From NCBI RefSeq assembly GCF_019880245.1, contig NZ_CP082289.1, forward strand, positions 1 to 64,000: a stretch of 64,000 bases of DNA, in the 5' to 3' direction. Positions 1-64,000 of the stretch are shown here, one piece after another (positions within the stretch are counted from its first letter, which is position 1; every line of letters starts with the position of its first letter). Below the pieces are notes generated by a model, which made no database searches, had not been told where the DNA came from, and saw only the letters and a program-made list of their open reading frames with translations. Both the position numbers and the translations under genes were made by a program. Source of the DNA: Halobaculum roseum. GTDB taxonomy: Archaea; Halobacteriota; Halobacteria; Halobacteriales; Haloferacaceae.

Positions 1-60
1 CTGTCTGACACAGAATTAAGGTGGACGAGCTTCATTGACCGCGTATGACCAGTGCAAAAC

Positions 61-130
61 GTACATTATCGACAAAACTCGCGCAACCTTCAACATCTAC
101 CCAATGTACATTACCTACAAAATGTACAAA
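61..130. repeat. TGTACATTA-type repeats upstream of parA
   Basis: GTACATTA lies at 61-68, TGTACATTA at 105-113 and TGTACAAA at 123-130, all just before the parA start. Another exact TGTACATTA lies at 1555-1563, just after the second gene of the pair. TGTACA is itself a palindrome. Partition operons often carry centromere or operator repeats on their flanks, so a partition-site or autoregulatory role is inferred, not shown. Confidence 0.45.
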
Positions 131-157
131 ATCCACTTCTTACGGGGGTGCTGAGCT

Positions 158-1030
158 ATGAGTGCTGACGAGTTTGAAGGGCTCCCCGGAGCAGCTGTCT
201 CGTTGCTCAAGGGAGGGGTAGGGAAATCCACGATCGCGCTCAACATCGCTGATCGACTCGCTGCTCGTGGCCATGAGACGGTACTATTGGATCTGGATAA
301 GGACGGGCACATGACGACTCAGTTGGGATACGACGATGCGTACGACCGAGATGCGAACCTCGGTGACGCCCTTATCGATGGTGAGGACCCCGAAGACCTG
401 CTTATCGAGACGGACTTCGGCGTTCACCTCCTCCCGTCGAGTAACGAGCTCGAGAATGTTGAGACGAGGCTGAAGGACGAACGGTTCGCAGACGTGAAGC
501 TTCGGCGGAACGTTGTCGATCCGCTCATTCAAAACGGATACGACTACGTGATAATTGATGCCGCAGGCGGCCGTGGGAAACTCTCCGACAACGCCCTCAT
601 CGCCGTCCAGCGCGTCATAATCCCGCTAATCCCGCGTGCTGGCTCGATCAACGGCCTCAATAAGATGATTGAACGCCAGATCTCCCCAATCCGGCAGAAT
701 ATCGGGTTGGATATCCTCGCAGTCACTCCGAATATGATTCGCGAAACAATGGGACAACGCAACGAGCATCGGACTCTCGTTGAAAATCTCAACCGGGAGT
801 TCGGTTCATTCGTCCCCGAGTACGCTCGTGTGGACCCGGAGATCTTCGATGCCCTCGATGATTCGGGACGCACCATCGATAGTATTCCGAAGCCAGGGAT
901 TCGCGAACGGACCGCAATTTCCCGCGCCTTCAAGCAAGGAATGCCGGTCTCGGAGTTCGACGAAGATTGCGACCAGATCCCGAATTTCGATCACTTAGCG
1001 GACCTCGTGGAGGAACACAGCCATGCCTAA
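158..1030 (+). CDS. parA: ParA/Soj-type partition ATPase
   Basis: Protein of 290 aa, likely the motor of plasmid partition: an ATPase that dimerises on ATP and binds DNA non-specifically. The deviant Walker A motif KGGVGKST is at residues 18-25, with the signature lysine at 18. It is followed by LLDLDKDG at about 42-50 and YVIIDAAGG from about residue 129, the Walker B region. There is no long N-terminal DNA-binding domain, so it resembles small ParA types. It overlaps the next gene by 8 nt, so the two are probably translated together. Its place at the window edge leaves open whether a replication gene lies to the left. Confidence 0.88.
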   Translation: MSADEFEGLPGAAVSLLKGGVGKSTIALNIADRLAARGHETVLLDLDKDGHMTTQLGYDDAYDRDANLGDALIDGEDPEDLLIETDFGVHLLPSSNELENVETRLKDERFADVKLRRNVVDPLIQNGYDYVIIDAAGGRGKLSDNALIAVQRVIIPLIPRAGSINGLNKMIERQISPIRQNIGLDILAVTPNMIRETMGQRNEHRTLVENLNREFGSFVPEYARVDPEIFDALDDSGRTIDSIPKPGIRERTAISRAFKQGMPVSEFDEDCDQIPNFDHLADLVEEHSHA

Positions 1031-1508
1031 TGAGGACGACCGTTTCGGGGACGTCGCTGAACAGCTCAAACAAACGGAGGAAGGAGCCGAATCGGATGAC
1101 GACGAACGTACTGACGCCCAGGATGAACCGCAACCGGATGAAGAGATAACTACTGAGGACACAGAGTCGGAGACTGAGTCCATTCCTGAGCAGGATGAGG
1201 AGGATGTGGACGAATCCACCGGTGGACCGGCCTTCTCCTTTGATGAGACCGATATGCACGGCTTCTATGTCCGGGAGGACACGTGGGATGGCGTCACCCG
1301 GATGCGATCATCGGTAACTGCTGCGTGTTCTATGTTTGATGTTCCCGAGTTTGAGGGAAGAGAGTTTCAAGATGCGTGTCTCCGGGTAATTGCGGACCAC
1401 GGTGATGAGGTTGCCCTCCAGATCCTCCGGGAGCGTGGTATCGAAGCCGATGAGGAACGTGTTCAGGAAGTTGTTGAGATGCTGAGCGAGCAAGCTACGA
1501 ACGACTAA
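1023..1508 (+). CDS. Acidic partner protein of ParA (putative ParB/ParG-like)
   Basis: Protein of 161 aa. The first 65 or so residues are very rich in Asp and Glu and look disordered. The C-terminal 90 residues look folded, starting near AFSFDETDMHGFYVRED and ending in a helical segment. No ParB HTH or ParB nuclease motif is visible. The 8-nt overlap with parA suggests it supplies the DNA-binding or adaptor function in partition, but that rests only on gene order. The start is the ATG inside the overlap ATGCCTAA. Confidence 0.6.
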   Translation: MPNEDDRFGDVAEQLKQTEEGAESDDDERTDAQDEPQPDEEITTEDTESETESIPEQDEEDVDESTGGPAFSFDETDMHGFYVREDTWDGVTRMRSSVTAACSMFDVPEFEGREFQDACLRVIADHGDEVALQILRERGIEADEERVQEVVEMLSEQATND

Positions 1509-1793
1509 CATTGGATTTGGCTGATTTTCCTCACCATTCAAATTTTGTGCGCATTGTACATTATGCAGATTGTGTAGCAAGCTATCTGCTTGCAGTCTTG
1601 CGATTATTCTCAGAACCGGGTCCGAACGGCGGTCGCGCAACAGTTGAGACTGGCAGTCTCAATGCATACGGTTCCGCTCGACTCTATTGGTATAGAATTG
1701 GGTAGATACTGGGCGGGATGAAACCGGTGGCGAACATCGCCCGTTTATCTGATCCAACTTATCCGTGAAGGTAGCTGCAACGACCTCTCGGCT
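1509..1793. other. Intergenic stretch downstream of the partition pair
   Basis: About 285 bp between the ParA partner and the convergent RidA-like gene. It holds one TGTACATTA repeat at 1555-1563. A short open frame (1511-1705) begins at a non-ATG codon, has no recognisable domain and is not called. No other structure was seen. Confidence 0.4.
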
Positions 1794-2213
1794 CTATTCG
1801 ATGGCGACGACGGCATCCACGGTAACTGCAGCATCGCCGAGCAGTTCACAGACGCCGATCGTCGTTCGGGCTGGATACGTCTCATCAAAGTACTGCTCAT
1901 AGGCGTCATTCACACGCTCGTATGCATCCATCTCAGCGAGATACAGGGTGAGCTGCAGAACGTCACTCATTTCTTTCCCGTGCCGTTCAAGCTGGGTTTC
2001 GAGGTTTCCTAAACACAATTCGAGCTGACGCACAGGGGATGCATCGCTCGCGATCCGGTCTCCATCCTCCGGCAGTTGGCCTTCGATGAAGAGGAGGTCC
2101 GAATCTCCCGTTTTCTTGCCATAGCCGCCGATAAATTTTGTTCCGTCACGCTGCTTGCGGCTACTCTCACTGGCACGACTTAGCTGTGATTCGGTCACTG
2201 AGTTCGCCTCCAT
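1794..2213 (-). CDS. RidA/YjgF-family protein
   Basis: About 139 aa from the ATG at 2213. The upstream extension of the frame runs into the arsR promoter and is not expected to be translated. The RidA/YER057c/UK114 family is suggested by FIEGQLPEDGDRI near residue 43, the central LGNLETQLERHGKEMSDVLQLTLYL and the C-terminal YPARTTIGVCELLGDAAVTVDAVV. RidA proteins deaminate reactive enamine/imine intermediates, with the conserved Arg binding the carboxylate; PARTTIGV fits that region. It is divergent from the arsenic operon and shares its intergenic promoter region, so arsenic-linked expression is possible. The substrate is unknown. Confidence 0.78.
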   Translation of the reverse strand: MEANSVTESQLSRASESSRKQRDGTKFIGGYGKKTGDSDLLFIEGQLPEDGDRIASDASPVRQLELCLGNLETQLERHGKEMSDVLQLTLYLAEMDAYERVNDAYEQYFDETYPARTTIGVCELLGDAAVTVDAVVAIE

Positions 2214-2329
2214 ATTTTGATTTAGAGTATATTCAAGTATAATGTTTTCCGTCTGTTCTCGATTCTCGAGCACCACCGCACTGTGAGGCGCTTGAGTGAA
2301 CAATACCTCGGCTATACCGCAACAATTAA

Positions 2330-2345
2330 TTGAGAATCTACTCAA
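2330..2345. promoter_or_regulatory. Inverted repeat TTGAG-N6-CTCAA before arsR
   Basis: Perfect 5-bp arms (2330-2334 and 2341-2345) separated by six bases, ending 10 bp before the arsR ATG. A related stretch, GAGTATATTCAAGT, lies at 2225-2238, close to the divergent RidA-like start. ArsR-family repressors bind short dyads overlapping their own promoters, so this is a candidate operator. Confidence 0.45.
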
Positions 2346-2355
2346 GTCGATATTG

Positions 2356-2754
2356 ATGGCACAAACTACAGAACGACTTCGCCGCTATCTCGATGATGAA
2401 CTCGGGGAGTGTCGCAACGAGGATGTTGAGCGCCGCCTCGACGAACTCAGCACCCTCGAAGCAGCACTCGGGACAGCGCAGGTGAACGCTGAACTCGATG
2501 TGCTCTCAGCACTCTCCAACGAGACACGATATACGCTCGTCCGTGTGCTCGTTGCCGCACAAGAGGAACTCTGCGTCTGTGAACTGAATGCGGTCGTCGA
2601 CGTGACCGAGAGCGGGCTCAGCCACGCGCTCTCGAAACTTCTCGATGCAGGACTCGTTTCGGGCCGAAAAGATGGCCGGTGGAAGAAGTACCGTGCAACA
2701 AACCGGGCTGTCGCGCTTATCACTGTCCTCGAGGGGAGCGTGACCGATGAGTAA
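2356..2754 (+). CDS. arsR: ArsR-family arsenic-responsive repressor
   Basis: About 132 aa from the ATG at 2356; an upstream in-frame ATG at 2296 lies within the promoter region. A winged helix spans about residues 50-125. It contains the classic metalloid-binding ELCVCEL segment at the start of the recognition region, with Cys73 and Cys75. The following VTESGLSHALSKLLDAGLV is the DNA-recognition helix and wing. In known ArsR proteins As(III) binding at such cysteines releases DNA. Its last 8 nt overlap the start of acr3, so it is first in a four-gene arsenic operon. Confidence 0.92.
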   Translation: MAQTTERLRRYLDDELGECRNEDVERRLDELSTLEAALGTAQVNAELDVLSALSNETRYTLVRVLVAAQEELCVCELNAVVDVTESGLSHALSKLLDAGLVSGRKDGRWKKYRATNRAVALITVLEGSVTDE

Positions 2755-3913
2755 CGTCGATGCTCACGACCATGGGCCGAACTGCGACTGTGAGAGCTGT
2801 GGCGACCCGCGGTCGATGGACTTCCTCGATAAGTACCTCACCGTCTGGATTCTCGGTGCGATGGCCGTCGGCGTGGGACTCGGATTCGTCGCCCCGTCGG
2901 TAACCCAGCCGATTCAGGACTTCCATCTCGTCGAAATCGGCCTCATCGCGATGATGTATCCGCCGCTGGCGAAGGCTGACTACTCCCAACTGCGGGCCGT
3001 GTTCAGCAACTGGCGTGTGCTCGGACTAAGCCTAATTCAAAACTGGTTGATCGGCCCGACGCTTATGTTCGGACTCGCTGTGATCTTCTTCAGTGGACTC
3101 GTGCCTGGCCTGCCTGCTCGTCCCGAGTTCTTCCTCGGCCTCGTGTTCATCGGAATGGCCCGCTGTATCGCGATGGTCCTCGTCTGGAACGAACTCGCAG
3201 AAGGCTCGACGGAGTACGTGACTGGGCTGGTCGCGTTCAACAGCCTCTTCCAGATCGTCACGTACGGTGTCTACGTCTGGTTCTTCGGGCTATTCCTCCC
3301 GCCACTGCTCGGGATGGAAACGCTCGTCGCGGGCATCGAGACGTTCAATGTGACGCCGATGCAGGTGTTCCAGGCGATCGTTATTTTCCTCGGCATCCCG
3401 TTCATCGGCGGGTTCCTCACGCGGTACATCGGCACGCGAGCCAAGAGCGAGGAGTGGTACGACGAGACGTTGGTCCCCAAGATCGACCCAGTCACGCTCG
3501 TTGCGCTCCTCTTTACGGTCATCGTGATGTTCGCCACGCAAGGCGAGAACATCGTCGCCTCGCCCGGTGACGTCCTCCTGATCGCCGTCCCGCTGACGAT
3601 CTACTTCGTCGTGATGTTCCTCGTCAGCTTCGGGATGGGTAGGGGCATCGGCGCGGATTACTCGACGACGACGGCCATTGGGTTCACCGCCGCCTCGAAC
3701 AACTTCGAACTCGCGATTGCGGTGGCGGTCGCGGTGTTCGGTGTCGGCTCCGGCGTCGCCTTCACCACCGTCGTCGGCCCGCTCATCGAGGTCCCGGTCC
3801 TATTAGCGTTGGTCAACGTGGCGCTGTACTTCCAGCGCAAGTTCGACTGGAGTGGTGCCACAACCGGACAGCTCAGCACCTCTTCCTCCCCACCGCCCGC
3901 TGAAGACGACTGA
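2747..3913 (+). CDS. acr3: Acr3-family arsenite efflux permease
   Basis: Protein of 388 aa with about ten hydrophobic segments. An N-terminal cytoplasmic stretch (HDHGPNCDCESCG) holds His and Cys residues that could bind metal. The Acr3 signature GMARCIAMVLVWNELA carries the conserved thiolate Cys140 in the fourth membrane segment, the residue needed for As(III) export in studied Acr3 proteins. The family uses membrane potential or protons and needs no ATPase subunit. It overlaps arsR by 8 nt, and its stop codon shares one base with the next start (TGATG), showing a tight operon. Confidence 0.93.
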   Translation: MSNVDAHDHGPNCDCESCGDPRSMDFLDKYLTVWILGAMAVGVGLGFVAPSVTQPIQDFHLVEIGLIAMMYPPLAKADYSQLRAVFSNWRVLGLSLIQNWLIGPTLMFGLAVIFFSGLVPGLPARPEFFLGLVFIGMARCIAMVLVWNELAEGSTEYVTGLVAFNSLFQIVTYGVYVWFFGLFLPPLLGMETLVAGIETFNVTPMQVFQAIVIFLGIPFIGGFLTRYIGTRAKSEEWYDETLVPKIDPVTLVALLFTVIVMFATQGENIVASPGDVLLIAVPLTIYFVVMFLVSFGMGRGIGADYSTTTAIGFTAASNNFELAIAVAVAVFGVGSGVAFTTVVGPLIEVPVLLALVNVALYFQRKFDWSGATTGQLSTSSSPPPAEDD

Positions 3914-4398
3914 TGGGGGAGCCACTGATGGTATCACACACAGACACCCTCGGTCCGCTTCGCCTCGGGTTCGTCTGCGTGCAGAACGCAGGCCGGAGCC
4001 AGATCGCCGCCGCGCTCGCCGAAACCCAAGTTCAGGTTCAGATGCGAAGTGACATCGAGATCGTTTCTGGTGGGACCGATCCCGCTGTCGCGATACATCC
4101 GACCGTCATAGAGGTGATGTCTGAGAAAGGCTACGACTTATCTGACCGGTCACCGACGAAGATCACCCGTGAGTCGCTCGAGGCGTGCGATTTTATCGTA
4201 TTGATGGGCTGTGCACTGTCAATCGAGGACCTTCCACCCGGAGTCGTCGTTCGAGACTGGGGGTTTGTCGACCCAGTAGACTCCGATCGGGAGTCTGTCT
4301 GGGCGATCAGTACCGAAATCGAACAGCAGGTGATCGAACTTTTCGACGAGCTGCCGACACAGGCGGAGCGTCGCGCGAACTACGTAACACATGAATGA
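3913..4398 (+). CDS. ArsC-like low-molecular-weight phosphatase (degenerate relay)
   Basis: 161 aa, low-molecular-weight tyrosine-phosphatase fold. The P-loop C-X5-R is CVQNAGRS (Cys22, Arg28), identical in sequence to that of the next gene. A second Cys is present at 100 (LMGCALS). The third Cys expected in thioredoxin-coupled arsenate reductases (GCSADDVC in the neighbour) is missing, replaced by GCALSIEDLPP. It may therefore use another electron donor, act as a phosphatase, or be a diverged duplicate. It overlaps the neighbouring genes by 1 nt (upstream) and 8 nt (downstream). An alternative start is the internal ATG at 3928. Confidence 0.83.
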   Translation: MGEPLMVSHTDTLGPLRLGFVCVQNAGRSQIAAALAETQVQVQMRSDIEIVSGGTDPAVAIHPTVIEVMSEKGYDLSDRSPTKITRESLEACDFIVLMGCALSIEDLPPGVVVRDWGFVDPVDSDRESVWAISTEIEQQVIELFDELPTQAERRANYVTHE

Positions 4399-4831
4399 GA
4401 ACACAGAATCCGAACCGCTGAGAATTGCCTTCGTCTGCGTGCAGAACGCAGGTCGCTCGCAGATGGCCTACGCGCTCGCACAGCGAGAAGTTGAACAGCG
4501 AGGACTCCAGGACGAAATCGAAATCATAACTGGTGGAACACGCCCTGCTGACCATGTCCACGACGAGGTGGTTCGGGCGATGCACGCAGTTGGCATCGAT
4601 ATCTCGGGACGGACACCTCGGGAGATCGCGTTCGAGGAAACACAGGGGAGCGATTACGTCATCACGATGGGTTGTTCGGCCGACGACGTCTGTCCCGCGG
4701 GATGGGCGGGCGAGAACCGTGACTGGAATCTCGACGACCCGGACGGGAAGTCGGCTGCTGAGGTCGGTCGCATCCGCGACGAAATCGAACGACGGGTAAA
4801 CGACCTCTTCGATGAACTCGGATCGACGTAG
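4391..4831 (+). CDS. arsC: Arsenate reductase, thioredoxin-coupled type
   Basis: 146 aa, reduces arsenate to arsenite for export by Acr3. The P-loop CVQNAGRSQ gives nucleophile Cys16 and Arg22. The redox pair Cys95 and Cys101 lies in MGCSADDVCPAG, matching the three-cysteine relay of Staphylococcus-type ArsC. The C-terminal Asp-Pro loop is represented by DWNLDDPDGKS. It is the last gene of the arsR-acr3-arsC-arsC run and overlaps its paralogue by 8 nt. The two paralogues share the P-loop but diverge around the later cysteines. Confidence 0.92.
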   Translation: MNENTESEPLRIAFVCVQNAGRSQMAYALAQREVEQRGLQDEIEIITGGTRPADHVHDEVVRAMHAVGIDISGRTPREIAFEETQGSDYVITMGCSADDVCPAGWAGENRDWNLDDPDGKSAAEVGRIRDEIERRVNDLFDELGST

Positions 4832-4935
4832 CAACCCTCGTCACACCGATCGGTACCTGCGGTGTTGATCTCGTTGTTCTATCTTAGACGCAGATATGAG
4901 GCACTCTTGACCCTGTTTTGGCTCAACACTTGGTA

Positions 4936-6612
4936 ATGTCCCAATCCCCAAAGTCTAACCGAACCGTGTTTCGTCGGATTGCACGGCAGTCACACGTTGA
5001 TTATCCGGTGTATGATTCGACACCACTGTACGATAGAACCTCACTTGCAGGATTGGAATCGGATATTCGCGTTGTCTCGGCGACGTGGTTCAGACACGAT
5101 AGCCACGTCTCAGTCGAGGAGTTCGTCTGTGAACTCCCGCTAGCCTACTTTCGGTTCAACACGCATGACTGCTATGGAGGGCTAACACGCTACGAGATGG
5201 ACACGCTCTTTCGCGTGTTCGTCCTGAAGGAACTTCACGGATGGGACCACGAAACACCCCTGGTCGAGTATCTCGGTTCTCACCCAAAACTCAGTGAGGG
5301 AATCGGGTTGGACACGGTTCCTGATCAGTCGACGCTGTGGCGCAGCTGGAACCAACGCTTCACCACAGACCTTCGCGAAACCGTCGAGACCGCTGCTCGA
5401 ACGATTCTGATTAAGGCTCAGAATGCGGGCGTCGATGTTCCCCATGAACCAGAGCGAAAGCTGCAACACCGCCTCGACGATTCTGACGAGCCGGAACCGG
5501 ACGACCAGACTGTCTTGGACCAGGCGGAGAAGCTCACTGACCACGTCAGCCGCGTCGTCTTCCCAGCGTTCTCGTTGGACCGTGGTGGGGGCTGTGAGAT
5601 CCACGAGAACGCGTACTGGGACTTACAAACGTATCTGGGGCTCCGAGAGAACTTAGCCGCAAATGAAGGCGCTCGCAGCTTCGTCTACGAGTCGACCCGG
5701 AAGAGAACACCACTCGGTCACACCCATCGCGAGCACATTCGAGATCTCTCGATCGAACAGATTCGGGAAATGTATCGGCAGGCTATCGGCCAATTGTTGG
5801 GTGAGGTAGCAGCGACGGAGGAGTTCTTCCGAGCAGGGGTCGTCGCCATCGACATCACCGAAGCCGATCCGTTCACGGGCGACCGAACCGGCCACGAAGA
5901 CGAGATTATCGGGACGAAAGAGCAGACCGACGAGTATGCCTATCAGTGGGCAACGGTCCAGCTGGTCGGGAACGCCGTCCCAATCGTGCTGGACGCGCGC
6001 CCGGTACGGAAAGGCGAGTCACGAAAGGAGATCGTCGAGGACCTGCTGGATTCGGCTGAAGAGCTCGTCCACGTCGATAACTTGCTGATGGACCGAGAGT
6101 TCGACAGTCAGCACGTCTTGGAGAGGATCAGCCAGCGCGGGCTCTCTTACGTCGTTCCGAAGCGGATGCAGACCAGCGAGAAAGCCCAGGCCAAGCGGTT
6201 GCTCCAGCGTGACAAGGATCGGTATGAAACCGACCGGAAACTCCATCTCGGAAAGAACGAGTGGCACCAGACGACGCTGATCTATCGTCGAAAAGAGGAC
6301 TCAGAGCACGACGACCATCGACAGTATTCAGTGTTCATGACGAATTGCGGGAGTGGTCACCTCACGGAGTACGGCGATCGCTGGGAGATCGAGAGCGGGT
6401 ACCGGTCGATCAAGCGGTTCATGGCGGCGACGACGTCGAAAGATTTCGGGCTACGGTTCTTCTACTTCGCATTCGCGTGTCTCCTGTACTCAATCTGGCG
6501 TGCCGTTGATCTGCTTGTACAGGTCGAGTTGACTGGTGAGTACGAACACTCCCCGATGGTGACGGCTGACAACACGCTGACACTGTTGAAGAAAGAGACT
6601 GGAATCGGGTAG
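4936..6612 (+). mobile_element. IS4-like DDE transposase
   Basis: 558 aa from the ATG at 4936; the frame also opens at a TTG at 4918. The catalytic triad is visible as Asp306 (VVAIDITEADPF), Asp386 (LLMDREFDS) and Glu486. The segment YGDRWEIESGYRSIK fits the Y-x2-R-x3-E-x6-K signature of the IS4 group exactly. A C-terminal hydrophobic stretch FYFAFACLLYSIW is typical of haloarchaeal members. I could not find convincing terminal inverted repeats, so the element ends are not given. The frame is intact. It separates the arsenic operon from the recombinase. Confidence 0.85.
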
Positions 6613-7050
6613 TGAGCAACTCTGTTCGGGTTAGCGTGCCGCTAAGTGGCTACGCTGCTGGAAGTCTCGAAAATTTGCCCATGTGATTGAGTATGTGACA
6701 GGAATAGCCGCTTGGAAAGCCATCTGGAGCAGTTTTCGCTGGCCGAATCGGTCAAATTCACGCATCACAGCCCTGCTAAACCCCCTGTAGTCTCAACTGT
6801 TCCCGGCTCAGTTTTGGTATAGCGATATATGGTTTATAGTTGGACGATTTGGCTTATTAGGGCTTGTAATTCCGGAAAACGACACTTTGGGTTGATGCCT
6901 GGTTGGTTGTGATTAGAATAGTAATCACGACCACTTTGAAGTACCCCGGCGCCGTCGGTGAAGCACGAATGCTGCAACCGCCTCACGACGACGCTTCCCC
7001 CAGGGTAGAGGACCCGAGACCGGGGCTGCAGGACGGTGGAGGGCCGGTGA
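6613..7050. other. Non-coding stretch between transposase and recombinase
   Basis: About 440 bp without a convincing gene. It contains AT-rich patches (for example GATATATGGTTTATAG near 6824) and one perfect inverted repeat at 6909-6928, listed separately. The right end of the upstream IS probably lies here but was not identified. Confidence 0.4.
6909..6928. repeat. Inverted repeat GTGATTA-N6-TAATCAC
   Basis: Perfect 7-bp arms at 6909-6915 and 6922-6928 with spacer GAATAG, 122 bp before the recombinase start. A 6-bp spacer between inverted arms is the geometry of many tyrosine-recombinase core sites, but it could equally be a regulator site. No second copy was noticed in the window. Confidence 0.35.
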
Positions 7051-8283
7051 ATGCCTGACCGAGCGCTTTCGACGCCGCTCGACGACAGCTTCGAGCGCTA
7101 CCTCCAAGACAAGGGGAAAGGCCGGGGCGGCGGCGGTGGGAACTATCGACGTAACGCTGCACGCGAGCTCGAACGGTTCGCCGAGTGGGCCGCCGGCGAC
7201 CGCGGCGCCGACGACTGGACCGGGATCGCCGACGACGTCGGCCGCGAGCCGACCTTCGACGATCTCGACGAACGCGTGTTCCGGGAGTACGCCCGACATC
7301 TCGGTGGAGATCGGGGACTCAAGCAGAACACAGTACAAACCTATTACCGCTATATCTCTGCGTGGTGTGGCTGGTGCGTCAACGAGGGATATCTTGAGGC
7401 CCACTACGCGCAGCGAGCGAGTGCGATGGCGCCGCTGCCGGAGGACGACGGCCGCAAGCCCGGCGACCAGCAGGCCTGGACGTCTGAACAGCGCCACGCC
7501 CTCACCCGCCACGTCGACGAACGGGCCCGCGACGCTGTCGAGGCGTACACGACACTCCCAGAGGATACTGACCCCCTCGACAAGCAGCGAGCACGCTACG
7601 CGGCGCTGAAGGCGACTCGTGACCGGGCTCTGGTGTTCGTTCTCGCGTACACAGCTGTCCGCGTCGGCGAACTGCTCCGGGATCCGAACGACCCGCGCCG
7701 GCGCGGCGTCCGCTGGGAGGACCTCTCGCTCGACGACGGGAGCATGGACGTCTACCGGAAGAAACAGCAGTGGGACGCCGCCAGTCTTCCCGATCCGGTG
7801 ATCTCGCCGCTCCGGAGCTATCGCCAGCTGATGGATCCGCCGACGGAGCGCTGGCCGGTGTTTCCGACGTTTGACCAACGGACGCTCGCAGAGCTCGTCC
7901 GGGAAGAGCTAGCCGAACGAGGGGAACGCCCAGAAGCAATCATTGAACGCCGTGCGGAGTACGCTCGCGACCTGCTGCTGGCGCTCGATGTGGACATTCG
8001 GCCGCCGTCGATCACGACGGACGGCGCACGGTCGATTCTCCAACGACTCTCGGAGGCCGCGGAGATCGACATCGACCATCCGAAACACGATTATCTTGCT
8101 CCGCACGGTGGCCGTCGTGGCATGGGCGAGGTTCTGGTCCGGGCATTCGGATATACTGTGGCGGCCCGATATCTCGATAATTCTGAGGAGATGGTTCGTG
8201 AGCGGTACTCGCATATCGAGGCTGGTGAGTTAGGTGATGTCGCTACTGAGGCCCTTGAGGAGATCGATAGTGTACCGCAGTAA
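7051..8283 (+). CDS. Tyrosine recombinase (XerC/D-like integrase)
   Basis: 410 aa. An N-terminal SAM-like core-binding domain (about 10-115) precedes the catalytic domain (about 145-400). Visible catalytic residues are Arg204 (TAVRVGELLR), His352 and Arg355 (PHGGRRG) and the nucleophile Tyr386 (RERYSHIEAG). The Gly-rich insertion near residue 30 is unusual and looks like a linker. It lies next to an IS and the metal genes, so it could drive integration of the island or resolve plasmid dimers. Its target site is unknown. Confidence 0.88.
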   Translation: MPDRALSTPLDDSFERYLQDKGKGRGGGGGNYRRNAARELERFAEWAAGDRGADDWTGIADDVGREPTFDDLDERVFREYARHLGGDRGLKQNTVQTYYRYISAWCGWCVNEGYLEAHYAQRASAMAPLPEDDGRKPGDQQAWTSEQRHALTRHVDERARDAVEAYTTLPEDTDPLDKQRARYAALKATRDRALVFVLAYTAVRVGELLRDPNDPRRRGVRWEDLSLDDGSMDVYRKKQQWDAASLPDPVISPLRSYRQLMDPPTERWPVFPTFDQRTLAELVREELAERGERPEAIIERRAEYARDLLLALDVDIRPPSITTDGARSILQRLSEAAEIDIDHPKHDYLAPHGGRRGMGEVLVRAFGYTVAARYLDNSEEMVRERYSHIEAGELGDVATEALEEIDSVPQ

Positions 8284-8316
8284 CTTATTTCGAGTGAGAG
8301 GGGTAGACCGTCGCGT

Positions 8317-8970
8317 TCACACCGCGTCGACGGTGAACAGCGAGTCGTCGCTGAGGACGACCTGTACCCGGCGGTGCCAGGCGTCAGCGAAAGCCTCTCG
8401 TTGCTGGTCAGTTGCCGATTCGTCGAGAATCCCTTGGAGGTTCCCGATTGCGGGTCCACCGTCAGGAACGTCGCTGACGTGGTAGGTCACTTCGACGGTC
8501 TCGTCCGTGTCGGTTCGCCGGAACCGGAACGTCGGGTCCGCCGTGTCCGGGTCGAACGCGTCGAAGCGCAGGAGGTCGCGGCGGCCGCCATAGCCGCCGG
8601 CGAGCCCGCTGAATCCGTCATCGCCGGTCGCGCCAGTCACGTACGAGATGATGCGGCTCATCACGCCGTACGCGGCATCGTCCTGCGGGCCGGCCGTCTG
8701 GACCTCGATTTCGCTCCGGACTGGATAGTCGTCGGGATACAGGGCGTCGAGCCCGAGCTGGACGATCCGATAGGCACCCGAGGCTGTCGGACAGGAGTGT
8801 CCGGCTTCTTTCACCGCGTCCCGGTAGGTGACGACGAACGGCTCGCCCGGTTCGAGGACGCCGAGGGCCTCCGCGACGGGGTCGCGGATTTCGATCGGGT
8901 CGGCGTCGTAGTCGACCTGCCAATTGGTTCTCGTCTGGGTCGTGTCAGTCGCAGTCGAATTCGATGTCAT
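8317..8970 (-). CDS. FmdE-domain-like protein of the CPG-ATPase operon
   Basis: 217 aa, soluble. The segment EAGHSCPTASGAYRI (Cys near residue 55) resembles the GHxCPG metal-site motif of FmdE-type domains (named after a formylmethanofuran dehydrogenase subunit, but common in metal-related proteins). The rest, including SYVTGATGDDGFSGLAGGYGG, is not recognised. It lies 28 bp downstream of the P1B-ATPase with the CPG motif and on the same strand, so they are probably co-transcribed with the small HMA protein. A metal-carrier or sensor role is inferred from context only. Confidence 0.5.
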   Translation of the reverse strand: MTSNSTATDTTQTRTNWQVDYDADPIEIRDPVAEALGVLEPGEPFVVTYRDAVKEAGHSCPTASGAYRIVQLGLDALYPDDYPVRSEIEVQTAGPQDDAAYGVMSRIISYVTGATGDDGFSGLAGGYGGRRDLLRFDAFDPDTADPTFRFRRTDTDETVEVTYHVSDVPDGGPAIGNLQGILDESATDQQREAFADAWHRRVQVVLSDDSLFTVDAV

Positions 8971-8998
8971 GAGTTGTGGTTGTGATCGTGTCTCGTGG

Positions 8999-10918
8999 TC
9001 AGTAGCGGAGCAGTCGCATCCCGTTGAGGATGACGAGGAGGACGCTGGCCTCGTGGACCAGCATTCCCGACGCGAGGGTGACGTAGCTGGTGAGCACGCC
9101 CGCGAGGAGGACGGTCACGGTCAGCACCGCGAGCCCGACGTTCTCGAGGACGTTCCAGCGCGTCGCCTTGCTGAGTTTGACCGCGTACGGGATGCGTTCG
9201 AGGTCGTCGGCCATCAACGCCATGTCAGCCGTTTCGATAGCGGTGTCCGTTCCCGCAGCACCCATCGCGATGCCGACATCGGCAGTGGCCAGCGATGGCG
9301 CGTCGTTGATGCCGTCGCCGACCATCGCGACGACGTGGCCGTCGGCCTGGTAGCCCTCGATGACGGACTGCTTGTCCTCGGGGAGGAGTTCGGCACGGTA
9401 CTCGTCGATACCGACCTCCTCGGCAACGGCAGCGGCCGTCCGCTCGTTGTCGCCGGTGAGCATCACCGTCTCGATGCCAGCGTCTTGGAGCGCCGCGACG
9501 ACCCCAGGAGCGGCCTCCCGGAGCTCGTCCCGCATCGCAATCGCGCCGATGATGTCCCCGTCCCGAACGACGTGGACGACTGTCTCGCCGCGCCCCTCAC
9601 GCTCGCGGACGTAGTCGGCGACCCGATCGGGGACATCGACGTCGCGGTCGTCCAGCAGCGCGCGGTTGCCGACGACGACTTCCTGGCCATCGGCATGGGC
9701 GATGACGCCCTTGCCGGCGACCACGTCGAAGTCGTCGGGATCGGGGACCGACCTGCGCCCCACGTCCGTATCGTCCGCTTGGGCGACCGTCGCTCCACCG
9801 TCCGTCGCAGCCGTCTGGCGTTCGCGGGCCATGTCGACGATGGCGTCCGCGAGGTGGTGTTCGCTCTTCTTCTCGGCGGTCGCTGCGAGCGAGAGGACGT
9901 CGGCGGCGGCGACGCCGAACCCCTCGATACCGGAGACGGTGGTCTCGCCCTTCGTGAGCGTCCCCGTCTTGTCGAAGGCGACGAGATCGATCTTGCCGGC
10001 GCGTTCGAGGTGTTCGCCGCCCTTCATCAGCACGCCCGACCGGGCGGCGTTACCGATGGCCGAGACGATGCTGACCGGTGGCCCGATGACCAGCGCGCCC
10101 GGACAGCCGATGACCAGCAGCGTCAGCGACAGGATCGCGTTCTGCGTGACCGCGTACGCGCCGATAGCCAGGGCAATGACGGCCGGCGTGTAGTACTTCG
10201 CGAACCGGTCGATGAGACTCTCCGTGGGCGACTGAGCCTCCTGGGCCTCCTCGACGCGACGGATGATCCGTTCGAGAGTCGTATCCGATCCCGCTCCCGT
10301 CGTCCGGATTTCTAGCGCGCCCTCCTGGTTGACCGTCCCGGCGTACACCTCGTCGCTGTCGGCCTTGTGGACGGGCGCGCTCTCGCCGGTGACCGGCGCC
10401 TGGTTGACTGCGCTCTCGCCGTCGACGACGGTTCCGTCGACCGGGATCTTCCCGCCCGGCTTTACGACGACGACTTCGCCCTCTTCGACATCGCGGGCGG
10501 AGACCTTTTGGAGTGTCCCGTCGCGACGGACGGTCGCCGTGTCGGGCGTCATCTCCAGTAGCTCCTGAAGTGCCGTCCGGGTCTTCCGCATCGTCCGGCC
10601 TTCGAGGTAGCTGCCAAGGCTGAACAGGAAGACGACGGCGGCGGCTTCCCAGTACTCCCCGATGACGATAGCACCGATGGCGGCCAGCGTCACCAGCGTC
10701 TTGATGCCGAGCGTCCGGTTGGTGACCTCGTGGTAAGCGGTCTTGGCGATGTCGTAGCCACCCACGACCGTCGCGAGGACGAGGATGGCGGCGCTTGCCA
10801 TCTCGAAACTCGTGAGGTAGCCGAGACTCCAGCCACCGCCGTACAGCAGGCCGCTTGTCGCCGTGACGATGGCCTTCCGGTGGTTCCGGTAGTACTGCGT
10901 GATCGATTGTTTGTTCAT
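8999..10918 (-). CDS. P1B-type heavy-metal ATPase with CPG motif
   Basis: 639 aa, a metal-exporting P-type ATPase without a fused HMA domain; the HMA is a separate gene just upstream. Actuator motif TGES (PVTGESAPV) and phosphorylation site DKTGT (Asp316) are present, as is MVGDGINDAP. Two key sites are altered. The transmembrane CPx motif is IGCPGALVIG (Cys272-Pro273-Gly274) instead of CPC, CPH or SPC. The nucleotide-domain SEHP motif is SEHH (His354-His355). About eight membrane segments are visible. The metal cannot be assigned from known classes. It forms an operon with genes on both sides. Confidence 0.88.
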   Translation of the reverse strand: MNKQSITQYYRNHRKAIVTATSGLLYGGGWSLGYLTSFEMASAAILVLATVVGGYDIAKTAYHEVTNRTLGIKTLVTLAAIGAIVIGEYWEAAAVVFLFSLGSYLEGRTMRKTRTALQELLEMTPDTATVRRDGTLQKVSARDVEEGEVVVVKPGGKIPVDGTVVDGESAVNQAPVTGESAPVHKADSDEVYAGTVNQEGALEIRTTGAGSDTTLERIIRRVEEAQEAQSPTESLIDRFAKYYTPAVIALAIGAYAVTQNAILSLTLLVIGCPGALVIGPPVSIVSAIGNAARSGVLMKGGEHLERAGKIDLVAFDKTGTLTKGETTVSGIEGFGVAAADVLSLAATAEKKSEHHLADAIVDMARERQTAATDGGATVAQADDTDVGRRSVPDPDDFDVVAGKGVIAHADGQEVVVGNRALLDDRDVDVPDRVADYVREREGRGETVVHVVRDGDIIGAIAMRDELREAAPGVVAALQDAGIETVMLTGDNERTAAAVAEEVGIDEYRAELLPEDKQSVIEGYQADGHVVAMVGDGINDAPSLATADVGIAMGAAGTDTAIETADMALMADDLERIPYAVKLSKATRWNVLENVGLAVLTVTVLLAGVLTSYVTLASGMLVHEASVLLVILNGMRLLRY

Positions 10919-10922
10919 AGTG

Positions 10923-11138
10923 TTAGGCGGGCTGGGGAGTGTACCCCTGGTTTTCGATGGTCTCTGCGAAGGCGTCGGGGTCAGCGACGCTGTCGTCGTA
11001 CTCGATCTCGACGCGGCCGGTCGCGTAGTGGACTTCGACGTGCTGGACGCCGTCGACGTTCGACAGGGCGCGTTCGACGGTACTCGCGCAGGTCGGGCAG
11101 TCGAAGTCGAGGACGCGGAATTGGGTTGTGTCGCTCAT
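10923..11138 (-). CDS. Free-standing HMA metallochaperone domain
   Basis: 71 aa, a single heavy-metal-associated (ferredoxin-fold) domain with the metal site DCPTC (Cys14, Cys17). It ends only 4 bp before the start of the CPG ATPase, which itself lacks an HMA domain. It probably delivers metal to, or regulates, that pump, acting in trans as the missing N-terminal domain. CPTC rather than MTCxxC is not diagnostic of one metal. It is the first gene of the leftward operon and is divergent from the winged-helix regulator starting at 11340. Confidence 0.85.
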   Translation of the reverse strand: MSDTTQFRVLDFDCPTCASTVERALSNVDGVQHVEVHYATGRVEIEYDDSVADPDAFAETIENQGYTPQPA

Positions 11139-11339
11139 TACAGTTTGAGATAGTGCCCGTACCTCAATAAGTATTTTTTATATGATATGTTTGAATTCGC
11201 ATACGAGTCGTTGGAACAGTCAAACGGGTCGTCTAGGGCTTTCGCTATCGCGGGTCCATCCTGTACTGGATACCTCGACAGACACCTACCCGACTCCTGC
11301 CCCGCTACCTTTTCCCGCGTGCTCGCGCTCAGTCCTCGT

Positions 11340-11864
11340 ATGAGTGATTCCGATACCGACCACCGTCTCGACGACATCGCGGTGCGAGACACTCGGATTT
11401 CGGACGCCATCGACGAGCCGATGCGGGCGATGGTCCTCGACATTCTGTCCGAGGAAGCCCTAACTGCGACCGAGGTCCACGAACGCCTCGACGATCGCGG
11501 CATCGACCGGACGGAGAACACGGTCCGCCATCACATCAACGAGCTCCGGGATGCGGGCCTCGTCGACGTCGTTCGCTTCGAGGAGGGGCGTGGTGGGACG
11601 ACGAAGTACTACCACGCGAACACGATCGTCCTCTCGTACTCACTACCAGATTCGGCCGACGCCGCCGTCGAGGAGATGATCGACGCTGCCCAGCCCCAGA
11701 TCACGGACGCGCTCACTACGCTCACCGACGAGTACGACGACGCTATTGAGGAGATCGTCGAGGATATGCAGCCCTGCGAGCACTGCCAGACCCAGAAGTA
11801 CGAGACGTACGTTCTTCTGACCGTCCTGCGACGTGCGTTCGTTCGCGCCCACAGAAATTCCTGA
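11340..11864 (+). CDS. Winged-helix metal-responsive regulator with C-terminal CxxC
   Basis: 174 aa from the ATG at 11340, chosen over an upstream start because the winged helix begins right after it. A winged-helix domain spans about residues 20-95, with RTENTVRHHINELRDAGLV as recognition region. The C-terminal part ends in MQPCEHCQTQKYETYVLL (Cys146, Cys149), a likely metal site. It is divergent from the HMA-CPG-ATPase operon and is the obvious candidate regulator. A decayed piece of a related gene is present at about 45391-45490, beside the second CopZ-like gene. Confidence 0.8.
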   Translation: MSDSDTDHRLDDIAVRDTRISDAIDEPMRAMVLDILSEEALTATEVHERLDDRGIDRTENTVRHHINELRDAGLVDVVRFEEGRGGTTKYYHANTIVLSYSLPDSADAAVEEMIDAAQPQITDALTTLTDEYDDAIEEIVEDMQPCEHCQTQKYETYVLLTVLRRAFVRAHRNS

Positions 11865-11893
11865 GGGGGAACCACCCCTACGCTGGCAGGGTC

Positions 11894-13360
11894 TTAGAAG
11901 GAGAACCGATCACGCGCGGATTGCATCGCGAGGCGAGTCAGGAGTCGCGCAGGGCCACGCTTTGGGAGGTCCCGTACAGTCTCGATGCTGGTCGGCGGTT
12001 CACTACCACCAATGTCTAACTCCCAGCCTGTCTCGTCCATGAAGCGTTCGACAGCCTGATTTACTCGCTGTCGCACGTCGTCCGAGTCCATTGTCTCGGG
12101 CACACCATTCCGGAGGACGACGTCGCCGTCAACGATCACTGTCTCGACGTCGGCCGGGACCGCGTTGTTCACGACGTGTGCGGGAACGTTGGTCAGTGGC
12201 GTGAACTTCGGTTTGTCGACGTCGAGGAGGATAATATCCGCGCGCTTTCCCGCTTCGATACTGCCGATCTCGTCGCCCATCCCCAGCGCGCGTGCGCCCT
12301 CGATAGTGAGCATTCGTATCAGTTCCATCGAGTCGAACTGCCCGGCTGAACGCTTGAGATTTGCCGCCAGCCGAGCTTGCCGCGCTTCACCGAACATGCT
12401 GTACGAGTCGTGCCAGTAGTGGTCGTCAATCCCTACTCCGACGTCGACGCCGGCGGCTCGAAGCTCGGGAACGGGCGTCCACTGCGTCTCCCCGTCCGGA
12501 TTCCAGTAACAGAAGACGGACGGGCAGTGCGCAACAGCCGCGTCCGCCTCGGCGGTTCGCTGGATGTCCTCTTCGTCGCCGAGGCGGAAGTGAGCAGCGA
12601 CCAGTCGGTCGTCCAGGAGTCCAACGTCGTCGAGCAATCCTACCGAGTCCTCGCCACCGTTCGCTCGTGCCATCGTGTTACTCTCCTCGAGTTCGAGCAA
12701 GTGCGTGTGGACGAGCAGGTCCGGATACTCTGCGGCGAGGGATGCGGTCCGTTCCCACAGCTGCCGGGTACACGACCAGTCGTCGTGCGGGCAGATCGTC
12801 GCCCTGATTCGGCCGTCGTACGTGTCGTGGTACGTTTCGACGAACTCGCGAGCACGGGAGAACTGCTGATCGACTGGTTGGTCCCAGAAGAGGTCCGAGA
12901 TCGCCGGGCCGAAAAATCCGCGGAGCCCTGCTTCCCCGAACGCCTCTGCACCTGCGGCAGGCCGTGCGTCCATCGAGTTCACGGTCGTGACACCGCCCAA
13001 GAGGAAATTGAGCGCTGCGAGCTCGACGCCTGCCTCGACGAGGTACTCGAATTCGCCGTTCCCTAATCTGTTAAACAAGGCCGTCCCACTCCCAAGCATC
13101 TCCGTCAGCTCGAGTTCGCTAAACGCACCGATGAGCGGTGTCATCTCCAAGTGCGTGTGGGCGTTCACCAACCCCGGCATCACCAGTTTCCCGTTCCCGT
13201 CGATAACGGTGGACGCTTCTAATTCTCCGTCTCCTGCACGTGATGGTCGGACTTCTTCGATACAGCCATCGGTGATGCATACTGTGCCGCGCTCGTACAG
13301 GCGGTTCCGCTCGTCGGCTGTGAGAACGAGTGCATCATGGATTGCCAGATCGACAGCCAT
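11894..13360 (-). CDS. Amidohydrolase of the ATZ/TRZ (chlorohydrolase) family
   Basis: 488 aa metal-dependent hydrolase. The N-terminal beta-sandwich leads into GLVNAHTHLEM (HxH at about 67-69), with later metal ligands suggested by LLVHTHLLE, LVAAHFRL and VGIDDH. The C-terminal GSIEAGKRADIILLD is typical. The family includes cytosine/guanine deaminases, S-adenosylhomocysteine/methylthioadenosine deaminases and atrazine chlorohydrolases; the precise substrate cannot be told. It stands apart in a metal island, convergent with the regulator upstream and divergent from the YHS permease. It could be cargo unrelated to metals. Confidence 0.8.
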   Translation of the reverse strand: MAVDLAIHDALVLTADERNRLYERGTVCITDGCIEEVRPSRAGDGELEASTVIDGNGKLVMPGLVNAHTHLEMTPLIGAFSELELTEMLGSGTALFNRLGNGEFEYLVEAGVELAALNFLLGGVTTVNSMDARPAAGAEAFGEAGLRGFFGPAISDLFWDQPVDQQFSRAREFVETYHDTYDGRIRATICPHDDWSCTRQLWERTASLAAEYPDLLVHTHLLELEESNTMARANGGEDSVGLLDDVGLLDDRLVAAHFRLGDEEDIQRTAEADAAVAHCPSVFCYWNPDGETQWTPVPELRAAGVDVGVGIDDHYWHDSYSMFGEARQARLAANLKRSAGQFDSMELIRMLTIEGARALGMGDEIGSIEAGKRADIILLDVDKPKFTPLTNVPAHVVNNAVPADVETVIVDGDVVLRNGVPETMDSDDVRQRVNQAVERFMDETGWELDIGGSEPPTSIETVRDLPKRGPARLLTRLAMQSARDRFSF

Positions 13361-13688
13361 CGTAAATTAGGAAGTGGATGTGACAGTTACCGTACTGGAC
13401 AACCGAGCAGGCCGGCGAAGGCTGTTCTTCCAGGTGGTGTTCCCCTCATTTGGGATATCATCGGTCTCTACTGGTCCCATTAGCCTCTAATACGTCGGCG
13501 TGATTTAATCAGATTCCCCTTTTGAATCTGAAGTCGGATTCCGTGGAGCTTGTGGAGGTTTGCAATGTTTTCCCCTCTTCACGATAGATCATCTATGGCC
13601 GACGGTTACGATGCCATAGTACTGATACCCTCATAGGCAGTATATTCTAATCAAAACCGCAATAGATGATCCCTACAATGATACACCT
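13361..13688. promoter_or_regulatory. Divergent promoter region with inverted repeat TCAGATTC-N7-GAATCTGA
   Basis: 328 bp between the amidohydrolase and the YHS permease, which diverge. A perfect 8-bp inverted repeat lies at 13509-13516 and 13524-13531. Its right arm is part of TTTGAATCTGAAGT (13521-13534), which recurs with one change at 45071-45084 before the second CopZ-like gene. The stretch is otherwise AT-rich near 13600-13680 and holds no gene. Confidence 0.55.
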
Positions 13689-15083
13689 ATGCAGGCGACG
13701 ATAATCGACGGAGTTCTTGAATCCCTTCGTATCGGTGTCGGATTTCTCTGGACGGCGGCGTGGGCGATCATCATGGGCCTCACGATTACGAGTCTCGTCC
13801 AGGTCTACGTCTCGAAGGAGCGGATGGCACAGGTGCTGGGTGAGGGCGATCTAACTGGACTTACCAAGGCGACTGTGTTCGGAGCAGCAAGCAGTGGCTG
13901 TAGTTTCGGCGCCGTCGCCATCGGGAAGGGCCTGTTCAAGAAGGGGGCGCACGCGGTGAACTTCCTCGCGTTCATGTTCGCGTCGACGAACCTCATCGTC
14001 GAACTAGGGCTGATGATTCTCATCCTGCTTGGCTGGGAGTTCCTCGTCGCGGAACTGCTCGGCGGCCTGATTCTCATCGCCGTCATGGCCGCCATCGTCC
14101 ACCTCACGCTTCCCGAAAACCTGTTTAACGAAGTCCGCGAGAAGCTCAACGAGCGCGACCGCCAGGCGGGCGTCACGGAAGATCCCACCTGCGGGATGGA
14201 GGGGAAAGACGAGTACACGCTCACGACCGACGGCGGTGAGACGCTCAAATTCTGCTCGGAGGGCTGTATGGAGACCTATCGCCAGGAGACGTCGAGTAGC
14301 GGCGGGTGGCGTGACGAGTTGCTGTCGTGGGGTGGCTGGTACAAGGTCGGGAATCAGTACCGCAAGGAGTGGTCGATGATCTGGAAAGACATCGTCGCCG
14401 GCTTCCTTATTTCTGGGTTCGTCATCGTCTTCGTCCCGCAGTGGGTGTGGAACACGCTGTTCATTCAGGGCGACGGCCTGCTCGTGACTGCCGAGAACGC
14501 CGTCATGGGCGTCATCATCGCCGTCCTCAGTTTCGTCGGCAGTATGGGCAACGTCCCGTTCGCCGTCGCGCTCTGGGGTGGTGGCGTCAGCTTCGCCGGG
14601 ATCATCGCGTTCGTCTACGCCGACCTCATCACCGTGCCCGTCCTGAACGTCTACCGGAAGTACTACGGCTGGAAGGTGATGCTGTACATCCTCGGCGTCT
14701 TCTTCGTCACGATGGCGTTCACCGGCTTCCTCATGGAGCTGCTGTTCGACGCGCTGGGTATCGTTCCAGATCTGGCGGGCGGCGAGACGGCGACTGAACA
14801 GACGTACTTCGAGCTCAACTACACGTTCTACCTCAATATTATCGCCTTTGCGCTCTCCGGGTTCCTTCTGTATGTCTACCGGCGGGGACTCGGCGCACCA
14901 GGTCAGTATCGAGATCCGGTGTGCGGGATGCGAACCGACGATGAGGGCCCGAGTGCGTCCCACGATGGGACGACGTACTATTTTTGCTCAAAGAAATGCA
15001 AGCGTACGTTCGAAGAAGAACCAACGGAATTTACTAATCAAAGCCCGCAAATATCGAGCCACGATCACGATCATGACCACTGA
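13689..15083 (+). CDS. Membrane permease (DUF318/ArsP-like) with two YHS domains
   Basis: 464 aa. Two blocks of membrane segments (about 10-150 and 235-405) resemble the DUF318/YraQ-type permease family, with GAASSGCSFGAVAIGKGLFKKGA as a core motif of the first half. Two YHS-type metal-binding modules are inserted. One, in the cytoplasmic loop, has Cys168 (DPTCGM) and FCSEGC (Cys189, Cys193). The other follows the last helix, with Cys412 (DPVCGM) and FCSKKC. The tail ends in a run of HD repeats. Related permeases occur in copper and arsenic clusters; here a copper or soft-metal export role is inferred. Confidence 0.8.
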   Translation: MQATIIDGVLESLRIGVGFLWTAAWAIIMGLTITSLVQVYVSKERMAQVLGEGDLTGLTKATVFGAASSGCSFGAVAIGKGLFKKGAHAVNFLAFMFASTNLIVELGLMILILLGWEFLVAELLGGLILIAVMAAIVHLTLPENLFNEVREKLNERDRQAGVTEDPTCGMEGKDEYTLTTDGGETLKFCSEGCMETYRQETSSSGGWRDELLSWGGWYKVGNQYRKEWSMIWKDIVAGFLISGFVIVFVPQWVWNTLFIQGDGLLVTAENAVMGVIIAVLSFVGSMGNVPFAVALWGGGVSFAGIIAFVYADLITVPVLNVYRKYYGWKVMLYILGVFFVTMAFTGFLMELLFDALGIVPDLAGGETATEQTYFELNYTFYLNIIAFALSGFLLYVYRRGLGAPGQYRDPVCGMRTDDEGPSASHDGTTYYFCSKKCKRTFEEEPTEFTNQSPQISSHDHDHDH

Positions 15084-15208
15084 TGATCGCACTGTGGTTC
15101 ATCCGCTGTGATGGGGTTCATCATCACAGTTTCAATCCGCAATTGTCACACCTACTGCGCTCAAATAGACGGTATGAATAGTCAAATCCCGCAACTCGGG
15201 GCTGTCAT

Positions 15209-15808
15209 ATGAATCGCCGTCGAGCAGATACTGTCGTCGGTGTGCTTCTCGGGTTCGTTCTCCTGGCCGGCGGGGTACTCAGTTGGCGGGCCTATCAACA
15301 GCGTCGGGCTATCGAGCAATCGATGGGGTCAATGATGGGTTCATCTATGGGAACGATGCACGGCCCAGACCCCCTCTGGTACGTGGTTGGAACCCTGCTG
15401 GTTGCTGGCGTTATCGGTGGCGTCTATTACGTGGTCCGGGGAGAACTCACCGATCCAGAAGTGGCCGACACAACGGCGCCTGTCGATCCTGCACAGACAT
15501 CGGCGGCAACAGCTACGTCGATGGATGATGACGCTGCACCGGCGACGTCTATCAATCCTGAATCGGACCCCCAAGCACGCGTTCTCGATCTCTTACCGGA
15601 TGATGAACGACGCGTCCTCGAACCCGTCCTGAACTCCCCCGGAATCACGCAGATTGAACTTCGGGATCGATCTGAGTTCTCGAAGAGTAAAGTAAGCCAG
15701 ACCGTGAGTTCACTCGAGGAGCGAGGTCTGCTGTATCGGGAACGACAGGGTCGGACCTATCGTGTGTATCCGAGTGATGACCTTCGGCAGCAACAACCGG
15801 GAAAATAG
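15209..15808 (+). CDS. Membrane-anchored winged-helix regulator with Met-rich outer loop
   Basis: 199 aa. Two membrane helices (about 8-26 and 57-76) enclose a short loop holding MGSMMGSSMGTMHG (Met39, 42, 43, 47, 50 and His51). A linker of about 45 residues leads to a MarR-like winged helix at about 120-195 (FSKSKVSQTVSSLEERGLL). The topology places the Met-rich loop outside and the DNA-binding domain inside. Met/His clusters bind Cu(I), so this could be a one-component envelope copper sensor. It precedes the cluster of secreted and membrane Met-rich proteins. Confidence 0.75.
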   Translation: MNRRRADTVVGVLLGFVLLAGGVLSWRAYQQRRAIEQSMGSMMGSSMGTMHGPDPLWYVVGTLLVAGVIGGVYYVVRGELTDPEVADTTAPVDPAQTSAATATSMDDDAAPATSINPESDPQARVLDLLPDDERRVLEPVLNSPGITQIELRDRSEFSKSKVSQTVSSLEERGLLYRERQGRTYRVYPSDDLRQQQPGK

Positions 15809-15976
15809 TCGCTATCTATCGGGCGCTCTCCCTCTCGAATTCCGTAGGTATGAACGGTCTCCCTCGAGCAAAACGGTTAGAAGATGTTATAGACGTTCTC
15901 GAACGTTCTCCTGTATGGATTCACACCCATGTCGATAACTCCCGAGCAGGCCTACGAGTAACCGAGGAGAGAGACA

Positions 15977-16297
15977 ATGACCAACTTCAAACTCGGCCGG
16001 TGGCTGCTCGTGGCGCTCGCGATTGTCGGACTCGCGTTCGCCGCACCGGCAGTCAGCGCACACGACAACGCAACGACCGCTGACGACGCGCCTACGGACA
16101 ATGCCACCGCAGATGAATGGGCCACTTGGATGGAGGCACAGATGACCGAACACATGGGCCCGGGTAGCGTCGAGTGGATGGAGTCGCACATGGGTGTGAC
16201 CGTCGACGAGATGGCCCAGGACATGGCTGACGGGGAATACCACGACGGGGCTGACGACGGCTACAACGGCGGGATGTACGGGCAGGGCCACTGCTGA
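15977..16297 (+). CDS. Secreted Met/His-rich small protein, putative copper binder
   Basis: 106 aa with a clear Sec-type signal (LLVALAIVGLAFAAPAVSA, about 11-29). The mature part is acidic and contains eight Met and four His residues in patterns such as MTEHMG and MESHMG, and it ends in GHC. No known domain is recognised. Such Met/His spacing is typical of extracytoplasmic copper-binding proteins. It lies between the membrane regulator and a SHOCT membrane protein on the same strand, so co-function is likely. Confidence 0.7.
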   Translation: MTNFKLGRWLLVALAIVGLAFAAPAVSAHDNATTADDAPTDNATADEWATWMEAQMTEHMGPGSVEWMESHMGVTVDEMAQDMADGEYHDGADDGYNGGMYGQGHC

Positions 16298-16354
16298 CGG
16301 CTCTGGCCGTTTCGATCGCTCCAATCGAACACCACAACTCACCAACGCAAGATA

Positions 16355-16708
16355 ATGACGCAACTCACCACTCACATCGGACGCACTGCTCGGCGACTCG
16401 CGATCCTCGCCGTCCCGCTGCTAGTTGCGGCGACTGGACCGGCTGTTGCCCACGGTAGTGGGAGCTACGGCGGCGGCATGATGGGGGGCGGCTGGGGCCT
16501 CTTCGGTGGAGCGATGGGGCTCTGGGGGTTCCTCTGGATGGGGCTCCTCATCGCCGTTCCGCTCTACATTGTCTATGCGCTCCTCAATCGAGGCTCCGGT
16601 GGGAACGAAGAGCAGTCGCTGTCGGTTCTCCGTGAGCGCTACGCCCGCGGAGAGCTCTCGGATGACGAATTCGATCGGCGGCGAGAACAGCTCGAACGCA
16701 CCGGATGA
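16355..16708 (+). CDS. SHOCT-domain membrane protein 1
   Basis: 117 aa. A signal-like N-terminus ends near AVAHGSG, a Gly/Met loop (YGGGMMGGGWG) follows, then one or two membrane helices at about 48-76. The C-terminal SHOCT motif is LRERYARGELSDDEFDRR. SHOCT segments are short helical oligomerisation modules at protein ends. The same tail occurs at 17224, in the cupredoxin fusion at 18029 and at 42744. The Met-Met loop facing outside suggests copper contact. Confidence 0.78.
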   Translation: MTQLTTHIGRTARRLAILAVPLLVAATGPAVAHGSGSYGGGMMGGGWGLFGGAMGLWGFLWMGLLIAVPLYIVYALLNRGSGGNEEQSLSVLRERYARGELSDDEFDRRREQLERTG

Positions 16709-16777
16709 CTGGAGCAGCTGCTGTTCCAGCCGATACATCATATTCCCAACGGCCGCCGTTGCGGCACCCAACCGTTA

Positions 16778-16793
16778 ACCCCGTAGACGGGGT
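16778..16793. promoter_or_regulatory. Inverted repeat ACCCCG-TAGA-CGGGGT before DUF302
   Basis: Perfect 6-bp arms with a 4-base centre, ending 10 bp before the DUF302 ATG. It resembles the G/C-box dyads bound by bacterial CsoR-type copper sensors, but no CsoR gene is seen in the window. ACCCCGTA also occurs on the minus strand before copA (around 38870-38880). A regulatory site is inferred. Confidence 0.4.
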
Positions 16794-16803
16794 ATGATAC
16801 TTC

Positions 16804-17220
16804 ATGGAATACACAATACAGACTTCAGTCACCGGTGAGTTCGACGACGTCGTCGACACGACGATTGCGGCGCTCAAAGACGAAGGATTCGGCGTCCTCT
16901 GTGACATCGACGTCCAAGCGACGCTCGAGGAGAAACTCGGCGAGGAGTTTCGACAGTACTGCATCCTCGGTGCGTGCAACCCGGGGCTGGCACACGAGGG
17001 CCTGAACGAAGAGATCGAACTCGGCGCACTCCTCCCGTGTAACGTCATTGTCTACGAAACCGACGGCGGCGAGGTCATGGTGAGTGCCGTCGACCCACAA
17101 CAGCTCGTCGGCATCGCCGACAACGAGGCACTCGACTCGATCGCGAACGAGGTCCACGACCGGTTCGAACGCGTTCTCGCCAGCGTCGCGGACGAACTCG
17201 AATCATCGACCGAGATCTGA
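16804..17220 (+). CDS. DUF302-domain protein
   Basis: 138 aa soluble protein matching the DUF302 pattern: an N-terminal strand (YTIQTSVTGEFDDVVDTTIAALKDEGFGVL), then FRQYCILGACNPGLAHEGL and LLPCNVIVYE. Three cysteines in CILGAC and LPC plus the ordered strand-helix arrangement are typical of the family. Its biochemical role is not established, though DUF302 genes are frequent beside copper and sulfur-redox genes. It ends 3 bp before the next SHOCT gene and has its own inverted repeat just upstream, so it probably heads a transcription unit. Confidence 0.82.
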   Translation: MEYTIQTSVTGEFDDVVDTTIAALKDEGFGVLCDIDVQATLEEKLGEEFRQYCILGACNPGLAHEGLNEEIELGALLPCNVIVYETDGGEVMVSAVDPQQLVGIADNEALDSIANEVHDRFERVLASVADELESSTEI

Positions 17221-17223
17221 ACC

Positions 17224-17577
17224 ATGACATCATCAAACCAACTCGACACCACAACCATCGTCCTCCTCATCCTCGGGGCGATCATCGTCCTCCCCTTGCT
17301 CACGATGGGGATGGGATTCGGCGGGATGATGGGATACGGTGGAATGATGGGTGGATACGGGACGACCAGCGGCTGGTGGCCACTCGTCGGGATGCTCGTC
17401 CAGCTGGTCTTCCTCCTCCTCCTGCTCGGTGGCGGATATCTCGTCTTCCGTCGCGTGACGGCATCGCAGTCGTCGCGGAATCCCGCAATGGAGGAGCTGC
17501 GTATGGCATACGCCCGCGGAGATCTCACCGAGGAAGAGTTCGAGGCGCGTCGGAACAAGCTCGAACGCTCGGAGTGA
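17224..17577 (+). CDS. SHOCT-domain membrane protein 2
   Basis: 117 aa. Membrane helix at about 11-30, a Gly/Met-rich loop (GMGFGGMMGYGGMMGGYG), second helix at about 52-74, then the SHOCT tail ELRMAYARGDLTEEEFEARR. The layout copies the protein at 16355, and the shared tail suggests they associate. Both have the Met-Gly loop next to the membrane. It starts 3 bp after DUF302, so the two are co-transcribed. Function unknown; an envelope copper role is inferred from the neighbours. Confidence 0.8.
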   Translation: MTSSNQLDTTTIVLLILGAIIVLPLLTMGMGFGGMMGYGGMMGGYGTTSGWWPLVGMLVQLVFLLLLLGGGYLVFRRVTASQSSRNPAMEELRMAYARGDLTEEEFEARRNKLERSE

Positions 17578-17700
17578 CGGTCCGACCACCAACCTCCGGC
17601 GTTACTCACGTCCGGCCCCTTGGAATCCGAAATCTGTGACCCTCACAGCTTTCGGATGTGAATAGAAGTGTGCTAAAAGCATAAGACCATACTAGCTACT

Positions 17701-18009
17701 ATGACGGAAGTTATCCTGTTCACACAGGAGACTTGTGGAGCGTGCGCAACGCAGCGAGAGAAAAACGAGGGTATCGAAGATGCGTATCCGGATGTCGAGT
17801 TCCGGGAGGTCGACATCCAGACCGATCTGGAGACGGCCGAGGAGTACGGTGTCCGAAAGACGCCAACGACGCTCGTGTATGCAAACGGGGAACAGACGGC
17901 CGAGTTCATCGGCATCGTCGACCGGGACGAATTGGAGGCTGCCATCGAGAGCGCCGGCCAGCAATCGCCCGGACTCACGAACCGGCTCGCCAGCATCATC
18001 CGTGGATAA
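17701..18009 (+). CDS. Thioredoxin/glutaredoxin-fold protein
   Basis: 102 aa with the active-site motif CGAC (ETCGACATQ) near residues 12-15 and the cis-Pro loop KTPTTLVY near 55-62. It has the short form of the thioredoxin fold and no signal peptide, so it acts in the cytosol. CGAC instead of CGPC shifts the expected redox behaviour. It sits 19 bp before the Tat-exported cupredoxin, so it may keep copper ligands or ArsC-type enzymes reduced. Partner unknown. Confidence 0.85.
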   Translation: MTEVILFTQETCGACATQREKNEGIEDAYPDVEFREVDIQTDLETAEEYGVRKTPTTLVYANGEQTAEFIGIVDRDELEAAIESAGQQSPGLTNRLASIIRG

Positions 18010-18028
18010 CAGAAGCCAACCAGCTACA

Positions 18029-18775
18029 ATGACAGACTACAGTAGACGCCAGTTCCTGGGAGCGCTCGGTGCTGGCACAGTCGCGAGTGCGGGATTCACC
18101 CAACCAGTCGCCGCACAGGAGACGCCCGTCGTGAAGATGGGCAACAACTACTTCGACCCGATCGGGCTCCACGTCGAACCTGGCACGACCGTCCGCTTCG
18201 AGATAGCAGCCGGAGCTCACTCGGCGACGGCCTATCCGGACCGCGTTCCCGCCGACGCCACCGCCTTCGACAGCGGGACCATCTCGCAGGGGAGCTTCGA
18301 GCACACGTTCGAGGTGCCCGGAACGTACGACTACTACTGCATCCCTCACAAGACGGTCGGCATGGTCGGTCGCATCGTCGTTGGTAGCCCTGGCGGTCCA
18401 GCTGAAGACAGCCCGATCCCGGACGGCGAGGTCCCAGACAGCGAAACGATCGTCCAGAACGGCGCCGTTGCCGTCGGCTCGGACGTCGACGGCAGTGGGA
18501 GTACCGATGGCGGAATGATGGGTCCAGGGATGATGCACGGCCGGAACGGTGGATGGTTCGGTGGGCTGCCGTTCGTCGGCGGGGCACTCGGGATGCTGGG
18601 GCTGGTCGGCGGCTTCCTCTACTGGGCAATGGGTCGAGGCGATGCACCTCCAGAGAGTGACGATTCCGCTATGGAAACCCTCCAACGTCGTTACGCACGA
18701 GGCGAGATCGACGAAGAAGAGTTCCAGAAGCGTCGTGAACGGTTGGAGACTGGGAGTGAAGACCCATCTCGGTAA
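18029..18775 (+). CDS. Tat-exported cupredoxin fused to a membrane helix and SHOCT tail
   Basis: 248 aa from the ATG at 18029. A twin-arginine signal (SRRQFLG) is followed by a halocyanin/plastocyanin-like domain with type I copper ligands His64, Cys104, His107 and Met112 (YYCIPHKTVGM). Next come an acidic linker, a Met-rich patch (GGMMGPGMMHG), one membrane helix at about 185-202 and a SHOCT tail (LQRRYARGEIDEEEFQKRR). The cupredoxin is outside and the SHOCT end inside. A single chain thus links an external copper site to the module shared by the neighbouring membrane proteins. It could buffer copper or pass electrons. Confidence 0.87.
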   Translation: MTDYSRRQFLGALGAGTVASAGFTQPVAAQETPVVKMGNNYFDPIGLHVEPGTTVRFEIAAGAHSATAYPDRVPADATAFDSGTISQGSFEHTFEVPGTYDYYCIPHKTVGMVGRIVVGSPGGPAEDSPIPDGEVPDSETIVQNGAVAVGSDVDGSGSTDGGMMGPGMMHGRNGGWFGGLPFVGGALGMLGLVGGFLYWAMGRGDAPPESDDSAMETLQRRYARGEIDEEEFQKRRERLETGSEDPSR

Positions 18776-19059
18776 GGCGCGGTGTCGTCGCCATTTCTAC
18801 ACGCCTGAGGTCCCTCGCTCAGGAGTCCTTCGAAGACCTGTTCCTACGCCGCGGCACTTCTCCGCGGAACGTAAGCCGCACTCATCGGTGCCCAGAGAAC
18901 GAGGGACACAGCAGCAACCAGAGTCCACCGAACCGTTTGCCCGATCAGACGGTCGTAGTGAAATCCGAGTCAAACTATCCAATTGAGCGAAGCTGGATAT
19001 AGTGCTGTTTGGGTCTTCTCCCCTACAGTTACCGGAGTAAGTAGTCTACTGGCCTGATC

Positions 19060-19812
19060 TTACTTCTCCTGTGTAATTCGGTAGTAGACGCCGATTGTGA
19101 GGACAGCTACGAGGAGGAGGTATCCAGTAGCCCACACCAATGAGAGAGTCGTATCTACGTCCGTTGTGAGTCCGGTATCGACCATCACACGGACGGGCCA
19201 ATAGCCGGGGAGTAGTTTCATCCACCATTCGGGCTCGGACTGGATGAACAGCGGATCCTGGAAGAGTCCGATATCGAGCATCGGGAGAATCAGCATTAGC
19301 CACATCCCGGCTAGGCGGTCGAAAACGGCCCCGACGAGCATCCCGATGAGACCATACGTGACCGAGACGACGAGCATCGCTGCGACGAACCACCAGAGAT
19401 GCTCAGGCTGGAAATCGACGAGCATCACGCCGACTGAGACGCCGGTAACGATGAGAGTGATTGCTGCGAGGACCCCAAACCGGGCAGTGATTACCTGTCG
19501 TGCACGATAGCCGGCGACTGCCAGACGACCGTCTGTGTCTTTGGCTTCTCGCATCAGGAACAACCCGGCGAGTCCCGCGATGAGGGCGCTCGTAATCGGC
19601 GTCATAATCACGCCGTGGACCTCAGGCATCCCTCGCATGACCGTCACCGTCTCACCGTCGACGAGCGTCCGAACCGGCATCTCGACGTCCTGGGTGACTG
19701 CGAACGCCAACGTGATGAACGAGACCGGTAGGACGACCAGTAGAGCGACGAGGACGTAGTTTCGCGCCTGTTCTTTGATGCCGATTGTGAACGCCGTTGT
19801 CGTACGACTCAT
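19060..19812 (-). CDS. ABC exporter permease, subunit 2
   Basis: About 250 aa with six hydrophobic segments, ABC-2 type. The ATG at 19812 overlaps the stop of the upstream permease (ATGA), which decides the start. It is the third gene of a leftward operon of ATPase, permease, permease. A large loop near VEMPVRTLVDGETVTVMRG separates the first two helices. The cargo is unknown; copper-linked ABC-2 systems exist, and the Lrp-TRASH regulator next door makes a metal-related role possible. Confidence 0.82.
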   Translation of the reverse strand: MSRTTTAFTIGIKEQARNYVLVALLVVLPVSFITLAFAVTQDVEMPVRTLVDGETVTVMRGMPEVHGVIMTPITSALIAGLAGLFLMREAKDTDGRLAVAGYRARQVITARFGVLAAITLIVTGVSVGVMLVDFQPEHLWWFVAAMLVVSVTYGLIGMLVGAVFDRLAGMWLMLILPMLDIGLFQDPLFIQSEPEWWMKLLPGYWPVRVMVDTGLTTDVDTTLSLVWATGYLLLVAVLTIGVYYRITQEK

Positions 19813-20546
19813 GCGGACCACCCACCACTGGTGCGCATCGTCACTCCGAACACTGCGGTGACGAGTACAAGCAGGACTAGCAGGTATCCGGCGACGAAGC
19901 CGAGATCACCCGTCGTATATGTGCCTTGGAACATCGCCTCCTGAAGGAGTTCCTTTGGATGATAGAGCGGGAAGTATTCCACGAACTCGGGAACGTCGGC
20001 GGCCAGCGGACTGTCGCCACTGAGGAACGCATCCATCATCGCAAGGAACACCACGACGAGCGAGCCTTCGAACAGTCGTGGAAGGAGCGCCCCGACGAGT
20101 GCGCCAAGAAACGCATAGACGAGGCCGGCAAGTACGAGGAATACGAACGTCAGGACAGGGGCTTCCGGTGAAATCGTCAGCCAGAGAACGCCGTAGTTTA
20201 CGGCAGCCACGACGACGGTCACACCTCCGAGCGTCGCTAATCGAGTCGCAAGCAGTGTTCGGGGTGGATAGCCTGTCTGAACGAGTCGCCGATCGGCTGC
20301 ACGCGCACTAATCATCTGCGCGAGTCCCATCAGGCCGGCAATGATGGCGACCCCGAATATCGCTCCGAGGAGGCGACCTAGCTCGATCGGAATCGCCTCG
20401 ACCGTCGGCATACTTGGTAACCCAGCCATTGCTTGTCCCCAGCCTTCGATAACGACAATCGGAAGGAGAAGTGCTAGGACAACATTCAGGGGGGTTCTGA
20501 GGAAGGTGGAGACGTTCGCCCGAATCCCCGTCCAAACCCTATTCAT
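19809..20546 (-). CDS. ABC exporter permease, subunit 1
   Basis: About 245 aa from the ATG at 20546, chosen because it overlaps the end of the ATPase gene by 8 nt. Six hydrophobic segments typical of ABC-2 permeases are seen (for example VVLALLLPIVVIEGWGQAMA and FLVLAGLVYAFLGALVGALL). It pairs with the next permease to form a heterodimeric channel driven by the ATPase upstream. The two permeases share little obvious sequence, so this is not a recent duplication. Confidence 0.82.
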   Translation of the reverse strand: MNRVWTGIRANVSTFLRTPLNVVLALLLPIVVIEGWGQAMAGLPSMPTVEAIPIELGRLLGAIFGVAIIAGLMGLAQMISARAADRRLVQTGYPPRTLLATRLATLGGVTVVVAAVNYGVLWLTISPEAPVLTFVFLVLAGLVYAFLGALVGALLPRLFEGSLVVVFLAMMDAFLSGDSPLAADVPEFVEYFPLYHPKELLQEAMFQGTYTTGDLGFVAGYLLVLLVLVTAVFGVTMRTSGGWSA

Positions 20547-21270
20547 CGGTCTCTTCCCCCCGTTCACTGGCCGTTGCATCAGTCTCGCCTTCCTGGTCAG
20601 TCACGTCGTAGACCTGTCCGTCACGAACCTCATAGATGCGGTCGAGACGACTTTGCTCTTCGATCAGGTGTGAAATCATCGTGACAGCTGTTCCGTCGGC
20701 AGCGAGTTCCTCGGCGAGATCCCAGAACGTGAGATACGTTTCCCAGTCGAATCCAGTGTAGGGCTCGTCCAGCATGAGGACGTCCGGATCGTGCATCAGG
20801 GCGATACTGAGATTGATTTTCTGCCGGTTTCCACCACTGAGTTGGTCGATTCGGTAGTCAAGGTACTGCTCGAAATCGAGTTTCGACGCCAAGCGGTGTT
20901 TGGCCTCGTCGATTTCTTCGGCGGTCATTCCGTATCCGGAACCGAACAGTCGGAACGTCTCTCCGACCGTCAAGCGGTCGTAAAGCAGTGGTTCCTGTGG
21001 ACACCAGCCAACGGTTCCCGTCCGTTCGACTGTTCCGGAATCCTGTTCGAGGACACCGACGAGGATGTTCATGAGCGTGGATTTGCCCGACCCGTTCGCG
21101 CCGACGATCCCGACGATTTCCCCCGTCCGAATTTCGAGATCGGCATCGGTGAGGACGGTCACTGACCGCGTAAATGGAAAACTCGATCCGTACGTTTTTT
21201 CAATCTCATTAGCACGGACGAGTACCTTGTTGCTTGTAGCTTCTCCTTTGGTGGTTGTGGACGCTTCCAT
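20539..21270 (-). CDS. ABC transporter ATP-binding protein
   Basis: About 243 aa from the ATG at 21270 (another ATG lies four codons upstream). Walker A is GANGSGKST, the Q-loop WCPQEPLLYD, the signature LSGGNRQ, Walker B VLMLDEP, and the switch His is in MISHL. It is first of three overlapping genes forming an ABC-2 exporter. The C-terminal tail is acidic. The Lrp-TRASH regulator starts upstream on the same strand, about 110 bp away. Confidence 0.92.
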   Translation of the reverse strand: MEASTTTKGEATSNKVLVRANEIEKTYGSSFPFTRSVTVLTDADLEIRTGEIVGIVGANGSGKSTLMNILVGVLEQDSGTVERTGTVGWCPQEPLLYDRLTVGETFRLFGSGYGMTAEEIDEAKHRLASKLDFEQYLDYRIDQLSGGNRQKINLSIALMHDPDVLMLDEPYTGFDWETYLTFWDLAEELAADGTAVTMISHLIEEQSRLDRIYEVRDGQVYDVTDQEGETDATASERGEETDE

Positions 21271-21378
21271 AGGTGTATACACACGCTTCTAATTCACTGC
21301 GATTACTGTTTCAAATCAAAACTATTTGCAGCAAACTCGTAAGCAATCAGGAATTGAGTATACAGCTAATGCTAGACT

Positions 21379-21981
21379 CTAAGCATCAGATTTCTCTTGA
21401 CTTTCTGTATACTGTTCCCTATACGTTGTTTCACAGTTCTCACTGCAAAACTGCTGGAGTGAACCACCGACACGGGTGGCTAGTCCGTCTTCACCGACAG
21501 TGGTTCCGCAATTTGCACATTTGAGTGCGGATTCAGTCCCCTCGGCATACGCTGATTGAGCAGCGTTCGACAGCAGTTGTACGTCGTATCGCCGCACGTC
21601 AGTCAGTGGTAGATATTGCTGCGCCCAGTTTCCGACTGTATTCCGCGGCGGCGTCGCAACAGCTACGATTTCGCCCTCCGCAGTTGTGAATACGTGTTCT
21701 ACGGCTGGGGTCTCGAGGATCGATTCTCGAAGAGAATCCGTCTTTCCGAGCTCAGGCTGGAGGCGTACCATGACGTGTATCCGGTTTTCGTACTGTGTGA
21801 GGTCGAGATCAACGGTGAATCGACGAATGACATCTTCTTGCTCCAACTGACGGACGCGTGCTGAAACGGACGGGGGTGAAAGATTTACAGCCTCAGCAAT
21901 AGTGCTGTAGGGTCGTCTCGCGTTCTCCGCTAAAAGACGGAGGATTTCGCGATCCGTGTCGTCAAGTTCTGGTTGGGTCAT
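21379..21981 (-). CDS. Lrp/AsnC-family regulator with C-terminal TRASH domain (1)
   Basis: 200 aa. The N-terminal Lrp winged helix (DDTDREILRLLAENARRPYSTIAE, then LSPPSVSARVRQLEQEDVI) is followed by an effector-like domain and a C-terminal TRASH zinc/copper module (CANCG at about 155-158 and FCSENCETTY). In archaea Lrp-TRASH proteins act as copper-responsive regulators of CopA and chaperones. It is downstream of a small YHS-protein gene on the same strand. A paralogue lies at 38955. Confidence 0.88.
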   Translation of the reverse strand: MTQPELDDTDREILRLLAENARRPYSTIAEAVNLSPPSVSARVRQLEQEDVIRRFTVDLDLTQYENRIHVMVRLQPELGKTDSLRESILETPAVEHVFTTAEGEIVAVATPPRNTVGNWAQQYLPLTDVRRYDVQLLSNAAQSAYAEGTESALKCANCGTTVGEDGLATRVGGSLQQFCSENCETTYREQYTESQEKSDA

Positions 21982-22040
21982 CGAAAGGCGGAATGGGGGT
22001 GGGTGTGGGGGAGCTACGACGCAGGTGTGGGGTGTGACGG

Positions 22041-22181
22041 TTAGACGTACTCCTCCGGTGTCGAGGTGAACGTCTCCTTGCAGCCCTCGGCACAGAAGTA
22101 GTACGTCTGACCGTCGTACTCAGCTGTGGCCGCCGGATCACTTTCATCGACGTCCATTCCACAGACTGGATCAGTTGCCAT
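22041..22181 (-). CDS. Small YHS-domain protein
   Basis: 46 aa, a complete ORF of 47 codons. The sequence has DPVCGMDVD near its start and TYYFCAEGCKETF in its second half, so Cys7, Cys30 and Cys34 match the YHS metal-binding pattern also seen in the permease at 13689. Such stand-alone YHS proteins occur beside copper ATPases in haloarchaea. It lies 59 bp upstream of the Lrp-TRASH gene on the same strand, so it is probably co-transcribed and could present metal to that regulator or to an exporter. Confidence 0.82.
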   Translation of the reverse strand: MATDPVCGMDVDESDPAATAEYDGQTYYFCAEGCKETFTSTPEEYV

Positions 22182-22530
22182 TCGGTTTCACCCCACATCA
22201 ATGGTACGAGGGCCTGAATCAAGCAATTTGTTCTTAGCAATCCAAAGTCGGGATACATAGCGATTTGAGCCGTGCTGCACGGTTTGGCTTTTCTGACTCC
22301 ACAATCAACGGTTAGTACCTCACAATCCCGAACTATCGTTCGAGTATACCAACGGATTCCTATCTGTGTCCTATATAAATACTGGAGTCTGAACCAATTC
22401 TAAACCTATGGGTCACGATCCACCACACGACAATCACGAGCAGTGAAGACCCCACAGGTCCATCCAAATTCGTGGATGCTCAAGCGTCGACGTGACGATC
22501 CGATTCTTTCTTGCGCCGTGCAAGTAGCAG
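22182..22530. other. Intergenic region with a strong TATA-like box and a minute His-rich ORF
   Basis: Between the YHS protein start and the end of the methyltransferase gene. A TATA-like CTATATAAATA lies at 22371-22381, about 27 bp before an ATG at 22408. That ATG opens a 12-codon frame (22408-22446, MGHDPPHDNHEQ). Nothing else was recognised. Confidence 0.45.
22408..22446 (+). pseudogene. Truncated His-rich leader, possible remnant of a CopB-type ATPase
   Basis: The 12-residue frame is His/Asp-rich, like the first residues of the CopB-type ATPase at 58186 (MDDHDHS). It has a good promoter but stops at once, and the downstream DNA does not continue as an ATPase in any frame. Remnant, leader peptide or chance are all possible; the assignment is weak. 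Confidence 0.25.
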
Positions 22531-23412
22531 TCAAGTAGTCTCTAGTTCCGCAACGAAGATAACGTGTCGCAGGAACGGCAGCGCGTGGTGAGCCTTCCGT
22601 ACCTGCTCAGTAATCGCTGGGGGATCGAGATCATACGCTCCTAACAGTCGTTCAATGAGAGCCCGGAGCGGGCTCGTGAGTAGCTGGAGGTACAGCGTCG
22701 TCCACTTTCGGAAGCGTCCGACGCTGTGTTTCGTGATATCTTCGACCGCTTTGAGCTCAAAGCTCGTCTCGTCGAGAGCAGCTTTGTATCCTTCAACAGT
22801 ACCCAAGGACGGCATATCCCACGCATCCGCAAATGAATCGACCAATCTCCGTTCCGTTTCAGTCACGTCTGACTGCATCACGAGATCGGAGACTACGAGA
22901 ACCCCCTCGGGTTCGAGGGTATCTGCGACTGTAGCGAAAACGCGATTCCGCTCGGGGAGGTATACGAGTGCGTCGATGGCTGTACACGCGGTAAACGAGT
23001 CCCTGGTAAACGGGAGTTGTGTCGCGTCACCGATGATGAACTCGGAATCGAGGTGCTTACCCCGTGCGTTCTCGGTTGCCATCTGGATGTTGTACGGAAC
23101 GAGGTCGACACCAGTGACGTTGAAGCCGAACTGATAGGCGAGGTGGAGGGCTGGACCCCCCCGACCGCAGCCGACATCGAGGAGGCGCACTCCGTCGGTT
23201 GTGGGTAGATGCGACGCGACCCTTGAGCCGACTTCCGTGACGAGGCGACGTTGACTCGAACCGGCTATATGTGGCTGGTACCACTCCGAGTAGCCGAGAT
23301 TGAGGAACTCGTCAGTATCGAACAGGAGGTCGAACGCCCGCCAGATATCGGCTCGCTCGCCGCGGTAAGAAAACTGGTCGGTGATTCGGTGGCGGAGAGT
23401 ACTCTGATCCAT
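22531..23412 (-). CDS. SAM-dependent methyltransferase
   Basis: 293 aa from the ATG at 23412. Class I methyltransferase with motif I LLDVGCGRGGPALHLA, motif II region VTGVDLVPYNIQMA, and post-I GDATQLPFTRDSFTA. The C-terminal half is of the type seen in sterol/phosphoethanolamine-like and small-molecule methyltransferases. Cysteines typical of ArsM arsenite methyltransferases are not evident, so arsenic methylation is not supported by sequence. The preceding gene ends 7 bp upstream, so they form an operon. Substrate unknown. Confidence 0.8.
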   Translation of the reverse strand: MDQSTLRHRITDQFSYRGERADIWRAFDLLFDTDEFLNLGYSEWYQPHIAGSSQRRLVTEVGSRVASHLPTTDGVRLLDVGCGRGGPALHLAYQFGFNVTGVDLVPYNIQMATENARGKHLDSEFIIGDATQLPFTRDSFTACTAIDALVYLPERNRVFATVADTLEPEGVLVVSDLVMQSDVTETERRLVDSFADAWDMPSLGTVEGYKAALDETSFELKAVEDITKHSVGRFRKWTTLYLQLLTSPLRALIERLLGAYDLDPPAITEQVRKAHHALPFLRHVIFVAELETT

Positions 23413-23419
23413 CGGCCAC

Positions 23420-23791
23420 CTACTCGAGTTCGGAAACCTCCGAATAGCAGTACTCGGATTCGTCGCAGTACGCGAGGTCGGCACACCCGCGAGGACGCTG
23501 GTAGTCGATTCCCTTGTGCCGCCGGAGATACGTCACGTAGCCGTCGTCCACGCGGTCTAGGATGTCATGACAAATCCACTTCTCCCCGAACCAAGTGGCG
23601 CCCAGATTTCGGTACGGACACAGGAAGATCGTCCGTTCGACCGAATCGATCTGTGGCGTCTCGACGATCCGGACACCGACAAGACGATACGCGATACGAA
23701 GACGGGTGACGACCGAGTCCGGCGTATTCGCGCCAAGGAAAAGTACGTACGCGAACACATACCCGAGGCCATGGAGGAGTCGTCGAATCAT
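23420..23791 (-). CDS. Unrecognised Cys-rich protein
   Basis: 123 aa; not recognised. The N-terminus has one hydrophobic segment (LHGLGYVFAYVLFLGA). The C-terminal half is rich in cysteines: FLCPYRN, WICHDILD, RGCADLAYC and SEYCYSE give about five, spaced as in a metal or Fe-S binding site. It precedes the methyltransferase by 7 bp and is expected to act with it. A link to metal handling is plausible given the DUF411 lipoprotein upstream but unproven. Confidence 0.6.
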   Translation of the reverse strand: MIRRLLHGLGYVFAYVLFLGANTPDSVVTRLRIAYRLVGVRIVETPQIDSVERTIFLCPYRNLGATWFGEKWICHDILDRVDDGYVTYLRRHKGIDYQRPRGCADLAYCDESEYCYSEVSELE

Positions 23792-23843
23792 CGTTCAGGC
23801 TGTCGACTGCCGTCCCAAAGTATCTTGACCAGATGTTCTCTGT

Positions 23844-24368
23844 TCAGATCTCGGTGTACACGTCACCTGTCTTTCCGCCGCCGAGTTTGTAGACGGTGAA
23901 TGTGTCGGACTTCGTCCCGCCCATCCCCGGCGATCCAGCCGGCATCCCGGGCAACGCGATGCCGTCAATCGCCGGCTCTTCCTCGAGCATCGTCGCGATA
24001 ACCTCGGCAGGAACATGTCCTTCGACGACGTACTCGTCGAGGACGAGTGTGTGACAGCTCTGTAGATCCGATGGAATACCGTGTTGGCGCTTGAGATCCG
24101 TCACGTCCTCGGTTTCGGTTTCCCCGAGCGTCGTGTCGAGCTGTTCCCGCAGGTACGACGCATATTTTCCACAACAGCTACAGCCTGGTGAACTGTATTG
24201 TTGGGCGTTCGTCACCGCTAGCGTTCCCTCGATATCCCACTCATCCCCACTCGATGACCCCAAACAACCGGCGGTTCCGAGTGCGACTGTCGTCGCACCG
24301 ACCCGTAGTAGTTCGCGACGAGTTACGGCCCGTTCCATATGCTCGTCACTTGGCTCGGAAGTATTCAA
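23844..24368 (-). CDS. DUF411-family Tat lipoprotein, putative metal binder
   Basis: 174 aa; an internal ATG eleven codons in is an alternative start. A Tat-type signal (TRRELLRVGATT) leads to a lipobox-like LGTAGC at Cys35, suggesting a lipid-anchored exported protein. The DUF411 domain follows: SSPGCSCCGKYASYL with the CxCC site, then DLKRQHGIPSDLQSCHTLVLDEYVVEGHVPAEVI and a C-terminal IALPGMPAGSPGMG. DUF411 proteins are found in copper resistance clusters and are thought to bind metal outside the cytosol. Alone on this strand, 50 bp upstream of the Cys-rich protein. Confidence 0.87.
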   Translation of the reverse strand: MNTSEPSDEHMERAVTRRELLRVGATTVALGTAGCLGSSSGDEWDIEGTLAVTNAQQYSSPGCSCCGKYASYLREQLDTTLGETETEDVTDLKRQHGIPSDLQSCHTLVLDEYVVEGHVPAEVIATMLEEEPAIDGIALPGMPAGSPGMGGTKSDTFTVYKLGGGKTGDVYTEI

Positions 24369-24794
24369 TTGTACGTCGACCTTTCCTGTGTATTGAGAAC
24401 GGATTCAAGCACGACGGGGAAGGTGACTTTCAGTTCTGAGGAGGAAACCCCAAAGGTCAGAGTCCCGTATTCGTCTCTATGTGGCGACCCTCATCGGTCG
24501 AGGGTGCTGCCGTGACGGTTTTCCGTCAACGAGCATATCGGCCTTAAATTGCGCCCAACATGACCCAGAGCATGACTCGTCGCACCGACTCCGACACTTC
24601 ACTCCTCGAAACTGTGGGAAATACGCTCTCGTCGAACTGATGCGACTCCAAACGACGTCTCCACTCTTTTCGAAATAGACGTGCTATAGCGAGTTACTTG
24701 CGATAAAAGCCTCAAGTCACCACCCCAGAGACTGTTCTCCCGGTTTCGATTCTTAACAGAAAGCACGGTAAATCGTCGTTACGTATAGATATGT
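24369..24794. other. Intergenic, no gene supported
   Basis: 426 bp between the divergent DUF411 and UspA genes. A short frame at 24481-24678 starts with GTG and has no recognisable domain; it is not called. The last 20 bp before UspA are AT-rich (GTATAGATATGT). No repeat or RNA gene was seen. Confidence 0.4.
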
Positions 24795-25793
24795 ATGAAC
24801 TCCCCCAGCCATCTAGAAGTTCGAGAAGGTGCGGACATCAACCTGTACAACCAGATCCTCATTCCACTCTACGGAGCTGATATAAGGGACTCAGTGGTCC
24901 AATATGGCCTATCACTTGCAGAAACGTATGATGCGGCTCTCCACGTGTTATATATTCAAGATGAGGAACGCACGGAGGTGGAATCCGATCAAGTCACTAA
25001 ACAAGAGGAATGGGACGCAGCAGCGGTAATTGAACCCGTGGTGGATCAGGCCCACTCGCTCGGACTCAATGTGATACCAGCAGTGGATAGTGGGCACTCT
25101 CCAGGTGTTATTCGGGAATACGCTGAGGAGAATGATATCGATTTGCTTGTCCACCAGAAACCTACACAGACTAGATTAGCACGAATTCTCCGGAGAGACG
25201 TCTCCAGCCACATCATTCAAAATATCTCTCTTCCTGTCTTGACGATACCTGATATGGATCCCTCTGATCCGGTAGGAGAGTTATCTACTAGTCAGTTCAC
25301 AGATATTCTCGTGCCTACGGATGGATACGACGAGGCATCTGTGGCCTTCAAACATGGGCTACAAATTGCTAAACGGTATGATGCAACCCTACATGGACTT
25401 TTTATCATTTCCGAACAGTCCTATTCGAGTCGGCCTGGATTCACGTGGGAAGAGGTCACTGACTCTTGGGAACAGCGGGGAACTCGGCTCTTGGAGGACA
25501 TTACGGAGAAGGCAGCGACCTTGGACGTTCCTGTCCGAACTACGTTGAGCTTTGGTCAACCTCAGCAGGAGATTCTCAAATACACTGAGGTGACTGACAT
25601 CGACCTTGTTACAATGGGGACACGAGGATTGACTGGCATTCGTCGGCTATTACAGGGAAGCGTCGCAGCTCAAGTGATCGAGGAAGCAGATTACCCCGTT
25701 CTAACGATTAACCGAAGGACAGCTGAATTGAAAAAACACCCGTACACCTTTCTTCGAAAGACAAACCAGAATCGGAAGTCAAGGCTATATTGA
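24795..25793 (+). CDS. Tandem UspA-domain universal stress protein
   Basis: 332 aa with two Usp domains. The first (about 18-150) lacks a clear ATP motif. The second (about 165-310) has MGTRGLTGIRRLLQGSVAAQVIEEA, matching the G-2x-G-9x-G(S/T) nucleotide site. Usp proteins are cytosolic stress proteins whose exact role is often unknown. Base composition is more AT-rich than its neighbours, hinting at a different origin. It stands alone with an AT-rich promoter. Confidence 0.85.
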   Translation: MNSPSHLEVREGADINLYNQILIPLYGADIRDSVVQYGLSLAETYDAALHVLYIQDEERTEVESDQVTKQEEWDAAAVIEPVVDQAHSLGLNVIPAVDSGHSPGVIREYAEENDIDLLVHQKPTQTRLARILRRDVSSHIIQNISLPVLTIPDMDPSDPVGELSTSQFTDILVPTDGYDEASVAFKHGLQIAKRYDATLHGLFIISEQSYSSRPGFTWEEVTDSWEQRGTRLLEDITEKAATLDVPVRTTLSFGQPQQEILKYTEVTDIDLVTMGTRGLTGIRRLLQGSVAAQVIEEADYPVLTINRRTAELKKHPYTFLRKTNQNRKSRLY

Positions 25794-26057
25794 AATATTA
25801 TTTGTAATATACTAATTTCAGTCTTAAATTCGGAAATTCTAATTGCGTATTAATCCCCGTTTCTTCTACCAAACCAAAGAGTGTTAAGTTCGTTCTGCTG
25901 AATAAAGCGCGCGTACTGACCAGAAGGAAAACCAAGAAACGACAGGGCTACTCCTAAAAATCGTGTTTGTCTTCACGTTTAGGTGCATCAGATGGACGTT
26001 AGTGCGAGCAACGCGAAAAGTTAACTGGCAAATGGCTCCACGGACTGAGTTGTTGAA

Positions 26058-26345
26058 CTAGTCGTCCATGCCGGATGGGGTTTGGCCCGTAGTCGATCCC
26101 GACGGTGCCGACCCTGCGGCAAACTTGTAAACGGCGACGAGTCCCCAAATCACCAAGCCGAGCAGGATGATGCCCGCCCTAATGTCGATGGGGACCACTG
26201 CAGCGTGTTCGATTGCTCCCTCGCTATCGACTGGGTGCCCGGCTCCCAGTAGCATGTCGAGCAGGCCGATCACGACGACGCCCAAGACAACCAGGCCACC
26301 GCCGACGTACATGGCGATTTGGTCTGCCGTTGATAAGTCACTCAT
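26058..26345 (-). CDS. Small membrane protein downstream of DoxX
   Basis: 95 aa with two membrane helices (about 10-34 and 56-76) and a Gly/Ser-rich C-terminus. Not recognised beyond that. It starts 6 bp after the stop of the DoxX gene on the same strand, so the two are co-transcribed and probably interact. Confidence 0.65.
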   Translation of the reverse strand: MSDLSTADQIAMYVGGGLVVLGVVVIGLLDMLLGAGHPVDSEGAIEHAAVVPIDIRAGIILLGLVIWGLVAVYKFAAGSAPSGSTTGQTPSGMDD

Positions 26346-26351
26346 TGGTAG

Positions 26352-26816
26352 TCACCCGAGGAGTTTCCGTAATCGCGTGTTCTCGAACAGTTCCATCTCA
26401 CGCAGGCGGTTATCGACTGCCAGGACGCCGCCCGCTCCAAGTGCCACAATGGTTCCGAAGACCATGATCCCAAGGAGTTCACCCGTGACCATACCGTTGG
26501 CCCAGCCGCCACCGTAGCCGTTGATGAAGTAGAAGAACAGCATCATGAAGGCACCAAAGAAGGCGGCGGTCCTCGTGAGGACACCGAGTATCAGCCCGAG
26601 ACCGATGGCGGTTTGCCCAAGCGGTACCGCCACGTTGACGAACGCCAACAGGATGCCGTCGCTGAACGGCGTGACGAAGGGGGCGAGAATCGTGCCCTGA
26701 GCGGCTCCGCCGACGAACCAGCTGGCGTCGAAGGGCCACGCCCAGATTTTGTCAAGGCCAGCGTGGAGCATCCACCACCCGGCGGTCAGCCGGAGCAGCA
26801 GGATCCAATACGACAC
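26352..26816 (-). CDS. DoxX-family membrane protein (1)
   Basis: 154 aa starting at a GTG. Four membrane helices are visible, with the DoxX-type pattern LLLRLTAGWWMLHAGLDKIWAW, then VPLGQTAIGLGLILGVLTRTAAFFGAFMMLFFYF. DoxX proteins are linked to thiosulfate/quinone oxidation and redox stress; a specific function cannot be told. A paralogue with the same helix order lies at 43171, next to another metal locus. Confidence 0.83.
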   Translation of the reverse strand: MSYWILLLRLTAGWWMLHAGLDKIWAWPFDASWFVGGAAQGTILAPFVTPFSDGILLAFVNVAVPLGQTAIGLGLILGVLTRTAAFFGAFMMLFFYFINGYGGGWANGMVTGELLGIMVFGTIVALGAGGVLAVDNRLREMELFENTRLRKLLG

Positions 26817-27045
26817 ACAGTATCGGAAAGTAGAACGCTACCAATCGCTTGGTTTCCACCTCTATCGGCTCGAATCCATCCTCTCGTCTCTGTTCGGCAC
26901 TTTTCATACTTGATCTGACGCCTGTATTCGGGACAATATGAGGGAGTCGCGTCTATGACAAAGATATGGGATTTTCAGCAAGCGAGTCACTGTCGACCAC
27001 ATTTCCAACACTACCCCTTTCCGACCCGGAAGAGAACGAACAGCC

Positions 27046-27333
27046 ATGCCCAGCGATTCCGACTCGAACGGTGTCCGCGTCTGGCTCGTCGAGCGGACGT
27101 ACTCCGACGACGAGCAGAATCTCATCATCCTCACCTATGCAACCCCAGACGGTGAACGATACTTCCGGAAAGAACGGGCGCTCACTTCCTTCACCGACGT
27201 CCGCGACACGACGGCCGCCGTCGACGCCGACCCGGACAATCTCGGCTCGGTCAATGACGCCGATCTGCAGGAGCAGTACGCCGCCGAGGCCCAGCGAATG
27301 CGGGAGGAACACGACCCCGACGACGTGATCTGA
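27046..27333 (+). CDS. Conserved small acidic protein, function unknown
   Basis: 95 aa. The N-terminal half forms a likely beta-sheet (VRVWLVERTYSDDEQNLIILTYATPDGERYFRKE); the C-terminal half is helical and acidic. No motif recognised. It precedes the HTH-10 regulator by about 65 bp on the same strand and may share its promoter region. Confidence 0.6.
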   Translation: MPSDSDSNGVRVWLVERTYSDDEQNLIILTYATPDGERYFRKERALTSFTDVRDTTAAVDADPDNLGSVNDADLQEQYAAEAQRMREEHDPDDVI

Positions 27334-27398
27334 CTCCAGTCGACACGATGGCAGCACCGAGCCCACGTGTTATATCCAGCCGCCCTCTACGCGTGGGT

Positions 27399-28148
27399 AT
27401 GCGCGAACTCGTCTTCGCCCTCGAATACGAGCCGGGGTGTAACAGGGTGGCGGACGCCCTCGCTGACCACCCCGACGCCCGCGTCCGCTCGCTCTCGCTG
27501 CACGCCACTGCGGAGCAGCTCTGGCGAGTCGACCACGCGACCGGCATTCCGGACGCACTCGACGCCATCGAGGACGCCTTTCTCACCAGCGACTACTACG
27601 CCGACTGTCTGGCTACCGAGGACTGCGGCGCCACACAGACCACTCGCGTCCTCGACCGCACGGACGACACGCTCGTCCTGTACTCCGACTGGGAGCGCAC
27701 CCCCTCCTGCGCGTCCGTCCCCCACATCGCCCGCGACCATCTCGGCAAGAGCGTGTTGTTCGAGACCCGTCACGAGGGCCGCCACTACACGTGGCGACTC
27801 ATCCACTCCGGAGAGGGCGACGTGGCCGCGTTCTTCGACGCCCTCGAAGTCGCCGTCGGGGACTGCGCCCGGATGGAGATGCTCCGAACCGCGGACACGA
27901 CTGCGTCGGTGGGGGGAAGCGACGAGACGCAAAGTGGTCTGTCGCCGGAGCAGGAGGCCGCACTCCGGGCAGCCGTCGAACACGGGTACTACGAGTCCCC
28001 ACGCGAAGTCGACGTCGGCGAACTGGCCGAGCATCTCGACGTGCCGCGGTCGACGCTCACCTACCGACTCCGCCGGGCGGAGGAACACTTGGCGAAGCAG
28101 CACGTCGCCGACGAACGGTTGCCCGAAGATCCCCCGGCAACACGCTGA
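27399..28148 (+). CDS. Bat-type HTH-10 transcriptional regulator
   Basis: 249 aa from the ATG at 27399; a TATA-like GTTATATCC about 30 bp upstream fits leaderless initiation. The N-terminal sensor-like region (MRELVFALEYEPGCNRVADAL) holds several Cys, including CLATEDCG. The C-terminal HTH-10 (bacterio-opsin activator) domain is LSPEQEAALRAAVEHGYYESPREVDVGELAEHLDVPRSTLTYRLRRAE. It lies immediately upstream of the Zn/Cd-type ATPase, so it is the likely metal-responsive regulator of that pump. Confidence 0.85.
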   Translation: MRELVFALEYEPGCNRVADALADHPDARVRSLSLHATAEQLWRVDHATGIPDALDAIEDAFLTSDYYADCLATEDCGATQTTRVLDRTDDTLVLYSDWERTPSCASVPHIARDHLGKSVLFETRHEGRHYTWRLIHSGEGDVAAFFDALEVAVGDCARMEMLRTADTTASVGGSDETQSGLSPEQEAALRAAVEHGYYESPREVDVGELAEHLDVPRSTLTYRLRRAEEHLAKQHVADERLPEDPPATR

Positions 28149-28156
28149 ACCTCGAT

Positions 28157-28170
28157 TTGGAATATTCCAA
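28157..28170. promoter_or_regulatory. 14-bp palindrome TTGGAATATTCCAA before the Zn/Cd-type ATPase
   Basis: Perfect 14-bp palindrome lying 9 bp after the HTH-10 stop and about 38 bp before the ATPase start. This position suits a regulator site covering a promoter. Its half-site resembles TTTGGATTCCAAA before copA (38935). It is a strong candidate operator. Confidence 0.6.
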
Positions 28171-28207
28171 CAAAGGCTTATCGAACTGACGCCCCTACTG
28201 TGAGGTG

Positions 28208-30577
28208 ATGACAGAGAATCCGGACGCAGCGGGGGAGACGAGCGGGGGCGGGCAGCGACGGGAGCTGACCGCCCGCCTCGTCGTCCCCGAGATGGACTGT
28301 CCGTCCTGCGCCCAGAAAGTCGACAAGAGCCTCCAGCGCGTCGACGGCGTCGTTGACGCCACGCTCCAGCCGACCACCGGTACGGCCAACGTCACGTACG
28401 ACTCAGACCGCATCAGCGAGGCCGATGTGGTCGACGCAATCGAAGGCGCCGGCTACGAGGTCGTCAGAGAGTCGGATTCCGACCACGATGAGTCAGAGGA
28501 TGCGGCCGGTGGCGCCGACATCGCGCCACCGTCGGAGGTCTGGACGAGTCCTCGCGCGAAGAAGACGTGGCTCGGCGCGGCGTTCGTCACGCTCGGCCTC
28601 CTCTTCGAGTTCCTCCTCACCGGGCAGAACGTCACGGTGGCGAGCGTCCTCGAGTACCCGCTCCACATCGCCGACGTCCTGTTCCTCGGCGCTGTCGCCG
28701 CCAGCGGCATCCCCGTCGTCCGCAGCGGGTACTACTCCGCGAAGAACCGAAGCCTCGACATCGACCTGCTGATGGGGACGGCGATCATCGCGGCGACCGG
28801 TATCGGCTACTTCGTCGAGGCGGCGACGCTGGCCGTCCTGTTCAGCATCGCCGAGCTGCTCGAGGATTACGCGATGGACAGGGCGCGGGACTCCCTGCGC
28901 GAGCTGATGGAACTCTCGCCCGACGAGGCCACCGTCGTGCGCGACGGCGAGGAAGTCACGGTGCCCGCCGACGAAGTGGAGGTGGGTGAGACCGTGGTCG
29001 TTCGCCCCGGTGACAAGATTCCGTTGGACGGCACGGTCGTCGAGGGCGAGAGCGCGGTCGACCAGTCGCCGATTACCGGCGAGAGCGTCCCCGTCGACAA
29101 GACCGCCGGCGACGAGGTGTACGCGGGCGCGATCAACGAGGAGGGCTACCTCGAAGTCGAAGTCACGTCGACGGCGGGCGACTCGACGCTCTCGCGCATC
29201 ATCGAGATGGTGCAGGGCGCACAGGCGAAGAAGACCGACACCGAGCAGTTCGTCGACCGCTTCTCGGGCTACTACACGCCGGTCGTGGTCGTGTTGGCAA
29301 TCCTGACCGCCGCCATTCCACCGTTGGTCATCGCCGACCCCGTCTCGGTGGACGTGGCCGGGTACGGGTTCACCTTCGCCGGCGACTGGCAGACGTGGTT
29401 CATCCGCGGACTCACCCTGCTGGTGATTGCCTGCCCGTGCGCGTTCGTCATCTCGACGCCCGTCTCCGTGGTGTCGGGGATCACCAGCGCCGCGAAGAAC
29501 GGCGTGCTGATCAAGGGCGGCAACTACCTCGAAGCGATGGGCGAAGTCGATGCCGTCGCGCTCGACAAGACGGGGACGCTCACGAAGGGCGAACTCGCCG
29601 TCACCGACGTCGTCCCGGTCGGCGACACCACTGAGGACGATCTGCTCCGTCGCGCCGCCGGGCTGGAGCGGCGCAGTGAGCATCCCATCGCCGCAGCGAT
29701 TCTCGCCCGTGCCGACGAGGCGGGCGTGGGCAACCTGCCCGACCCGACTGGCTTCGAGAGCCTCACCGGGAAGGGCATCCGCGGGGAGATCGACGGCGAG
29801 ACGTACTACGCGGGCAAGCCCGCACTCTTCGAGGAGTTGGGCTTCGACCTCGCTCGGGCACGCCGCGAGACGGACGGCGGCGTCGTGGCGGAAGAGGCGG
29901 CCGAGTCCGACGACGGGGCGTTCGCCGAGGACGCGCTCGCCGCGCTGGAGCGGGAGGGCAAGACGGTCGTTATCGTCGGAACGGAGTCGGAGTTGCTGGG
30001 TGCCATCGCCATCGCCGACGAGGTGCGCCCGGCCTCGAAGCGGGCCGTCCAGCGCCTGCAGGAGCTTGGTGTCGAGCGCGTCGTGATGCTGACGGGCGAC
30101 AACGAGGGCACCGCCCGCGCCATCGCCGAGCAGGTCGGCGTCGACGAGTACCGCGCCGAACTCTTGCCGGAGGAGAAGGTCGACGCCGTCGAGGAGTTGC
30201 AGGCGGAGTACGGCGAGGTGGCGATGGTCGGCGATGGCATCAACGACGCGCCCGCGCTCGCCACCGCGGAGGTCGGTATTGCGATGGGAGCCGCCGGCAC
30301 CGACACCGCGCTCGAGACCGCCGACATCGCGCTGATGGGCGACGACGTCGGGAAGCTGCCGTACCTCTACGAACTGTCGCACACGGCCAACGGCGTCATC
30401 CGGCAGAACATCTGGACGAGCCTCGGCGTGAAGGCGCTGCTTGCCGTCGGCGTGCCGATTGGGCTCGTCAGCGTCGCCGTCGCTGTCGTCGTCGGCGACA
30501 TGGGGATGAGTCTCGGCGTCACCGGGAACGCGATGCGGCTGTCACGGATCGAGCCCGACCGGTTCTCCGACACCTGA
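28208..30577 (+). CDS. P1B-type ATPase, Zn/Cd/Pb class (ZntA-like)
   Basis: 789 aa from the ATG at 28208. A single N-terminal HMA has MDCPSC (Cys31, Cys34). The membrane CPC motif is IACPCAFVISTPVS (Cys409-Pro410-Cys411), the phosphorylated Asp453 is in ALDKTGT, with SEHP and MVGDGINDAP motifs intact. The motif set after CPC (AFVISTPVS) and the C-terminal helices fit the Zn2+/Cd2+/Pb2+ class (P1B-2) better than Cu+ pumps. It exports divalent soft metals from the cytosol. The HTH-10 gene upstream and the palindrome between them suggest inducible control. Confidence 0.9.
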   Translation: MTENPDAAGETSGGGQRRELTARLVVPEMDCPSCAQKVDKSLQRVDGVVDATLQPTTGTANVTYDSDRISEADVVDAIEGAGYEVVRESDSDHDESEDAAGGADIAPPSEVWTSPRAKKTWLGAAFVTLGLLFEFLLTGQNVTVASVLEYPLHIADVLFLGAVAASGIPVVRSGYYSAKNRSLDIDLLMGTAIIAATGIGYFVEAATLAVLFSIAELLEDYAMDRARDSLRELMELSPDEATVVRDGEEVTVPADEVEVGETVVVRPGDKIPLDGTVVEGESAVDQSPITGESVPVDKTAGDEVYAGAINEEGYLEVEVTSTAGDSTLSRIIEMVQGAQAKKTDTEQFVDRFSGYYTPVVVVLAILTAAIPPLVIADPVSVDVAGYGFTFAGDWQTWFIRGLTLLVIACPCAFVISTPVSVVSGITSAAKNGVLIKGGNYLEAMGEVDAVALDKTGTLTKGELAVTDVVPVGDTTEDDLLRRAAGLERRSEHPIAAAILARADEAGVGNLPDPTGFESLTGKGIRGEIDGETYYAGKPALFEELGFDLARARRETDGGVVAEEAAESDDGAFAEDALAALEREGKTVVIVGTESELLGAIAIADEVRPASKRAVQRLQELGVERVVMLTGDNEGTARAIAEQVGVDEYRAELLPEEKVDAVEELQAEYGEVAMVGDGINDAPALATAEVGIAMGAAGTDTALETADIALMGDDVGKLPYLYELSHTANGVIRQNIWTSLGVKALLAVGVPIGLVSVAVAVVVGDMGMSLGVTGNAMRLSRIEPDRFSDT

Positions 30578-30586
30578 CGGCCTCCT

Positions 30587-31027
30587 TCACTCTCCAAGTC
30601 TGCTGTACTCCCGGAGCTGTTCCCGGAGGCCGTCTTCCTCGACTGGAGGATCGAACTCTCCCTCGTTCTCTCGTGCCCACTCCGTCAGCTCCCCGACGTC
30701 TTCGTCGAAGTGCCGGCGTAACGCTTTGATCGTGCGGTACCGCTCCGTGAGACCTGTGTGGTCGAGGTAGAGGCGGAGCTTTGCGCCCGCCTCGGTCAGG
30801 CGGTATGCGTGGGAGGTGCCGCGCCCCTCGATTTCTCGGCGCTCGTACAGTCCGAGTTCCTCGCCCTCCCGCAGGCGGGTCGAGACCGTCGACCGGCTGA
30901 CCGTCGATTCCTCCACTAACCGTGTGAACTGGCTCCCGTTTGGTTCGATTTCACAGAGCAGTTCGACCGCGCCCTTGGCCTCGAGGTAGGCCGACAGGGG
31001 TGCGTCCGAGCCGTCTTCACCACTCAT
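30587..31027 (-). CDS. Winged-helix transcriptional regulator
   Basis: 146 aa from the ATG at 31027. Winged helix at about 15-90 with VSRSTVSTRLREGEELGLYERREIEG, followed by a helical C-terminus for dimerisation. It is convergent with the ZntA-like ATPase gene. An imperfect 22-bp palindrome directly in its own promoter (31036-31057) suggests autoregulation. The ligand is unknown; no Cys pair for metal binding is seen. Confidence 0.78.
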   Translation of the reverse strand: MSGEDGSDAPLSAYLEAKGAVELLCEIEPNGSQFTRLVEESTVSRSTVSTRLREGEELGLYERREIEGRGTSHAYRLTEAGAKLRLYLDHTGLTERYRTIKALRRHFDEDVGELTEWARENEGEFDPPVEEDGLREQLREYSRLGE

Positions 31028-31035
31028 GGCACCAA

Positions 31036-31057
31036 TAGTACAGTACATACTATACTA
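31036..31057. promoter_or_regulatory. 22-bp imperfect palindrome upstream of winged-helix gene
   Basis: The two arms TAGTACAGTA and TACTATACTA are inverted copies, with two mismatched pairs in the arms and a third at the two-base centre. It begins 9 bp upstream of the start of the leftward regulator and covers its likely core promoter. A self-operator is inferred. Confidence 0.55.
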
Positions 31058-31307
31058 ATACTTGGGGATTGTGCCGCCGCTGAACGGTGCAGAGCGGATA
31101 GAATACCGACACGCGTTTACGCGTCCCTCCACTTCACAGGCATCAGTCACCGACGGGGTCTGCTTCCCGGAAACACGGAAACGACACGCCCTCAGTTTAG
31201 TACAAATCATACCATTGATCGGCAAAATGATGCTCGCGAACGCGGCGGACGCGGCGACAGCCGACCCGAGGAGACACCGAGTCGTCACCGTCTCGAACCC
31301 TCCATAG

Positions 31308-33215
31308 ATGCCGCTGGACGACTCCCTCCGAGACGCCGTGAACGACGTGCGGCTGCAGGCGGAGGAACTCTTCCCCGAACACGGCAATCTCACGTACGTC
31401 ATCGGAAAGATCGTCCTCCCGACCCACCTCCTCGCGGACGGACACGACCACCAGACCAACACCCCCTTCGACTTCGAGGGGATGCTCAAACTGGCCATCT
31501 ACAGGCGCGTGACCGGGATGAGTCAGGAGGCCATCTCCGACCAGCTCGAAAGCTGGCCCTACCTCCAGCAGCGGTTCGGCTTGGACGGTGCCCCGTCGCA
31601 GGAGACCATCTCCTACACGAAGCGACACCGGTTCGAGGATCTGGACACGCGCCATTTCCTGCGGGCGGTCGCCGACGAGTTTGCCGAGTTGACCGAGGAA
31701 CACGACTCCACGTACAGCCCCGACCAGCCGCCAGACAGCGATCCGTCACCGGAGGAGGTCGCGGCGAGCGGCGAGCCGATTCACCACTACGTGGATCGGC
31801 ACGCCAAGCACGTCATCACCGGGGCGCAAAACGAGGTCTGGCCGGTGCTTGACACCGGCCGCGCCGACAACACCAAGCACGCCGACAGGCGGGTGTGGGA
31901 ACACCAGACCGCGATGAGCCTCTCGAAACGCGCGGGGACGCACAGCGTGTTCCGGACGTTCAACAAGTTCCGCCGGGACGCACTCCACCACGACACCCAC
32001 CTGTACGCAGTCCAGATGCTCGGCCTCCCCGACGATCACGACTACGACCTCTCCGAGTACCCCGGAGCCCGCCTCCCCACGCCCGACTGGCGAGACGTCG
32101 CCTCCTCTGTCACGAACCAGTTCAACGCCGCCGTCGACAGGCAGATGGCCAACATCGCGCCGACCGCGCTGTTCACAGAGCCGGTGGTGGCCGCCCTCGA
32201 CACGACCCACGACCCGTTCAACGTCTCCCCGTGGAAGGACGAAGAGGACATCGAGCCGGAGGACGACCGGATCGCGGTCGGCAGAGACACGGGAAGGACG
32301 AAGGTGCCAAAGGACGACTACCCCGAGATGGTGAACGGCGGCGAGGACAGCCACACCTACCAGTACGAGTACGCGACGCTCACGGTCGTCGGTCGGAACG
32401 CACCCATCGTGCTGGCGGTCGAACCCGTCCGTCACGACTCGACGTGGGAAGGGGAGGAGGGGGAGACCGTCAGCTGGGCCGAAGTGGTCGACCGCTTGCT
32501 CACACAGGCGCGGAAGCACGTCGACATCCAGCTCGTGATGGCCGACCGGGCGTTCGACGGACACGCCGTCGGCCACGTCATCGACCAGTACCACGGCGTG
32601 AACTACCTGATTCCCAAAAAGAAGAACGCGACCGTCGGGGGCGAGAACGTCGCCGACAAGTTGGGCGACGTGAAGGAAGACATGACGCTGCGGAGTCGCG
32701 TCGAACGGGACGCGTCCCTGTACCTGACCTCGGACACCCCGTACGTGGACGTGGCGGACGACCCGACCGTGGGCGAGGACGGCTACAGCCACGACGCGAG
32801 CTTTCTGTACGTGCCGGCGGAGGACGAGGACTGGGCCGTGGACGAGGACAACGAGTACGCCGTGTTCGTGACGAACGCGGACGACGTGTCGCCGATGGAG
32901 GCCATCGGGCTCTCTGACGAGTACTCCAAGCGGTGGGACATCGAAATCGAGTACAAGATGGTCAAGCCGCTGCTGCCGTCGATCCGGTCGACGGACTACC
33001 GGATGCGGTTCTTCACGTTCGCGTACAGCCTGCTGCTGTACAATCTGTGGCGGATGGTGGATCACTCGCTGAAGACGTTGGTGTCGGAGGTGTACGACGA
33101 GTACGGCCGAGGGCCGCACGAGGAGCGGTTGGATCCGTTGCTGACGCTGGCCGACCTCCACATGACCGTGGTGGCGTTGATGCTGTTGCCGGACGGGGTC
33201 GACCCGCCGTTCTGA
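31308..33215 (+). mobile_element. Second IS4-like DDE transposase
   Basis: 635 aa, intact. The C-terminal YSKRWDIEIEYKMVK fits the Y-x2-R-x3-E-x6-K signature, and the Asp residues are likely in VVAALDTTHDP and VMADRAFDG. It is related in layout to the transposase at 4936 but clearly different in sequence. GC content and codon choice are more extreme than in neighbours. Weak terminal-repeat candidates are GTGCCGCCGCTGAACGG (31071-31087) and the inverted CCGTTCTGACGGGGGCAAC (33207-33225), but the ends are not certain. Confidence 0.82.
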
Positions 33216-33809
33216 CGGGGGCAACTTTCTAGTAATTATTCTGACCGATTAGCGACTCGTAGCTCTGCCACACTCCGTTTTCGCCGGTATTTATCGGAAA
33301 GAGTATGTTTTCGTCGGTGGTGGCCGGAGCAAGTCCCGACTGACCTCCCAAATACCGATTCACCCCCGATAATCGGTTGATTCGGTTGGTAGCTACCCCT
33401 ACTTTCCGAAACTATGGACAACCAGGCTCCCGAGACCGAGAACGACGTCTCGGTTCCGAGAAAATTCGTACGGATGGATTGAGTTGACATGGCATACTTC
33501 ACCTCACGGCTGATTTTGTCAGATGTAGTAAAAAAGATTGATGGTGTTCGTGATTTCTAAGAGTCGGGGCTCATTTCAGGAACGCGGATATCCGAGGTGA
33601 GTTGGATGATTCTCAAGAAGGAATTCGGTCACCCTCTACGGACTGATTGTGTGCTGGGGCGTGTAAGCGGGAACACTGATGAAGCCGAGCCCACCGAATT
33701 CTGGATCTCGGAAAATTCGCTTGAGGGACTCCATTTGCTGATTTAATCCTCTGTACTTACCGATCCTCCCAGTAGCTAACAGATTCTGAGAATTTAACTC
33801 GAGCGGATG
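33216..33809. other. Non-coding region with a hairpin-forming repeat
   Basis: About 590 bp after the transposase. A perfect inverted repeat (ACCGAGA at 33435-33441, TCTCGGT at 33448-33454) could form a hairpin. No convincing gene on either strand; short frames lack start context and domains. Confidence 0.4.
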
Positions 33810-34985
33810 TCAATTAATCAACTCCCATTGGTTAGTCATTCCTCCATAGACACGGTTTAAAACTCGTCGTCTCGAGAAAATACGGGCAAACAAAACAGGG
33901 TGGCGGAGGAGACGCAGTAGAACTGTACTCGGAGACCGGTCAACGTCTTCAATATCGATCCCGGCAGCGGCACGAATTGCTGCTCCCAGAACCTTGGGAT
34001 TACGAGTTTCAAGAAAGTATCTCACAACTGTGGCGAAAATGTACTCCGTTTTCATCCTCTGATATAAACTGTCAGGAAAATTGTGTAATTGGCCGCTGTT
34101 AGCCAACTCTGCGGCCAAGAATCCCGATTCAACGGCCTGTGAGATCCCCTTTCCGGTGAGTCGGTTTGCGATACCTGCAGCATCACCCACCCGTACGACG
34201 GAATGCTCCGGTAGATAGGTTCTGTCGGGATCAAGGCTTGGTCCCTCGGGAATGATTGCGACGTTCGTCCGTTCCTGCGACGGGACTGGCCACCCATTCC
34301 GCTTACAGGCTTCCCTCAATGCCTTCATATAATCACTAGGCCGGTCACTGACCGTCCAGCCGATACCAACGTTGGCTCGTTGCGATGTCTTCGGGAATGC
34401 CCACGAGTACCCTGTATAGTTCTCCAGAATTATCCGGCTGTTCGGGTACAACTCGGTGAAGTCCCCTTCGACATCACTGTTAAGCGCTACCATATATCCT
34501 GAATACTCGTTGGTTGTTCCGAGCGCTTTACTAGAGAGTGATGGCTGACCGGTTGCATCAACGACGAGATCATACTCATCGGTGAACTCGTGGAAATCTG
34601 TCCGTGTGATAGACTGGTTTTCGTGGATGTCAACACCCTTCTCTGAGAGTTGTTCTGCCCAGGACTGCTCAACGACATTTCGGTCCGTTATATATGTATC
34701 CGCAGCAGGAAAGGTGCCGGCTCCAGTGCGGTGGCGATCGGCGTCGATTCCGTCATACACCTCCACTTCCATCGCTGGCAGCGGATTGAGAAAGCCGTTC
34801 TCTACAGTCGGCTCGAGTGGGATCTTCGATACCGCTGTCATCGCTTCTCCGCAATTAACGCGTTTGCTATCGTAGGACTGCCGCTCATATAGTTCGACGA
34901 CGAATCCAGCGTCGTCGAATCCAGCAGCTGCTGCAAGCCCGGCCATCCCTCCACCTATTACCGCAATTTTGGACGTTCGTGTCAT
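33810..34985 (-). CDS. FAD-dependent oxidoreductase, geranylgeranyl-reductase-like
   Basis: 391 aa from the ATG at 34985; the longer frame runs into the upstream region. The Rossmann FAD motif is IAVIGGGMAGLAAAAGF. A second FAD motif is SVVRVGDAAGIANRLTGKGISQAVESG, typical of the geranylgeranyl reductase/digeranylglycerophospholipid reductase group. It may reduce isoprenoid lipids or carotenoid-like substrates. It sits 28 bp after the DUF63 gene on the same strand and is more AT-rich than the metal genes. Confidence 0.8.
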   Translation of the reverse strand: MTRTSKIAVIGGGMAGLAAAAGFDDAGFVVELYERQSYDSKRVNCGEAMTAVSKIPLEPTVENGFLNPLPAMEVEVYDGIDADRHRTGAGTFPAADTYITDRNVVEQSWAEQLSEKGVDIHENQSITRTDFHEFTDEYDLVVDATGQPSLSSKALGTTNEYSGYMVALNSDVEGDFTELYPNSRIILENYTGYSWAFPKTSQRANVGIGWTVSDRPSDYMKALREACKRNGWPVPSQERTNVAIIPEGPSLDPDRTYLPEHSVVRVGDAAGIANRLTGKGISQAVESGFLAAELANSGQLHNFPDSLYQRMKTEYIFATVVRYFLETRNPKVLGAAIRAAAGIDIEDVDRSPSTVLLRLLRHPVLFARIFSRRRVLNRVYGGMTNQWELIN

Positions 34986-35013
34986 CGGTTTTTGCCAATC
35001 TTTGAGGCCATCG

Positions 35014-36015
35014 TTAAGCTCCCAACAGCATCCGAAGTGACCCACGAACGCCCATCGGGAGTCCGATCGCTCCGATGAAGAACGTCATAAGCCACCACCA
35101 CGTGTGATTCATCTCCTCTTTCGCATCGGCGAGATACCACACGATGCCGACAGTCACGACGAGTTTCAGCACGAACGTCGATCCGGAGAATCCAGTCGCC
35201 TGGTACACGAGATTCGTCACGACCAGCTTTGGGGAGTAGCCGAGGAACGTCACACCGATGAGATTCTGCGCAGCGTCCCACAACTGGCCGAAAACGGCCA
35301 GCAGAATTAGCGGGTGTCGAAGGTGTGTGATATTGACGAAACTCGCGCCCCAGTAGTAGAGTGCGGTTACGCCGAGCGCTATCCCCGTCGTCGCGACAGG
35401 AACCCATAGGCGGAGTGGGGTCGATGTCGAGAGGCCGTGCCAAACAGCCCACCAGACGGCCCCGACAGCCCACACCGACCCGACGAGCCCGACTGTTAGC
35501 GGGATAGATCCGATATTTTGGTCACGCAAGAGTGCACCGACACCGAGCGCGAGGATGGTGACAGCGGTGACGACGATGTAAATCGATGGCGTGATGAACC
35601 ACACCGCGTAGTCCCCGAGCAGCCCGAGATCCTCGAGGGCGCGCATCGCCCCACCTGCGATGATGATCGGAGCGAACCCGTAGGCCAGTCGTGCGTCGAA
35701 CGTGACGTCGAGTTGGTCGAGATACGCACGTAGTCCGGGGAGGCTGTATACGACTGCCGCGAGGTAGATTACCGTGTTCACCGCGTTGTAGCCCTGGACA
35801 GCACGAACCCCCTCGTGCGTGACTGGCTGACCGGCCGCATCGGCGACGACTGGTCCCCAGAGATACTGCCAGATGAACCGGTCGTAGACCAACGTCGGAA
35901 ACACGAGGATGCCCCCACCGAGAAGGACGAGCGGGGCCAGCAGGTACAGCGCCCACCACTCGCGTGAGCCGGTCTCCGGAAGGACAGTCTCGACGCGGCG
36001 GGTGACAGTACTCAC
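35014..36015 (-). CDS. DUF63-family membrane protein
   Basis: 333 aa starting with GTG at 36015. That start overlaps the TGA of the upstream small winged-helix gene (GTGA), which decides it. About eight membrane segments match the DUF63 pattern, including VVADAAGQPVTHEGVRAVQGYNAVNTVIYLAAVV near the N-terminus and AGGAMRALEDLG. Function unknown for the family. It is in an operon with the winged-helix protein and followed by the FAD oxidoreductase. Confidence 0.82.
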   Translation of the reverse strand: MSTVTRRVETVLPETGSREWWALYLLAPLVLLGGGILVFPTLVYDRFIWQYLWGPVVADAAGQPVTHEGVRAVQGYNAVNTVIYLAAVVYSLPGLRAYLDQLDVTFDARLAYGFAPIIIAGGAMRALEDLGLLGDYAVWFITPSIYIVVTAVTILALGVGALLRDQNIGSIPLTVGLVGSVWAVGAVWWAVWHGLSTSTPLRLWVPVATTGIALGVTALYYWGASFVNITHLRHPLILLAVFGQLWDAAQNLIGVTFLGYSPKLVVTNLVYQATGFSGSTFVLKLVVTVGIVWYLADAKEEMNHTWWWLMTFFIGAIGLPMGVRGSLRMLLGA

Positions 36016-36236
36016 GACCCGTTCACCTCCAATCGCCACGTCGTGCTTTTCGAGCGCCCCCACTGTTCGAGTGAAACGATTGTGAGTTCGTCCTGGAGCT
36101 GGCTGAGATACTGCGCGACTGCCTTGGGAGATCCGTCGAGGTCGCTGGCAATCTCGCGAGCCCGGAGGTATGTCGGTTCGCTACTGGCTGTCTCGACGAG
36201 GTACCTTCGAACCGTGTGCCGGGAAATATTCGACAT
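36012..36236 (-). CDS. Small winged-helix protein upstream of DUF63
   Basis: 74 aa from the ATG at 36236. A compact winged-helix pattern is seen: HTVRRYLVETASSEPTYLRAREIASDLDGSPKAVAQYLSQL, followed by a strand TTWRLEV. This short type is common in haloarchaea. It begins 18 bp downstream of the copA stop on the same strand and overlaps the DUF63 gene by 4 nt. Regulatory target unknown. Confidence 0.72.
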   Translation of the reverse strand: MSNISRHTVRRYLVETASSEPTYLRAREIASDLDGSPKAVAQYLSQLQDELTIVSLEQWGRSKSTTWRLEVNGS

Positions 36237-36253
36237 TGATCTAGAGGTGACGG

Positions 36254-38860
36254 TTAGCGAAGAAATCCGAAGAGCTTGTAGTCGTGATCGGGGGTGTACC
36301 GCCGGAACAGGAGACTGTTCGTCAGCACCGACACCGACGAGAACGCCATTGCTGCTGCAGCGAGCACGGGCTGGAGGAGGCCGAGCGACGCTAACGGAAT
36401 CATCGCCGTGTTGTAACCGAGCGCCCACACGAGGTTCTGTTTGATCTTCTGGAGTGTCGCGTCTGAGATTCGGATCGCCTTTACCACGTCGAGCGGGTCG
36501 TCTCGCATCAGCGTGACGTCTGCAGCTTCGATGGCGACGTCGGTGCCGGAGCCGATTGCTGTCCCGACGTGTGCGACCGCGAGTGCCGGAGCGTCGTTGA
36601 CGCCGTCACCGACCATCATCGCCTGCCGGCCCTCGTCTTGAATACTGTCGACCGCGTTGGACTTGTCCTCAGGAAGGACTCCTGCGCGGACGTTCTTCGG
36701 GTCGATACCCACCTGTTTAGCGACCGCACGGGCAGTTCGCTCGTTGTCGCCCGTAATCATCATCACGTCAACTCCCCGCTCTTGGAGTGCTGTGACAGCC
36801 TGCTTGGAGCTTTCCTTCACTGTGTCGGCGTCGGCGACCACACCCACGAGCTCCCCCTCGTAGGCGACCAGCATCGCCGTCTTCCCCTCGTTCTCGAGGC
36901 GTTCCATCGTCTCCTCAGCGGGAGAGGGGTCGATCCCGTTGTCCCGCAGCAGCTTGCGGTTGCCGACCAGCACCTCGCTGTCACCAATGACTGCTTTGAT
37001 CCCGTGGCCCGGAACGTTCTCGAAGTCGTCAGGCTCAGTCACGTCCAGGCCGCGTTCTTCGGCCCCTTCGACGATTGCACGGGCGAGCGGGTGTTCGCTG
37101 CCGCTTTCAGCTATCGCCGCCAGTCGAAGCACATCATCCTCTGAGAGGCGCTCACGGGTGCTGAGCTGTCCACCATCTGGGGTCGGCTCGCCACCGTCAG
37201 TCACCACATTTCCATCGCTATCAAAGACGACCACGTCGGTGAGTTCCATTTCACCCTCCGTGAGGGTGCCCGTCTTGTCGAAGACGACCGTGTCGACGTC
37301 TTTTGCGCGTTCGAGGATGTCACCGCCCTTGAACAGGACGCCGTTCTGGGCACCAATCGTCGTCCCGACCATCGTCGCTGCGGGCGTCGCCAGCCCCAGC
37401 GCACAGGGACAGGCGATGAGGATCGAGGACGCGAAGACAATTATCGCGAACTCGAAGACTGAAACGGTCCCACCGACCGGGGCCGGGCCGCCAGCAACCT
37501 GACCCCACAGCGGGAGCCAGTCGACGAAGCCAGCGAGAGCCTCGGGGAACAGGAACCAGACGACACCCCAGAGAAGGGCGTTCGCGATGACCGCAGGCAC
37601 GAAGTACGCGGAGATGCGGTCGGCGAGATTCTGGATGTCGGGCTGGCGCGACTGGGCCTCCTTGACTGTCTGGACGATCTGTTGGAGGGCCGTGTCTTCT
37701 CCAACCTTCGTCGCCTCCACGACAAGGACGCCGTTCTCGTTAATCGTCGAGCCGACGACCTCATCGCCCTCCTCTTTCTCGACAGGCACAGATTCGCCAG
37801 TGACCATTGACTCGTCGACGGCAGACTGACCGTCGACAACGACACCGTCTGTGGGAATCTTCTCACCTGGACGAATTTTCATCCGGTCACCAGTTGTGAC
37901 CTCTTCAAGCGGAACTTCTTCTTCACTGCCGTCCTCGCGGACAATGGTCGCCGTTTCGGCTTCCATTTCGAGGAGCTTTCGGAGGGCCTCACCCGCTTGG
38001 CCCTTCGACCGAGCTTCGAGATAGTTACCCAACGTGATGAACACGAGGATGAGGGCTGCCGTGTCGAAATAAAGTCCACCTGCAATGAGTTCAGCAAGGA
38101 CTGCCACAGAGTATAGATAGGCCGTTGTTGAACCGATCGCAATCAGCACGTCCATATTGGCGCGGCCGTTCTTCACGATCGCCTTGTACGAGTTCTTATA
38201 GAACGGCCAGCCGAGGATCGCCTGTACCGGCGTGGCGAGGAGGAACTCAACCCAGCCAAGTTCCACACCGAAGACGGCTTCAGGGACGATCGCGCCACCG
38301 AGCAGATAATTGTCGATGAGGAAGAAGAGCAACGGTGCCGATAACACTGCCCCAAAGAGGGTCAACCTGAGTTGCTTCCGAGTTTCGGCTTGACGGGCGG
38401 CATCTCGTGCGTCCTGGCCCGACTCTTCGTCGGCACCATCTTCGCGGACGGGCGAGTAGCCAGCCTCCTCGATAGCATCGTACAGCGCACCAATAGATAC
38501 TTCCGCAGGATTGTAGGTGACCTGTGCTTCGTCGGTTGCGTAATTGACCTCCGCATTAACGACGCCCGGAATATTTTCAAGAGCGGTTTGGTTGGTCTCG
38601 GCGCAGTTGGCACAGGTCATATCGGAGATGGCAATCGTTACCGTCTCAGAGACTGCGCCGTACCCGGCCTCGTCGATCGCGTCGTAGATTTCTTTGAGCG
38701 ATACCTCTTCAGGGTCGTAGGTGACGGAACCCTCGTCGGTGGCGAAGTTCGCATCCGCCTCCGATACCCCGTCGAGCGATTCGAGAGTGTCCTGGATCGT
38801 CGCCGAACAGTTGGCGCAGGACATTCCCGTGATATCAAGATGGATTGTTTGGCTTGTCAT
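36254..38860 (-). CDS. copA: Cu+-exporting P1B-1 ATPase CopA with two HMA domains
   Basis: 868 aa. Two N-terminal HMA domains have MSCANC (about 14-19) and MTCANC (about 79-84). The membrane motif is [15 protein letters not shown] (Cys484-Pro485-Cys486), the phosphorylated Asp528 is in VFDKTGT, and SEHPLA and [10 protein letters not shown] are intact. C-terminal YNTAMIP and [13 protein letters not shown] match the Cu+ class signatures (Asn/Tyr and Met-Ser-Ser-like sites). It pumps Cu+ out of the cytosol. The Lrp-TRASH gene ends 94 bp upstream, with a palindrome between. Confidence 0.95.
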
Positions 38861-38934
38861 GCTTGTTCTACTATACGGGGTCTAGGTTTAGGCGATTTAC
38901 TGCTTCGAGAGGCGGGGTTTCGACTGCAGGAAAA

Positions 38935-38947
38935 TTTGGATTCCAAA
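38935..38947. promoter_or_regulatory. 13-bp palindrome TTTGGATTCCAAA between Lrp-TRASH and copA
   Basis: Perfect palindrome around a central T, 75 bp upstream of the copA ATG and just past the Lrp-TRASH stop. A one-mismatch copy, TTGGATTCTAA, lies at 39626-39636 before the divergent CopZ-like gene. Position on both sides of the copper regulator gene suggests an operator. Confidence 0.6.
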
Positions 38948-38954
38948 GACGGCG

Positions 38955-39545
38955 TTACGCTCCCTCTTCGAGTCGCTGATACCGATCGTCGAACCGTGTG
39001 AGACAGGACGGACAACAGAAGTGATAGATCTCTCCGTCGATTCTCGTCGTTTCACCTTGATTATCAACGGTATTGTTACATTCAGCACAGGTGAGTGCAA
39101 ATTCGACGCCATCAACGGACGGCGTCCATTCAAGCTCGTCAATTAGTGTGACGGTGTAATCTGCTACATCGATCTCGTTAAAGAGTCCATCTACCCACTG
39201 ACGTACGTTCTGGGCTTCAACACGGGCATAGAACCAAAGATCTCCTTCGGAGGTCGTGAAGACGTGTTCAACGCCATCTGACTCTCGAGCCCGCTCGCGG
39301 GCGGCCTCCAACGACGCTGAGCCGATTTCGGCCTGAATAAATACCGGTACACCAGCTCGGAGATGAGCCCGGTTGACGTCAATCGTGAAGTTGTTAATGA
39401 TGCCAGCTTCCTGTAATCGCTTTACCCGGTCAGAAACGGCTGGCCCCGACAAGTCGACCTCCTCGCCAATATCGCTGAACGGGCGGCGGGCGTCATCAGC
39501 GAGTAACGAGAGGATTTCTAAGTCGGTTTCATCCAAATTGCGCAT
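38955..39545 (-). CDS. Lrp/AsnC-family regulator with TRASH domain (2), CopR-like
   Basis: 196 aa from the ATG at 39545. Lrp winged helix (DETDLEILSLLADDARRPFSDIGE, LSGPAVSDRVKRLQEAGII), middle effector-like domain, and a C-terminal TRASH module: LTCAECNNTVDNQ and YHFCCPSCLTRFDDRY. It lies between copA and the CopZ-like gene, with matching palindromes on both sides, so it is the probable copper-responsive regulator of both. It shares its domain order with the protein at 21379. Confidence 0.9.
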   Translation of the reverse strand: MRNLDETDLEILSLLADDARRPFSDIGEEVDLSGPAVSDRVKRLQEAGIINNFTIDVNRAHLRAGVPVFIQAEIGSASLEAARERARESDGVEHVFTTSEGDLWFYARVEAQNVRQWVDGLFNEIDVADYTVTLIDELEWTPSVDGVEFALTCAECNNTVDNQGETTRIDGEIYHFCCPSCLTRFDDRYQRLEEGA

Positions 39546-39625
39546 ACGACCGCTTCGTCTCGCAGGATACATTATTGTTGCCCACAACACACCTTCGAAA
39601 TCGGTGATCTAGGGCTGCGACAACA

Positions 39626-39636
39626 TTGGATTCTAA
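39626..39636. promoter_or_regulatory. TTGGATTCTAA motif before CopZ-like gene
   Basis: One mismatch to the core of TTTGGATTCCAAA at 38935. It lies between the divergent Lrp-TRASH and HMA genes, 38 bp from the latter. Candidate operator for both. Confidence 0.45.
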
Positions 39637-39673
39637 GCAGAAAACCACATAGAATACTCGCCCCTATCTACGA

Positions 39674-39877
39674 ATGGATATGACTCAGACAATCACCGTC
39701 GAAGGAATGACCTGTGAACATTGCGAGCAGACCGTCGAAGAGGCACTCGAAGAAGTTGAGGGGGTTACGTCCGCTACTGCGGATCGTGACTCAGAATCCG
39801 CGACGGTCGAGGGGTCCGCTGAACGGGATGAGCTTGTGACTGTGGTCGAAGACGCTGGATACGATGCCTCTGCGTAA
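39674..39877 (+). CDS. copZ: CopZ-like HMA copper chaperone (1)
   Basis: 67 aa single HMA domain with MTCEHC (about Cys14, Cys17) and the helix EQTVEEALEEVEGV. An ATG two codons on is an alternative start and would match its paralogue at 45155 better. It likely binds Cu+ and hands it to CopA. It is divergent from the Lrp-TRASH gene and is followed by aconitase 71 bp downstream on the same strand. Confidence 0.9.
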   Translation: MDMTQTITVEGMTCEHCEQTVEEALEEVEGVTSATADRDSESATVEGSAERDELVTVVEDAGYDASA

Positions 39878-39948
39878 CAAATCCCGATTCTCGTCGAATC
39901 GGATTCGGAGAGGGATTGATACGACTGCCAATCCCAGGTGTAGATACT

Positions 39949-42732
39949 ATGACTGATACACTTCCGTTCGATGCCGTCCGCGAGCTCGACGTCGACGGGA
40001 CGACGTACAAGATGGCCGATCTTCGAGCACTCGAAGAGCAGGGGCTCTGTGACCTCGACACGCTCCCTGTGAGCATCCGTATTCTGCTTGAGTCGGTGCT
40101 CCGGAACGCCGACGGCGAAACTGTTACTGCAGCGGATGTCAAGAATGCTGCTGGCTGGAAGCCAGACGTACCGGACGCAGAGGTTCCGTTCTCTCCATCA
40201 CGAGTCGTCCTGCAAGATCTCACCGGTGTACCCGCAGTCGTCGACCTGGCGGCCCTTCGATCCGAGGTCGACCGCAAAGACCGAGATCCCACCCTGGTCG
40301 AACCGGAGATTCCTATTGATCTCGTGATCGACCACAGCGTCCAGGTCGACTACTTCGACTCCGAGGACGCCTACGAGAAGAACGTCGAACTGGAGTACGA
40401 GCGAAACGCCGAACGGTATCGCGCGATCAAGTGGGCGCAGAACGCCTTCGAGAACTTCAACGTCGTCCCGCCGGGGACCGGTATCGTCCACCAGGTGAAT
40501 CTCGAACATCTGGGTCGGGTCGTCCACGCCCGCGAGCAAGACGGCGAGAACTGGCTCCTGCCGGACACGCTCGTCGGCACGGACAGCCACACCCCGATGA
40601 TCGGTGGCATCGGTGTGGTCGGTTGGGGCGTCGGCGGCATCGAAGCGGAAGCGGCGATGCTCGGTCAACCGGTCACGATGAAACTCCCCGAGGTCGTCGG
40701 CGTCCGTCTCGAAGGCGAATTACCCGAGGGCGCGACGGCTACGGATCTCGTGCTCCACATCACCGAACGACTCCGCGAGGTCGGCGTCGTCGACCGGTTC
40801 GTGGAGTTCTTCGGTCCCGGTGTGGAGAATCTCACAGTCCCCGACCGGGCCACGATCGCCAATATGGCGCCCGAACAGGGCTCGACGATCAGTATGTTCC
40901 CGGTCGACGAGCAGACGCTCGAGTATCTCGAACTCACCGGGCGTGATCCCGACCACGTCGACCTCGTTCGCGAGTACCTCGAAGCCCAAGGGCTGTTCGG
41001 GGAACAGGAACCAGAATATACTGAGGTCGTCGAGTTCGACCTCTCGACAGTCGAACCGAGTCTGGCCGGACACAAGCGGCCACAGGACCGGATTCCGATG
41101 GGGGACGTGAAACAGAGCTTCCGGGGACTTCTCCACGGGGAGTTCGAGGACGACCTCGATGATGTCGACGAGGACGCCTTGCAGCGGTGGCTCGGTGAGG
41201 GTGGTGCAGCTGATGCGGAGACCGACGGTGGCGTTCAGGTCGAACCCGAATCGGAACTGCACCCGTTAACCAAACGTGTCGAGGTCGACCTCGACGGTGA
41301 GACGGTCGAAATCGGACACGGAGACGTCCTCGTCAGCGCCATCACGAGCTGTACGAACACGTCGAACCCGTCGGTGATGATCGCTGCTGGACTGCTCGCC
41401 CAGAACGCCGTCGAGAAAGGCCTAGACGTCCCGCCGTACGTCAAGACGAGTCTCGCACCGGGTAGCCGTGTCGTCACGCAGTATCTCGAAGAATCGGGGC
41501 TGCTTCCGTATCTCGAAGAGCTCGGGTACGCCGTCGTCGGCTACGGCTGTACCACCTGTATCGGTAACGCTGGGCCGCTTCCCGATCCCATCGAGCAGGC
41601 AATCGACGACCACGACCTCTGGACGACGAGCGTTCTCTCCGGGAACCGGAACTTCGAGGCGCGTATCCACCCGAAGATCCGCGCGAACTACCTCGCGAGC
41701 CCGCCGCTCGTCGTCGCCTACGGGCTCGCAGGGCGGATGGACATCGATCTCGAACACGAGCCGCTGGGCACTGACGATGAGGGTAACCCAGTCTATCTGG
41801 CGGACATCTGGCCGGACGCAGCGGACGTGCAGGCCGCAATCCACGAGAACGTCTCTCCGGAGATGTTCGAGGAGAAGTACGCCTCCGTGTTCGAGGGCGA
41901 TGAGCGATGGGCTGCTCTCGACGCGCCCACGGGTGACGTCTACGAGTGGGATGAGGACTCGACATACATCCGTGAACCGCCGTTCTTCAAGGACTTCCCG
42001 GTAGAGAAACCCGGCGTCGCCGATATCGAGGACGCACGCTGTCTACTGACGCTCGGCGATACCGTTACGACCGACCACATCAGTCCAGCCGGCCCGTTCG
42101 GTCCCGACCTCCCCGCAGGTCAGTGGCTGCTCGATCACGGTGTCGAGCCACACGAGTTCAACACCTACGGCGCACGTCGGGGCAATCACGAGGTGATGAT
42201 GCGGGGGACGTTCGCCAACGTCCGAATCGAGAACGAGATGCTCGACGACGTCGAGGGTGGCTACACGATCCACCACCCGACCGACGAACAAACCACGGTG
42301 TTCGAAGCCAGTCGCCGCTATCGGGACGAGGGGATACCGCTCGTCGTGATGGCTGGCGAGGAGTTCGGAACTGGGTCTAGCCGGGACTGGGCGGCGAAAG
42401 GAACGGACCTGCTCGGTGTCCGCGCAACCATCGCCGAGAGTTACGAGCGCATCTACCGCGACAACCTCGTCGGCATGGGTGTGCTTCCCCTGCAGTTCGA
42501 TGATGGCGACTCGTGGGAATCTCTCGGTCTGGATGGGTCGGAGGTCTTCACGATCCACGGCCTCGATGACGGGCTCGACGTGATGGACGAACTGACCGTT
42601 ATCGCCGAGCGTGCGGACGGGTCGACTGTCGAGTTCCCGGTCACAGCACAGGTCGGCACGCCGGCCGCCGTAACCTATATCGAACACGGCGGAATCCTCC
42701 ACTACGTCCTCAGACGCCTCCTCAGACAGTAA
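39949..42732 (+). CDS. acnA: Aconitate hydratase A
   Basis: 927 aa from the ATG at 39949, full length for AcnA. Cluster-ligand regions are SAITSCTNTSNPSVM and YGCTTCIGNAG; GTDSHTPM and GTGSSRDWAAKG are also typical. It isomerises citrate to isocitrate via a 4Fe-4S cluster in the TCA cycle. The location right after the copper chaperone gene is unusual. Solvent-exposed Fe-S dehydratases such as aconitase are known targets of copper, so a backup copy is a possible reason. 2-methylaconitate chemistry cannot be excluded, as an MmgE/PrpD gene lies at 54478. Confidence 0.93.
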   Translation: MTDTLPFDAVRELDVDGTTYKMADLRALEEQGLCDLDTLPVSIRILLESVLRNADGETVTAADVKNAAGWKPDVPDAEVPFSPSRVVLQDLTGVPAVVDLAALRSEVDRKDRDPTLVEPEIPIDLVIDHSVQVDYFDSEDAYEKNVELEYERNAERYRAIKWAQNAFENFNVVPPGTGIVHQVNLEHLGRVVHAREQDGENWLLPDTLVGTDSHTPMIGGIGVVGWGVGGIEAEAAMLGQPVTMKLPEVVGVRLEGELPEGATATDLVLHITERLREVGVVDRFVEFFGPGVENLTVPDRATIANMAPEQGSTISMFPVDEQTLEYLELTGRDPDHVDLVREYLEAQGLFGEQEPEYTEVVEFDLSTVEPSLAGHKRPQDRIPMGDVKQSFRGLLHGEFEDDLDDVDEDALQRWLGEGGAADAETDGGVQVEPESELHPLTKRVEVDLDGETVEIGHGDVLVSAITSCTNTSNPSVMIAAGLLAQNAVEKGLDVPPYVKTSLAPGSRVVTQYLEESGLLPYLEELGYAVVGYGCTTCIGNAGPLPDPIEQAIDDHDLWTTSVLSGNRNFEARIHPKIRANYLASPPLVVAYGLAGRMDIDLEHEPLGTDDEGNPVYLADIWPDAADVQAAIHENVSPEMFEEKYASVFEGDERWAALDAPTGDVYEWDEDSTYIREPPFFKDFPVEKPGVADIEDARCLLTLGDTVTTDHISPAGPFGPDLPAGQWLLDHGVEPHEFNTYGARRGNHEVMMRGTFANVRIENEMLDDVEGGYTIHHPTDEQTTVFEASRRYRDEGIPLVVMAGEEFGTGSSRDWAAKGTDLLGVRATIAESYERIYRDNLVGMGVLPLQFDDGDSWESLGLDGSEVFTIHGLDDGLDVMDELTVIAERADGSTVEFPVTAQVGTPAAVTYIEHGGILHYVLRRLLRQ

Positions 42733-42743
42733 CACCAACGCGG

Positions 42744-43142
42744 TCAGAAACGATCGTCGTCGGACACCAGGCGGGCGCGACGGTGATCAAACTCCTCGTC
42801 GTCGATTTCGCCACGAGCGTACCGTTCTTGGAGAACAGCGAGTGCGCTGTCATCAGTATGGCCGTCCGTAGGGGACCGCGTTGTCAGCCAGTAAACGGCG
42901 TAGACTGGGAGGGCGATCAGAAGTGCCATCCACAGGAGCCCGAACAGTATCATCCCCCAGCCCCAGCCACCCCAGCCGGCCATGTGGCCGCTGTTCCACA
43001 TGCCGTCGTGCCAGCTCCACATCATTGATTCTGGGACGGTCGCGTGCGTTAGCGCCATTCCGGCGACGACGGCCAGAGTCAGTGCCCCAACGACGATGAA
43101 TCCCAGAGAACGAATCCCGCGTGCTTGAATTGGATTTTGCAT
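42744..43142 (-). CDS. SHOCT-domain membrane protein 3
   Basis: 132 aa. Membrane helix at about 12-32, then an outer loop rich in Met, His and Trp (SMMWSWHDGMWNSGHMAGWGG), a second helix at about 62-86 and the SHOCT tail LQERYARGEIDDEEFDHRR. It is the fourth protein in the window with this tail (also 16355, 17224, 18029). The Met/His/Trp loop could coordinate Cu+. It starts 28 bp after the DoxX gene on the same strand. Confidence 0.8.
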   Translation of the reverse strand: MQNPIQARGIRSLGFIVVGALTLAVVAGMALTHATVPESMMWSWHDGMWNSGHMAGWGGWGWGMILFGLLWMALLIALPVYAVYWLTTRSPTDGHTDDSALAVLQERYARGEIDDEEFDHRRARLVSDDDRF

Positions 43143-43170
43143 TGTTGTACTCCCAACGGTCTCGGCGTGG

Positions 43171-43731
43171 TTAGCCGAGGATGTATTCGAGGGCGGGGTA
43201 GCGCTCGACGAGCGTCTCGCCGCCGACGTCGTAGTTCTCGATGTACTGGTCGAGGCCCAGGATGCGGCCCGCGGCGAACGCGGCGACCGCGAGGAACACG
43301 AGCATGTACGCGAAGTCCCCGTTGATGAACCCGTGACCCATGTCCCAGTTGCCGAAGTAGAACATGAGCATCATCAGCGCGCCGAAGAACGCCGCGAGGC
43401 GGACGAACGCGCCGACGAGGAGGCCGAGGCCGATGAACAGCTCGCCGTACGGCACGGCGACGTTCGCGAACTCGACAAACCACGGCGTCGAACCCATCCA
43501 CGCGAACAGGCCCGCCAGCGGGTTGCCGTTCGTCGCCGCAACGTTCGAGAGGTAGCCGCCGGCCGCGAACTCGCCGGTGATCTTCGTGAAGCCGGAGTAC
43601 GCGAACGCGTAGCCCATCATGAGACGGAGCGCCAGCACGAACCACGCGCTGAGGCTGTGGACTTTCCCGCCGACGGTCAGGCCGCCGACTCTGCTCTCAA
43701 GCTGGTTCATGCCGGAGTCGAGTGTGGACAT
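43171..43731 (-). CDS. DoxX-family membrane protein (2)
   Basis: 186 aa. Four membrane helices: FVLALRLMMGYAFAYSGFTKI, FANVAVPYGELFIGLGLLVG, LAAFFGALMMLMFYF, YMLVFLAVAAFAAGRILG. Like the paralogue at 26352 it matches the DoxX/TQO small-subunit type. It heads a leftward unit with the SHOCT protein, and its promoter has a TATA-like block (43771-43780) plus a 27-bp palindrome shared with the divergent winged-helix gene. Confidence 0.85.
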   Translation of the reverse strand: MSTLDSGMNQLESRVGGLTVGGKVHSLSAWFVLALRLMMGYAFAYSGFTKITGEFAAGGYLSNVAATNGNPLAGLFAWMGSTPWFVEFANVAVPYGELFIGLGLLVGAFVRLAAFFGALMMLMFYFGNWDMGHGFINGDFAYMLVFLAVAAFAAGRILGLDQYIENYDVGGETLVERYPALEYILG

Positions 43732-43783
43732 AATTATTGCACCTTCAACTATCAGTAGGCGGGTAGAGACGATATAATAGCGA

Positions 43784-43810
43784 GCCGGCGTTCTGAGTCA
43801 GAAAACCGGC
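43784..43810. promoter_or_regulatory. 27-bp palindrome between DoxX and a winged-helix regulator
   Basis: Symmetric about 43797: outer arms GCCGG (43784-43788) and CCGGC (43806-43810), inner arms TTCTGA and TCAGAA, with only the two base pairs between outer and inner arms unmatched. It lies between two divergent genes and overlaps a TATA-like CTATATTA region nearby (43814-43821). A strong operator candidate for the regulator at 43846. Confidence 0.65.
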
Positions 43811-43845
43811 GGGCTATATTACCCTCCTGTAGCGAGTACGGACGT

Positions 43846-44196
43846 GTGACTGAGGAGGCCGACCCGTCGGACATCTTCGCCACACTCGACGACGAGTACG
43901 CCCGCAACATCCTCGTGGCGACGAAGACCGACCGACTCTCCGCGAAGGAGCTCAGCGAGGAATGCGATATGTCACGCCCGACCGTCTCGCGGCGTGTCAC
44001 CCGCCTCGTCGAGCAGGGCCTCCTCGAGGAGTACACGCACGTCGACCCCGGCGGACGGCACTACAGCGAGTACGAGGCGCGACTCGAGCGTGTCGAAGTA
44101 CTCCTCCAAGCAGAGGGCTTCGACGTGCAGATCGATGTTCGGCCGGACCCCGCCGACCGGATTACGTCCATCTTCGAGGAAATGCGGGGAGACTGA
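43846..44196 (+). CDS. Winged-helix regulator divergent from DoxX
   Basis: 116 aa beginning at GTG, about 25 bp after a TATA-like CTATATTA, fitting leaderless transcription. Winged helix: DDEYARNILVATKTDRLSAKELSEECDMSRPTVSRRVTRLVEQGLL, then a wing and a helical tail. It is followed 3 bp later by a small membrane protein. It probably binds the 27-bp palindrome and controls itself and the DoxX-SHOCT unit. No Cys pair; its signal is unknown. Confidence 0.82.
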   Translation: MTEEADPSDIFATLDDEYARNILVATKTDRLSAKELSEECDMSRPTVSRRVTRLVEQGLLEEYTHVDPGGRHYSEYEARLERVEVLLQAEGFDVQIDVRPDPADRITSIFEEMRGD

Positions 44197-44199
44197 CTC

Positions 44200-44475
44200 A
44201 TGGAACACACGTTATTCGTCATCGGCAAGCTGTTCACGACCGCCCTGGCGCTGGTGATCGCCTACCAGGCCTATCGCGGATACCAACGGCATCACACGCA
44301 GTTACTCCTGTACGTCGCCGCCGGCTTCGCATTGGTCGGGCTTGGCGGCCTCCTTGAAGGCGTCCTCTTCGAACTCCTCCAGGTGTCGATCTTCGAAGCA
44401 GGATTCGTCGCAGCACTCGTCACCGCAGCCGGGATGCTGTCTATCCTCTACGCCCTGTATGCCCCGAATCCATAA
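44200..44475 (+). CDS. Small three-helix membrane protein
   Basis: 91 aa with three membrane helices (about 5-25, 33-55, 63-87). No motif. It follows the winged-helix gene by 3 bp. Pairing of a small membrane protein with a soluble winged-helix protein recurs in haloarchaea; the fused version may be the gene at 45526. Confidence 0.7.
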   Translation: MEHTLFVIGKLFTTALALVIAYQAYRGYQRHHTQLLLYVAAGFALVGLGGLLEGVLFELLQVSIFEAGFVAALVTAAGMLSILYALYAPNP

Positions 44476-44612
44476 GGATTCAGGACGCCCATTCGACAAG
44501 CGGCCTCTGCGCGTCGTGCCCGGTTCGAAGCCGCTACTGTTCGGACTCCCCTCGTTCTCGATAGTGTAGCGTCGCAGTGGGAGTTATATCCATATCGGTC
44601 GTACCATATCGT

Positions 44613-45008
44613 ATGATTCGAACACTCGTCGGTGTCCTCGGCGCTATCTCAGCGCTGTTCCCGGACGAAATCGTCGAGCTCTTCGAGAAACTCGCGATTT
44701 CGAATCCAGACGAGGGAACAGTGAGAGGGTGGATACGTCCAGCAGTCCGGTCGGAGGGTGTTCTGATAGCTGCGCTTTCACTCTTTAACGGGCGAGCATA
44801 CGCGTTGCTGATGAATCTTACCGGCGTGTTCGGCGCGATAGTCCTCTTATTTCCCGACCTGTATCAGAGATTTGCCACCGCGTTCCTGTACGAGCGTCCA
44901 GAGTCGATAGAATGGAACGAGCGATTCCGCTTGGGCATTCGGGCTATCGGCGCACTCTATGTCTTTTTAGCGGCGAAGACGTACAGGGAGCGTCACAACG
45001 ATACTTGA
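44613..45008 (+). CDS. Unrecognised membrane protein
   Basis: 131 aa from the ATG at 44613. Hydrophobic segments at about 1-15, 46-60, 62-80 and 108-120. No family recognised. Its own AT-rich promoter (TTATATCCATAT at 44584-44595) suggests a leaderless transcript starting close to the ATG. Confidence 0.6.
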   Translation: MIRTLVGVLGAISALFPDEIVELFEKLAISNPDEGTVRGWIRPAVRSEGVLIAALSLFNGRAYALLMNLTGVFGAIVLLFPDLYQRFATAFLYERPESIEWNERFRLGIRAIGALYVFLAAKTYRERHNDT

Positions 45009-45070
45009 GCCTTCTCGCTATTGACACCTGGCGCATCCGATGTCTAGTTCGTTACGGCCGCAGGTATCGC

Positions 45071-45084
45071 TTTGAATCTAAAGT
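45071..45084. promoter_or_regulatory. TTTGAATCTAAAGT motif before second CopZ-like gene
   Basis: Matches TTTGAATCTGAAGT at 13521-13534 with one change; its reverse complement CTTTAGATTCAAA resembles the palindrome before copA. It is 71 bp upstream of the HMA gene start. Candidate site for a Lrp-TRASH regulator. Confidence 0.4.
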
Positions 45085-45154
45085 TTGAGCCCCACGATAT
45101 CAGTATGATCGAAGGGGAAATCCGCTAAAGAGAGGAGGCCGTGTGTATCCCTGT

Positions 45155-45352
45155 ATGACGACGACGATCATCGTGGAAGGCATGACGTGCGGTCACTGTG
45201 AGCAGACGGTCGAAGAGGCCCTCGAAGAGGTATCCGGCGTGACTGACGTGACCGTCGACAGGGAGAGCGAACAGGCGAGCGTCGATGGCGAGGTAGAGGT
45301 CACGACCCTCGTGGAGGCCGTCGAAGACGCCGGATACACCGCTCACGCCTGA
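45155..45352 (+). CDS. CopZ-like HMA copper chaperone (2)
   Basis: 65 aa from the ATG at 45155. HMA domain with GMTCGHCEQTVEEALEEV; nearly the same helix as the protein at 39674 and likely its paralogue. It should carry Cu+ in the cytosol. Just downstream lies a fragment of a regulator gene, which suggests a former chaperone-regulator pair here. Confidence 0.88.
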   Translation: MTTTIIVEGMTCGHCEQTVEEALEEVSGVTDVTVDRESEQASVDGEVEVTTLVEAVEDAGYTAHA

Positions 45353-45390
45353 AAGTAGTTCTCCCCCTCGCCAGGAACCCCAGTTTACTC

Positions 45391-45490
45391 CCCCATCAAG
45401 GAGATGATTGACGCCGTCCAGCCCTAAATTGCGGATTTACTTGCGACGTTAACGGACAAGATAGTCCGGATATTCGAAGCCAAGTACTGA
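45391..45490 (+). pseudogene. Remnant of a winged-helix regulator like the one at 11340
   Basis: Read in one frame this stretch gives IKEMIDAVQP, a stop, IADLLATLTDK and then ends. This aligns with EEMIDAAQPQITDALTTLTDE in the intact gene at 11340-11864, with a stop where the intact gene has Gln. The rest is missing. It is a decayed copy, next to a CopZ-like gene. Confidence 0.75.
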
Positions 45491-45525
45491 GATATTTCAC
45501 AGGCAAACTGCAAATCCGTAATGCT

Positions 45526-46119
45526 TTAGGGTTGTTTTCGGTGGTCTCGTCGCTCCCAAAAACGAGCGAGAGGACCATGGGAAATCGAGCCTTCGATATA
45601 CTGTCTTCCCAGCTCTGTAATCCGGTATTTTCCGCGCTCAACCTTTATGACAAACCCGCGGTTTTCAAGTTCACTAAGCCGGCGGTTTACTTCCTCACGA
45701 CTGTAATCAATATTGTACGCTATAATTGTAGGAGTTAGAATCAGCTCCTTTGAGTGGAAGAGGCCGAGAATAGCATCGTCAATCGGCATCATCCATTCAT
45801 CCTGCTGTCGAACCTGAATCGGTTCTTGGAGAAAAACATCTGCCCACGCGTCTCGGCGCAGGTCGTTTTCAAGTGGATTATAGAGACCAAAAATGACCAA
45901 GAGGGCTGCAACTCCGTGTACCCAATGAACCAGTGACGGGAATAATAGCTCAGTGATTGGCCCACCAATCAGGAATAGTATCAGTCCAGCGACAGTGAGT
46001 AAGAGGAACCGATGGTAATCTACGACAGTGGGCTTGAAGAACAGAAAATAGAAGACCCCGAAACCTGTTATAAGGCCAACTGCGAGGTTATAATAGGTGA
46101 ACAGAGAGTTTTCGAGCAC
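45526..46119 (-). CDS. Membrane protein with C-terminal winged helix
   Basis: 197 aa from a GTG start. Three to four membrane helices in the first 90 residues, then a soluble winged helix (about 115-185) with YSREEVNRRLSELENRGFVIKVERGKYRITELG. This is a membrane-bound regulator architecture, similar in idea to the one at 15209 but with the membrane part larger and no Met-rich loop. It follows a small membrane protein by 6 bp. Confidence 0.75.
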   Translation of the reverse strand: MLENSLFTYYNLAVGLITGFGVFYFLFFKPTVVDYHRFLLLTVAGLILFLIGGPITELLFPSLVHWVHGVAALLVIFGLYNPLENDLRRDAWADVFLQEPIQVRQQDEWMMPIDDAILGLFHSKELILTPTIIAYNIDYSREEVNRRLSELENRGFVIKVERGKYRITELGRQYIEGSISHGPLARFWERRDHRKQP

Positions 46120-46125
46120 CGCTAA

Positions 46126-46428
46126 TCACCCTTCTACCGCGCTATTCTTGATTTGCTGATGGGTTGCGATAACTAACCAAAGAAAGATAGCCACGATAGT
46201 ATAGAGGGCGCTTCGAATAGTGGCAAATAGTACGGTATCTGGTTCAAGGATGAACAGGATAACGTGATACACGATCGTCGCGGTCATCGTTACTGAGAGA
46301 AGCGCAATGACCGTACCAAAAGGGGATTCACGGAGAATGCGCCAGAAAAAGAGCGCTAAGAGCCCGGCTCCTGTTCCACTCATGATCGCAAAAATCGCGC
46401 TGAGTGTGTGAATCGTAGAATCGACCAT
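46126..46428 (-). CDS. Small three-helix membrane protein (upstream of 45526)
   Basis: 100 aa with three membrane helices and no visible motif. Its stop lies 6 bp before the next gene, so both are one unit. May form the sensor part of the adjacent membrane regulator. Confidence 0.65.
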   Translation of the reverse strand: MVDSTIHTLSAIFAIMSGTGAGLLALFFWRILRESPFGTVIALLSVTMTATIVYHVILFILEPDTVLFATIRSALYTIVAIFLWLVIATHQQIKNSAVEG

Positions 46429-46723
46429 AGTCGGGCTACGGTCCCAACAACCTTTAGTCCAGTTGCAAAATCCGTAGGCTGCCGATCACTTTTCCCTTGG
46501 AACGTCAAAGAGACGTCTCTAACACGGTATTAATAGGAAAATCGGATCTGCAGGACCTGCTTCTCTAGATATCACTCCCGACGATGCAGGGGAAATACGA
46601 TATTACTCTCCGTCTCACCTATTGTGTAAATCAGGGTTACGCAGCAATAGGCCGTCTCACTAGTTCTCGTTAGGGCTCGGGGTGCTGATAACAAAGTGTG
46701 GTCGCGTTAGATGAGATAGTGAA

Positions 46724-47071
46724 ATGGCTCTGACCCAGATCGACCACGTAGGCGAGAACGAACAAATGGCTGAATGTATCGATAACTGTCTCGCAGCGGC
46801 CCAAGCATGCGAGTGGTGCGCTGATGAGTGTCTCGGTGACGAGGAGATGGAAGAGTGTGCCCGTCTCTGTCGAGACGTCGCTGATCTCACTACGCTGCAC
46901 GCGCGCTTCATGGCACGGGACTCGAACTACAGTCCGCAGCTCGCCCAGGCCTGTGCCGGGGCCTGTGAAGAATGTGCTGAGGAATGTGAGCGTCACGATG
47001 CAGAACACTGTCAGGTCTGTGCTGAGGTACTCCGCGACTGTGCGGAGACCTGCCGCGAGATGGCTTCATAA
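46724..47071 (+). CDS. Cys-rich four-helix protein, copper-storage (Csp/DUF326)-like
   Basis: 115 aa with 15 cysteines arranged along predicted helices: MAECIDNCLAAAQACEWCADEC, MEECARLCRD, QACAGACEECAEECERH and HCQVCAEVLRDCAETC. CxxxC and CxxC spacing on one face of a four-helix bundle is the pattern of cytosolic Csp copper-storage proteins and DUF326. No export signal is seen. It would bind many Cu+ ions per chain. Stands alone with its own upstream region in the copper island. Confidence 0.85.
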   Translation: MALTQIDHVGENEQMAECIDNCLAAAQACEWCADECLGDEEMEECARLCRDVADLTTLHARFMARDSNYSPQLAQACAGACEECAEECERHDAEHCQVCAEVLRDCAETCREMAS

Positions 47072-47114
47072 ACGTAGAGTTCCATAACTGTCCATATTTG
47101 TTGGACCCGTTTTC

Positions 47115-47492
47115 ATGGATACACCAACGAAGTCTATTACAGTCTTCACCGGGGCCCTCGGGATCTGGCTCATGGCTTTCCCGTTCATAGTGGGCTCACC
47201 GTCTCCTGCCAAGTGGAACGACGTAGTTGTAGGTGGAATGATCGCCACATTAGCAGGGTATAATTACTCACGTGAGCGAATACAGGGTGGACCCAGCAAG
47301 GGAATTTCTGGGATACTCGTGCTGCTTGGCGGGTGGCTTCTGTTTGCCCCGTTTGTCACCGGAGTCACTGGAGGTCTTCTTTGGAATGACGTGGCTGTCG
47401 GCGTTCTAGTGACCGCGTTTGCAGGATACAACGTGTACGTAGCCCCGTCTGAAGAACAGACGGTTACTCATACGCCAACCAATGATACCTGA
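47115..47492 (+). CDS. SPW-repeat membrane protein
   Basis: 125 aa with four membrane helices in two similar halves. Each half has a helix and then a (S)PxxWND motif (SPSPAKWNDVVVG, then GGLLWNDVAVG), typical of SPW repeats. Function of the family is unknown. It lies just before the paired surface proteins. Confidence 0.75.
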   Translation: MDTPTKSITVFTGALGIWLMAFPFIVGSPSPAKWNDVVVGGMIATLAGYNYSRERIQGGPSKGISGILVLLGGWLLFAPFVTGVTGGLLWNDVAVGVLVTAFAGYNVYVAPSEEQTVTHTPTNDT

Positions 47493-47583
47493 ATTCCCAG
47501 CTACAACTGACCGTGTAGATGCCTTTCAGACAATGAGCGCCCACACGGGCAACGTTCGAAAACAGCGCGGGGTGAGCTAGTAA

Positions 47584-49371
47584 ATGGATATCTGGAAATT
47601 GGTAGCGATGGGTGTCGCTGCCATTGTCGCGATTCTCGTCGCTACACAACCGGTCTTCGTCGTCGGGCTGACGTTGTTCGACTACGGGCAGGCACCGAGT
47701 GAATCGTACACCACGATGCAGACTAAGGACGTGAGCAGATTCCCTGTCAATGATCCACAGCGCCAGAGTGAACTCACTGCCCGGGCTGCACGGCCACCTG
47801 ACTCAGGTCTCAATTATTCAACTGTGGTTCGTGTTCCCGAGAACGACTGGCAGACGGCTATGGCGGCATCTCGACTACGGGCGAGCGAAGACGCTCTTCT
47901 CCTCTTCGGGAACGCCACTCCCCCCAGTAGCGCAAATGGAACGAACACGTCCAGCGTCTCTACTGTTGACATCTCTGGTGGAAACCCCGCTGAGACAGCC
48001 GCTTCTATCGCCACCCGTGGGAACGGATCTGACGACATCAGTCAGAACAACGTCATCATTGTGAACTCTGACGAGCCACAGTGGGCACTGCCCGCTGCCG
48101 CCTGGAGCGCCTACTCTGGTGACCCAATTCTATACGCGAACGAAGACGGAGTCCCAGATGCCACCCAAGAGGCAATTGAGGAACTGAACGCCTCACACGC
48201 CTATGTCCTCGCACCGCCCGGCCTCGTGAGTGACGAAGCGCTCTCTGACCTCAACGTCGAGTGGACACGAGTTTCAGGGGACACCCCACAGGACCACGCC
48301 ATCGAGGTGGCAGAGTTCCGTGATGAGTCGCGAGACTTTGGCTGGGGAATCCATGAACGTGATAAAGTCGGTTACTACAACTTTATGCTCGTCAATCCCA
48401 GTGAGCCCGAGCACGCAGTCTCGTCGACAAATCTTCAGTGGGGGAAAGCTGGCCCAATCCTACTCGTCAACGATGACGGGAGCCTGCCAGCGGTAACTGA
48501 AAACTACGCGTGGCAGTCACAGCCGGCCTGGTTCTCGACCCCCGCAGAAGGGCCGTTTAACCACCTCTTCGCAATGGGGTCGACGGATCAGGTTTCCTGG
48601 GTGTCCCAGGGCCGGCTCGATTACGCGGTTGAGATCACGCAGTACCGCCATCAGGGGGCCGGCCTCAGTCCGCTAGAATCGCTCGCTGCGATCTGGGCCG
48701 GGTTCAGTATCCTCGGGGCGTCGTTTGTGTTCGCCCATGCACGTCACCGGCTACCTGAGATGAACGACTGGACGACGATGGTCTGGCCGCTGCTAACCCT
48801 TGTCCTTGGCCCATTTGGGCTGGCCCTCTACTGGCTCTCCTACAGGGGAAGACAGATCGTTACAACTGATCAGGGACCACGCGTCCTCCGCCCGTACTGG
48901 CTTCGAGCAGCCACAGCGACTGCAATGGGCGTTGGCTTTGCTGCAAGTACGATGATCGCGACGGGGTTCCTCCTCAACTACTTCGGCATACCGATGATCG
49001 TCCTCGACGGGCCACTATTCTGGCTCGGGAACGCGATGACGATCCTCATCGTGCTCGTGTACGTCATTGCGTTCCTCGTATCGTGGCTCGTCTTCCACAT
49101 CCCGATGCTAAAGGACTCACAAGGGCTCGATACCGGATCGGCAGCGAGGAAAGGTGCGAAGATCGTCGCCGTGAGCATGACGAGTGTCTCTGTCGGAATG
49201 ATGGGCGGAATGTGGGTACTCATGATGCTCAACCTACCAATGATGCCAGGAGACGACAACATCCTCTGGTTCGGCGTGATGGTGTTCGCTACGCTGGTCG
49301 GGTTCCTCATTGCTTGGCCAGTGAACGGACTGCTCGTTCGGAAAAACCTCAAACCGGGTGGTGCACTGTGA
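47584..49371 (+). CDS. Surface protein with cell-wall-binding-like repeats and DUF4396-like membrane part
   Basis: 595 aa. N-terminal membrane anchor (about 6-32), a large outer domain (about 40-345) resembling cell-wall-binding repeat 2 (ALPAAAWSAYSGDPILYAN, SHAYVLAPP), then five or so membrane helices. The helical part contains MVWPLLTLVLGPFGLALYW, similar to DUF4396 proteins seen in copper clusters, and a Met-rich helix GMMGGMWVLMMLNLPMMPG. Its stop overlaps the next gene. The joined architecture is unusual; function unknown. Confidence 0.7.
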   Translation: MDIWKLVAMGVAAIVAILVATQPVFVVGLTLFDYGQAPSESYTTMQTKDVSRFPVNDPQRQSELTARAARPPDSGLNYSTVVRVPENDWQTAMAASRLRASEDALLLFGNATPPSSANGTNTSSVSTVDISGGNPAETAASIATRGNGSDDISQNNVIIVNSDEPQWALPAAAWSAYSGDPILYANEDGVPDATQEAIEELNASHAYVLAPPGLVSDEALSDLNVEWTRVSGDTPQDHAIEVAEFRDESRDFGWGIHERDKVGYYNFMLVNPSEPEHAVSSTNLQWGKAGPILLVNDDGSLPAVTENYAWQSQPAWFSTPAEGPFNHLFAMGSTDQVSWVSQGRLDYAVEITQYRHQGAGLSPLESLAAIWAGFSILGASFVFAHARHRLPEMNDWTTMVWPLLTLVLGPFGLALYWLSYRGRQIVTTDQGPRVLRPYWLRAATATAMGVGFAASTMIATGFLLNYFGIPMIVLDGPLFWLGNAMTILIVLVYVIAFLVSWLVFHIPMLKDSQGLDTGSAARKGAKIVAVSMTSVSVGMMGGMWVLMMLNLPMMPGDDNILWFGVMVFATLVGFLIAWPVNGLLVRKNLKPGGAL

Positions 49372-50603
49372 GCGACCGTAGTCGCCGGACGTTCCTGCGC
49401 GATCTCGCCGCGCTACCAGTTGGAGCAACTCTTGGGGGTGCCGCACTCACGTATCGGGAAGTCCGGTCCTCAGGCGAGCGTAGCCAGGGCGGACCCGCGT
49501 CGGCTGACTTCGACGAGGAGACCGTCACGAGCATGACGACCCGTCTCGCCGGGAGTAACGACTACGAGACGGCGACAGCGTTCACACAGAACGTCTATCC
49601 CGCCATTAACGATCACACCCGACCGGGGGCAGCGATTCTCATCAGCGACAGCGATCTCGCTGCAGCACTTCCCGGCGTGGCGTTCATCCATCACCCTATC
49701 GACGGTGCGGTCCTCCTGACGGAGCCGGACTCCTTGCCGGAGGTAACGCGCGAGGAGATCGAGCGCCTCCACCCGGAAGGCGTTCACGTCGACGGAAACA
49801 TGCAGGTGTACATCGTCGGGGGCGAGCGCTACATCAGCAGTGACGTTCAGCGGACCGTCGAACAGATGGGGCTGAAGACCAGACGTATTGAGGGAGACAC
49901 ACCGATCGAAGTCGCGGCCAATGCAGATCAGTACCTCAGTACGATTCACGCCAACCACCGGGACACCACGTTTATCGCCGATCTCGACGATCTCCAGACC
50001 GCCATCCCGGCGCAGTCCTGGAACGCTCACGGCGGTGACGGCTTCCTCTACATTGACGGGAACCGCATCCCCGAGGCAACCCAGGAACAGCTTGAAGCCC
50101 GCTTCGACGAGGCATACATGTACCTCCTCGGCGACGAGAGCAAGATCAGCGAACAGGTCGCTCGCGACCTCGCACGTTTCGGCCACGTACAGCGAATCCC
50201 GAGGGGATCTGATCCGTACGAACTAAGCGTCGGCTTCGCCGGGTACAAGGACATCGGACGGAATCAGGGGTGGATCTTCGGCGAGTGGCCCCGTAACATT
50301 GGTTGGGGGATCGCTGAAAGCGGTCACAACTTTATCTTTGCGAACCCTGACAACTGGCAGACGGCACTCCCGGCGTGCGTCGAAAGTCATCGCGGGAAAC
50401 ACGGACCAATGCTCCACGTCGAGCAGGATACAGTACCAGACGCCGTTGAGAACTATCTCACAAACCTCACTCGGCCACACGAGTCCGCGCCGTATGACAG
50501 GAAGTACAATCACGGATGGATCGTTGGGGACACAGATCAGATTAGTCAACGAGTCCAAGCCCAGCTCCATGCAATGCTCCAAGAACCACGAGGTGACCAA
50601 TGA
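49368..50603 (+). CDS. Tat-exported protein with cell-wall-binding-like repeats
   Basis: 411 aa starting with GTG at 49368, overlapping the previous stop (GTGA). Twin-arginine signal RSRRTFLRDLAALPVGATLGG. The outer part repeats the pattern of the upstream protein: FTQNVYPAINDHTRPGAAILIS, AALPGVAFIHHPIDGAVLL and IPAQSWNAHGGDGFLYIDG. The two proteins probably act together at the cell surface. It overlaps the following gene by 4 nt. Confidence 0.75.
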   Translation: MSDRSRRTFLRDLAALPVGATLGGAALTYREVRSSGERSQGGPASADFDEETVTSMTTRLAGSNDYETATAFTQNVYPAINDHTRPGAAILISDSDLAAALPGVAFIHHPIDGAVLLTEPDSLPEVTREEIERLHPEGVHVDGNMQVYIVGGERYISSDVQRTVEQMGLKTRRIEGDTPIEVAANADQYLSTIHANHRDTTFIADLDDLQTAIPAQSWNAHGGDGFLYIDGNRIPEATQEQLEARFDEAYMYLLGDESKISEQVARDLARFGHVQRIPRGSDPYELSVGFAGYKDIGRNQGWIFGEWPRNIGWGIAESGHNFIFANPDNWQTALPACVESHRGKHGPMLHVEQDTVPDAVENYLTNLTRPHESAPYDRKYNHGWIVGDTDQISQRVQAQLHAMLQEPRGDQ

Positions 50604-51106
50604 GACGAATCGTCGCCACATTCGATGATTCCGAGGAAACAACAGAGGCCAAGCAAGCACTCCGTGAAGCAGGCTTAGAACCCGATGAGCCGGATATCGA
50701 TAATCCCTTCTTCGATCCAGCCACAAAGATGCCAGAAAGACGGGGACTTCTTTGGGGTGGACTACTTGGTGGACTCATCGGTGCTGTACTGCTATTTATG
50801 ATGGATCAGAACATGTTCTGGATTCCCCGTATCAGCCCAATTATGACCGCTGGCCAGTACATGCTTATCCTCCTCGGGTTCGGGCTCGGTGCCGCAATCG
50901 GTGGATTTCTTGGGGGTGTAGTAGGCACGTCTCGCCAGGTTACTGCACTGGATCAACCGAGAGTCGCTGTCATGGTCCCGGATAATCGCGTGGGTGAAAC
51001 GGAGGATCTCCTCCGGGATCAGGGTGCGACAGCAGTCGACGGTACCGTCACCCACCACGAGCATCCCCAGCAAACACAGGCAAAATCAAGTACCTCTACT
51101 GACTGA
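50600..51106 (+). CDS. Membrane protein with glycine-zipper helices
   Basis: 168 aa. Short N-terminal domain (MRRIVATFDDSEETTEAKQALREAG), two Gly-rich membrane helices (about 49-69 and 85-108), then a soluble repeat-like C-terminus (VAVMVPDNRVGETEDLLRDQGAT) that resembles the N-terminus and a His-rich tail THHEHP. Resembles general-stress membrane proteins of the heat-induced 17M type. Third gene of the operon with the two surface proteins. Confidence 0.65.
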   Translation: MRRIVATFDDSEETTEAKQALREAGLEPDEPDIDNPFFDPATKMPERRGLLWGGLLGGLIGAVLLFMMDQNMFWIPRISPIMTAGQYMLILLGFGLGAAIGGFLGGVVGTSRQVTALDQPRVAVMVPDNRVGETEDLLRDQGATAVDGTVTHHEHPQQTQAKSSTSTD

Positions 51107-51158
51107 GCTTCTCCCTACGTTCGTTCTGTGACTTTCGTTCCCGCTACGTCCTCGGTAG

Positions 51159-52037
51159 TTACGACCGTTCATAGTGAAAGAGGTAGGTTTGGGCATAACC
51201 AGCATACTCGCCGAACCGATCCCGAAACGCAGTAGCTGTGGCGTCATATGAGTCCGCCACATCACCGGGGTAGTAGCGCTCGATAAGTCGCCGTGTCCAC
51301 GTATCGATTGGAACTGCTTCGAGGTGTCCAAAGGCAAACAGCGAAACACAGTCTGCTATTTTGGGACCAACGCCCGGGAAGGACTGAAGATCTTCATGGA
51401 CCTCTGCGTACGATCTGTCGCGTAGGAACGCCTCCGTAATATCCCCGTCTGCAACCATCTGAGTCGTCCGTTCAACGTATGGTGCACGGAATCCCAGACC
51501 GAGATTTCGGAGGTCGCTTTCCGATGCGGCCATCAACTGGTCAGGGCGGGGAAAGGCATAGTACGTGGACCCATCAACGTGGACGGGACTACCAAACTCC
51601 TGTGCGAGGCTACTCTGGAGGGCGTGAATCCGTTTGACGGGCATCCGTGCTGAACAAACAAACGAGATCAGACAGGGGAAGAACGGATCACGAACGACTC
51701 GGAGGCCAGGATACTGGCGTTTGGCCTTTTCGAGCGTAGGTTCCTCGGGGAAGCTGGTAAAGATTTCGTCGAGATCGTCGTCGAGTCTGAGTTGGCGACG
51801 TAGAATGCCAGCTGCATCCGTTGTTGCTTGCCAGTCTAACCGACCTGATTGCTGCCGTGCGAAGACAAGGTCATCCTCAACGACCGTGTAGTACCAGTGA
51901 CCGCCACCAGACACAGCTGTTTCCTCGTACATCCCTCCATCAACACGTTGCCAGAGAAATGATTGGGCGCTCTCAAGTGTCGCCTGTAAATCAAGTCGGC
52001 CAACACTACCCGGAATTGAAAGTGAGCCCGAATACAT
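51159..52037 (-). CDS. ogg: 8-oxoguanine DNA glycosylase, OGG1-type
   Basis: 292 aa. HhH-GPD fold: the helix-hairpin-helix FPGVGPKIADCVSLFAFGHLEAVPIDTW holds the catalytic Lys and Asp as in OGG1. An N-terminal domain precedes it and CLISFVCSARMPVKRI matches the conserved core. It removes oxidised guanine from DNA, reasonable where copper causes oxidative damage. Convergent with the glycine-zipper gene. Confidence 0.87.
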   Translation of the reverse strand: MYSGSLSIPGSVGRLDLQATLESAQSFLWQRVDGGMYEETAVSGGGHWYYTVVEDDLVFARQQSGRLDWQATTDAAGILRRQLRLDDDLDEIFTSFPEEPTLEKAKRQYPGLRVVRDPFFPCLISFVCSARMPVKRIHALQSSLAQEFGSPVHVDGSTYYAFPRPDQLMAASESDLRNLGLGFRAPYVERTTQMVADGDITEAFLRDRSYAEVHEDLQSFPGVGPKIADCVSLFAFGHLEAVPIDTWTRRLIERYYPGDVADSYDATATAFRDRFGEYAGYAQTYLFHYERS

Positions 52038-52103
52038 CGCCTTCTGGTGAAGTTGATATGGTCAGAACTCACTCGTCGACCAATCGTGGTCTTGAGCTAC
52101 TAC

Positions 52104-52409
52104 CTAGCTGATCTCCTCAATACTGGTCGTTTCCATCGACCCGTCCTGTTCTTCTCGCTGGACACGGAGTCGTATTCCTTCCTCCGTGTCGCTTCCCTCC
52201 ACGGTATTCACTATTTTCGGAGTCGCTTCCGAGTCTAGAACAGTCAACCGATCGTCTTCGGTTACGATACCATAGCCACTTTCGACACAGTGACCCATCA
52301 GCGCACACTCCCGCGAATGCGTACGAGCCTTTTCGAGGAGCTCATCGCGAGCGTTTTTCCGGATACATCCAACGTCGATAACGTACCCGTCGAGGGTCTC
52401 AGAAGCCAT
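52104..52409 (-). CDS. Small Cys/His protein, function unknown
   Basis: 101 aa from the ATG at 52409; the longer frame overlaps the Rieske gene antisense and is not used. Cys15 lies in DVGCIRKNARDELLEKA, followed by HSRECALMGHCVESGYGIV. A pattern of C, then CxxxxxC and SGYG also occurs in exported bacterial proteins, but this one has no signal. A metal site is possible. It is downstream of the FAD-Rieske gene on the same strand. Confidence 0.65.
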   Translation of the reverse strand: MASETLDGYVIDVGCIRKNARDELLEKARTHSRECALMGHCVESGYGIVTEDDRLTVLDSEATPKIVNTVEGSDTEEGIRLRVQREEQDGSMETTSIEEIS

Positions 52410-52446
52410 GGTGTCCCTAGTGTCCTGCCGCCTTTGGATGTTTGGG

Positions 52447-53991
52447 CTACTCATCAAGTTCACGTTCTGAGAGGGGGCTATTTGCAGGCCCATTGAGGAC
52501 TGAGCCATCACAGGCAAATCGAGAGCCGTGACAGGGACAATCCCAAGACTGCTCACCGTCGTTCCAGTAGACGAGGCAGCCCATATGCGAGCAGATCGCT
52601 GACACTGAATGAGTGTCGCCATCCTCGTCACGGTGTACTGCGGTCAGTCCGTCATCAAGCTCGAGAACAGCCCCATCCCCTTGCTGGACCGACTCAACGT
52701 CGCCGGACTGCGGATGCTCCGTGTAGTCTTCGAGGTAGTGTTTCACGTCGTGTTGATTGTGGTGAAGGAAGGGGTCTGCTGACGCGTTTTCATTGAACCG
52801 CATCGGCTGATAGACGTCTTCCCATTCGCTCTGTCCATCGACGATAAGATCTGAAAGCAACATCCCTGCGACGATCCCGTTCGTCATCCCCCAGCCGCCA
52901 AATCCCGTAGCCGTGTACACGTTCTCCGACTGGGGTCCGAGAAGGCCGATGAACGGGACTCGATCAATGGAGACGAAGTCCTGTGTCGACCAGCGATACG
53001 CAATCTCGTCGACGTTCAGGCGGTCGAATGCTTCCTGTTCGAGTTTCCGGTAGCGATCAACTGTACTATCACTATGGCCAGTTCGATGATTTTGTCCTCC
53101 GACGAGGACCATCGATTCCTCGCCAGCAGGGTGCGGCCGAACCGAGAAGTACGGATCTTCCGGTTTGTAGTGCATTCCTGCCGGCGCGTCACCCTGCAAG
53201 CGTACCGCCAGCACGTAGGAGCGCTTGGGATACAATCGCTCATAGTACCGTGCACGGTCGAACACCGGGAAGTGCGTCGCGACGACCACCGCATCTGCGG
53301 TGATCGACCCGCAATCGGTCGATACCTGACAGGGACTACCATCCTCGACGTCCATCGCTGTCGTGTTCTCGAAGATGTAACTGCTCTCTCCTGGGATTTC
53401 TTCGGCCAGTGCGAGAAGGTACTTTCGAGGATGGAATTGTGCCTGATCGTCGAGGCGGATTGCTGCTTCAATGTCAAAAGGCAGGTCCGTAGACTCTTGG
53501 AATGAAGCAGCGAGACTCAGTTGCTGAGCGGCATCGACTTCGGCCTGAATTTGGTGGCGGTTGTCGGAGGATTCAGTAAAGGTGTATGCGGCTGTCCTTT
53601 TAAAGTCGCAGTCGAGGCCCCGGTCCTCTACCGTGGCCTCGACGTGGTCGATGGCGGCTAGGTTCGCCTCAGCGTACTGTCGGGCCCGTTGCTCGTCGAA
53701 ATATTCGATGAGATGGTCGTAGATGAGGCCATGGAGAGCCGTCAGCTTCGCTGTAGTATGGCCAGTCACTCCTTCGAGAATGTGGTCACGTTCGACAATT
53801 GCGACTGATTTTCCCGCTTCTTGTAATTCAGCGGCGGTAGTGATACCTGCGATGCCACCGCCGATGATGGCGACGTCGACCTCAATTTCTCCGTCGAGGG
53901 TGTCGTACTCTGTTTTAGGTGTCGTCTCTATCCACAACGATTCATGTGCGCCCTGGAGTGGGGGTTGGGAAGTACCATCGTTTGAGTCCAT
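52447..53991 (-). CDS. FAD oxidoreductase (DAO) with C-terminal Rieske domain
   Basis: 514 aa. N-terminal FAD motif VAIIGGGIAGITTAAEL, C-terminal flavin contact YTATGFGGWGMTNG, then a Rieske 2Fe-2S domain with CSHMGC and CPCHGS. Proteins of this build oxidise amines or similar substrates, passing electrons through the cluster. Substrate unknown. No export signal. It is divergent from a small cupredoxin gene 84 bp away, which could be an electron partner in principle. Confidence 0.87.
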   Translation of the reverse strand: MDSNDGTSQPPLQGAHESLWIETTPKTEYDTLDGEIEVDVAIIGGGIAGITTAAELQEAGKSVAIVERDHILEGVTGHTTAKLTALHGLIYDHLIEYFDEQRARQYAEANLAAIDHVEATVEDRGLDCDFKRTAAYTFTESSDNRHQIQAEVDAAQQLSLAASFQESTDLPFDIEAAIRLDDQAQFHPRKYLLALAEEIPGESSYIFENTTAMDVEDGSPCQVSTDCGSITADAVVVATHFPVFDRARYYERLYPKRSYVLAVRLQGDAPAGMHYKPEDPYFSVRPHPAGEESMVLVGGQNHRTGHSDSTVDRYRKLEQEAFDRLNVDEIAYRWSTQDFVSIDRVPFIGLLGPQSENVYTATGFGGWGMTNGIVAGMLLSDLIVDGQSEWEDVYQPMRFNENASADPFLHHNQHDVKHYLEDYTEHPQSGDVESVQQGDGAVLELDDGLTAVHRDEDGDTHSVSAICSHMGCLVYWNDGEQSWDCPCHGSRFACDGSVLNGPANSPLSERELDE

Positions 53992-54075
53992 CTTGAGAAC
54001 CTCCGATAAGCCACGACGTATGGCATCCTATAGCACGACCGCGGCGTCAATAAACCTGAGGACCGTCTCTCCTGT

Positions 54076-54384
54076 ATGGGGCGAGCAACTGTTGAAATGA
54101 AGGACGAGGCGTTCGATCCAGTTCGGAAGTTGGTAGCACCGGGGACGACGGTCATCTGGAGAAACACTGGGTCAGCCGACCACGTCGTTGATAGTGTACA
54201 GTTTCACGATACCGCAGACCAGTGGCAGTTCCGCACGCAAACCCTTCGATCCGGGGATAGCGTCGTCTACGCATTTGATCAAGAAGGGATCTACGAGTAC
54301 TACTGCGGCCTCCAGGGAGAGGAGATGTGCGGGGTGATTCTCGTCGGCGATGTCTCACTCTCCAATTCACTTCCCTGTGAATGA
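54076..54384 (+). CDS. Cupredoxin-like protein lacking a signal and one copper ligand
   Basis: 102 aa, halocyanin-like fold. His36 (DHVVDS), Cys77 and Met84 are present, but the second His is Gln80 (YYCGLQGEEM where C-x-x-H is usual). No Tat or Sec signal is seen, though other cupredoxins here have one. It may bind copper poorly, bind in a changed geometry, or have lost function. An upstream export signal in another frame was not found. Divergent from the FAD-Rieske gene. Confidence 0.75.
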   Translation: MGRATVEMKDEAFDPVRKLVAPGTTVIWRNTGSADHVVDSVQFHDTADQWQFRTQTLRSGDSVVYAFDQEGIYEYYCGLQGEEMCGVILVGDVSLSNSLPCE

Positions 54385-54477
54385 CGAAGAGAGTGGTACG
54401 CAGTTTGCTACCCTAAGTCCCCTTATAGATGAACCCTGGGCAAAGGAAGTTTCCCGCGAGCAACCGTACCTAGAGAT

Positions 54478-55830
54478 ATGACGACGACCGAAGAGCTTGC
54501 CAAGTTTGTTCAAGAGGTCTCCGCTGAGGGACTCTCCGAGGACACACGGGAGGAACTGAAAAAGCGCGTACTCGACTCGGTCGGGATCGGGATTAATGCA
54601 CTTGGGGCAGATCCGGTGGAGGTCGTCCACCAGACGGTCCAGCGAGCTAATGCTGGCGACGACTGTACGCTCTGGGGACGTGACGAGACCGCATCGGCGG
54701 TTGGAGCCGCGATGCACAATACTGCGCTGACGCGCTATCTCGACTTCATGGACTCCTTTCTCGCGCCCGGCGAGACGCCCCACCCGAGCGACAACATCGG
54801 CGCGGTCGTCGCTGCTGCTGAGGCCGTCGATGCCTCTGGCGAGGAACTTCTAGAAGGAATCGGTGTCGCGTACGAGGTCCAAGGCGAACTCGCCTGGAAT
54901 GCCCCAGTCCGTGACAAAGGTTGGGACCACGTGACCCACACGGTCATCTCGGCGACCTGCGGCGTCGCGAAGGTACTTGATCTCGACGTCGAGACTACCA
55001 GAGACGCCATCGGCATCGCCGGAACCGCCCATAACGCCCTCCGCGTAACCCGCACCGGCGGCATCAACGAGTGGAAGGGCATCGCCTCGTCCAATGCCGC
55101 CCGGAACGCCGTCTACGCGGCCCTATTGGCCAGTGACGGGATGGAGGGGCCCAAGAACCTCTTTGAAGGGCAGAAGGGCTGGAAGCAGACTATCAGCGGT
55201 GAGTTCGAGGTCGACCTCGATCCAGGCTGCACGCGCGTTCACGACGTCATGACGAAGCGATACGTCGCTGAAACGTACGCCCAGTCTGCCGTTGAAGGCG
55301 TTATCGAACTGGCGGAGCAAGAGAATCTCGATGGGAGTGACGTGGAACTCATTGATTTAGAAACGTTCGCCGGCGCGAAGCTCATAATCGGTGGCGGCGA
55401 GGGTGATCGCCACACCGTCGAGACGAAGGCCCAGGCCGATCACTCACTCCCGTATATGCTGGCAGCAGCACTCCTCGACCGGGAGATGGGGAACGCCCAG
55501 TACGAGCCAGAACGTATTACTCGAGATGATGTCCAGTACCTTCTCCGGCACGTCACCGTCGAGGAGGACGAGGCATTTACCGAGCGGTTTGAATCCGGGG
55601 AGATGCCCGCTCGCGTAACCGTCGAACTTGAGGATGGCACTACTCACGTGGTCGAGAAGGACGCCTTCCAAGGCCATCCAACGAAGTCGATGAGCTGGGA
55701 TCAGGTCGAAACGAAATTCCACGATACGGCCGGCACTCGACTCGACGAGGATCGCCGAGACAAGATCATTGCAACAATTAAAGACTTAGAGTCGACAACC
55801 GTCTCCAATCTCGTCACCCTGCTGGCATAG
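54478..55830 (+). CDS. MmgE/PrpD-family dehydratase
   Basis: 450 aa, matches MmgE/PrpD: N-terminal helical domain with LDSVGIGINALGADP, then GRDETASAVGAAMHNTALTRYLDFMD, and the GTAHNALRVTR region. Known members include 2-methylcitrate dehydratase and itaconate- or aconitate-type enzymes. No other methylcitrate-cycle gene was seen. It is 135 bp upstream of comA on the same strand, so they might share a pathway. Confidence 0.87.
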   Translation: MTTTEELAKFVQEVSAEGLSEDTREELKKRVLDSVGIGINALGADPVEVVHQTVQRANAGDDCTLWGRDETASAVGAAMHNTALTRYLDFMDSFLAPGETPHPSDNIGAVVAAAEAVDASGEELLEGIGVAYEVQGELAWNAPVRDKGWDHVTHTVISATCGVAKVLDLDVETTRDAIGIAGTAHNALRVTRTGGINEWKGIASSNAARNAVYAALLASDGMEGPKNLFEGQKGWKQTISGEFEVDLDPGCTRVHDVMTKRYVAETYAQSAVEGVIELAEQENLDGSDVELIDLETFAGAKLIIGGGEGDRHTVETKAQADHSLPYMLAAALLDREMGNAQYEPERITRDDVQYLLRHVTVEEDEAFTERFESGEMPARVTVELEDGTTHVVEKDAFQGHPTKSMSWDQVETKFHDTAGTRLDEDRRDKIIATIKDLESTTVSNLVTLLA

Positions 55831-55965
55831 GGTGCGTGGCATTACTCACTAATATAGCATGATTAGTTTTCCTTGGTCTACGGCAGATCCCGCCCCTCAA
55901 GCATAGATCGAACTGGTTGCTGCCCCACTCACTAAGGACTCAGAGACCGAAGCCACAATCGAATT

Positions 55966-56799
55966 ATGGTAGACCGTACGTTCGAGTTCCTACACCACAA
56001 CGAGCGCGAGGAGAAGCCCAGAGAGAAGGGAATCACGGAGATCCGTGGGCCATATTATGACCCAATGGGCCCGCGCGAGCTGCGCGACCTCTTAGAGACG
56101 ATGGGGCAGTACGTCGACATCTACAAGTTCAGCGGTGGATCGTTCGCGCTGATGCCCGAGGAGGCGGTGACGGAGCTGATCGACGTTTGCCACGAGTTCG
56201 ACGTCAAGGTGTCCACGGGCGGTTACGTCGAGAACGTCCTGATCCGGGACAACGACAAGGTCGAGCGGTACTTCGAGGAGGCCGAACGGCTCGGCTTCGA
56301 CATCGTCGAGCTCTCTAGTGGTTTCCTGGCTATCGGGACCGACGATATGGTGCGGATGACGGAGATCGTCGCGGAGGACTACGAGATCGACCCGAAGCCC
56401 GAGATCAACGTCCAGTTCGGCGCTGGCGGCGCGACGGACCCGGATGTCCTCGAGGAACAGGGCCAGCAGGACCCCGAGCAGGCCATCGAGGAGGGCAAGC
56501 GCCACCTCGAAGCGGGCGCTGACCTCCTAATGGTTGAAGCGGAAGGCATCACCGAGGAGGTTAACGAGTGGCGGACTGACGTGGCCTACCAGATCGCCAA
56601 CGGGCTCGGCATCGAAAACCTCGTCTTCGAGGCGCCCGGTCCGGAGATGTTTGAGTGGTACATCAAGAACTTCGGCCCAGAGATTAACCTGTTCGTCGAT
56701 AACTCCCAGATTGTTGAATTGGAATGTATGCGCTCTGGCCTTTGGGGCAAGGCGACGACGTGGGGCCGGACTGTCACCTGGAAGGGTGATGAAGAGTAA
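55966..56799 (+). CDS. comA: Phosphosulfolactate synthase (ComA family)
   Basis: 277 aa. TIM-barrel enzyme; GPYYDPMGPRELRDLLETMG, DIYKFSGGSFALMPEEAV and STGGYVENVL fit the ComA family. The C-terminal part NLVFEAPGPEMFEWYIKNFGPEINLFVDNSQIVELE is characteristic. The enzyme adds sulfite to phosphoenolpyruvate to give phosphosulfolactate, the first step to coenzyme M in methanogens. Haloarchaea do not make methane, so the product here is probably another sulfonate. No comB or comC was seen in the window. Confidence 0.87.
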   Translation: MVDRTFEFLHHNEREEKPREKGITEIRGPYYDPMGPRELRDLLETMGQYVDIYKFSGGSFALMPEEAVTELIDVCHEFDVKVSTGGYVENVLIRDNDKVERYFEEAERLGFDIVELSSGFLAIGTDDMVRMTEIVAEDYEIDPKPEINVQFGAGGATDPDVLEEQGQQDPEQAIEEGKRHLEAGADLLMVEAEGITEEVNEWRTDVAYQIANGLGIENLVFEAPGPEMFEWYIKNFGPEINLFVDNSQIVELECMRSGLWGKATTWGRTVTWKGDEE

Positions 56800-57064
56800 C
56801 TAGACTAAGAATCGTATTACCGGTTCTTAGGGAACTTTCCCGCTGGGAAATGTATGAGATAACGTAACTAATTCCGTTGAGGCCCAGATACGATGAGTGA
56901 TACACCTATGACAGAGACTGTGGAAGCACTGTTCTCCCAATGAGGAGACTACCATTGATGAACAACCAACTAATCACAGACCAAGGTGATTCAGGGATAG
57001 TCTCTCAGATAAGACCATTCCAGAAGCAAGACATCCCCCGATTCTACCCAATGGGTGGATAGGG

Positions 57065-58066
57065 ATGGAACCAATACTTCTCATAGTCGGTATAATCCTG
57101 CTTGCCAGTGTTATCGTTGATCTCCTCTGGACGACACTCTGGGTTGAGGGAGGCGCCGGCCCGCTGACCTCCCTGTTGATGGCAAGGACATGGCAAGTGT
57201 TACGACGGGTTGGGGAGCGAAATTCACGAGTTCTCACTCTCTCGGGACCGATAATCCTCACTCTTGGCCTAGCGACGTGGATTACACTGCTCTGGGGTGG
57301 ATGGGCGTTCATCTTTGCGAGTGGTGAGAGCTCAATTATCGATACCGTGAACCGAACCCCTGTTTCCTGGTCAGATTGGATCTATTTCTCTGGATACACA
57401 ATCTTCACATTAGGAAACGGGGATTTCGCCCCACAGGAGGGTGTCTGGCAGATTATGACGACTCTCGCGACGGCGAGCGGGATGCTTTTTATCACACTCA
57501 GTGTTACGTATATTCTCAATGTTCTGAGTGCAGTCACGCAGAAACGATCTTTCGCCAATGGCGTAAGCGGACTTGGTGAACACAGTACCGAGATTCTACT
57601 TACGAGCTGGAACGGCGAGGAGTTTGAGGGACTCGAATTACCTCTTAATACTTTTACTTCCCAACTGAACACACTTACGTCGAATCACAAGGCGTACCCG
57701 ATACTCCATTACTTCCACAGCAGACAAACCGGCCAATCACCGATTGTGAGTGTTGCCATCCTCGACGAGGCATTGTCAATGCTCCAGTTTGGGCTTTCCA
57801 AGCGGTCTCATCCAAGCGACACAATTCTCAAAAACGCCCGATCGAGTGTCGAGAGCTATCTAGAAACGCTCCGAGAAGCATACATCGAGCCTGCTGATCG
57901 TTCCCCACCGTCACCAAACCTTGATACACTCCGAGAAAAAGACCTTCCGACTGTCTCTGACGAGGAGTTTACTGCAGCACTTGCAGATACAGATAAGCGG
58001 CGACGAACCCTGCTCCGTCTCGTAGAATCTGACGAACGTGAATGGCCCTCCCAGGGAAATAAGTGA
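57065..58066 (+). CDS. Ion channel-like protein with TLGNGD filter
   Basis: 333 aa. Hydrophobic helices at about 3-22, 61-85 and 130-157, with a pore loop between the last two. The pore reads YFSGYTIFTLGNGDFAPQ; potassium channels normally have TVGYGD. A soluble C-terminal domain of about 175 residues follows. Two-pore-helix potassium channels with TLGxGD occur, but Asn at the Tyr position could alter selectivity. Gene is AT-richer than most neighbours and stands alone upstream of the CopB-type ATPase. Confidence 0.78.
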   Translation: MEPILLIVGIILLASVIVDLLWTTLWVEGGAGPLTSLLMARTWQVLRRVGERNSRVLTLSGPIILTLGLATWITLLWGGWAFIFASGESSIIDTVNRTPVSWSDWIYFSGYTIFTLGNGDFAPQEGVWQIMTTLATASGMLFITLSVTYILNVLSAVTQKRSFANGVSGLGEHSTEILLTSWNGEEFEGLELPLNTFTSQLNTLTSNHKAYPILHYFHSRQTGQSPIVSVAILDEALSMLQFGLSKRSHPSDTILKNARSSVESYLETLREAYIEPADRSPPSPNLDTLREKDLPTVSDEEFTAALADTDKRRRTLLRLVESDEREWPSQGNK

Positions 58067-58185
58067 TGGAGTGCTGTCGGTTTTGTATATTGACATAGCA
58101 TAAAGAGGTAGTCTACCCAATGAGATCCGAATTGCCCACACACCCAACTCCCTGCAGGTTAAACTAGTACCTAAGAAGCCAATCT

Positions 58186-60447
58186 ATGGACGACCACGAT
58201 CACTCAAAGGACTCTGAGAAGTCGTCGGATCAACCACCTGCTGGCGGTAACCACCACGACCATAATCCTGAAAGTGATGCCGGCTCGGATGAGGAGGTCT
58301 CTCGGACCGAGCAGTCACTGCTTGAGGAGGAAGCCGAGGACGCAGATGAGGCCGAACAGGAACTACATGAACGTACCGAGCACCAAGTGGATCACGGAGA
58401 TGAGGGACACGACCACGGCGACCACGGTGGAATGCACGAAGGGCACGAGCAGATGTTCCGTCGGCGCTTCTTCGTCTCGACACTCCTGTCGATTCCAGTC
58501 CTCTTGTACAGCGAAATGCTGCAAGAGTGGCTCGGGTTCTCTGTCCCAACGTTCCCAGGTAGCGAATGGATCAACCCCGTCTTCGCGGTCATCGTCTTCG
58601 CGTACGGTGGGATGCCGTTCCTCCAGATGGCGGTACCGGAGCTGAAAGATCGGTCGCCGGGGATGATGACGCTCATCTCGATGGCGATCACCGTCGCGTT
58701 CGTCTACAGCCTCGCGAGCGTGGTCTTCCCGACGCAGTCGGCGTTCTTCTGGGAACTCGTCACCCTGATCGACATTATGCTGCTGGGGCACTGGATCGAG
58801 ATGCGGTCGGTGCGACGGGCCTCGAGTGCGGTCGACGAACTGGCGAAGCTGATGCCGGACACCGCCGAGCGGATTACCGACGGCGGCGACACTGAGGAGG
58901 TCCCGGTGAGTGAACTCTCCGAGGGCGACCTCGTACTCATCCGGCCGGGTGCGAGTGTCCCTGCTGACGGCGTCGTCGAAGAGGGAGACTCCGACGTCAA
59001 CGAGTCCATGATCACGGGCGAATCGAAACCGGTCTCGAAAGACCCCGGCGACGAGGTCATCGGTGGGACGATCAACGGCGACGGCAGCCTCCGCGTGCGC
59101 GTCGGTGCGACGGGCGAGGAGACGACGCTCGCGGGAATCATGCGCCTCGTCGAGGAAGCCCAGCAGAGCAAATCCAAGACACAGGTACTGGCCGACAGAG
59201 CGGCAGGCTGGCTGTTCTACGTCGCCCTCGCGGCGGCAGTCGTGACAGCAATCGCGTGGACGCTCGCGGTCTCATTCGACGCAACGGTCATCGAGCGCGT
59301 CGTCACAGTGCTCGTCATCGCCTGCCCGCACGCACTCGGGCTCGCCATCCCCCTAGTGGTCGCAATCAACACGTCATTGGCGGCTCGCAACGGGATGCTG
59401 GTCCGGGACCGTATCGCGATGGAGGAGGCGCGGAACCTGGACGCCATCATCTTCGACAAGACGGGGACGCTCACCGAAGGCGAACACGGCGTCGTCGACA
59501 TGGCGACCGTCGAGGGCGTGGAAGAAGACGACGCTCTCGCGCTGGCAGCAGCCGTCGAAAGCGACTCCGAACACATGATCGCGCGAGCCATACGCGAGGC
59601 CGCCGACGAGCAGGACCTCACCGCACCTGACGCGACCGACTTCGAGGCGATCAAAGGCCGAGGCGTCCGTGCGAACGTCGACGGAAATGAGGTGTACGTC
59701 GGCGGGCCAAACCTGTTAACCCAACTCGATAGCGAGATACCCGACCATCTCCGCCGCTTCGCTGACGAGGCGGGACAGAACGCTCAGACGGTGGTATACC
59801 TTGTTCGTGAAGGCGAGCTGATTGCCGCGTTCGCGATGGCTGACGTAATCCGTGAGGAGAGTTTCCGTGTCGTCGATACCCTCCACGATCTGGGCATCGA
59901 GGTGGCGATGTTGACTGGGGACTCCCAGGATGTCGCCAAAGCTGTCGCCGACGAACTGGGCATCGACACGGTGTTCGCGGAGGTCCTCCCCGAAGACAAG
60001 GACAAGAAAGTCCAGGAACTCCAGGACCAGGGGAAGCTCGTGGGGATGGTCGGCGACGGTGTGAACGACGCGCCGGCACTGACGCGGGCCGATGTCGGCA
60101 TCGCGATCGGGAGCGGCACCGACGTCGCCGTCCAGTCGGCCGACGTCATCCTCGTTCAGAACAACCCGATGGACGTCGTTCGGCTCGTGAAACTCAGTAA
60201 GGCGAGCTACCGGAAGATGCAAGAGAACATCGTCTGGGCGGCCGGCTACAACGTGTTCGCGATTCCGCTCGCAGCAGGCGTCTTGGCACCGATCGGGATT
60301 CTGCTCTCCCCCGCTGTGGGTGCGCTCCTGATGTCGTTGAGTACGGTCATCGTCGCCATCAACGCTCAGCTGCTCCGCCGCGTGGACCTGTCCATCCCCG
60401 AGCTTCCAAGCGGGACACCAGCGACTGACGCACAACCTGCAGACTGA
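58186..60447 (+). CDS. copB: CopB-type P1B-3 ATPase with His-rich N-terminus
   Basis: 753 aa. The first 90 residues are rich in His and Asp ([33 protein letters not shown]) and bear no HMA. The membrane motif is [13 protein letters not shown] (Cys380-Pro381-His382), which defines the CPH class; phosphorylated Asp424 is in IFDKTGT, and [10 protein letters not shown] is intact. SEHP is SEHM here. CPH enzymes export Cu2+ or Cu+/Ag+. It adds a second copper exit besides CopA. Confidence 0.92.
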
Positions 60448-60663
60448 ACCGCTCCCGATCGCTTCGGAGCTTCTTTCAATTGAGTTCGGTTGATGGACAG
60501 CAAATGGCGACACTGCGTAATTTCGGTGGGTATCGCTATGCGGTCACCGATTCCACAGTTTTCCCGAGGGGTACGTAGTTTGGTATACACAGACGCTTTC
60601 TCTGATGGGCTATATTGTTGCGCCAGCACTAGGTTTATACCGTTAGACGGACTTCTTTCCAAT

Positions 60664-60768
60664 ATGAGCCTCGAAGAGACGGTTGACTACCTCGCCGAGG
60701 AACTCGACCTCGAGCGAAGTGAACACGTCCGTGAGGTTGGTCAGTCGGTCGCCGAGCTTCGCGACTGA
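60664..60768 (+). CDS. 34-residue protein convergent with the Fic gene
   Basis: MSLEETVDYLAEELDLERSE begins a helical, acidic 34-aa peptide. A palindromic TATA-like GGTTTATACC lies at 60632-60641, about 25 bp before the ATG, fitting leaderless expression. Its stop abuts the stop of the Fic-like gene on the other strand with no gap. It might be a small partner or antitoxin-like peptide, but no family is recognised. Confidence 0.5.
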   Translation: MSLEETVDYLAEELDLERSEHVREVGQSVAELRD

Positions 60769-61656
60769 TCAAAACATTTCTCTGAAGTCTCGTTCGACCA
60801 GTCCGTTCTCCAGATACGTGATGAACTCTTGTTTCGTTGGTCCTTGACGGTCAAGTAGATCGTCCCGTCCTGCTCGTTCGAGAACTGCCTGCGCGAAGTC
60901 CGTACAGTGAGATTCGTGCTGCCCAGCATACTCTGTGAGGGCTTCTCGCCAGTGCATATCCAGCTCGAACTCGGCTAATCGGATTTGGATCCCATCTTTC
61001 CGTTCGACGAGGTCGACGTCCAGCTCTTCGAGTTGCTTGAAACGGAGGTTGTTTCGGCGGACAGTAATGAGCCGCTTGGAATCGACGATGTAGGGATCGA
61101 CCCACTCTCGCCAGGTATCGTCGTCGACGTGTGTTCGTGGCATCTCAAAATCCGGGTCCACACTCTCAATACAGAACTGCAGCATCGCGATGCCAGTTCG
61201 ATGATTCGCATTCGGGAGGGAATGTCGGAGAATCAAATTCGACATCACCTCTCCAGCGACGGTCGGAAGTGGTGCTCCCCAGGAGACGTGATCGAGTGCC
61301 TGCTGGATCTTTTGCGGTTCGAACTCCTTGTAGAGCCGGAACTCATCCTCATCTCGAACATCGACCGCGGCTTCGAGCAACTCTACTAATCGGAATGCGA
61401 CAACCTGCCCAGCACGGGGGAGGTCACGAATACGATCGCTCAGCCATTCCTGATCAAAGTCGATATCTTGCGCTGATTCGATCTCTGAATCGCCTTCATA
61501 GAGCACATAGACCGGAGCTTCGAAGGGGTACCCGATGAGCTTTGTCGACTCGTCGGATTGCTCTTGCTGAGACCGGATCTCTGCTACCGATGCCGAGCTA
61601 TATTTGAGTGAGAAATTCTCGGCCTGTGGGTGATGATAGAAGACGAGCCGAGCCAT
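60769..61656 (-). CDS. Fic/Doc-like protein
   Basis: 295 aa. The Fic-loop equivalent is HSLPNANHRTGIAML at about 146-160. It keeps His, Asn, Asn, Arg and Gly of the Fic core but differs from HPFxxGNGR, being closer to Doc's HxFxxANKR. An N-terminal domain of about 100 residues is not recognised. Fic proteins transfer AMP or phosphate to target proteins; some are toxins. A PadR gene follows upstream with about 70 bp spacing. Confidence 0.75.
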   Translation of the reverse strand: MARLVFYHHPQAENFSLKYSSASVAEIRSQQEQSDESTKLIGYPFEAPVYVLYEGDSEIESAQDIDFDQEWLSDRIRDLPRAGQVVAFRLVELLEAAVDVRDEDEFRLYKEFEPQKIQQALDHVSWGAPLPTVAGEVMSNLILRHSLPNANHRTGIAMLQFCIESVDPDFEMPRTHVDDDTWREWVDPYIVDSKRLITVRRNNLRFKQLEELDVDLVERKDGIQIRLAEFELDMHWREALTEYAGQHESHCTDFAQAVLERAGRDDLLDRQGPTKQEFITYLENGLVERDFREMF

Positions 61657-61724
61657 CTCAATGCGTATTCGTGGGAAGTGGGTAAAGCAGTCCCGCTTTG
61701 ATATTGAGTTCTACTCGCCTGGTT

Positions 61725-62021
61725 CTACGACGTAGTGGGTGCGTTCACGTCCTCTAAATACTGGCTTTCCCACTCACGTCGCGCCTCGATCTCCCGCACT
61801 CCGCGTTGTGTGACCGTGTACACGTTCGTCCGTTTGTCGAGTTCACCTTTCTCCAGGAGGCCTTTGCCGACGAGGTCGTCGAGGTTTGGATAGAGCCGCC
61901 CATGATTGATCTCTTGTTCGTAGTAGTCGTCGAGTTCGGCCTTTACTGCGAGCCCGTGTGGTTCCTCGAGCCCGGCGATAACGTACAAGACGTCCCGCTG
62001 GAACCCGGTTAGATCGTGCAT
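61725..62021 (-). CDS. PadR-family transcriptional regulator
   Basis: 98 aa. Winged helix with HDLTGFQRDVLYVIAGLEEPHGLAVKAELDDYYEQEINHGRLYPNLDDLVGKGLLEKGELDKRTNVYTVT, the PadR pattern. Short inverted arms TCCCT (62030-62034) and AGGGA (62042-62046) lie just upstream of its start, possibly its operator. Downstream on the same strand is the Fic-like gene, and a P1B-ATPase diverges from it. Confidence 0.85.
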   Translation of the reverse strand: MHDLTGFQRDVLYVIAGLEEPHGLAVKAELDDYYEQEINHGRLYPNLDDLVGKGLLEKGELDKRTNVYTVTQRGVREIEARREWESQYLEDVNAPTTS

Positions 62022-62230
62022 CCGTCTGCTCCCTATTTTTGAGGGATGGCATATGTTCTCTCTGGTACTCAGAAGCAGAGCTTCGGATCGAGGATATCTA
62101 CCAGTACACTCGTCTCCAAACAGCGCTTAATACCCATGCCTCTGTATCACCGGTAATGGCGCTTCGGCCGAGGTCGCCGTTGAGGTTCCATGGCTGTGCT
62201 CGGTCAGCTGTCAGCCGGTGGTAATCAATT

Positions 62231-64000
62231 GTGTCTTCATCTCAATCCTCATCTTCCACGTGCGCGCTTTGTGGTAGGGCTGTCCCTGACGATAGAGTCG
62301 TGGGTGAGAACGACACCGTCTTCTGCTGTGATGGATGTCGAAACGTCCATCGAGTACTCGGTGGCGATGGAGTCCACAGTCGGATGGACCCGACAGACGA
62401 CCCCATGCGCGAGTCCGGTGCTGGGGCGGGCGAACGCGATGCGGATACCCCTCGATTAGGGTCTGAGGAACGAGCTTTCTTTCAGGTCGACGGGATGCAC
62501 TGTGCGACGTGTGAAGCATTTCTTGAATCAGTCGCCGAGGACTGCGAGGGTGTTGTAGACGTGGCAGCAAGCTACGTCACCGAGACGGTTCGTATCACAT
62601 ACGACCCTGATCGCGTCTCGAAGGAAACTCTCTGTGATACCCTGAGTACACTCGGCTATTCGGCAACCCTCCGTGCTGGAGGGAGCGATGACACACCGAC
62701 TATAATCGGACAGTCGCGCCGGTCGGACGAGCCGAATGAACGAGGGATTGACGAGGTGCTGGGATTCCGTTACGCTGCTGGCGTCATTTTCGGGACGTTC
62801 ATGCTCCTCCCATATGCGGTCCTCCTCTATCCGGCGCAGCTCTCGTCGTTCTTTGGTGAGGGGACGCTCGATATGTACGCGAGTACGTCCGGGATCGGCG
62901 GTGGAGATGGCCTGTTGATCCTCCCGCTCTTTCTCGTTCTGACGGGTGTCGTCCTCGTGTTTACCGGCCTGCCGCTGTTACAGGGTGCGTATGTCAGTCT
63001 GAAGATGCGACAGCCGAATACGGACTTTCTCGTCGCGATCACCGTGGTGAGCGCCTACGTGTACAGCACGATTGCCTTTCTCCTCGGTCGACTCGACGTT
63101 TTCTACGACCTCACGATCGTGGTTGCCGCGAGTGTGGTGGCCGCCATCTTCTACGAATCACTGAGCAAGCAGCGAGCGATGGATCGCCTGACGAATCTCA
63201 CTATCTCCCACGTCACCGAAGCCAGGCGGTATGGCGCCGATGGGACGACGATGGTCGACGTACACAGTCTGGAACCCGGGGAACGGGTTCTCGTCCGTGA
63301 GGGCGAACGCATCCCAGTCGATGGTGTTCTCGCTGAGAGTGAGTGCACGGTCGATGAAGCGATCGTGACGGGCGAGTCGCTCCCGGTATCGAAACAAGCT
63401 GGGGACGAGGTCGTCGGCGGGGCGGTCGTCACAAATGGGGCTGCTGTCCTCACGGTGAGCGATGGGACAACCAGTAGTATCGATCGCCTCGTCACCTCTG
63501 TCTGGAATCTCCAGAGTGGGGATCACGGTGTCCAGCGGCAGGCCGATAAGCTCGCGTCAGTCATCATCCCGGTCGTCGTCGGTGGGGCGGTACTCGCTGG
63601 ATTGGGGTCGCTTCTGGTGGGGACTGGTATTCCCGTCGCCGTCCTGACGGCGCTGGTAGTTCTCTTAGTGGGATGTCCGTGGGCACTTGGCCTGGCAACC
63701 CCGCTCTCGGTGGCAACCAGTATCGAACAAGCGGTAGAGCGGGGCATCGTCATCTTCGACGAGACAGTCTTCGAGCGCCTTCGGAACGTCGACGTCGTCG
63801 TCTTCGACAAAACAGGGACTCTCACGACCGGCCAGATGGATGTCCTCGAGGTGGATGCACCGTCGGATCTCCTTGAAACCGTCGCGGCCCTCGAACAGCG
63901 AGCATCCCACCCAGCGGCCGACGCAATCGTGAATACGTTTGCACAAAGGAATCAGGAGGGCGATCGCTCAAGAGCCGATGGGGGGGTTGCCGATGGCAGT
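62231..64000 (+). CDS. P1B-type ATPase with Cys-rich N-terminus and CPW motif (partial)
   Basis: At least 590 codons, running off the right end; the GTG at 62231 is the first start after an in-frame stop. The N-terminus carries a TRASH/YHS-like Cys module (CALC at 11-14 and FCCDGC with Cys32, Cys33, Cys36), then an HMA with MHCATC. The membrane motif is VGCPWALGLATPLS (Cys482-Pro483-Trp484), so the second Cys of CPC is replaced by Trp. Asp526 is in VFDKTGT and a regular HP motif (RASHPAADA) is present. The architecture resembles CopA2/FixI-type pumps feeding copper to oxidases, but the CPW motif is not one I know. Confidence 0.85.
   Translation, partial: MSSSQSSSSTCALCGRAVPDDRVVGENDTVFCCDGCRNVHRVLGGDGVHSRMDPTDDPMRESGAGAGERDADTPRLGSEERAFFQVDGMHCATCEAFLESVAEDCEGVVDVAASYVTETVRITYDPDRVSKETLCDTLSTLGYSATLRAGGSDDTPTIIGQSRRSDEPNERGIDEVLGFRYAAGVIFGTFMLLPYAVLLYPAQLSSFFGEGTLDMYASTSGIGGGDGLLILPLFLVLTGVVLVFTGLPLLQGAYVSLKMRQPNTDFLVAITVVSAYVYSTIAFLLGRLDVFYDLTIVVAASVVAAIFYESLSKQRAMDRLTNLTISHVTEARRYGADGTTMVDVHSLEPGERVLVREGERIPVDGVLAESECTVDEAIVTGESLPVSKQAGDEVVGGAVVTNGAAVLTVSDGTTSSIDRLVTSVWNLQSGDHGVQRQADKLASVIIPVVVGGAVLAGLGSLLVGTGIPVAVLTALVVLLVGCPWALGLATPLSVATSIEQAVERGIVIFDETVFERLRNVDVVVFDKTGTLTTGQMDVLEVDAPSDLLETVAALEQRASHPAADAIVNTFAQRNQEGDRSRADGGVADGS

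Follow-up and report, generated by a model that had tools for sequence, protein, structure and literature searches.

The CWB2 fold is known for anchoring proteins to bacterial cell walls, and 'cell wall binding' is the annotation that CWB2 receives everywhere; haloarchaea are without such a wall. The closest described systems are the C. difficile proteins Cwp6, Cwp8 and SlpA-HMW (5j72, 5j6q and 7acy), in which three CWB2 repeats form a strand-swapped trefoil for which binding of PSII has been shown (PMC4973711). The membrane family DUF4396 has been given one passing mention, in a metal island (PMC7760498), and our search of the literature on DUF4396, on haloarchaeal CWB2 repeats and on CWB2 together with copper returned no function and no experiment on a member.

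The window (the whole 64,000-nucleotide stretch of Halobaculum roseum DNA analysed here) encodes a real, conserved cross-domain module built from these two known families. It comprises three genes on the forward strand, P1 (47584..49371, 595 aa), P2 (49368..50603, 411 aa, GTG start) and P3 (50600..51106, 168 aa), with a 4-bp overlap at both the P1/P2 and the P2/P3 junction. The P1 ectodomain and P2 are related: an alignment of 237 aa, with 28.7% identical residues, had an E value of about 1e-20. An earlier note on this DNA had described an overlapping gene pair with related outer domains, and the coordinates, overlaps and homology all agree with that description. Upstream on the same strand lies a gene for a Csp-like copper-storage protein (46724..47071), a Cys-rich four-helix protein of the DUF326 type with 15 Cys (PF03860, 37.2 bits; weak match to TIGR04401, Csp1), which probably belongs to the same transcription unit as P1-P2-P3. 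Between this gene and P1, an SPW-repeat membrane protein is encoded (47115..47492, forward strand; PF03779, 60.3 bits). Along 17,233 bp the window matches scaffold 12 of Haloarcula amylovorans LR21 at 100% identity, and the locus on that scaffold (L046) was taken as the window's own sequence and left out.

The CWB2 repeats proposed earlier for both outer domains were backed by profile comparison, as PF04122 matched P2 with 48.4 bits and P1 with 36.7 bits (cut-off 24.9), as well as 40 of 45 P2 relatives. AlphaFold models, built with relatives from public genomes, reached a mean pLDDT of 86.2 and a pTM of 0.83 for P2, and 79.6 and 0.55, respectively, for P1. When the P2 model was compared to the PDB using Foldseek, each of the best 11 matches was to a CWB2 protein of C. 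difficile, with E values from 2e-17 to 2e-13, and the next match followed only at E 0.04. Using VIA-align, P2 was superimposed on Cwp6 (5j72) with Z 37.0 and an rmsd of 2.2 over 310 residues, and the P1 ectodomain with Z 27.7 over 273 residues; Z values against Cwp6, Cwp8 and SlpA-HMW lay at 25-37. Because of these scores, P1 and P2 are each predicted to carry a complete triple-repeat strand-swapped CWB2 trefoil, and the structure prediction suggested in the earlier note as a check thus came out in favour of its assignment. Each repeat of the P2 model consists of four strands and four helices, and the first strand completes repeat 3. The N terminus of P2 contains an RRxFL twin-arginine motif (SRRTFL) that is kept in the haloarchaeal orthologues, consistent with the export by Tat that had been suggested from the sequence, and the match to TIGR01409 was under the cut-off (13.5 vs 16.7 bits). 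The export route differs between lineages, being twin-arginine-like in haloarchaea, by an N-terminal hydrophobic segment in Clostridia, and lipoprotein-type in Bacteroidota and Bacilli.

P2 carries a set of strongly conserved histidines. Among the 45 relatives, His108 and His221 were conserved in 96% and 98%, respectively, and His320, His341 and His345 in 100%, together with Trp218 (98%) and Trp313 (100%), whereas most other histidines were far less conserved. Judged by the order of strands and helices, the P2 helices 97-107, 209-222 and 330-340 correspond to alpha-3H, 7H and 11H in SlpA numbering, the helices that constitute the core bundle (PMC8881574). In the model, each of these three core helices has a histidine at its C-terminal end or no more than one residue away (His108, His221 and His341, respectively), and nearby loops that lead from helix to strand on this side hold His345 and His320, a topology that suggests a clustering of the five histidines in space. 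In PDB alignments covering only repeats 1-2, neither Cwp6 nor SlpA has a histidine at the positions of His108 and His221. According to the alignment, the P1 ectodomain has Tyr177 at the position of His221, and Gln285 and Ala289 at those of His341 and His345.

P1 consists of one N-terminal transmembrane helix, the triple-CWB2 ectodomain (residues ~46-355) and a DUF4396-family membrane domain (residues 363-595), which was matched by PF14342 with 72.3 bits (cut-off 27) at residues 439-590; the same profile matched 21 of 21 P1 proteins at E 0.001 or better. In contrast to the C. difficile proteins, the trefoil is thus fused to a membrane domain, and neither P1 nor P2 contains a cell-wall effector domain. 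The membrane part holds 16 Met among 233 residues which, together with the profile score, agrees with the Met-rich, multi-helix DUF4396-like part previously described as tied to one of the outer domains. When the P1 model was used for a structure search, the ectodomain alone matched well, and the membrane domain, modelled as part of the whole protein, gave no clear match. Across 21 proteins from six phyla, Met457, Met485, Met508, Met532, Met539, Met548, Met554 and His385 were conserved at approximately 90% or more. Conservation of at least 80% was found for 8 of the 16 membrane-domain methionines, compared to 9 of 105 L/I/V/F/A residues (Fisher P 2e-4). Four stand-alone DUF4396 (PF14342) proteins were compared to P1, and all had a T/S-x-HC motif followed by Gly; P1 lacks this motif and instead has an SM(T)xxSxGMMxxMW...M motif with MMP. 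The CWB2 ectodomain is likewise a feature of P1 and not of the stand-alone proteins. P1 was on this basis taken as a distinct DUF4396 subfamily, an assignment that rests on the motif comparison with these four. Stand-alone members are also present in the metal island of a Hymenobacter plasmid, and a stand-alone protein with the HC motif is encoded on the organism's own chromosome (L017:7524-8411).

P3 is predicted to comprise an N-terminal soluble domain, a two-helix glycine-zipper hairpin and a C-terminal soluble domain. Its two helices are strongly hydrophobic and the glycine-zipper Pfam matches were below cut-off, in line with the glycine-zipper membrane protein that the third gene had been suggested to encode. 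P3 is homologous to the third gene of the clostridial loci (hhalign probability 98.9, E 2.8e-17), and in two Armatimonadota P1 has an N-terminal fusion to a P3-like segment (L094:5690-7864 and L059:5463-7853). The N-terminal half of P3 bears a weak likeness to ActD of alternative complex III, seen in 4 of 10 members scanned. An identity as an ActD subunit was rejected, as the score against PF11821 was under the Pfam cut-off (22.7 vs 25.7 bits) and there was no PDB profile match.

Of 391 haloarchaeal genomes, nine carry P1, with ten copies among them. P2 and P3 adjoin it in all ten tested, so the grouping is not due to chance. When 84,980 species genomes were scanned, 212 stretches were confirmed to encode P2 relatives, the best 80 of which were kept for the analysis of distribution. 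These best 80 came from haloarchaea, Clostridia, Chloroflexota, Acidobacteriota, Armatimonadota, Bacteroidota (Pontibacter, Salinimicrobium and Botryobacter) and many Paenibacillaceae. P1 is located directly upstream of P2 in 21 of 21 non-Bacilli bacterial loci examined, although in C. bovifaecis it is split over two frames and, for one locus in Armatimonadota, the position of P2 comes from tblastn only. In the Bacilli loci, P2 is found alone. The module is thus common to Bacteria and Archaea rather than specific to haloarchaea and, unlike the C. difficile trefoils, it has hosts among Gram-negative bacteria and among archaea that possess no wall of that kind.

The island in the window encodes, in addition to the module, a CopA-type ATPase, further P-type ATPases, an ArsP permease with a YHS domain, a DUF411 protein, cupredoxins and two AsnC-type regulators, each with a TRASH domain at its C terminus (21379-21981 and 38955-39590, both on the reverse strand). 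One of these two regulators adjoins a CopA-type ATPase. A heavy-metal P-type ATPase at 8999-10918 (reverse strand) has CPG (VIGCPGALVIG) in its membrane motif where CPC is usual, and a 99% identical gene is found near the module at another locus (L037). Of 11 haloarchaeal copies, 6 have the Csp gene immediately upstream (one of them frameshifted), the SPW gene recurs at its position in three other copies from haloarchaea, and the order Csp-SPW-P1-P2-P3 is kept in several haloarchaea. The proximity of the pair to copper genes, which the earlier note had proposed to look for, was evident in this group: 9 of 10 haloarchaeal copies have a gene for a metal P-type ATPase or for Csp within 10 kb (0.6 expected), and 5 of 10 have one for Csp within 3.5 kb (0.04 expected). 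The expectations were calculated from gene counts under uniform placement, and the nominal P near 1e-10 ignores the clustering of metal genes. Among Bacteroidota, a Pontibacter plasmid copy has genes for two four-helix copper proteins and for a multicopper oxidase nearby. On the OF4 plasmid of A. pseudofirmus, copZ, copA and P2 follow one another, and among 61 Bacilli loci 52 have a two-component system alongside P2 and 25 have copper-type genes within 8 kb, with no peak next to P2. The scanned neighbourhoods in Clostridia, Chloroflexota and Armatimonadota showed no enrichment of copper families; the commonest neighbour family of the clostridial and other non-Bacilli copies was DUF1657 (L049-L059), with a Mn catalase at one locus. 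The copper linkage is thus strong in haloarchaea, partial in Bacilli and Bacteroidota, and absent in Clostridia, and a universal association with copper was rejected on the basis of the clostridial and other bacterial neighbourhoods.

Because of the residue pattern and the haloarchaeal linkage, we favour the reading that P1-P2-P3 constitutes an envelope module for binding and transfer of a metal, most likely copper, although our confidence in it falls slightly short of even. The CWB2 trefoil would here have lost its wall-anchoring role. P2 would be an exported trefoil whose conserved histidines at the core-helix ends form a metal site near the pseudo-threefold axis, most likely occupied by copper. 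P1 would be a paralogous trefoil devoid of these histidines and mounted on the multi-pass DUF4396 membrane domain, where the conserved methionines would be apt to hold Cu(I) or pass it on, and P3 may be a small membrane partner of P1. Having bound copper outside the membrane, P2 could dock on the P1 ectodomain, and P1 could then store, relay or move the metal beside the Csp copper store and the CopA-type pumps. As the clostridial copies have no copper neighbours, the role in copper is one that we infer, and the accumulation of unrelated genes in metal islands was also counted against it. Held more tentatively is the wider proposal that the CWB2 trefoil, given a histidine site on the pseudo-threefold axis, has become a metal-binding scaffold and that, together with a methionine-lined DUF4396 domain, it makes up a new envelope copper-handling system of Bacteria and Archaea. 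The module would be a first pointer to a function of DUF4396 and would place an envelope module common to Bacteria and haloarchaea within metal-resistance islands. The five P2 histidines, and the seven methionines and one histidine of P1, are candidate ligands for single mutants.

The main rival, which we consider unlikely but deserving of attention, is a general envelope-stress or membrane-protection module without metal specificity, in which the ligand of P2 would be a component of the envelope or membrane, P1 and P3 would shape or protect the membrane, and copper islands would carry the module because copper damages envelopes. This would agree with the clostridial copies near DUF1657 genes and, at one locus, the Mn catalase, with a Pontibacter copy near a Mn catalase and DsbA, and with the two-component system accompanying P2 in Paenibacillus. 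Beta-propeller-type secreted proteins encoded upstream of the module or of P2 (e.g. L060:1712-3334 and L091:6950-7864) also fit; they are DUF7133-like at 10 loci (Bacteroidota and Sporomusa) and BNR-like at 11 loci (Paenibacillus). However, such a function leaves unexplained the five near-invariant histidines of P2, the Met-specific conservation in P1 and the Csp gene directly upstream in more than half of the haloarchaeal copies.

It is rather improbable that P2 is instead a metalloenzyme, i.e. a His-dependent enzyme (hydrolase or oxidoreductase) with a substrate outside the cytoplasm, for which P1 would be the receptor or transporter in the membrane. The divergent third repeat does contain the invariant residues His320, His341, His345, Lys344, Asp295 and Trp313, but the only high Foldseek and VIA-align scores were against CWB2 proteins that are known to serve as wall anchors, and the putative hydrolase 3sgg, at Z 6.6, was in the noise range.

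Still less probable is the canonical CWB2 role, in which P1 and P2 would anchor to a host surface polymer or S-layer glycan. The complete trefoil follows the same plan as Cwp6, Cwp8 and SlpA, and the earlier note had left open a role on the S-layer. However, PF04122 was matched in only 8 of 292 haloarchaeal genomes, always inside module genes, which makes a general S-layer anchor unlikely, and such an anchor was rejected as a general haloarchaeal function. A control search of Haloferax volcanii gave no PF04122 match. The same pair is present, as a lipoprotein type, in Gram-negative Bacteroidota, and the haloarchaeal hosts lack a wall of this kind. Furthermore, P1 is membrane-embedded and would not need an anchor, and bacterial P2s have a lipobox or an N-terminal hydrophobic segment. 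The few haloarchaea concerned, the Gram-negative occurrence and the membrane tethering together weaken the wall-anchor reading, and the name 'cell wall binding', which these genes inherit even in organisms without such a wall, is probably wrong for this large CWB2 subfamily (212 confirmed loci in one scan). Finally, a passenger of unrelated function, repeatedly carried on metal-resistance plasmids, would suit the patchy haloarchaeal distribution and the several copies on plasmids or small contigs, but is very improbable given the Csp-SPW-P1-P2-P3 order kept in several haloarchaea and the copies on chromosome-sized contigs in two haloarchaea, which are also beside metal ATPases.

In a midpoint-rooted tree, the haloarchaeal P2 sequences formed one clade among bacterial sequences (support 100/100), consistent with a single acquisition of P2 by haloarchaea. 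The transfer was probably from bacteria, a direction that depends on the midpoint-drawn root. Two module copies were found on two contigs of one haloarchaeal genome (G283; L034 and L036), and the Pontibacter actiniarum plasmid also carries two (L039 and L045). A fragment near an intact module (L014, G016:C7:41210-41488), 68% identical to residues 161-253 of P1 and interrupted by an internal stop, is apparently a decayed second copy.
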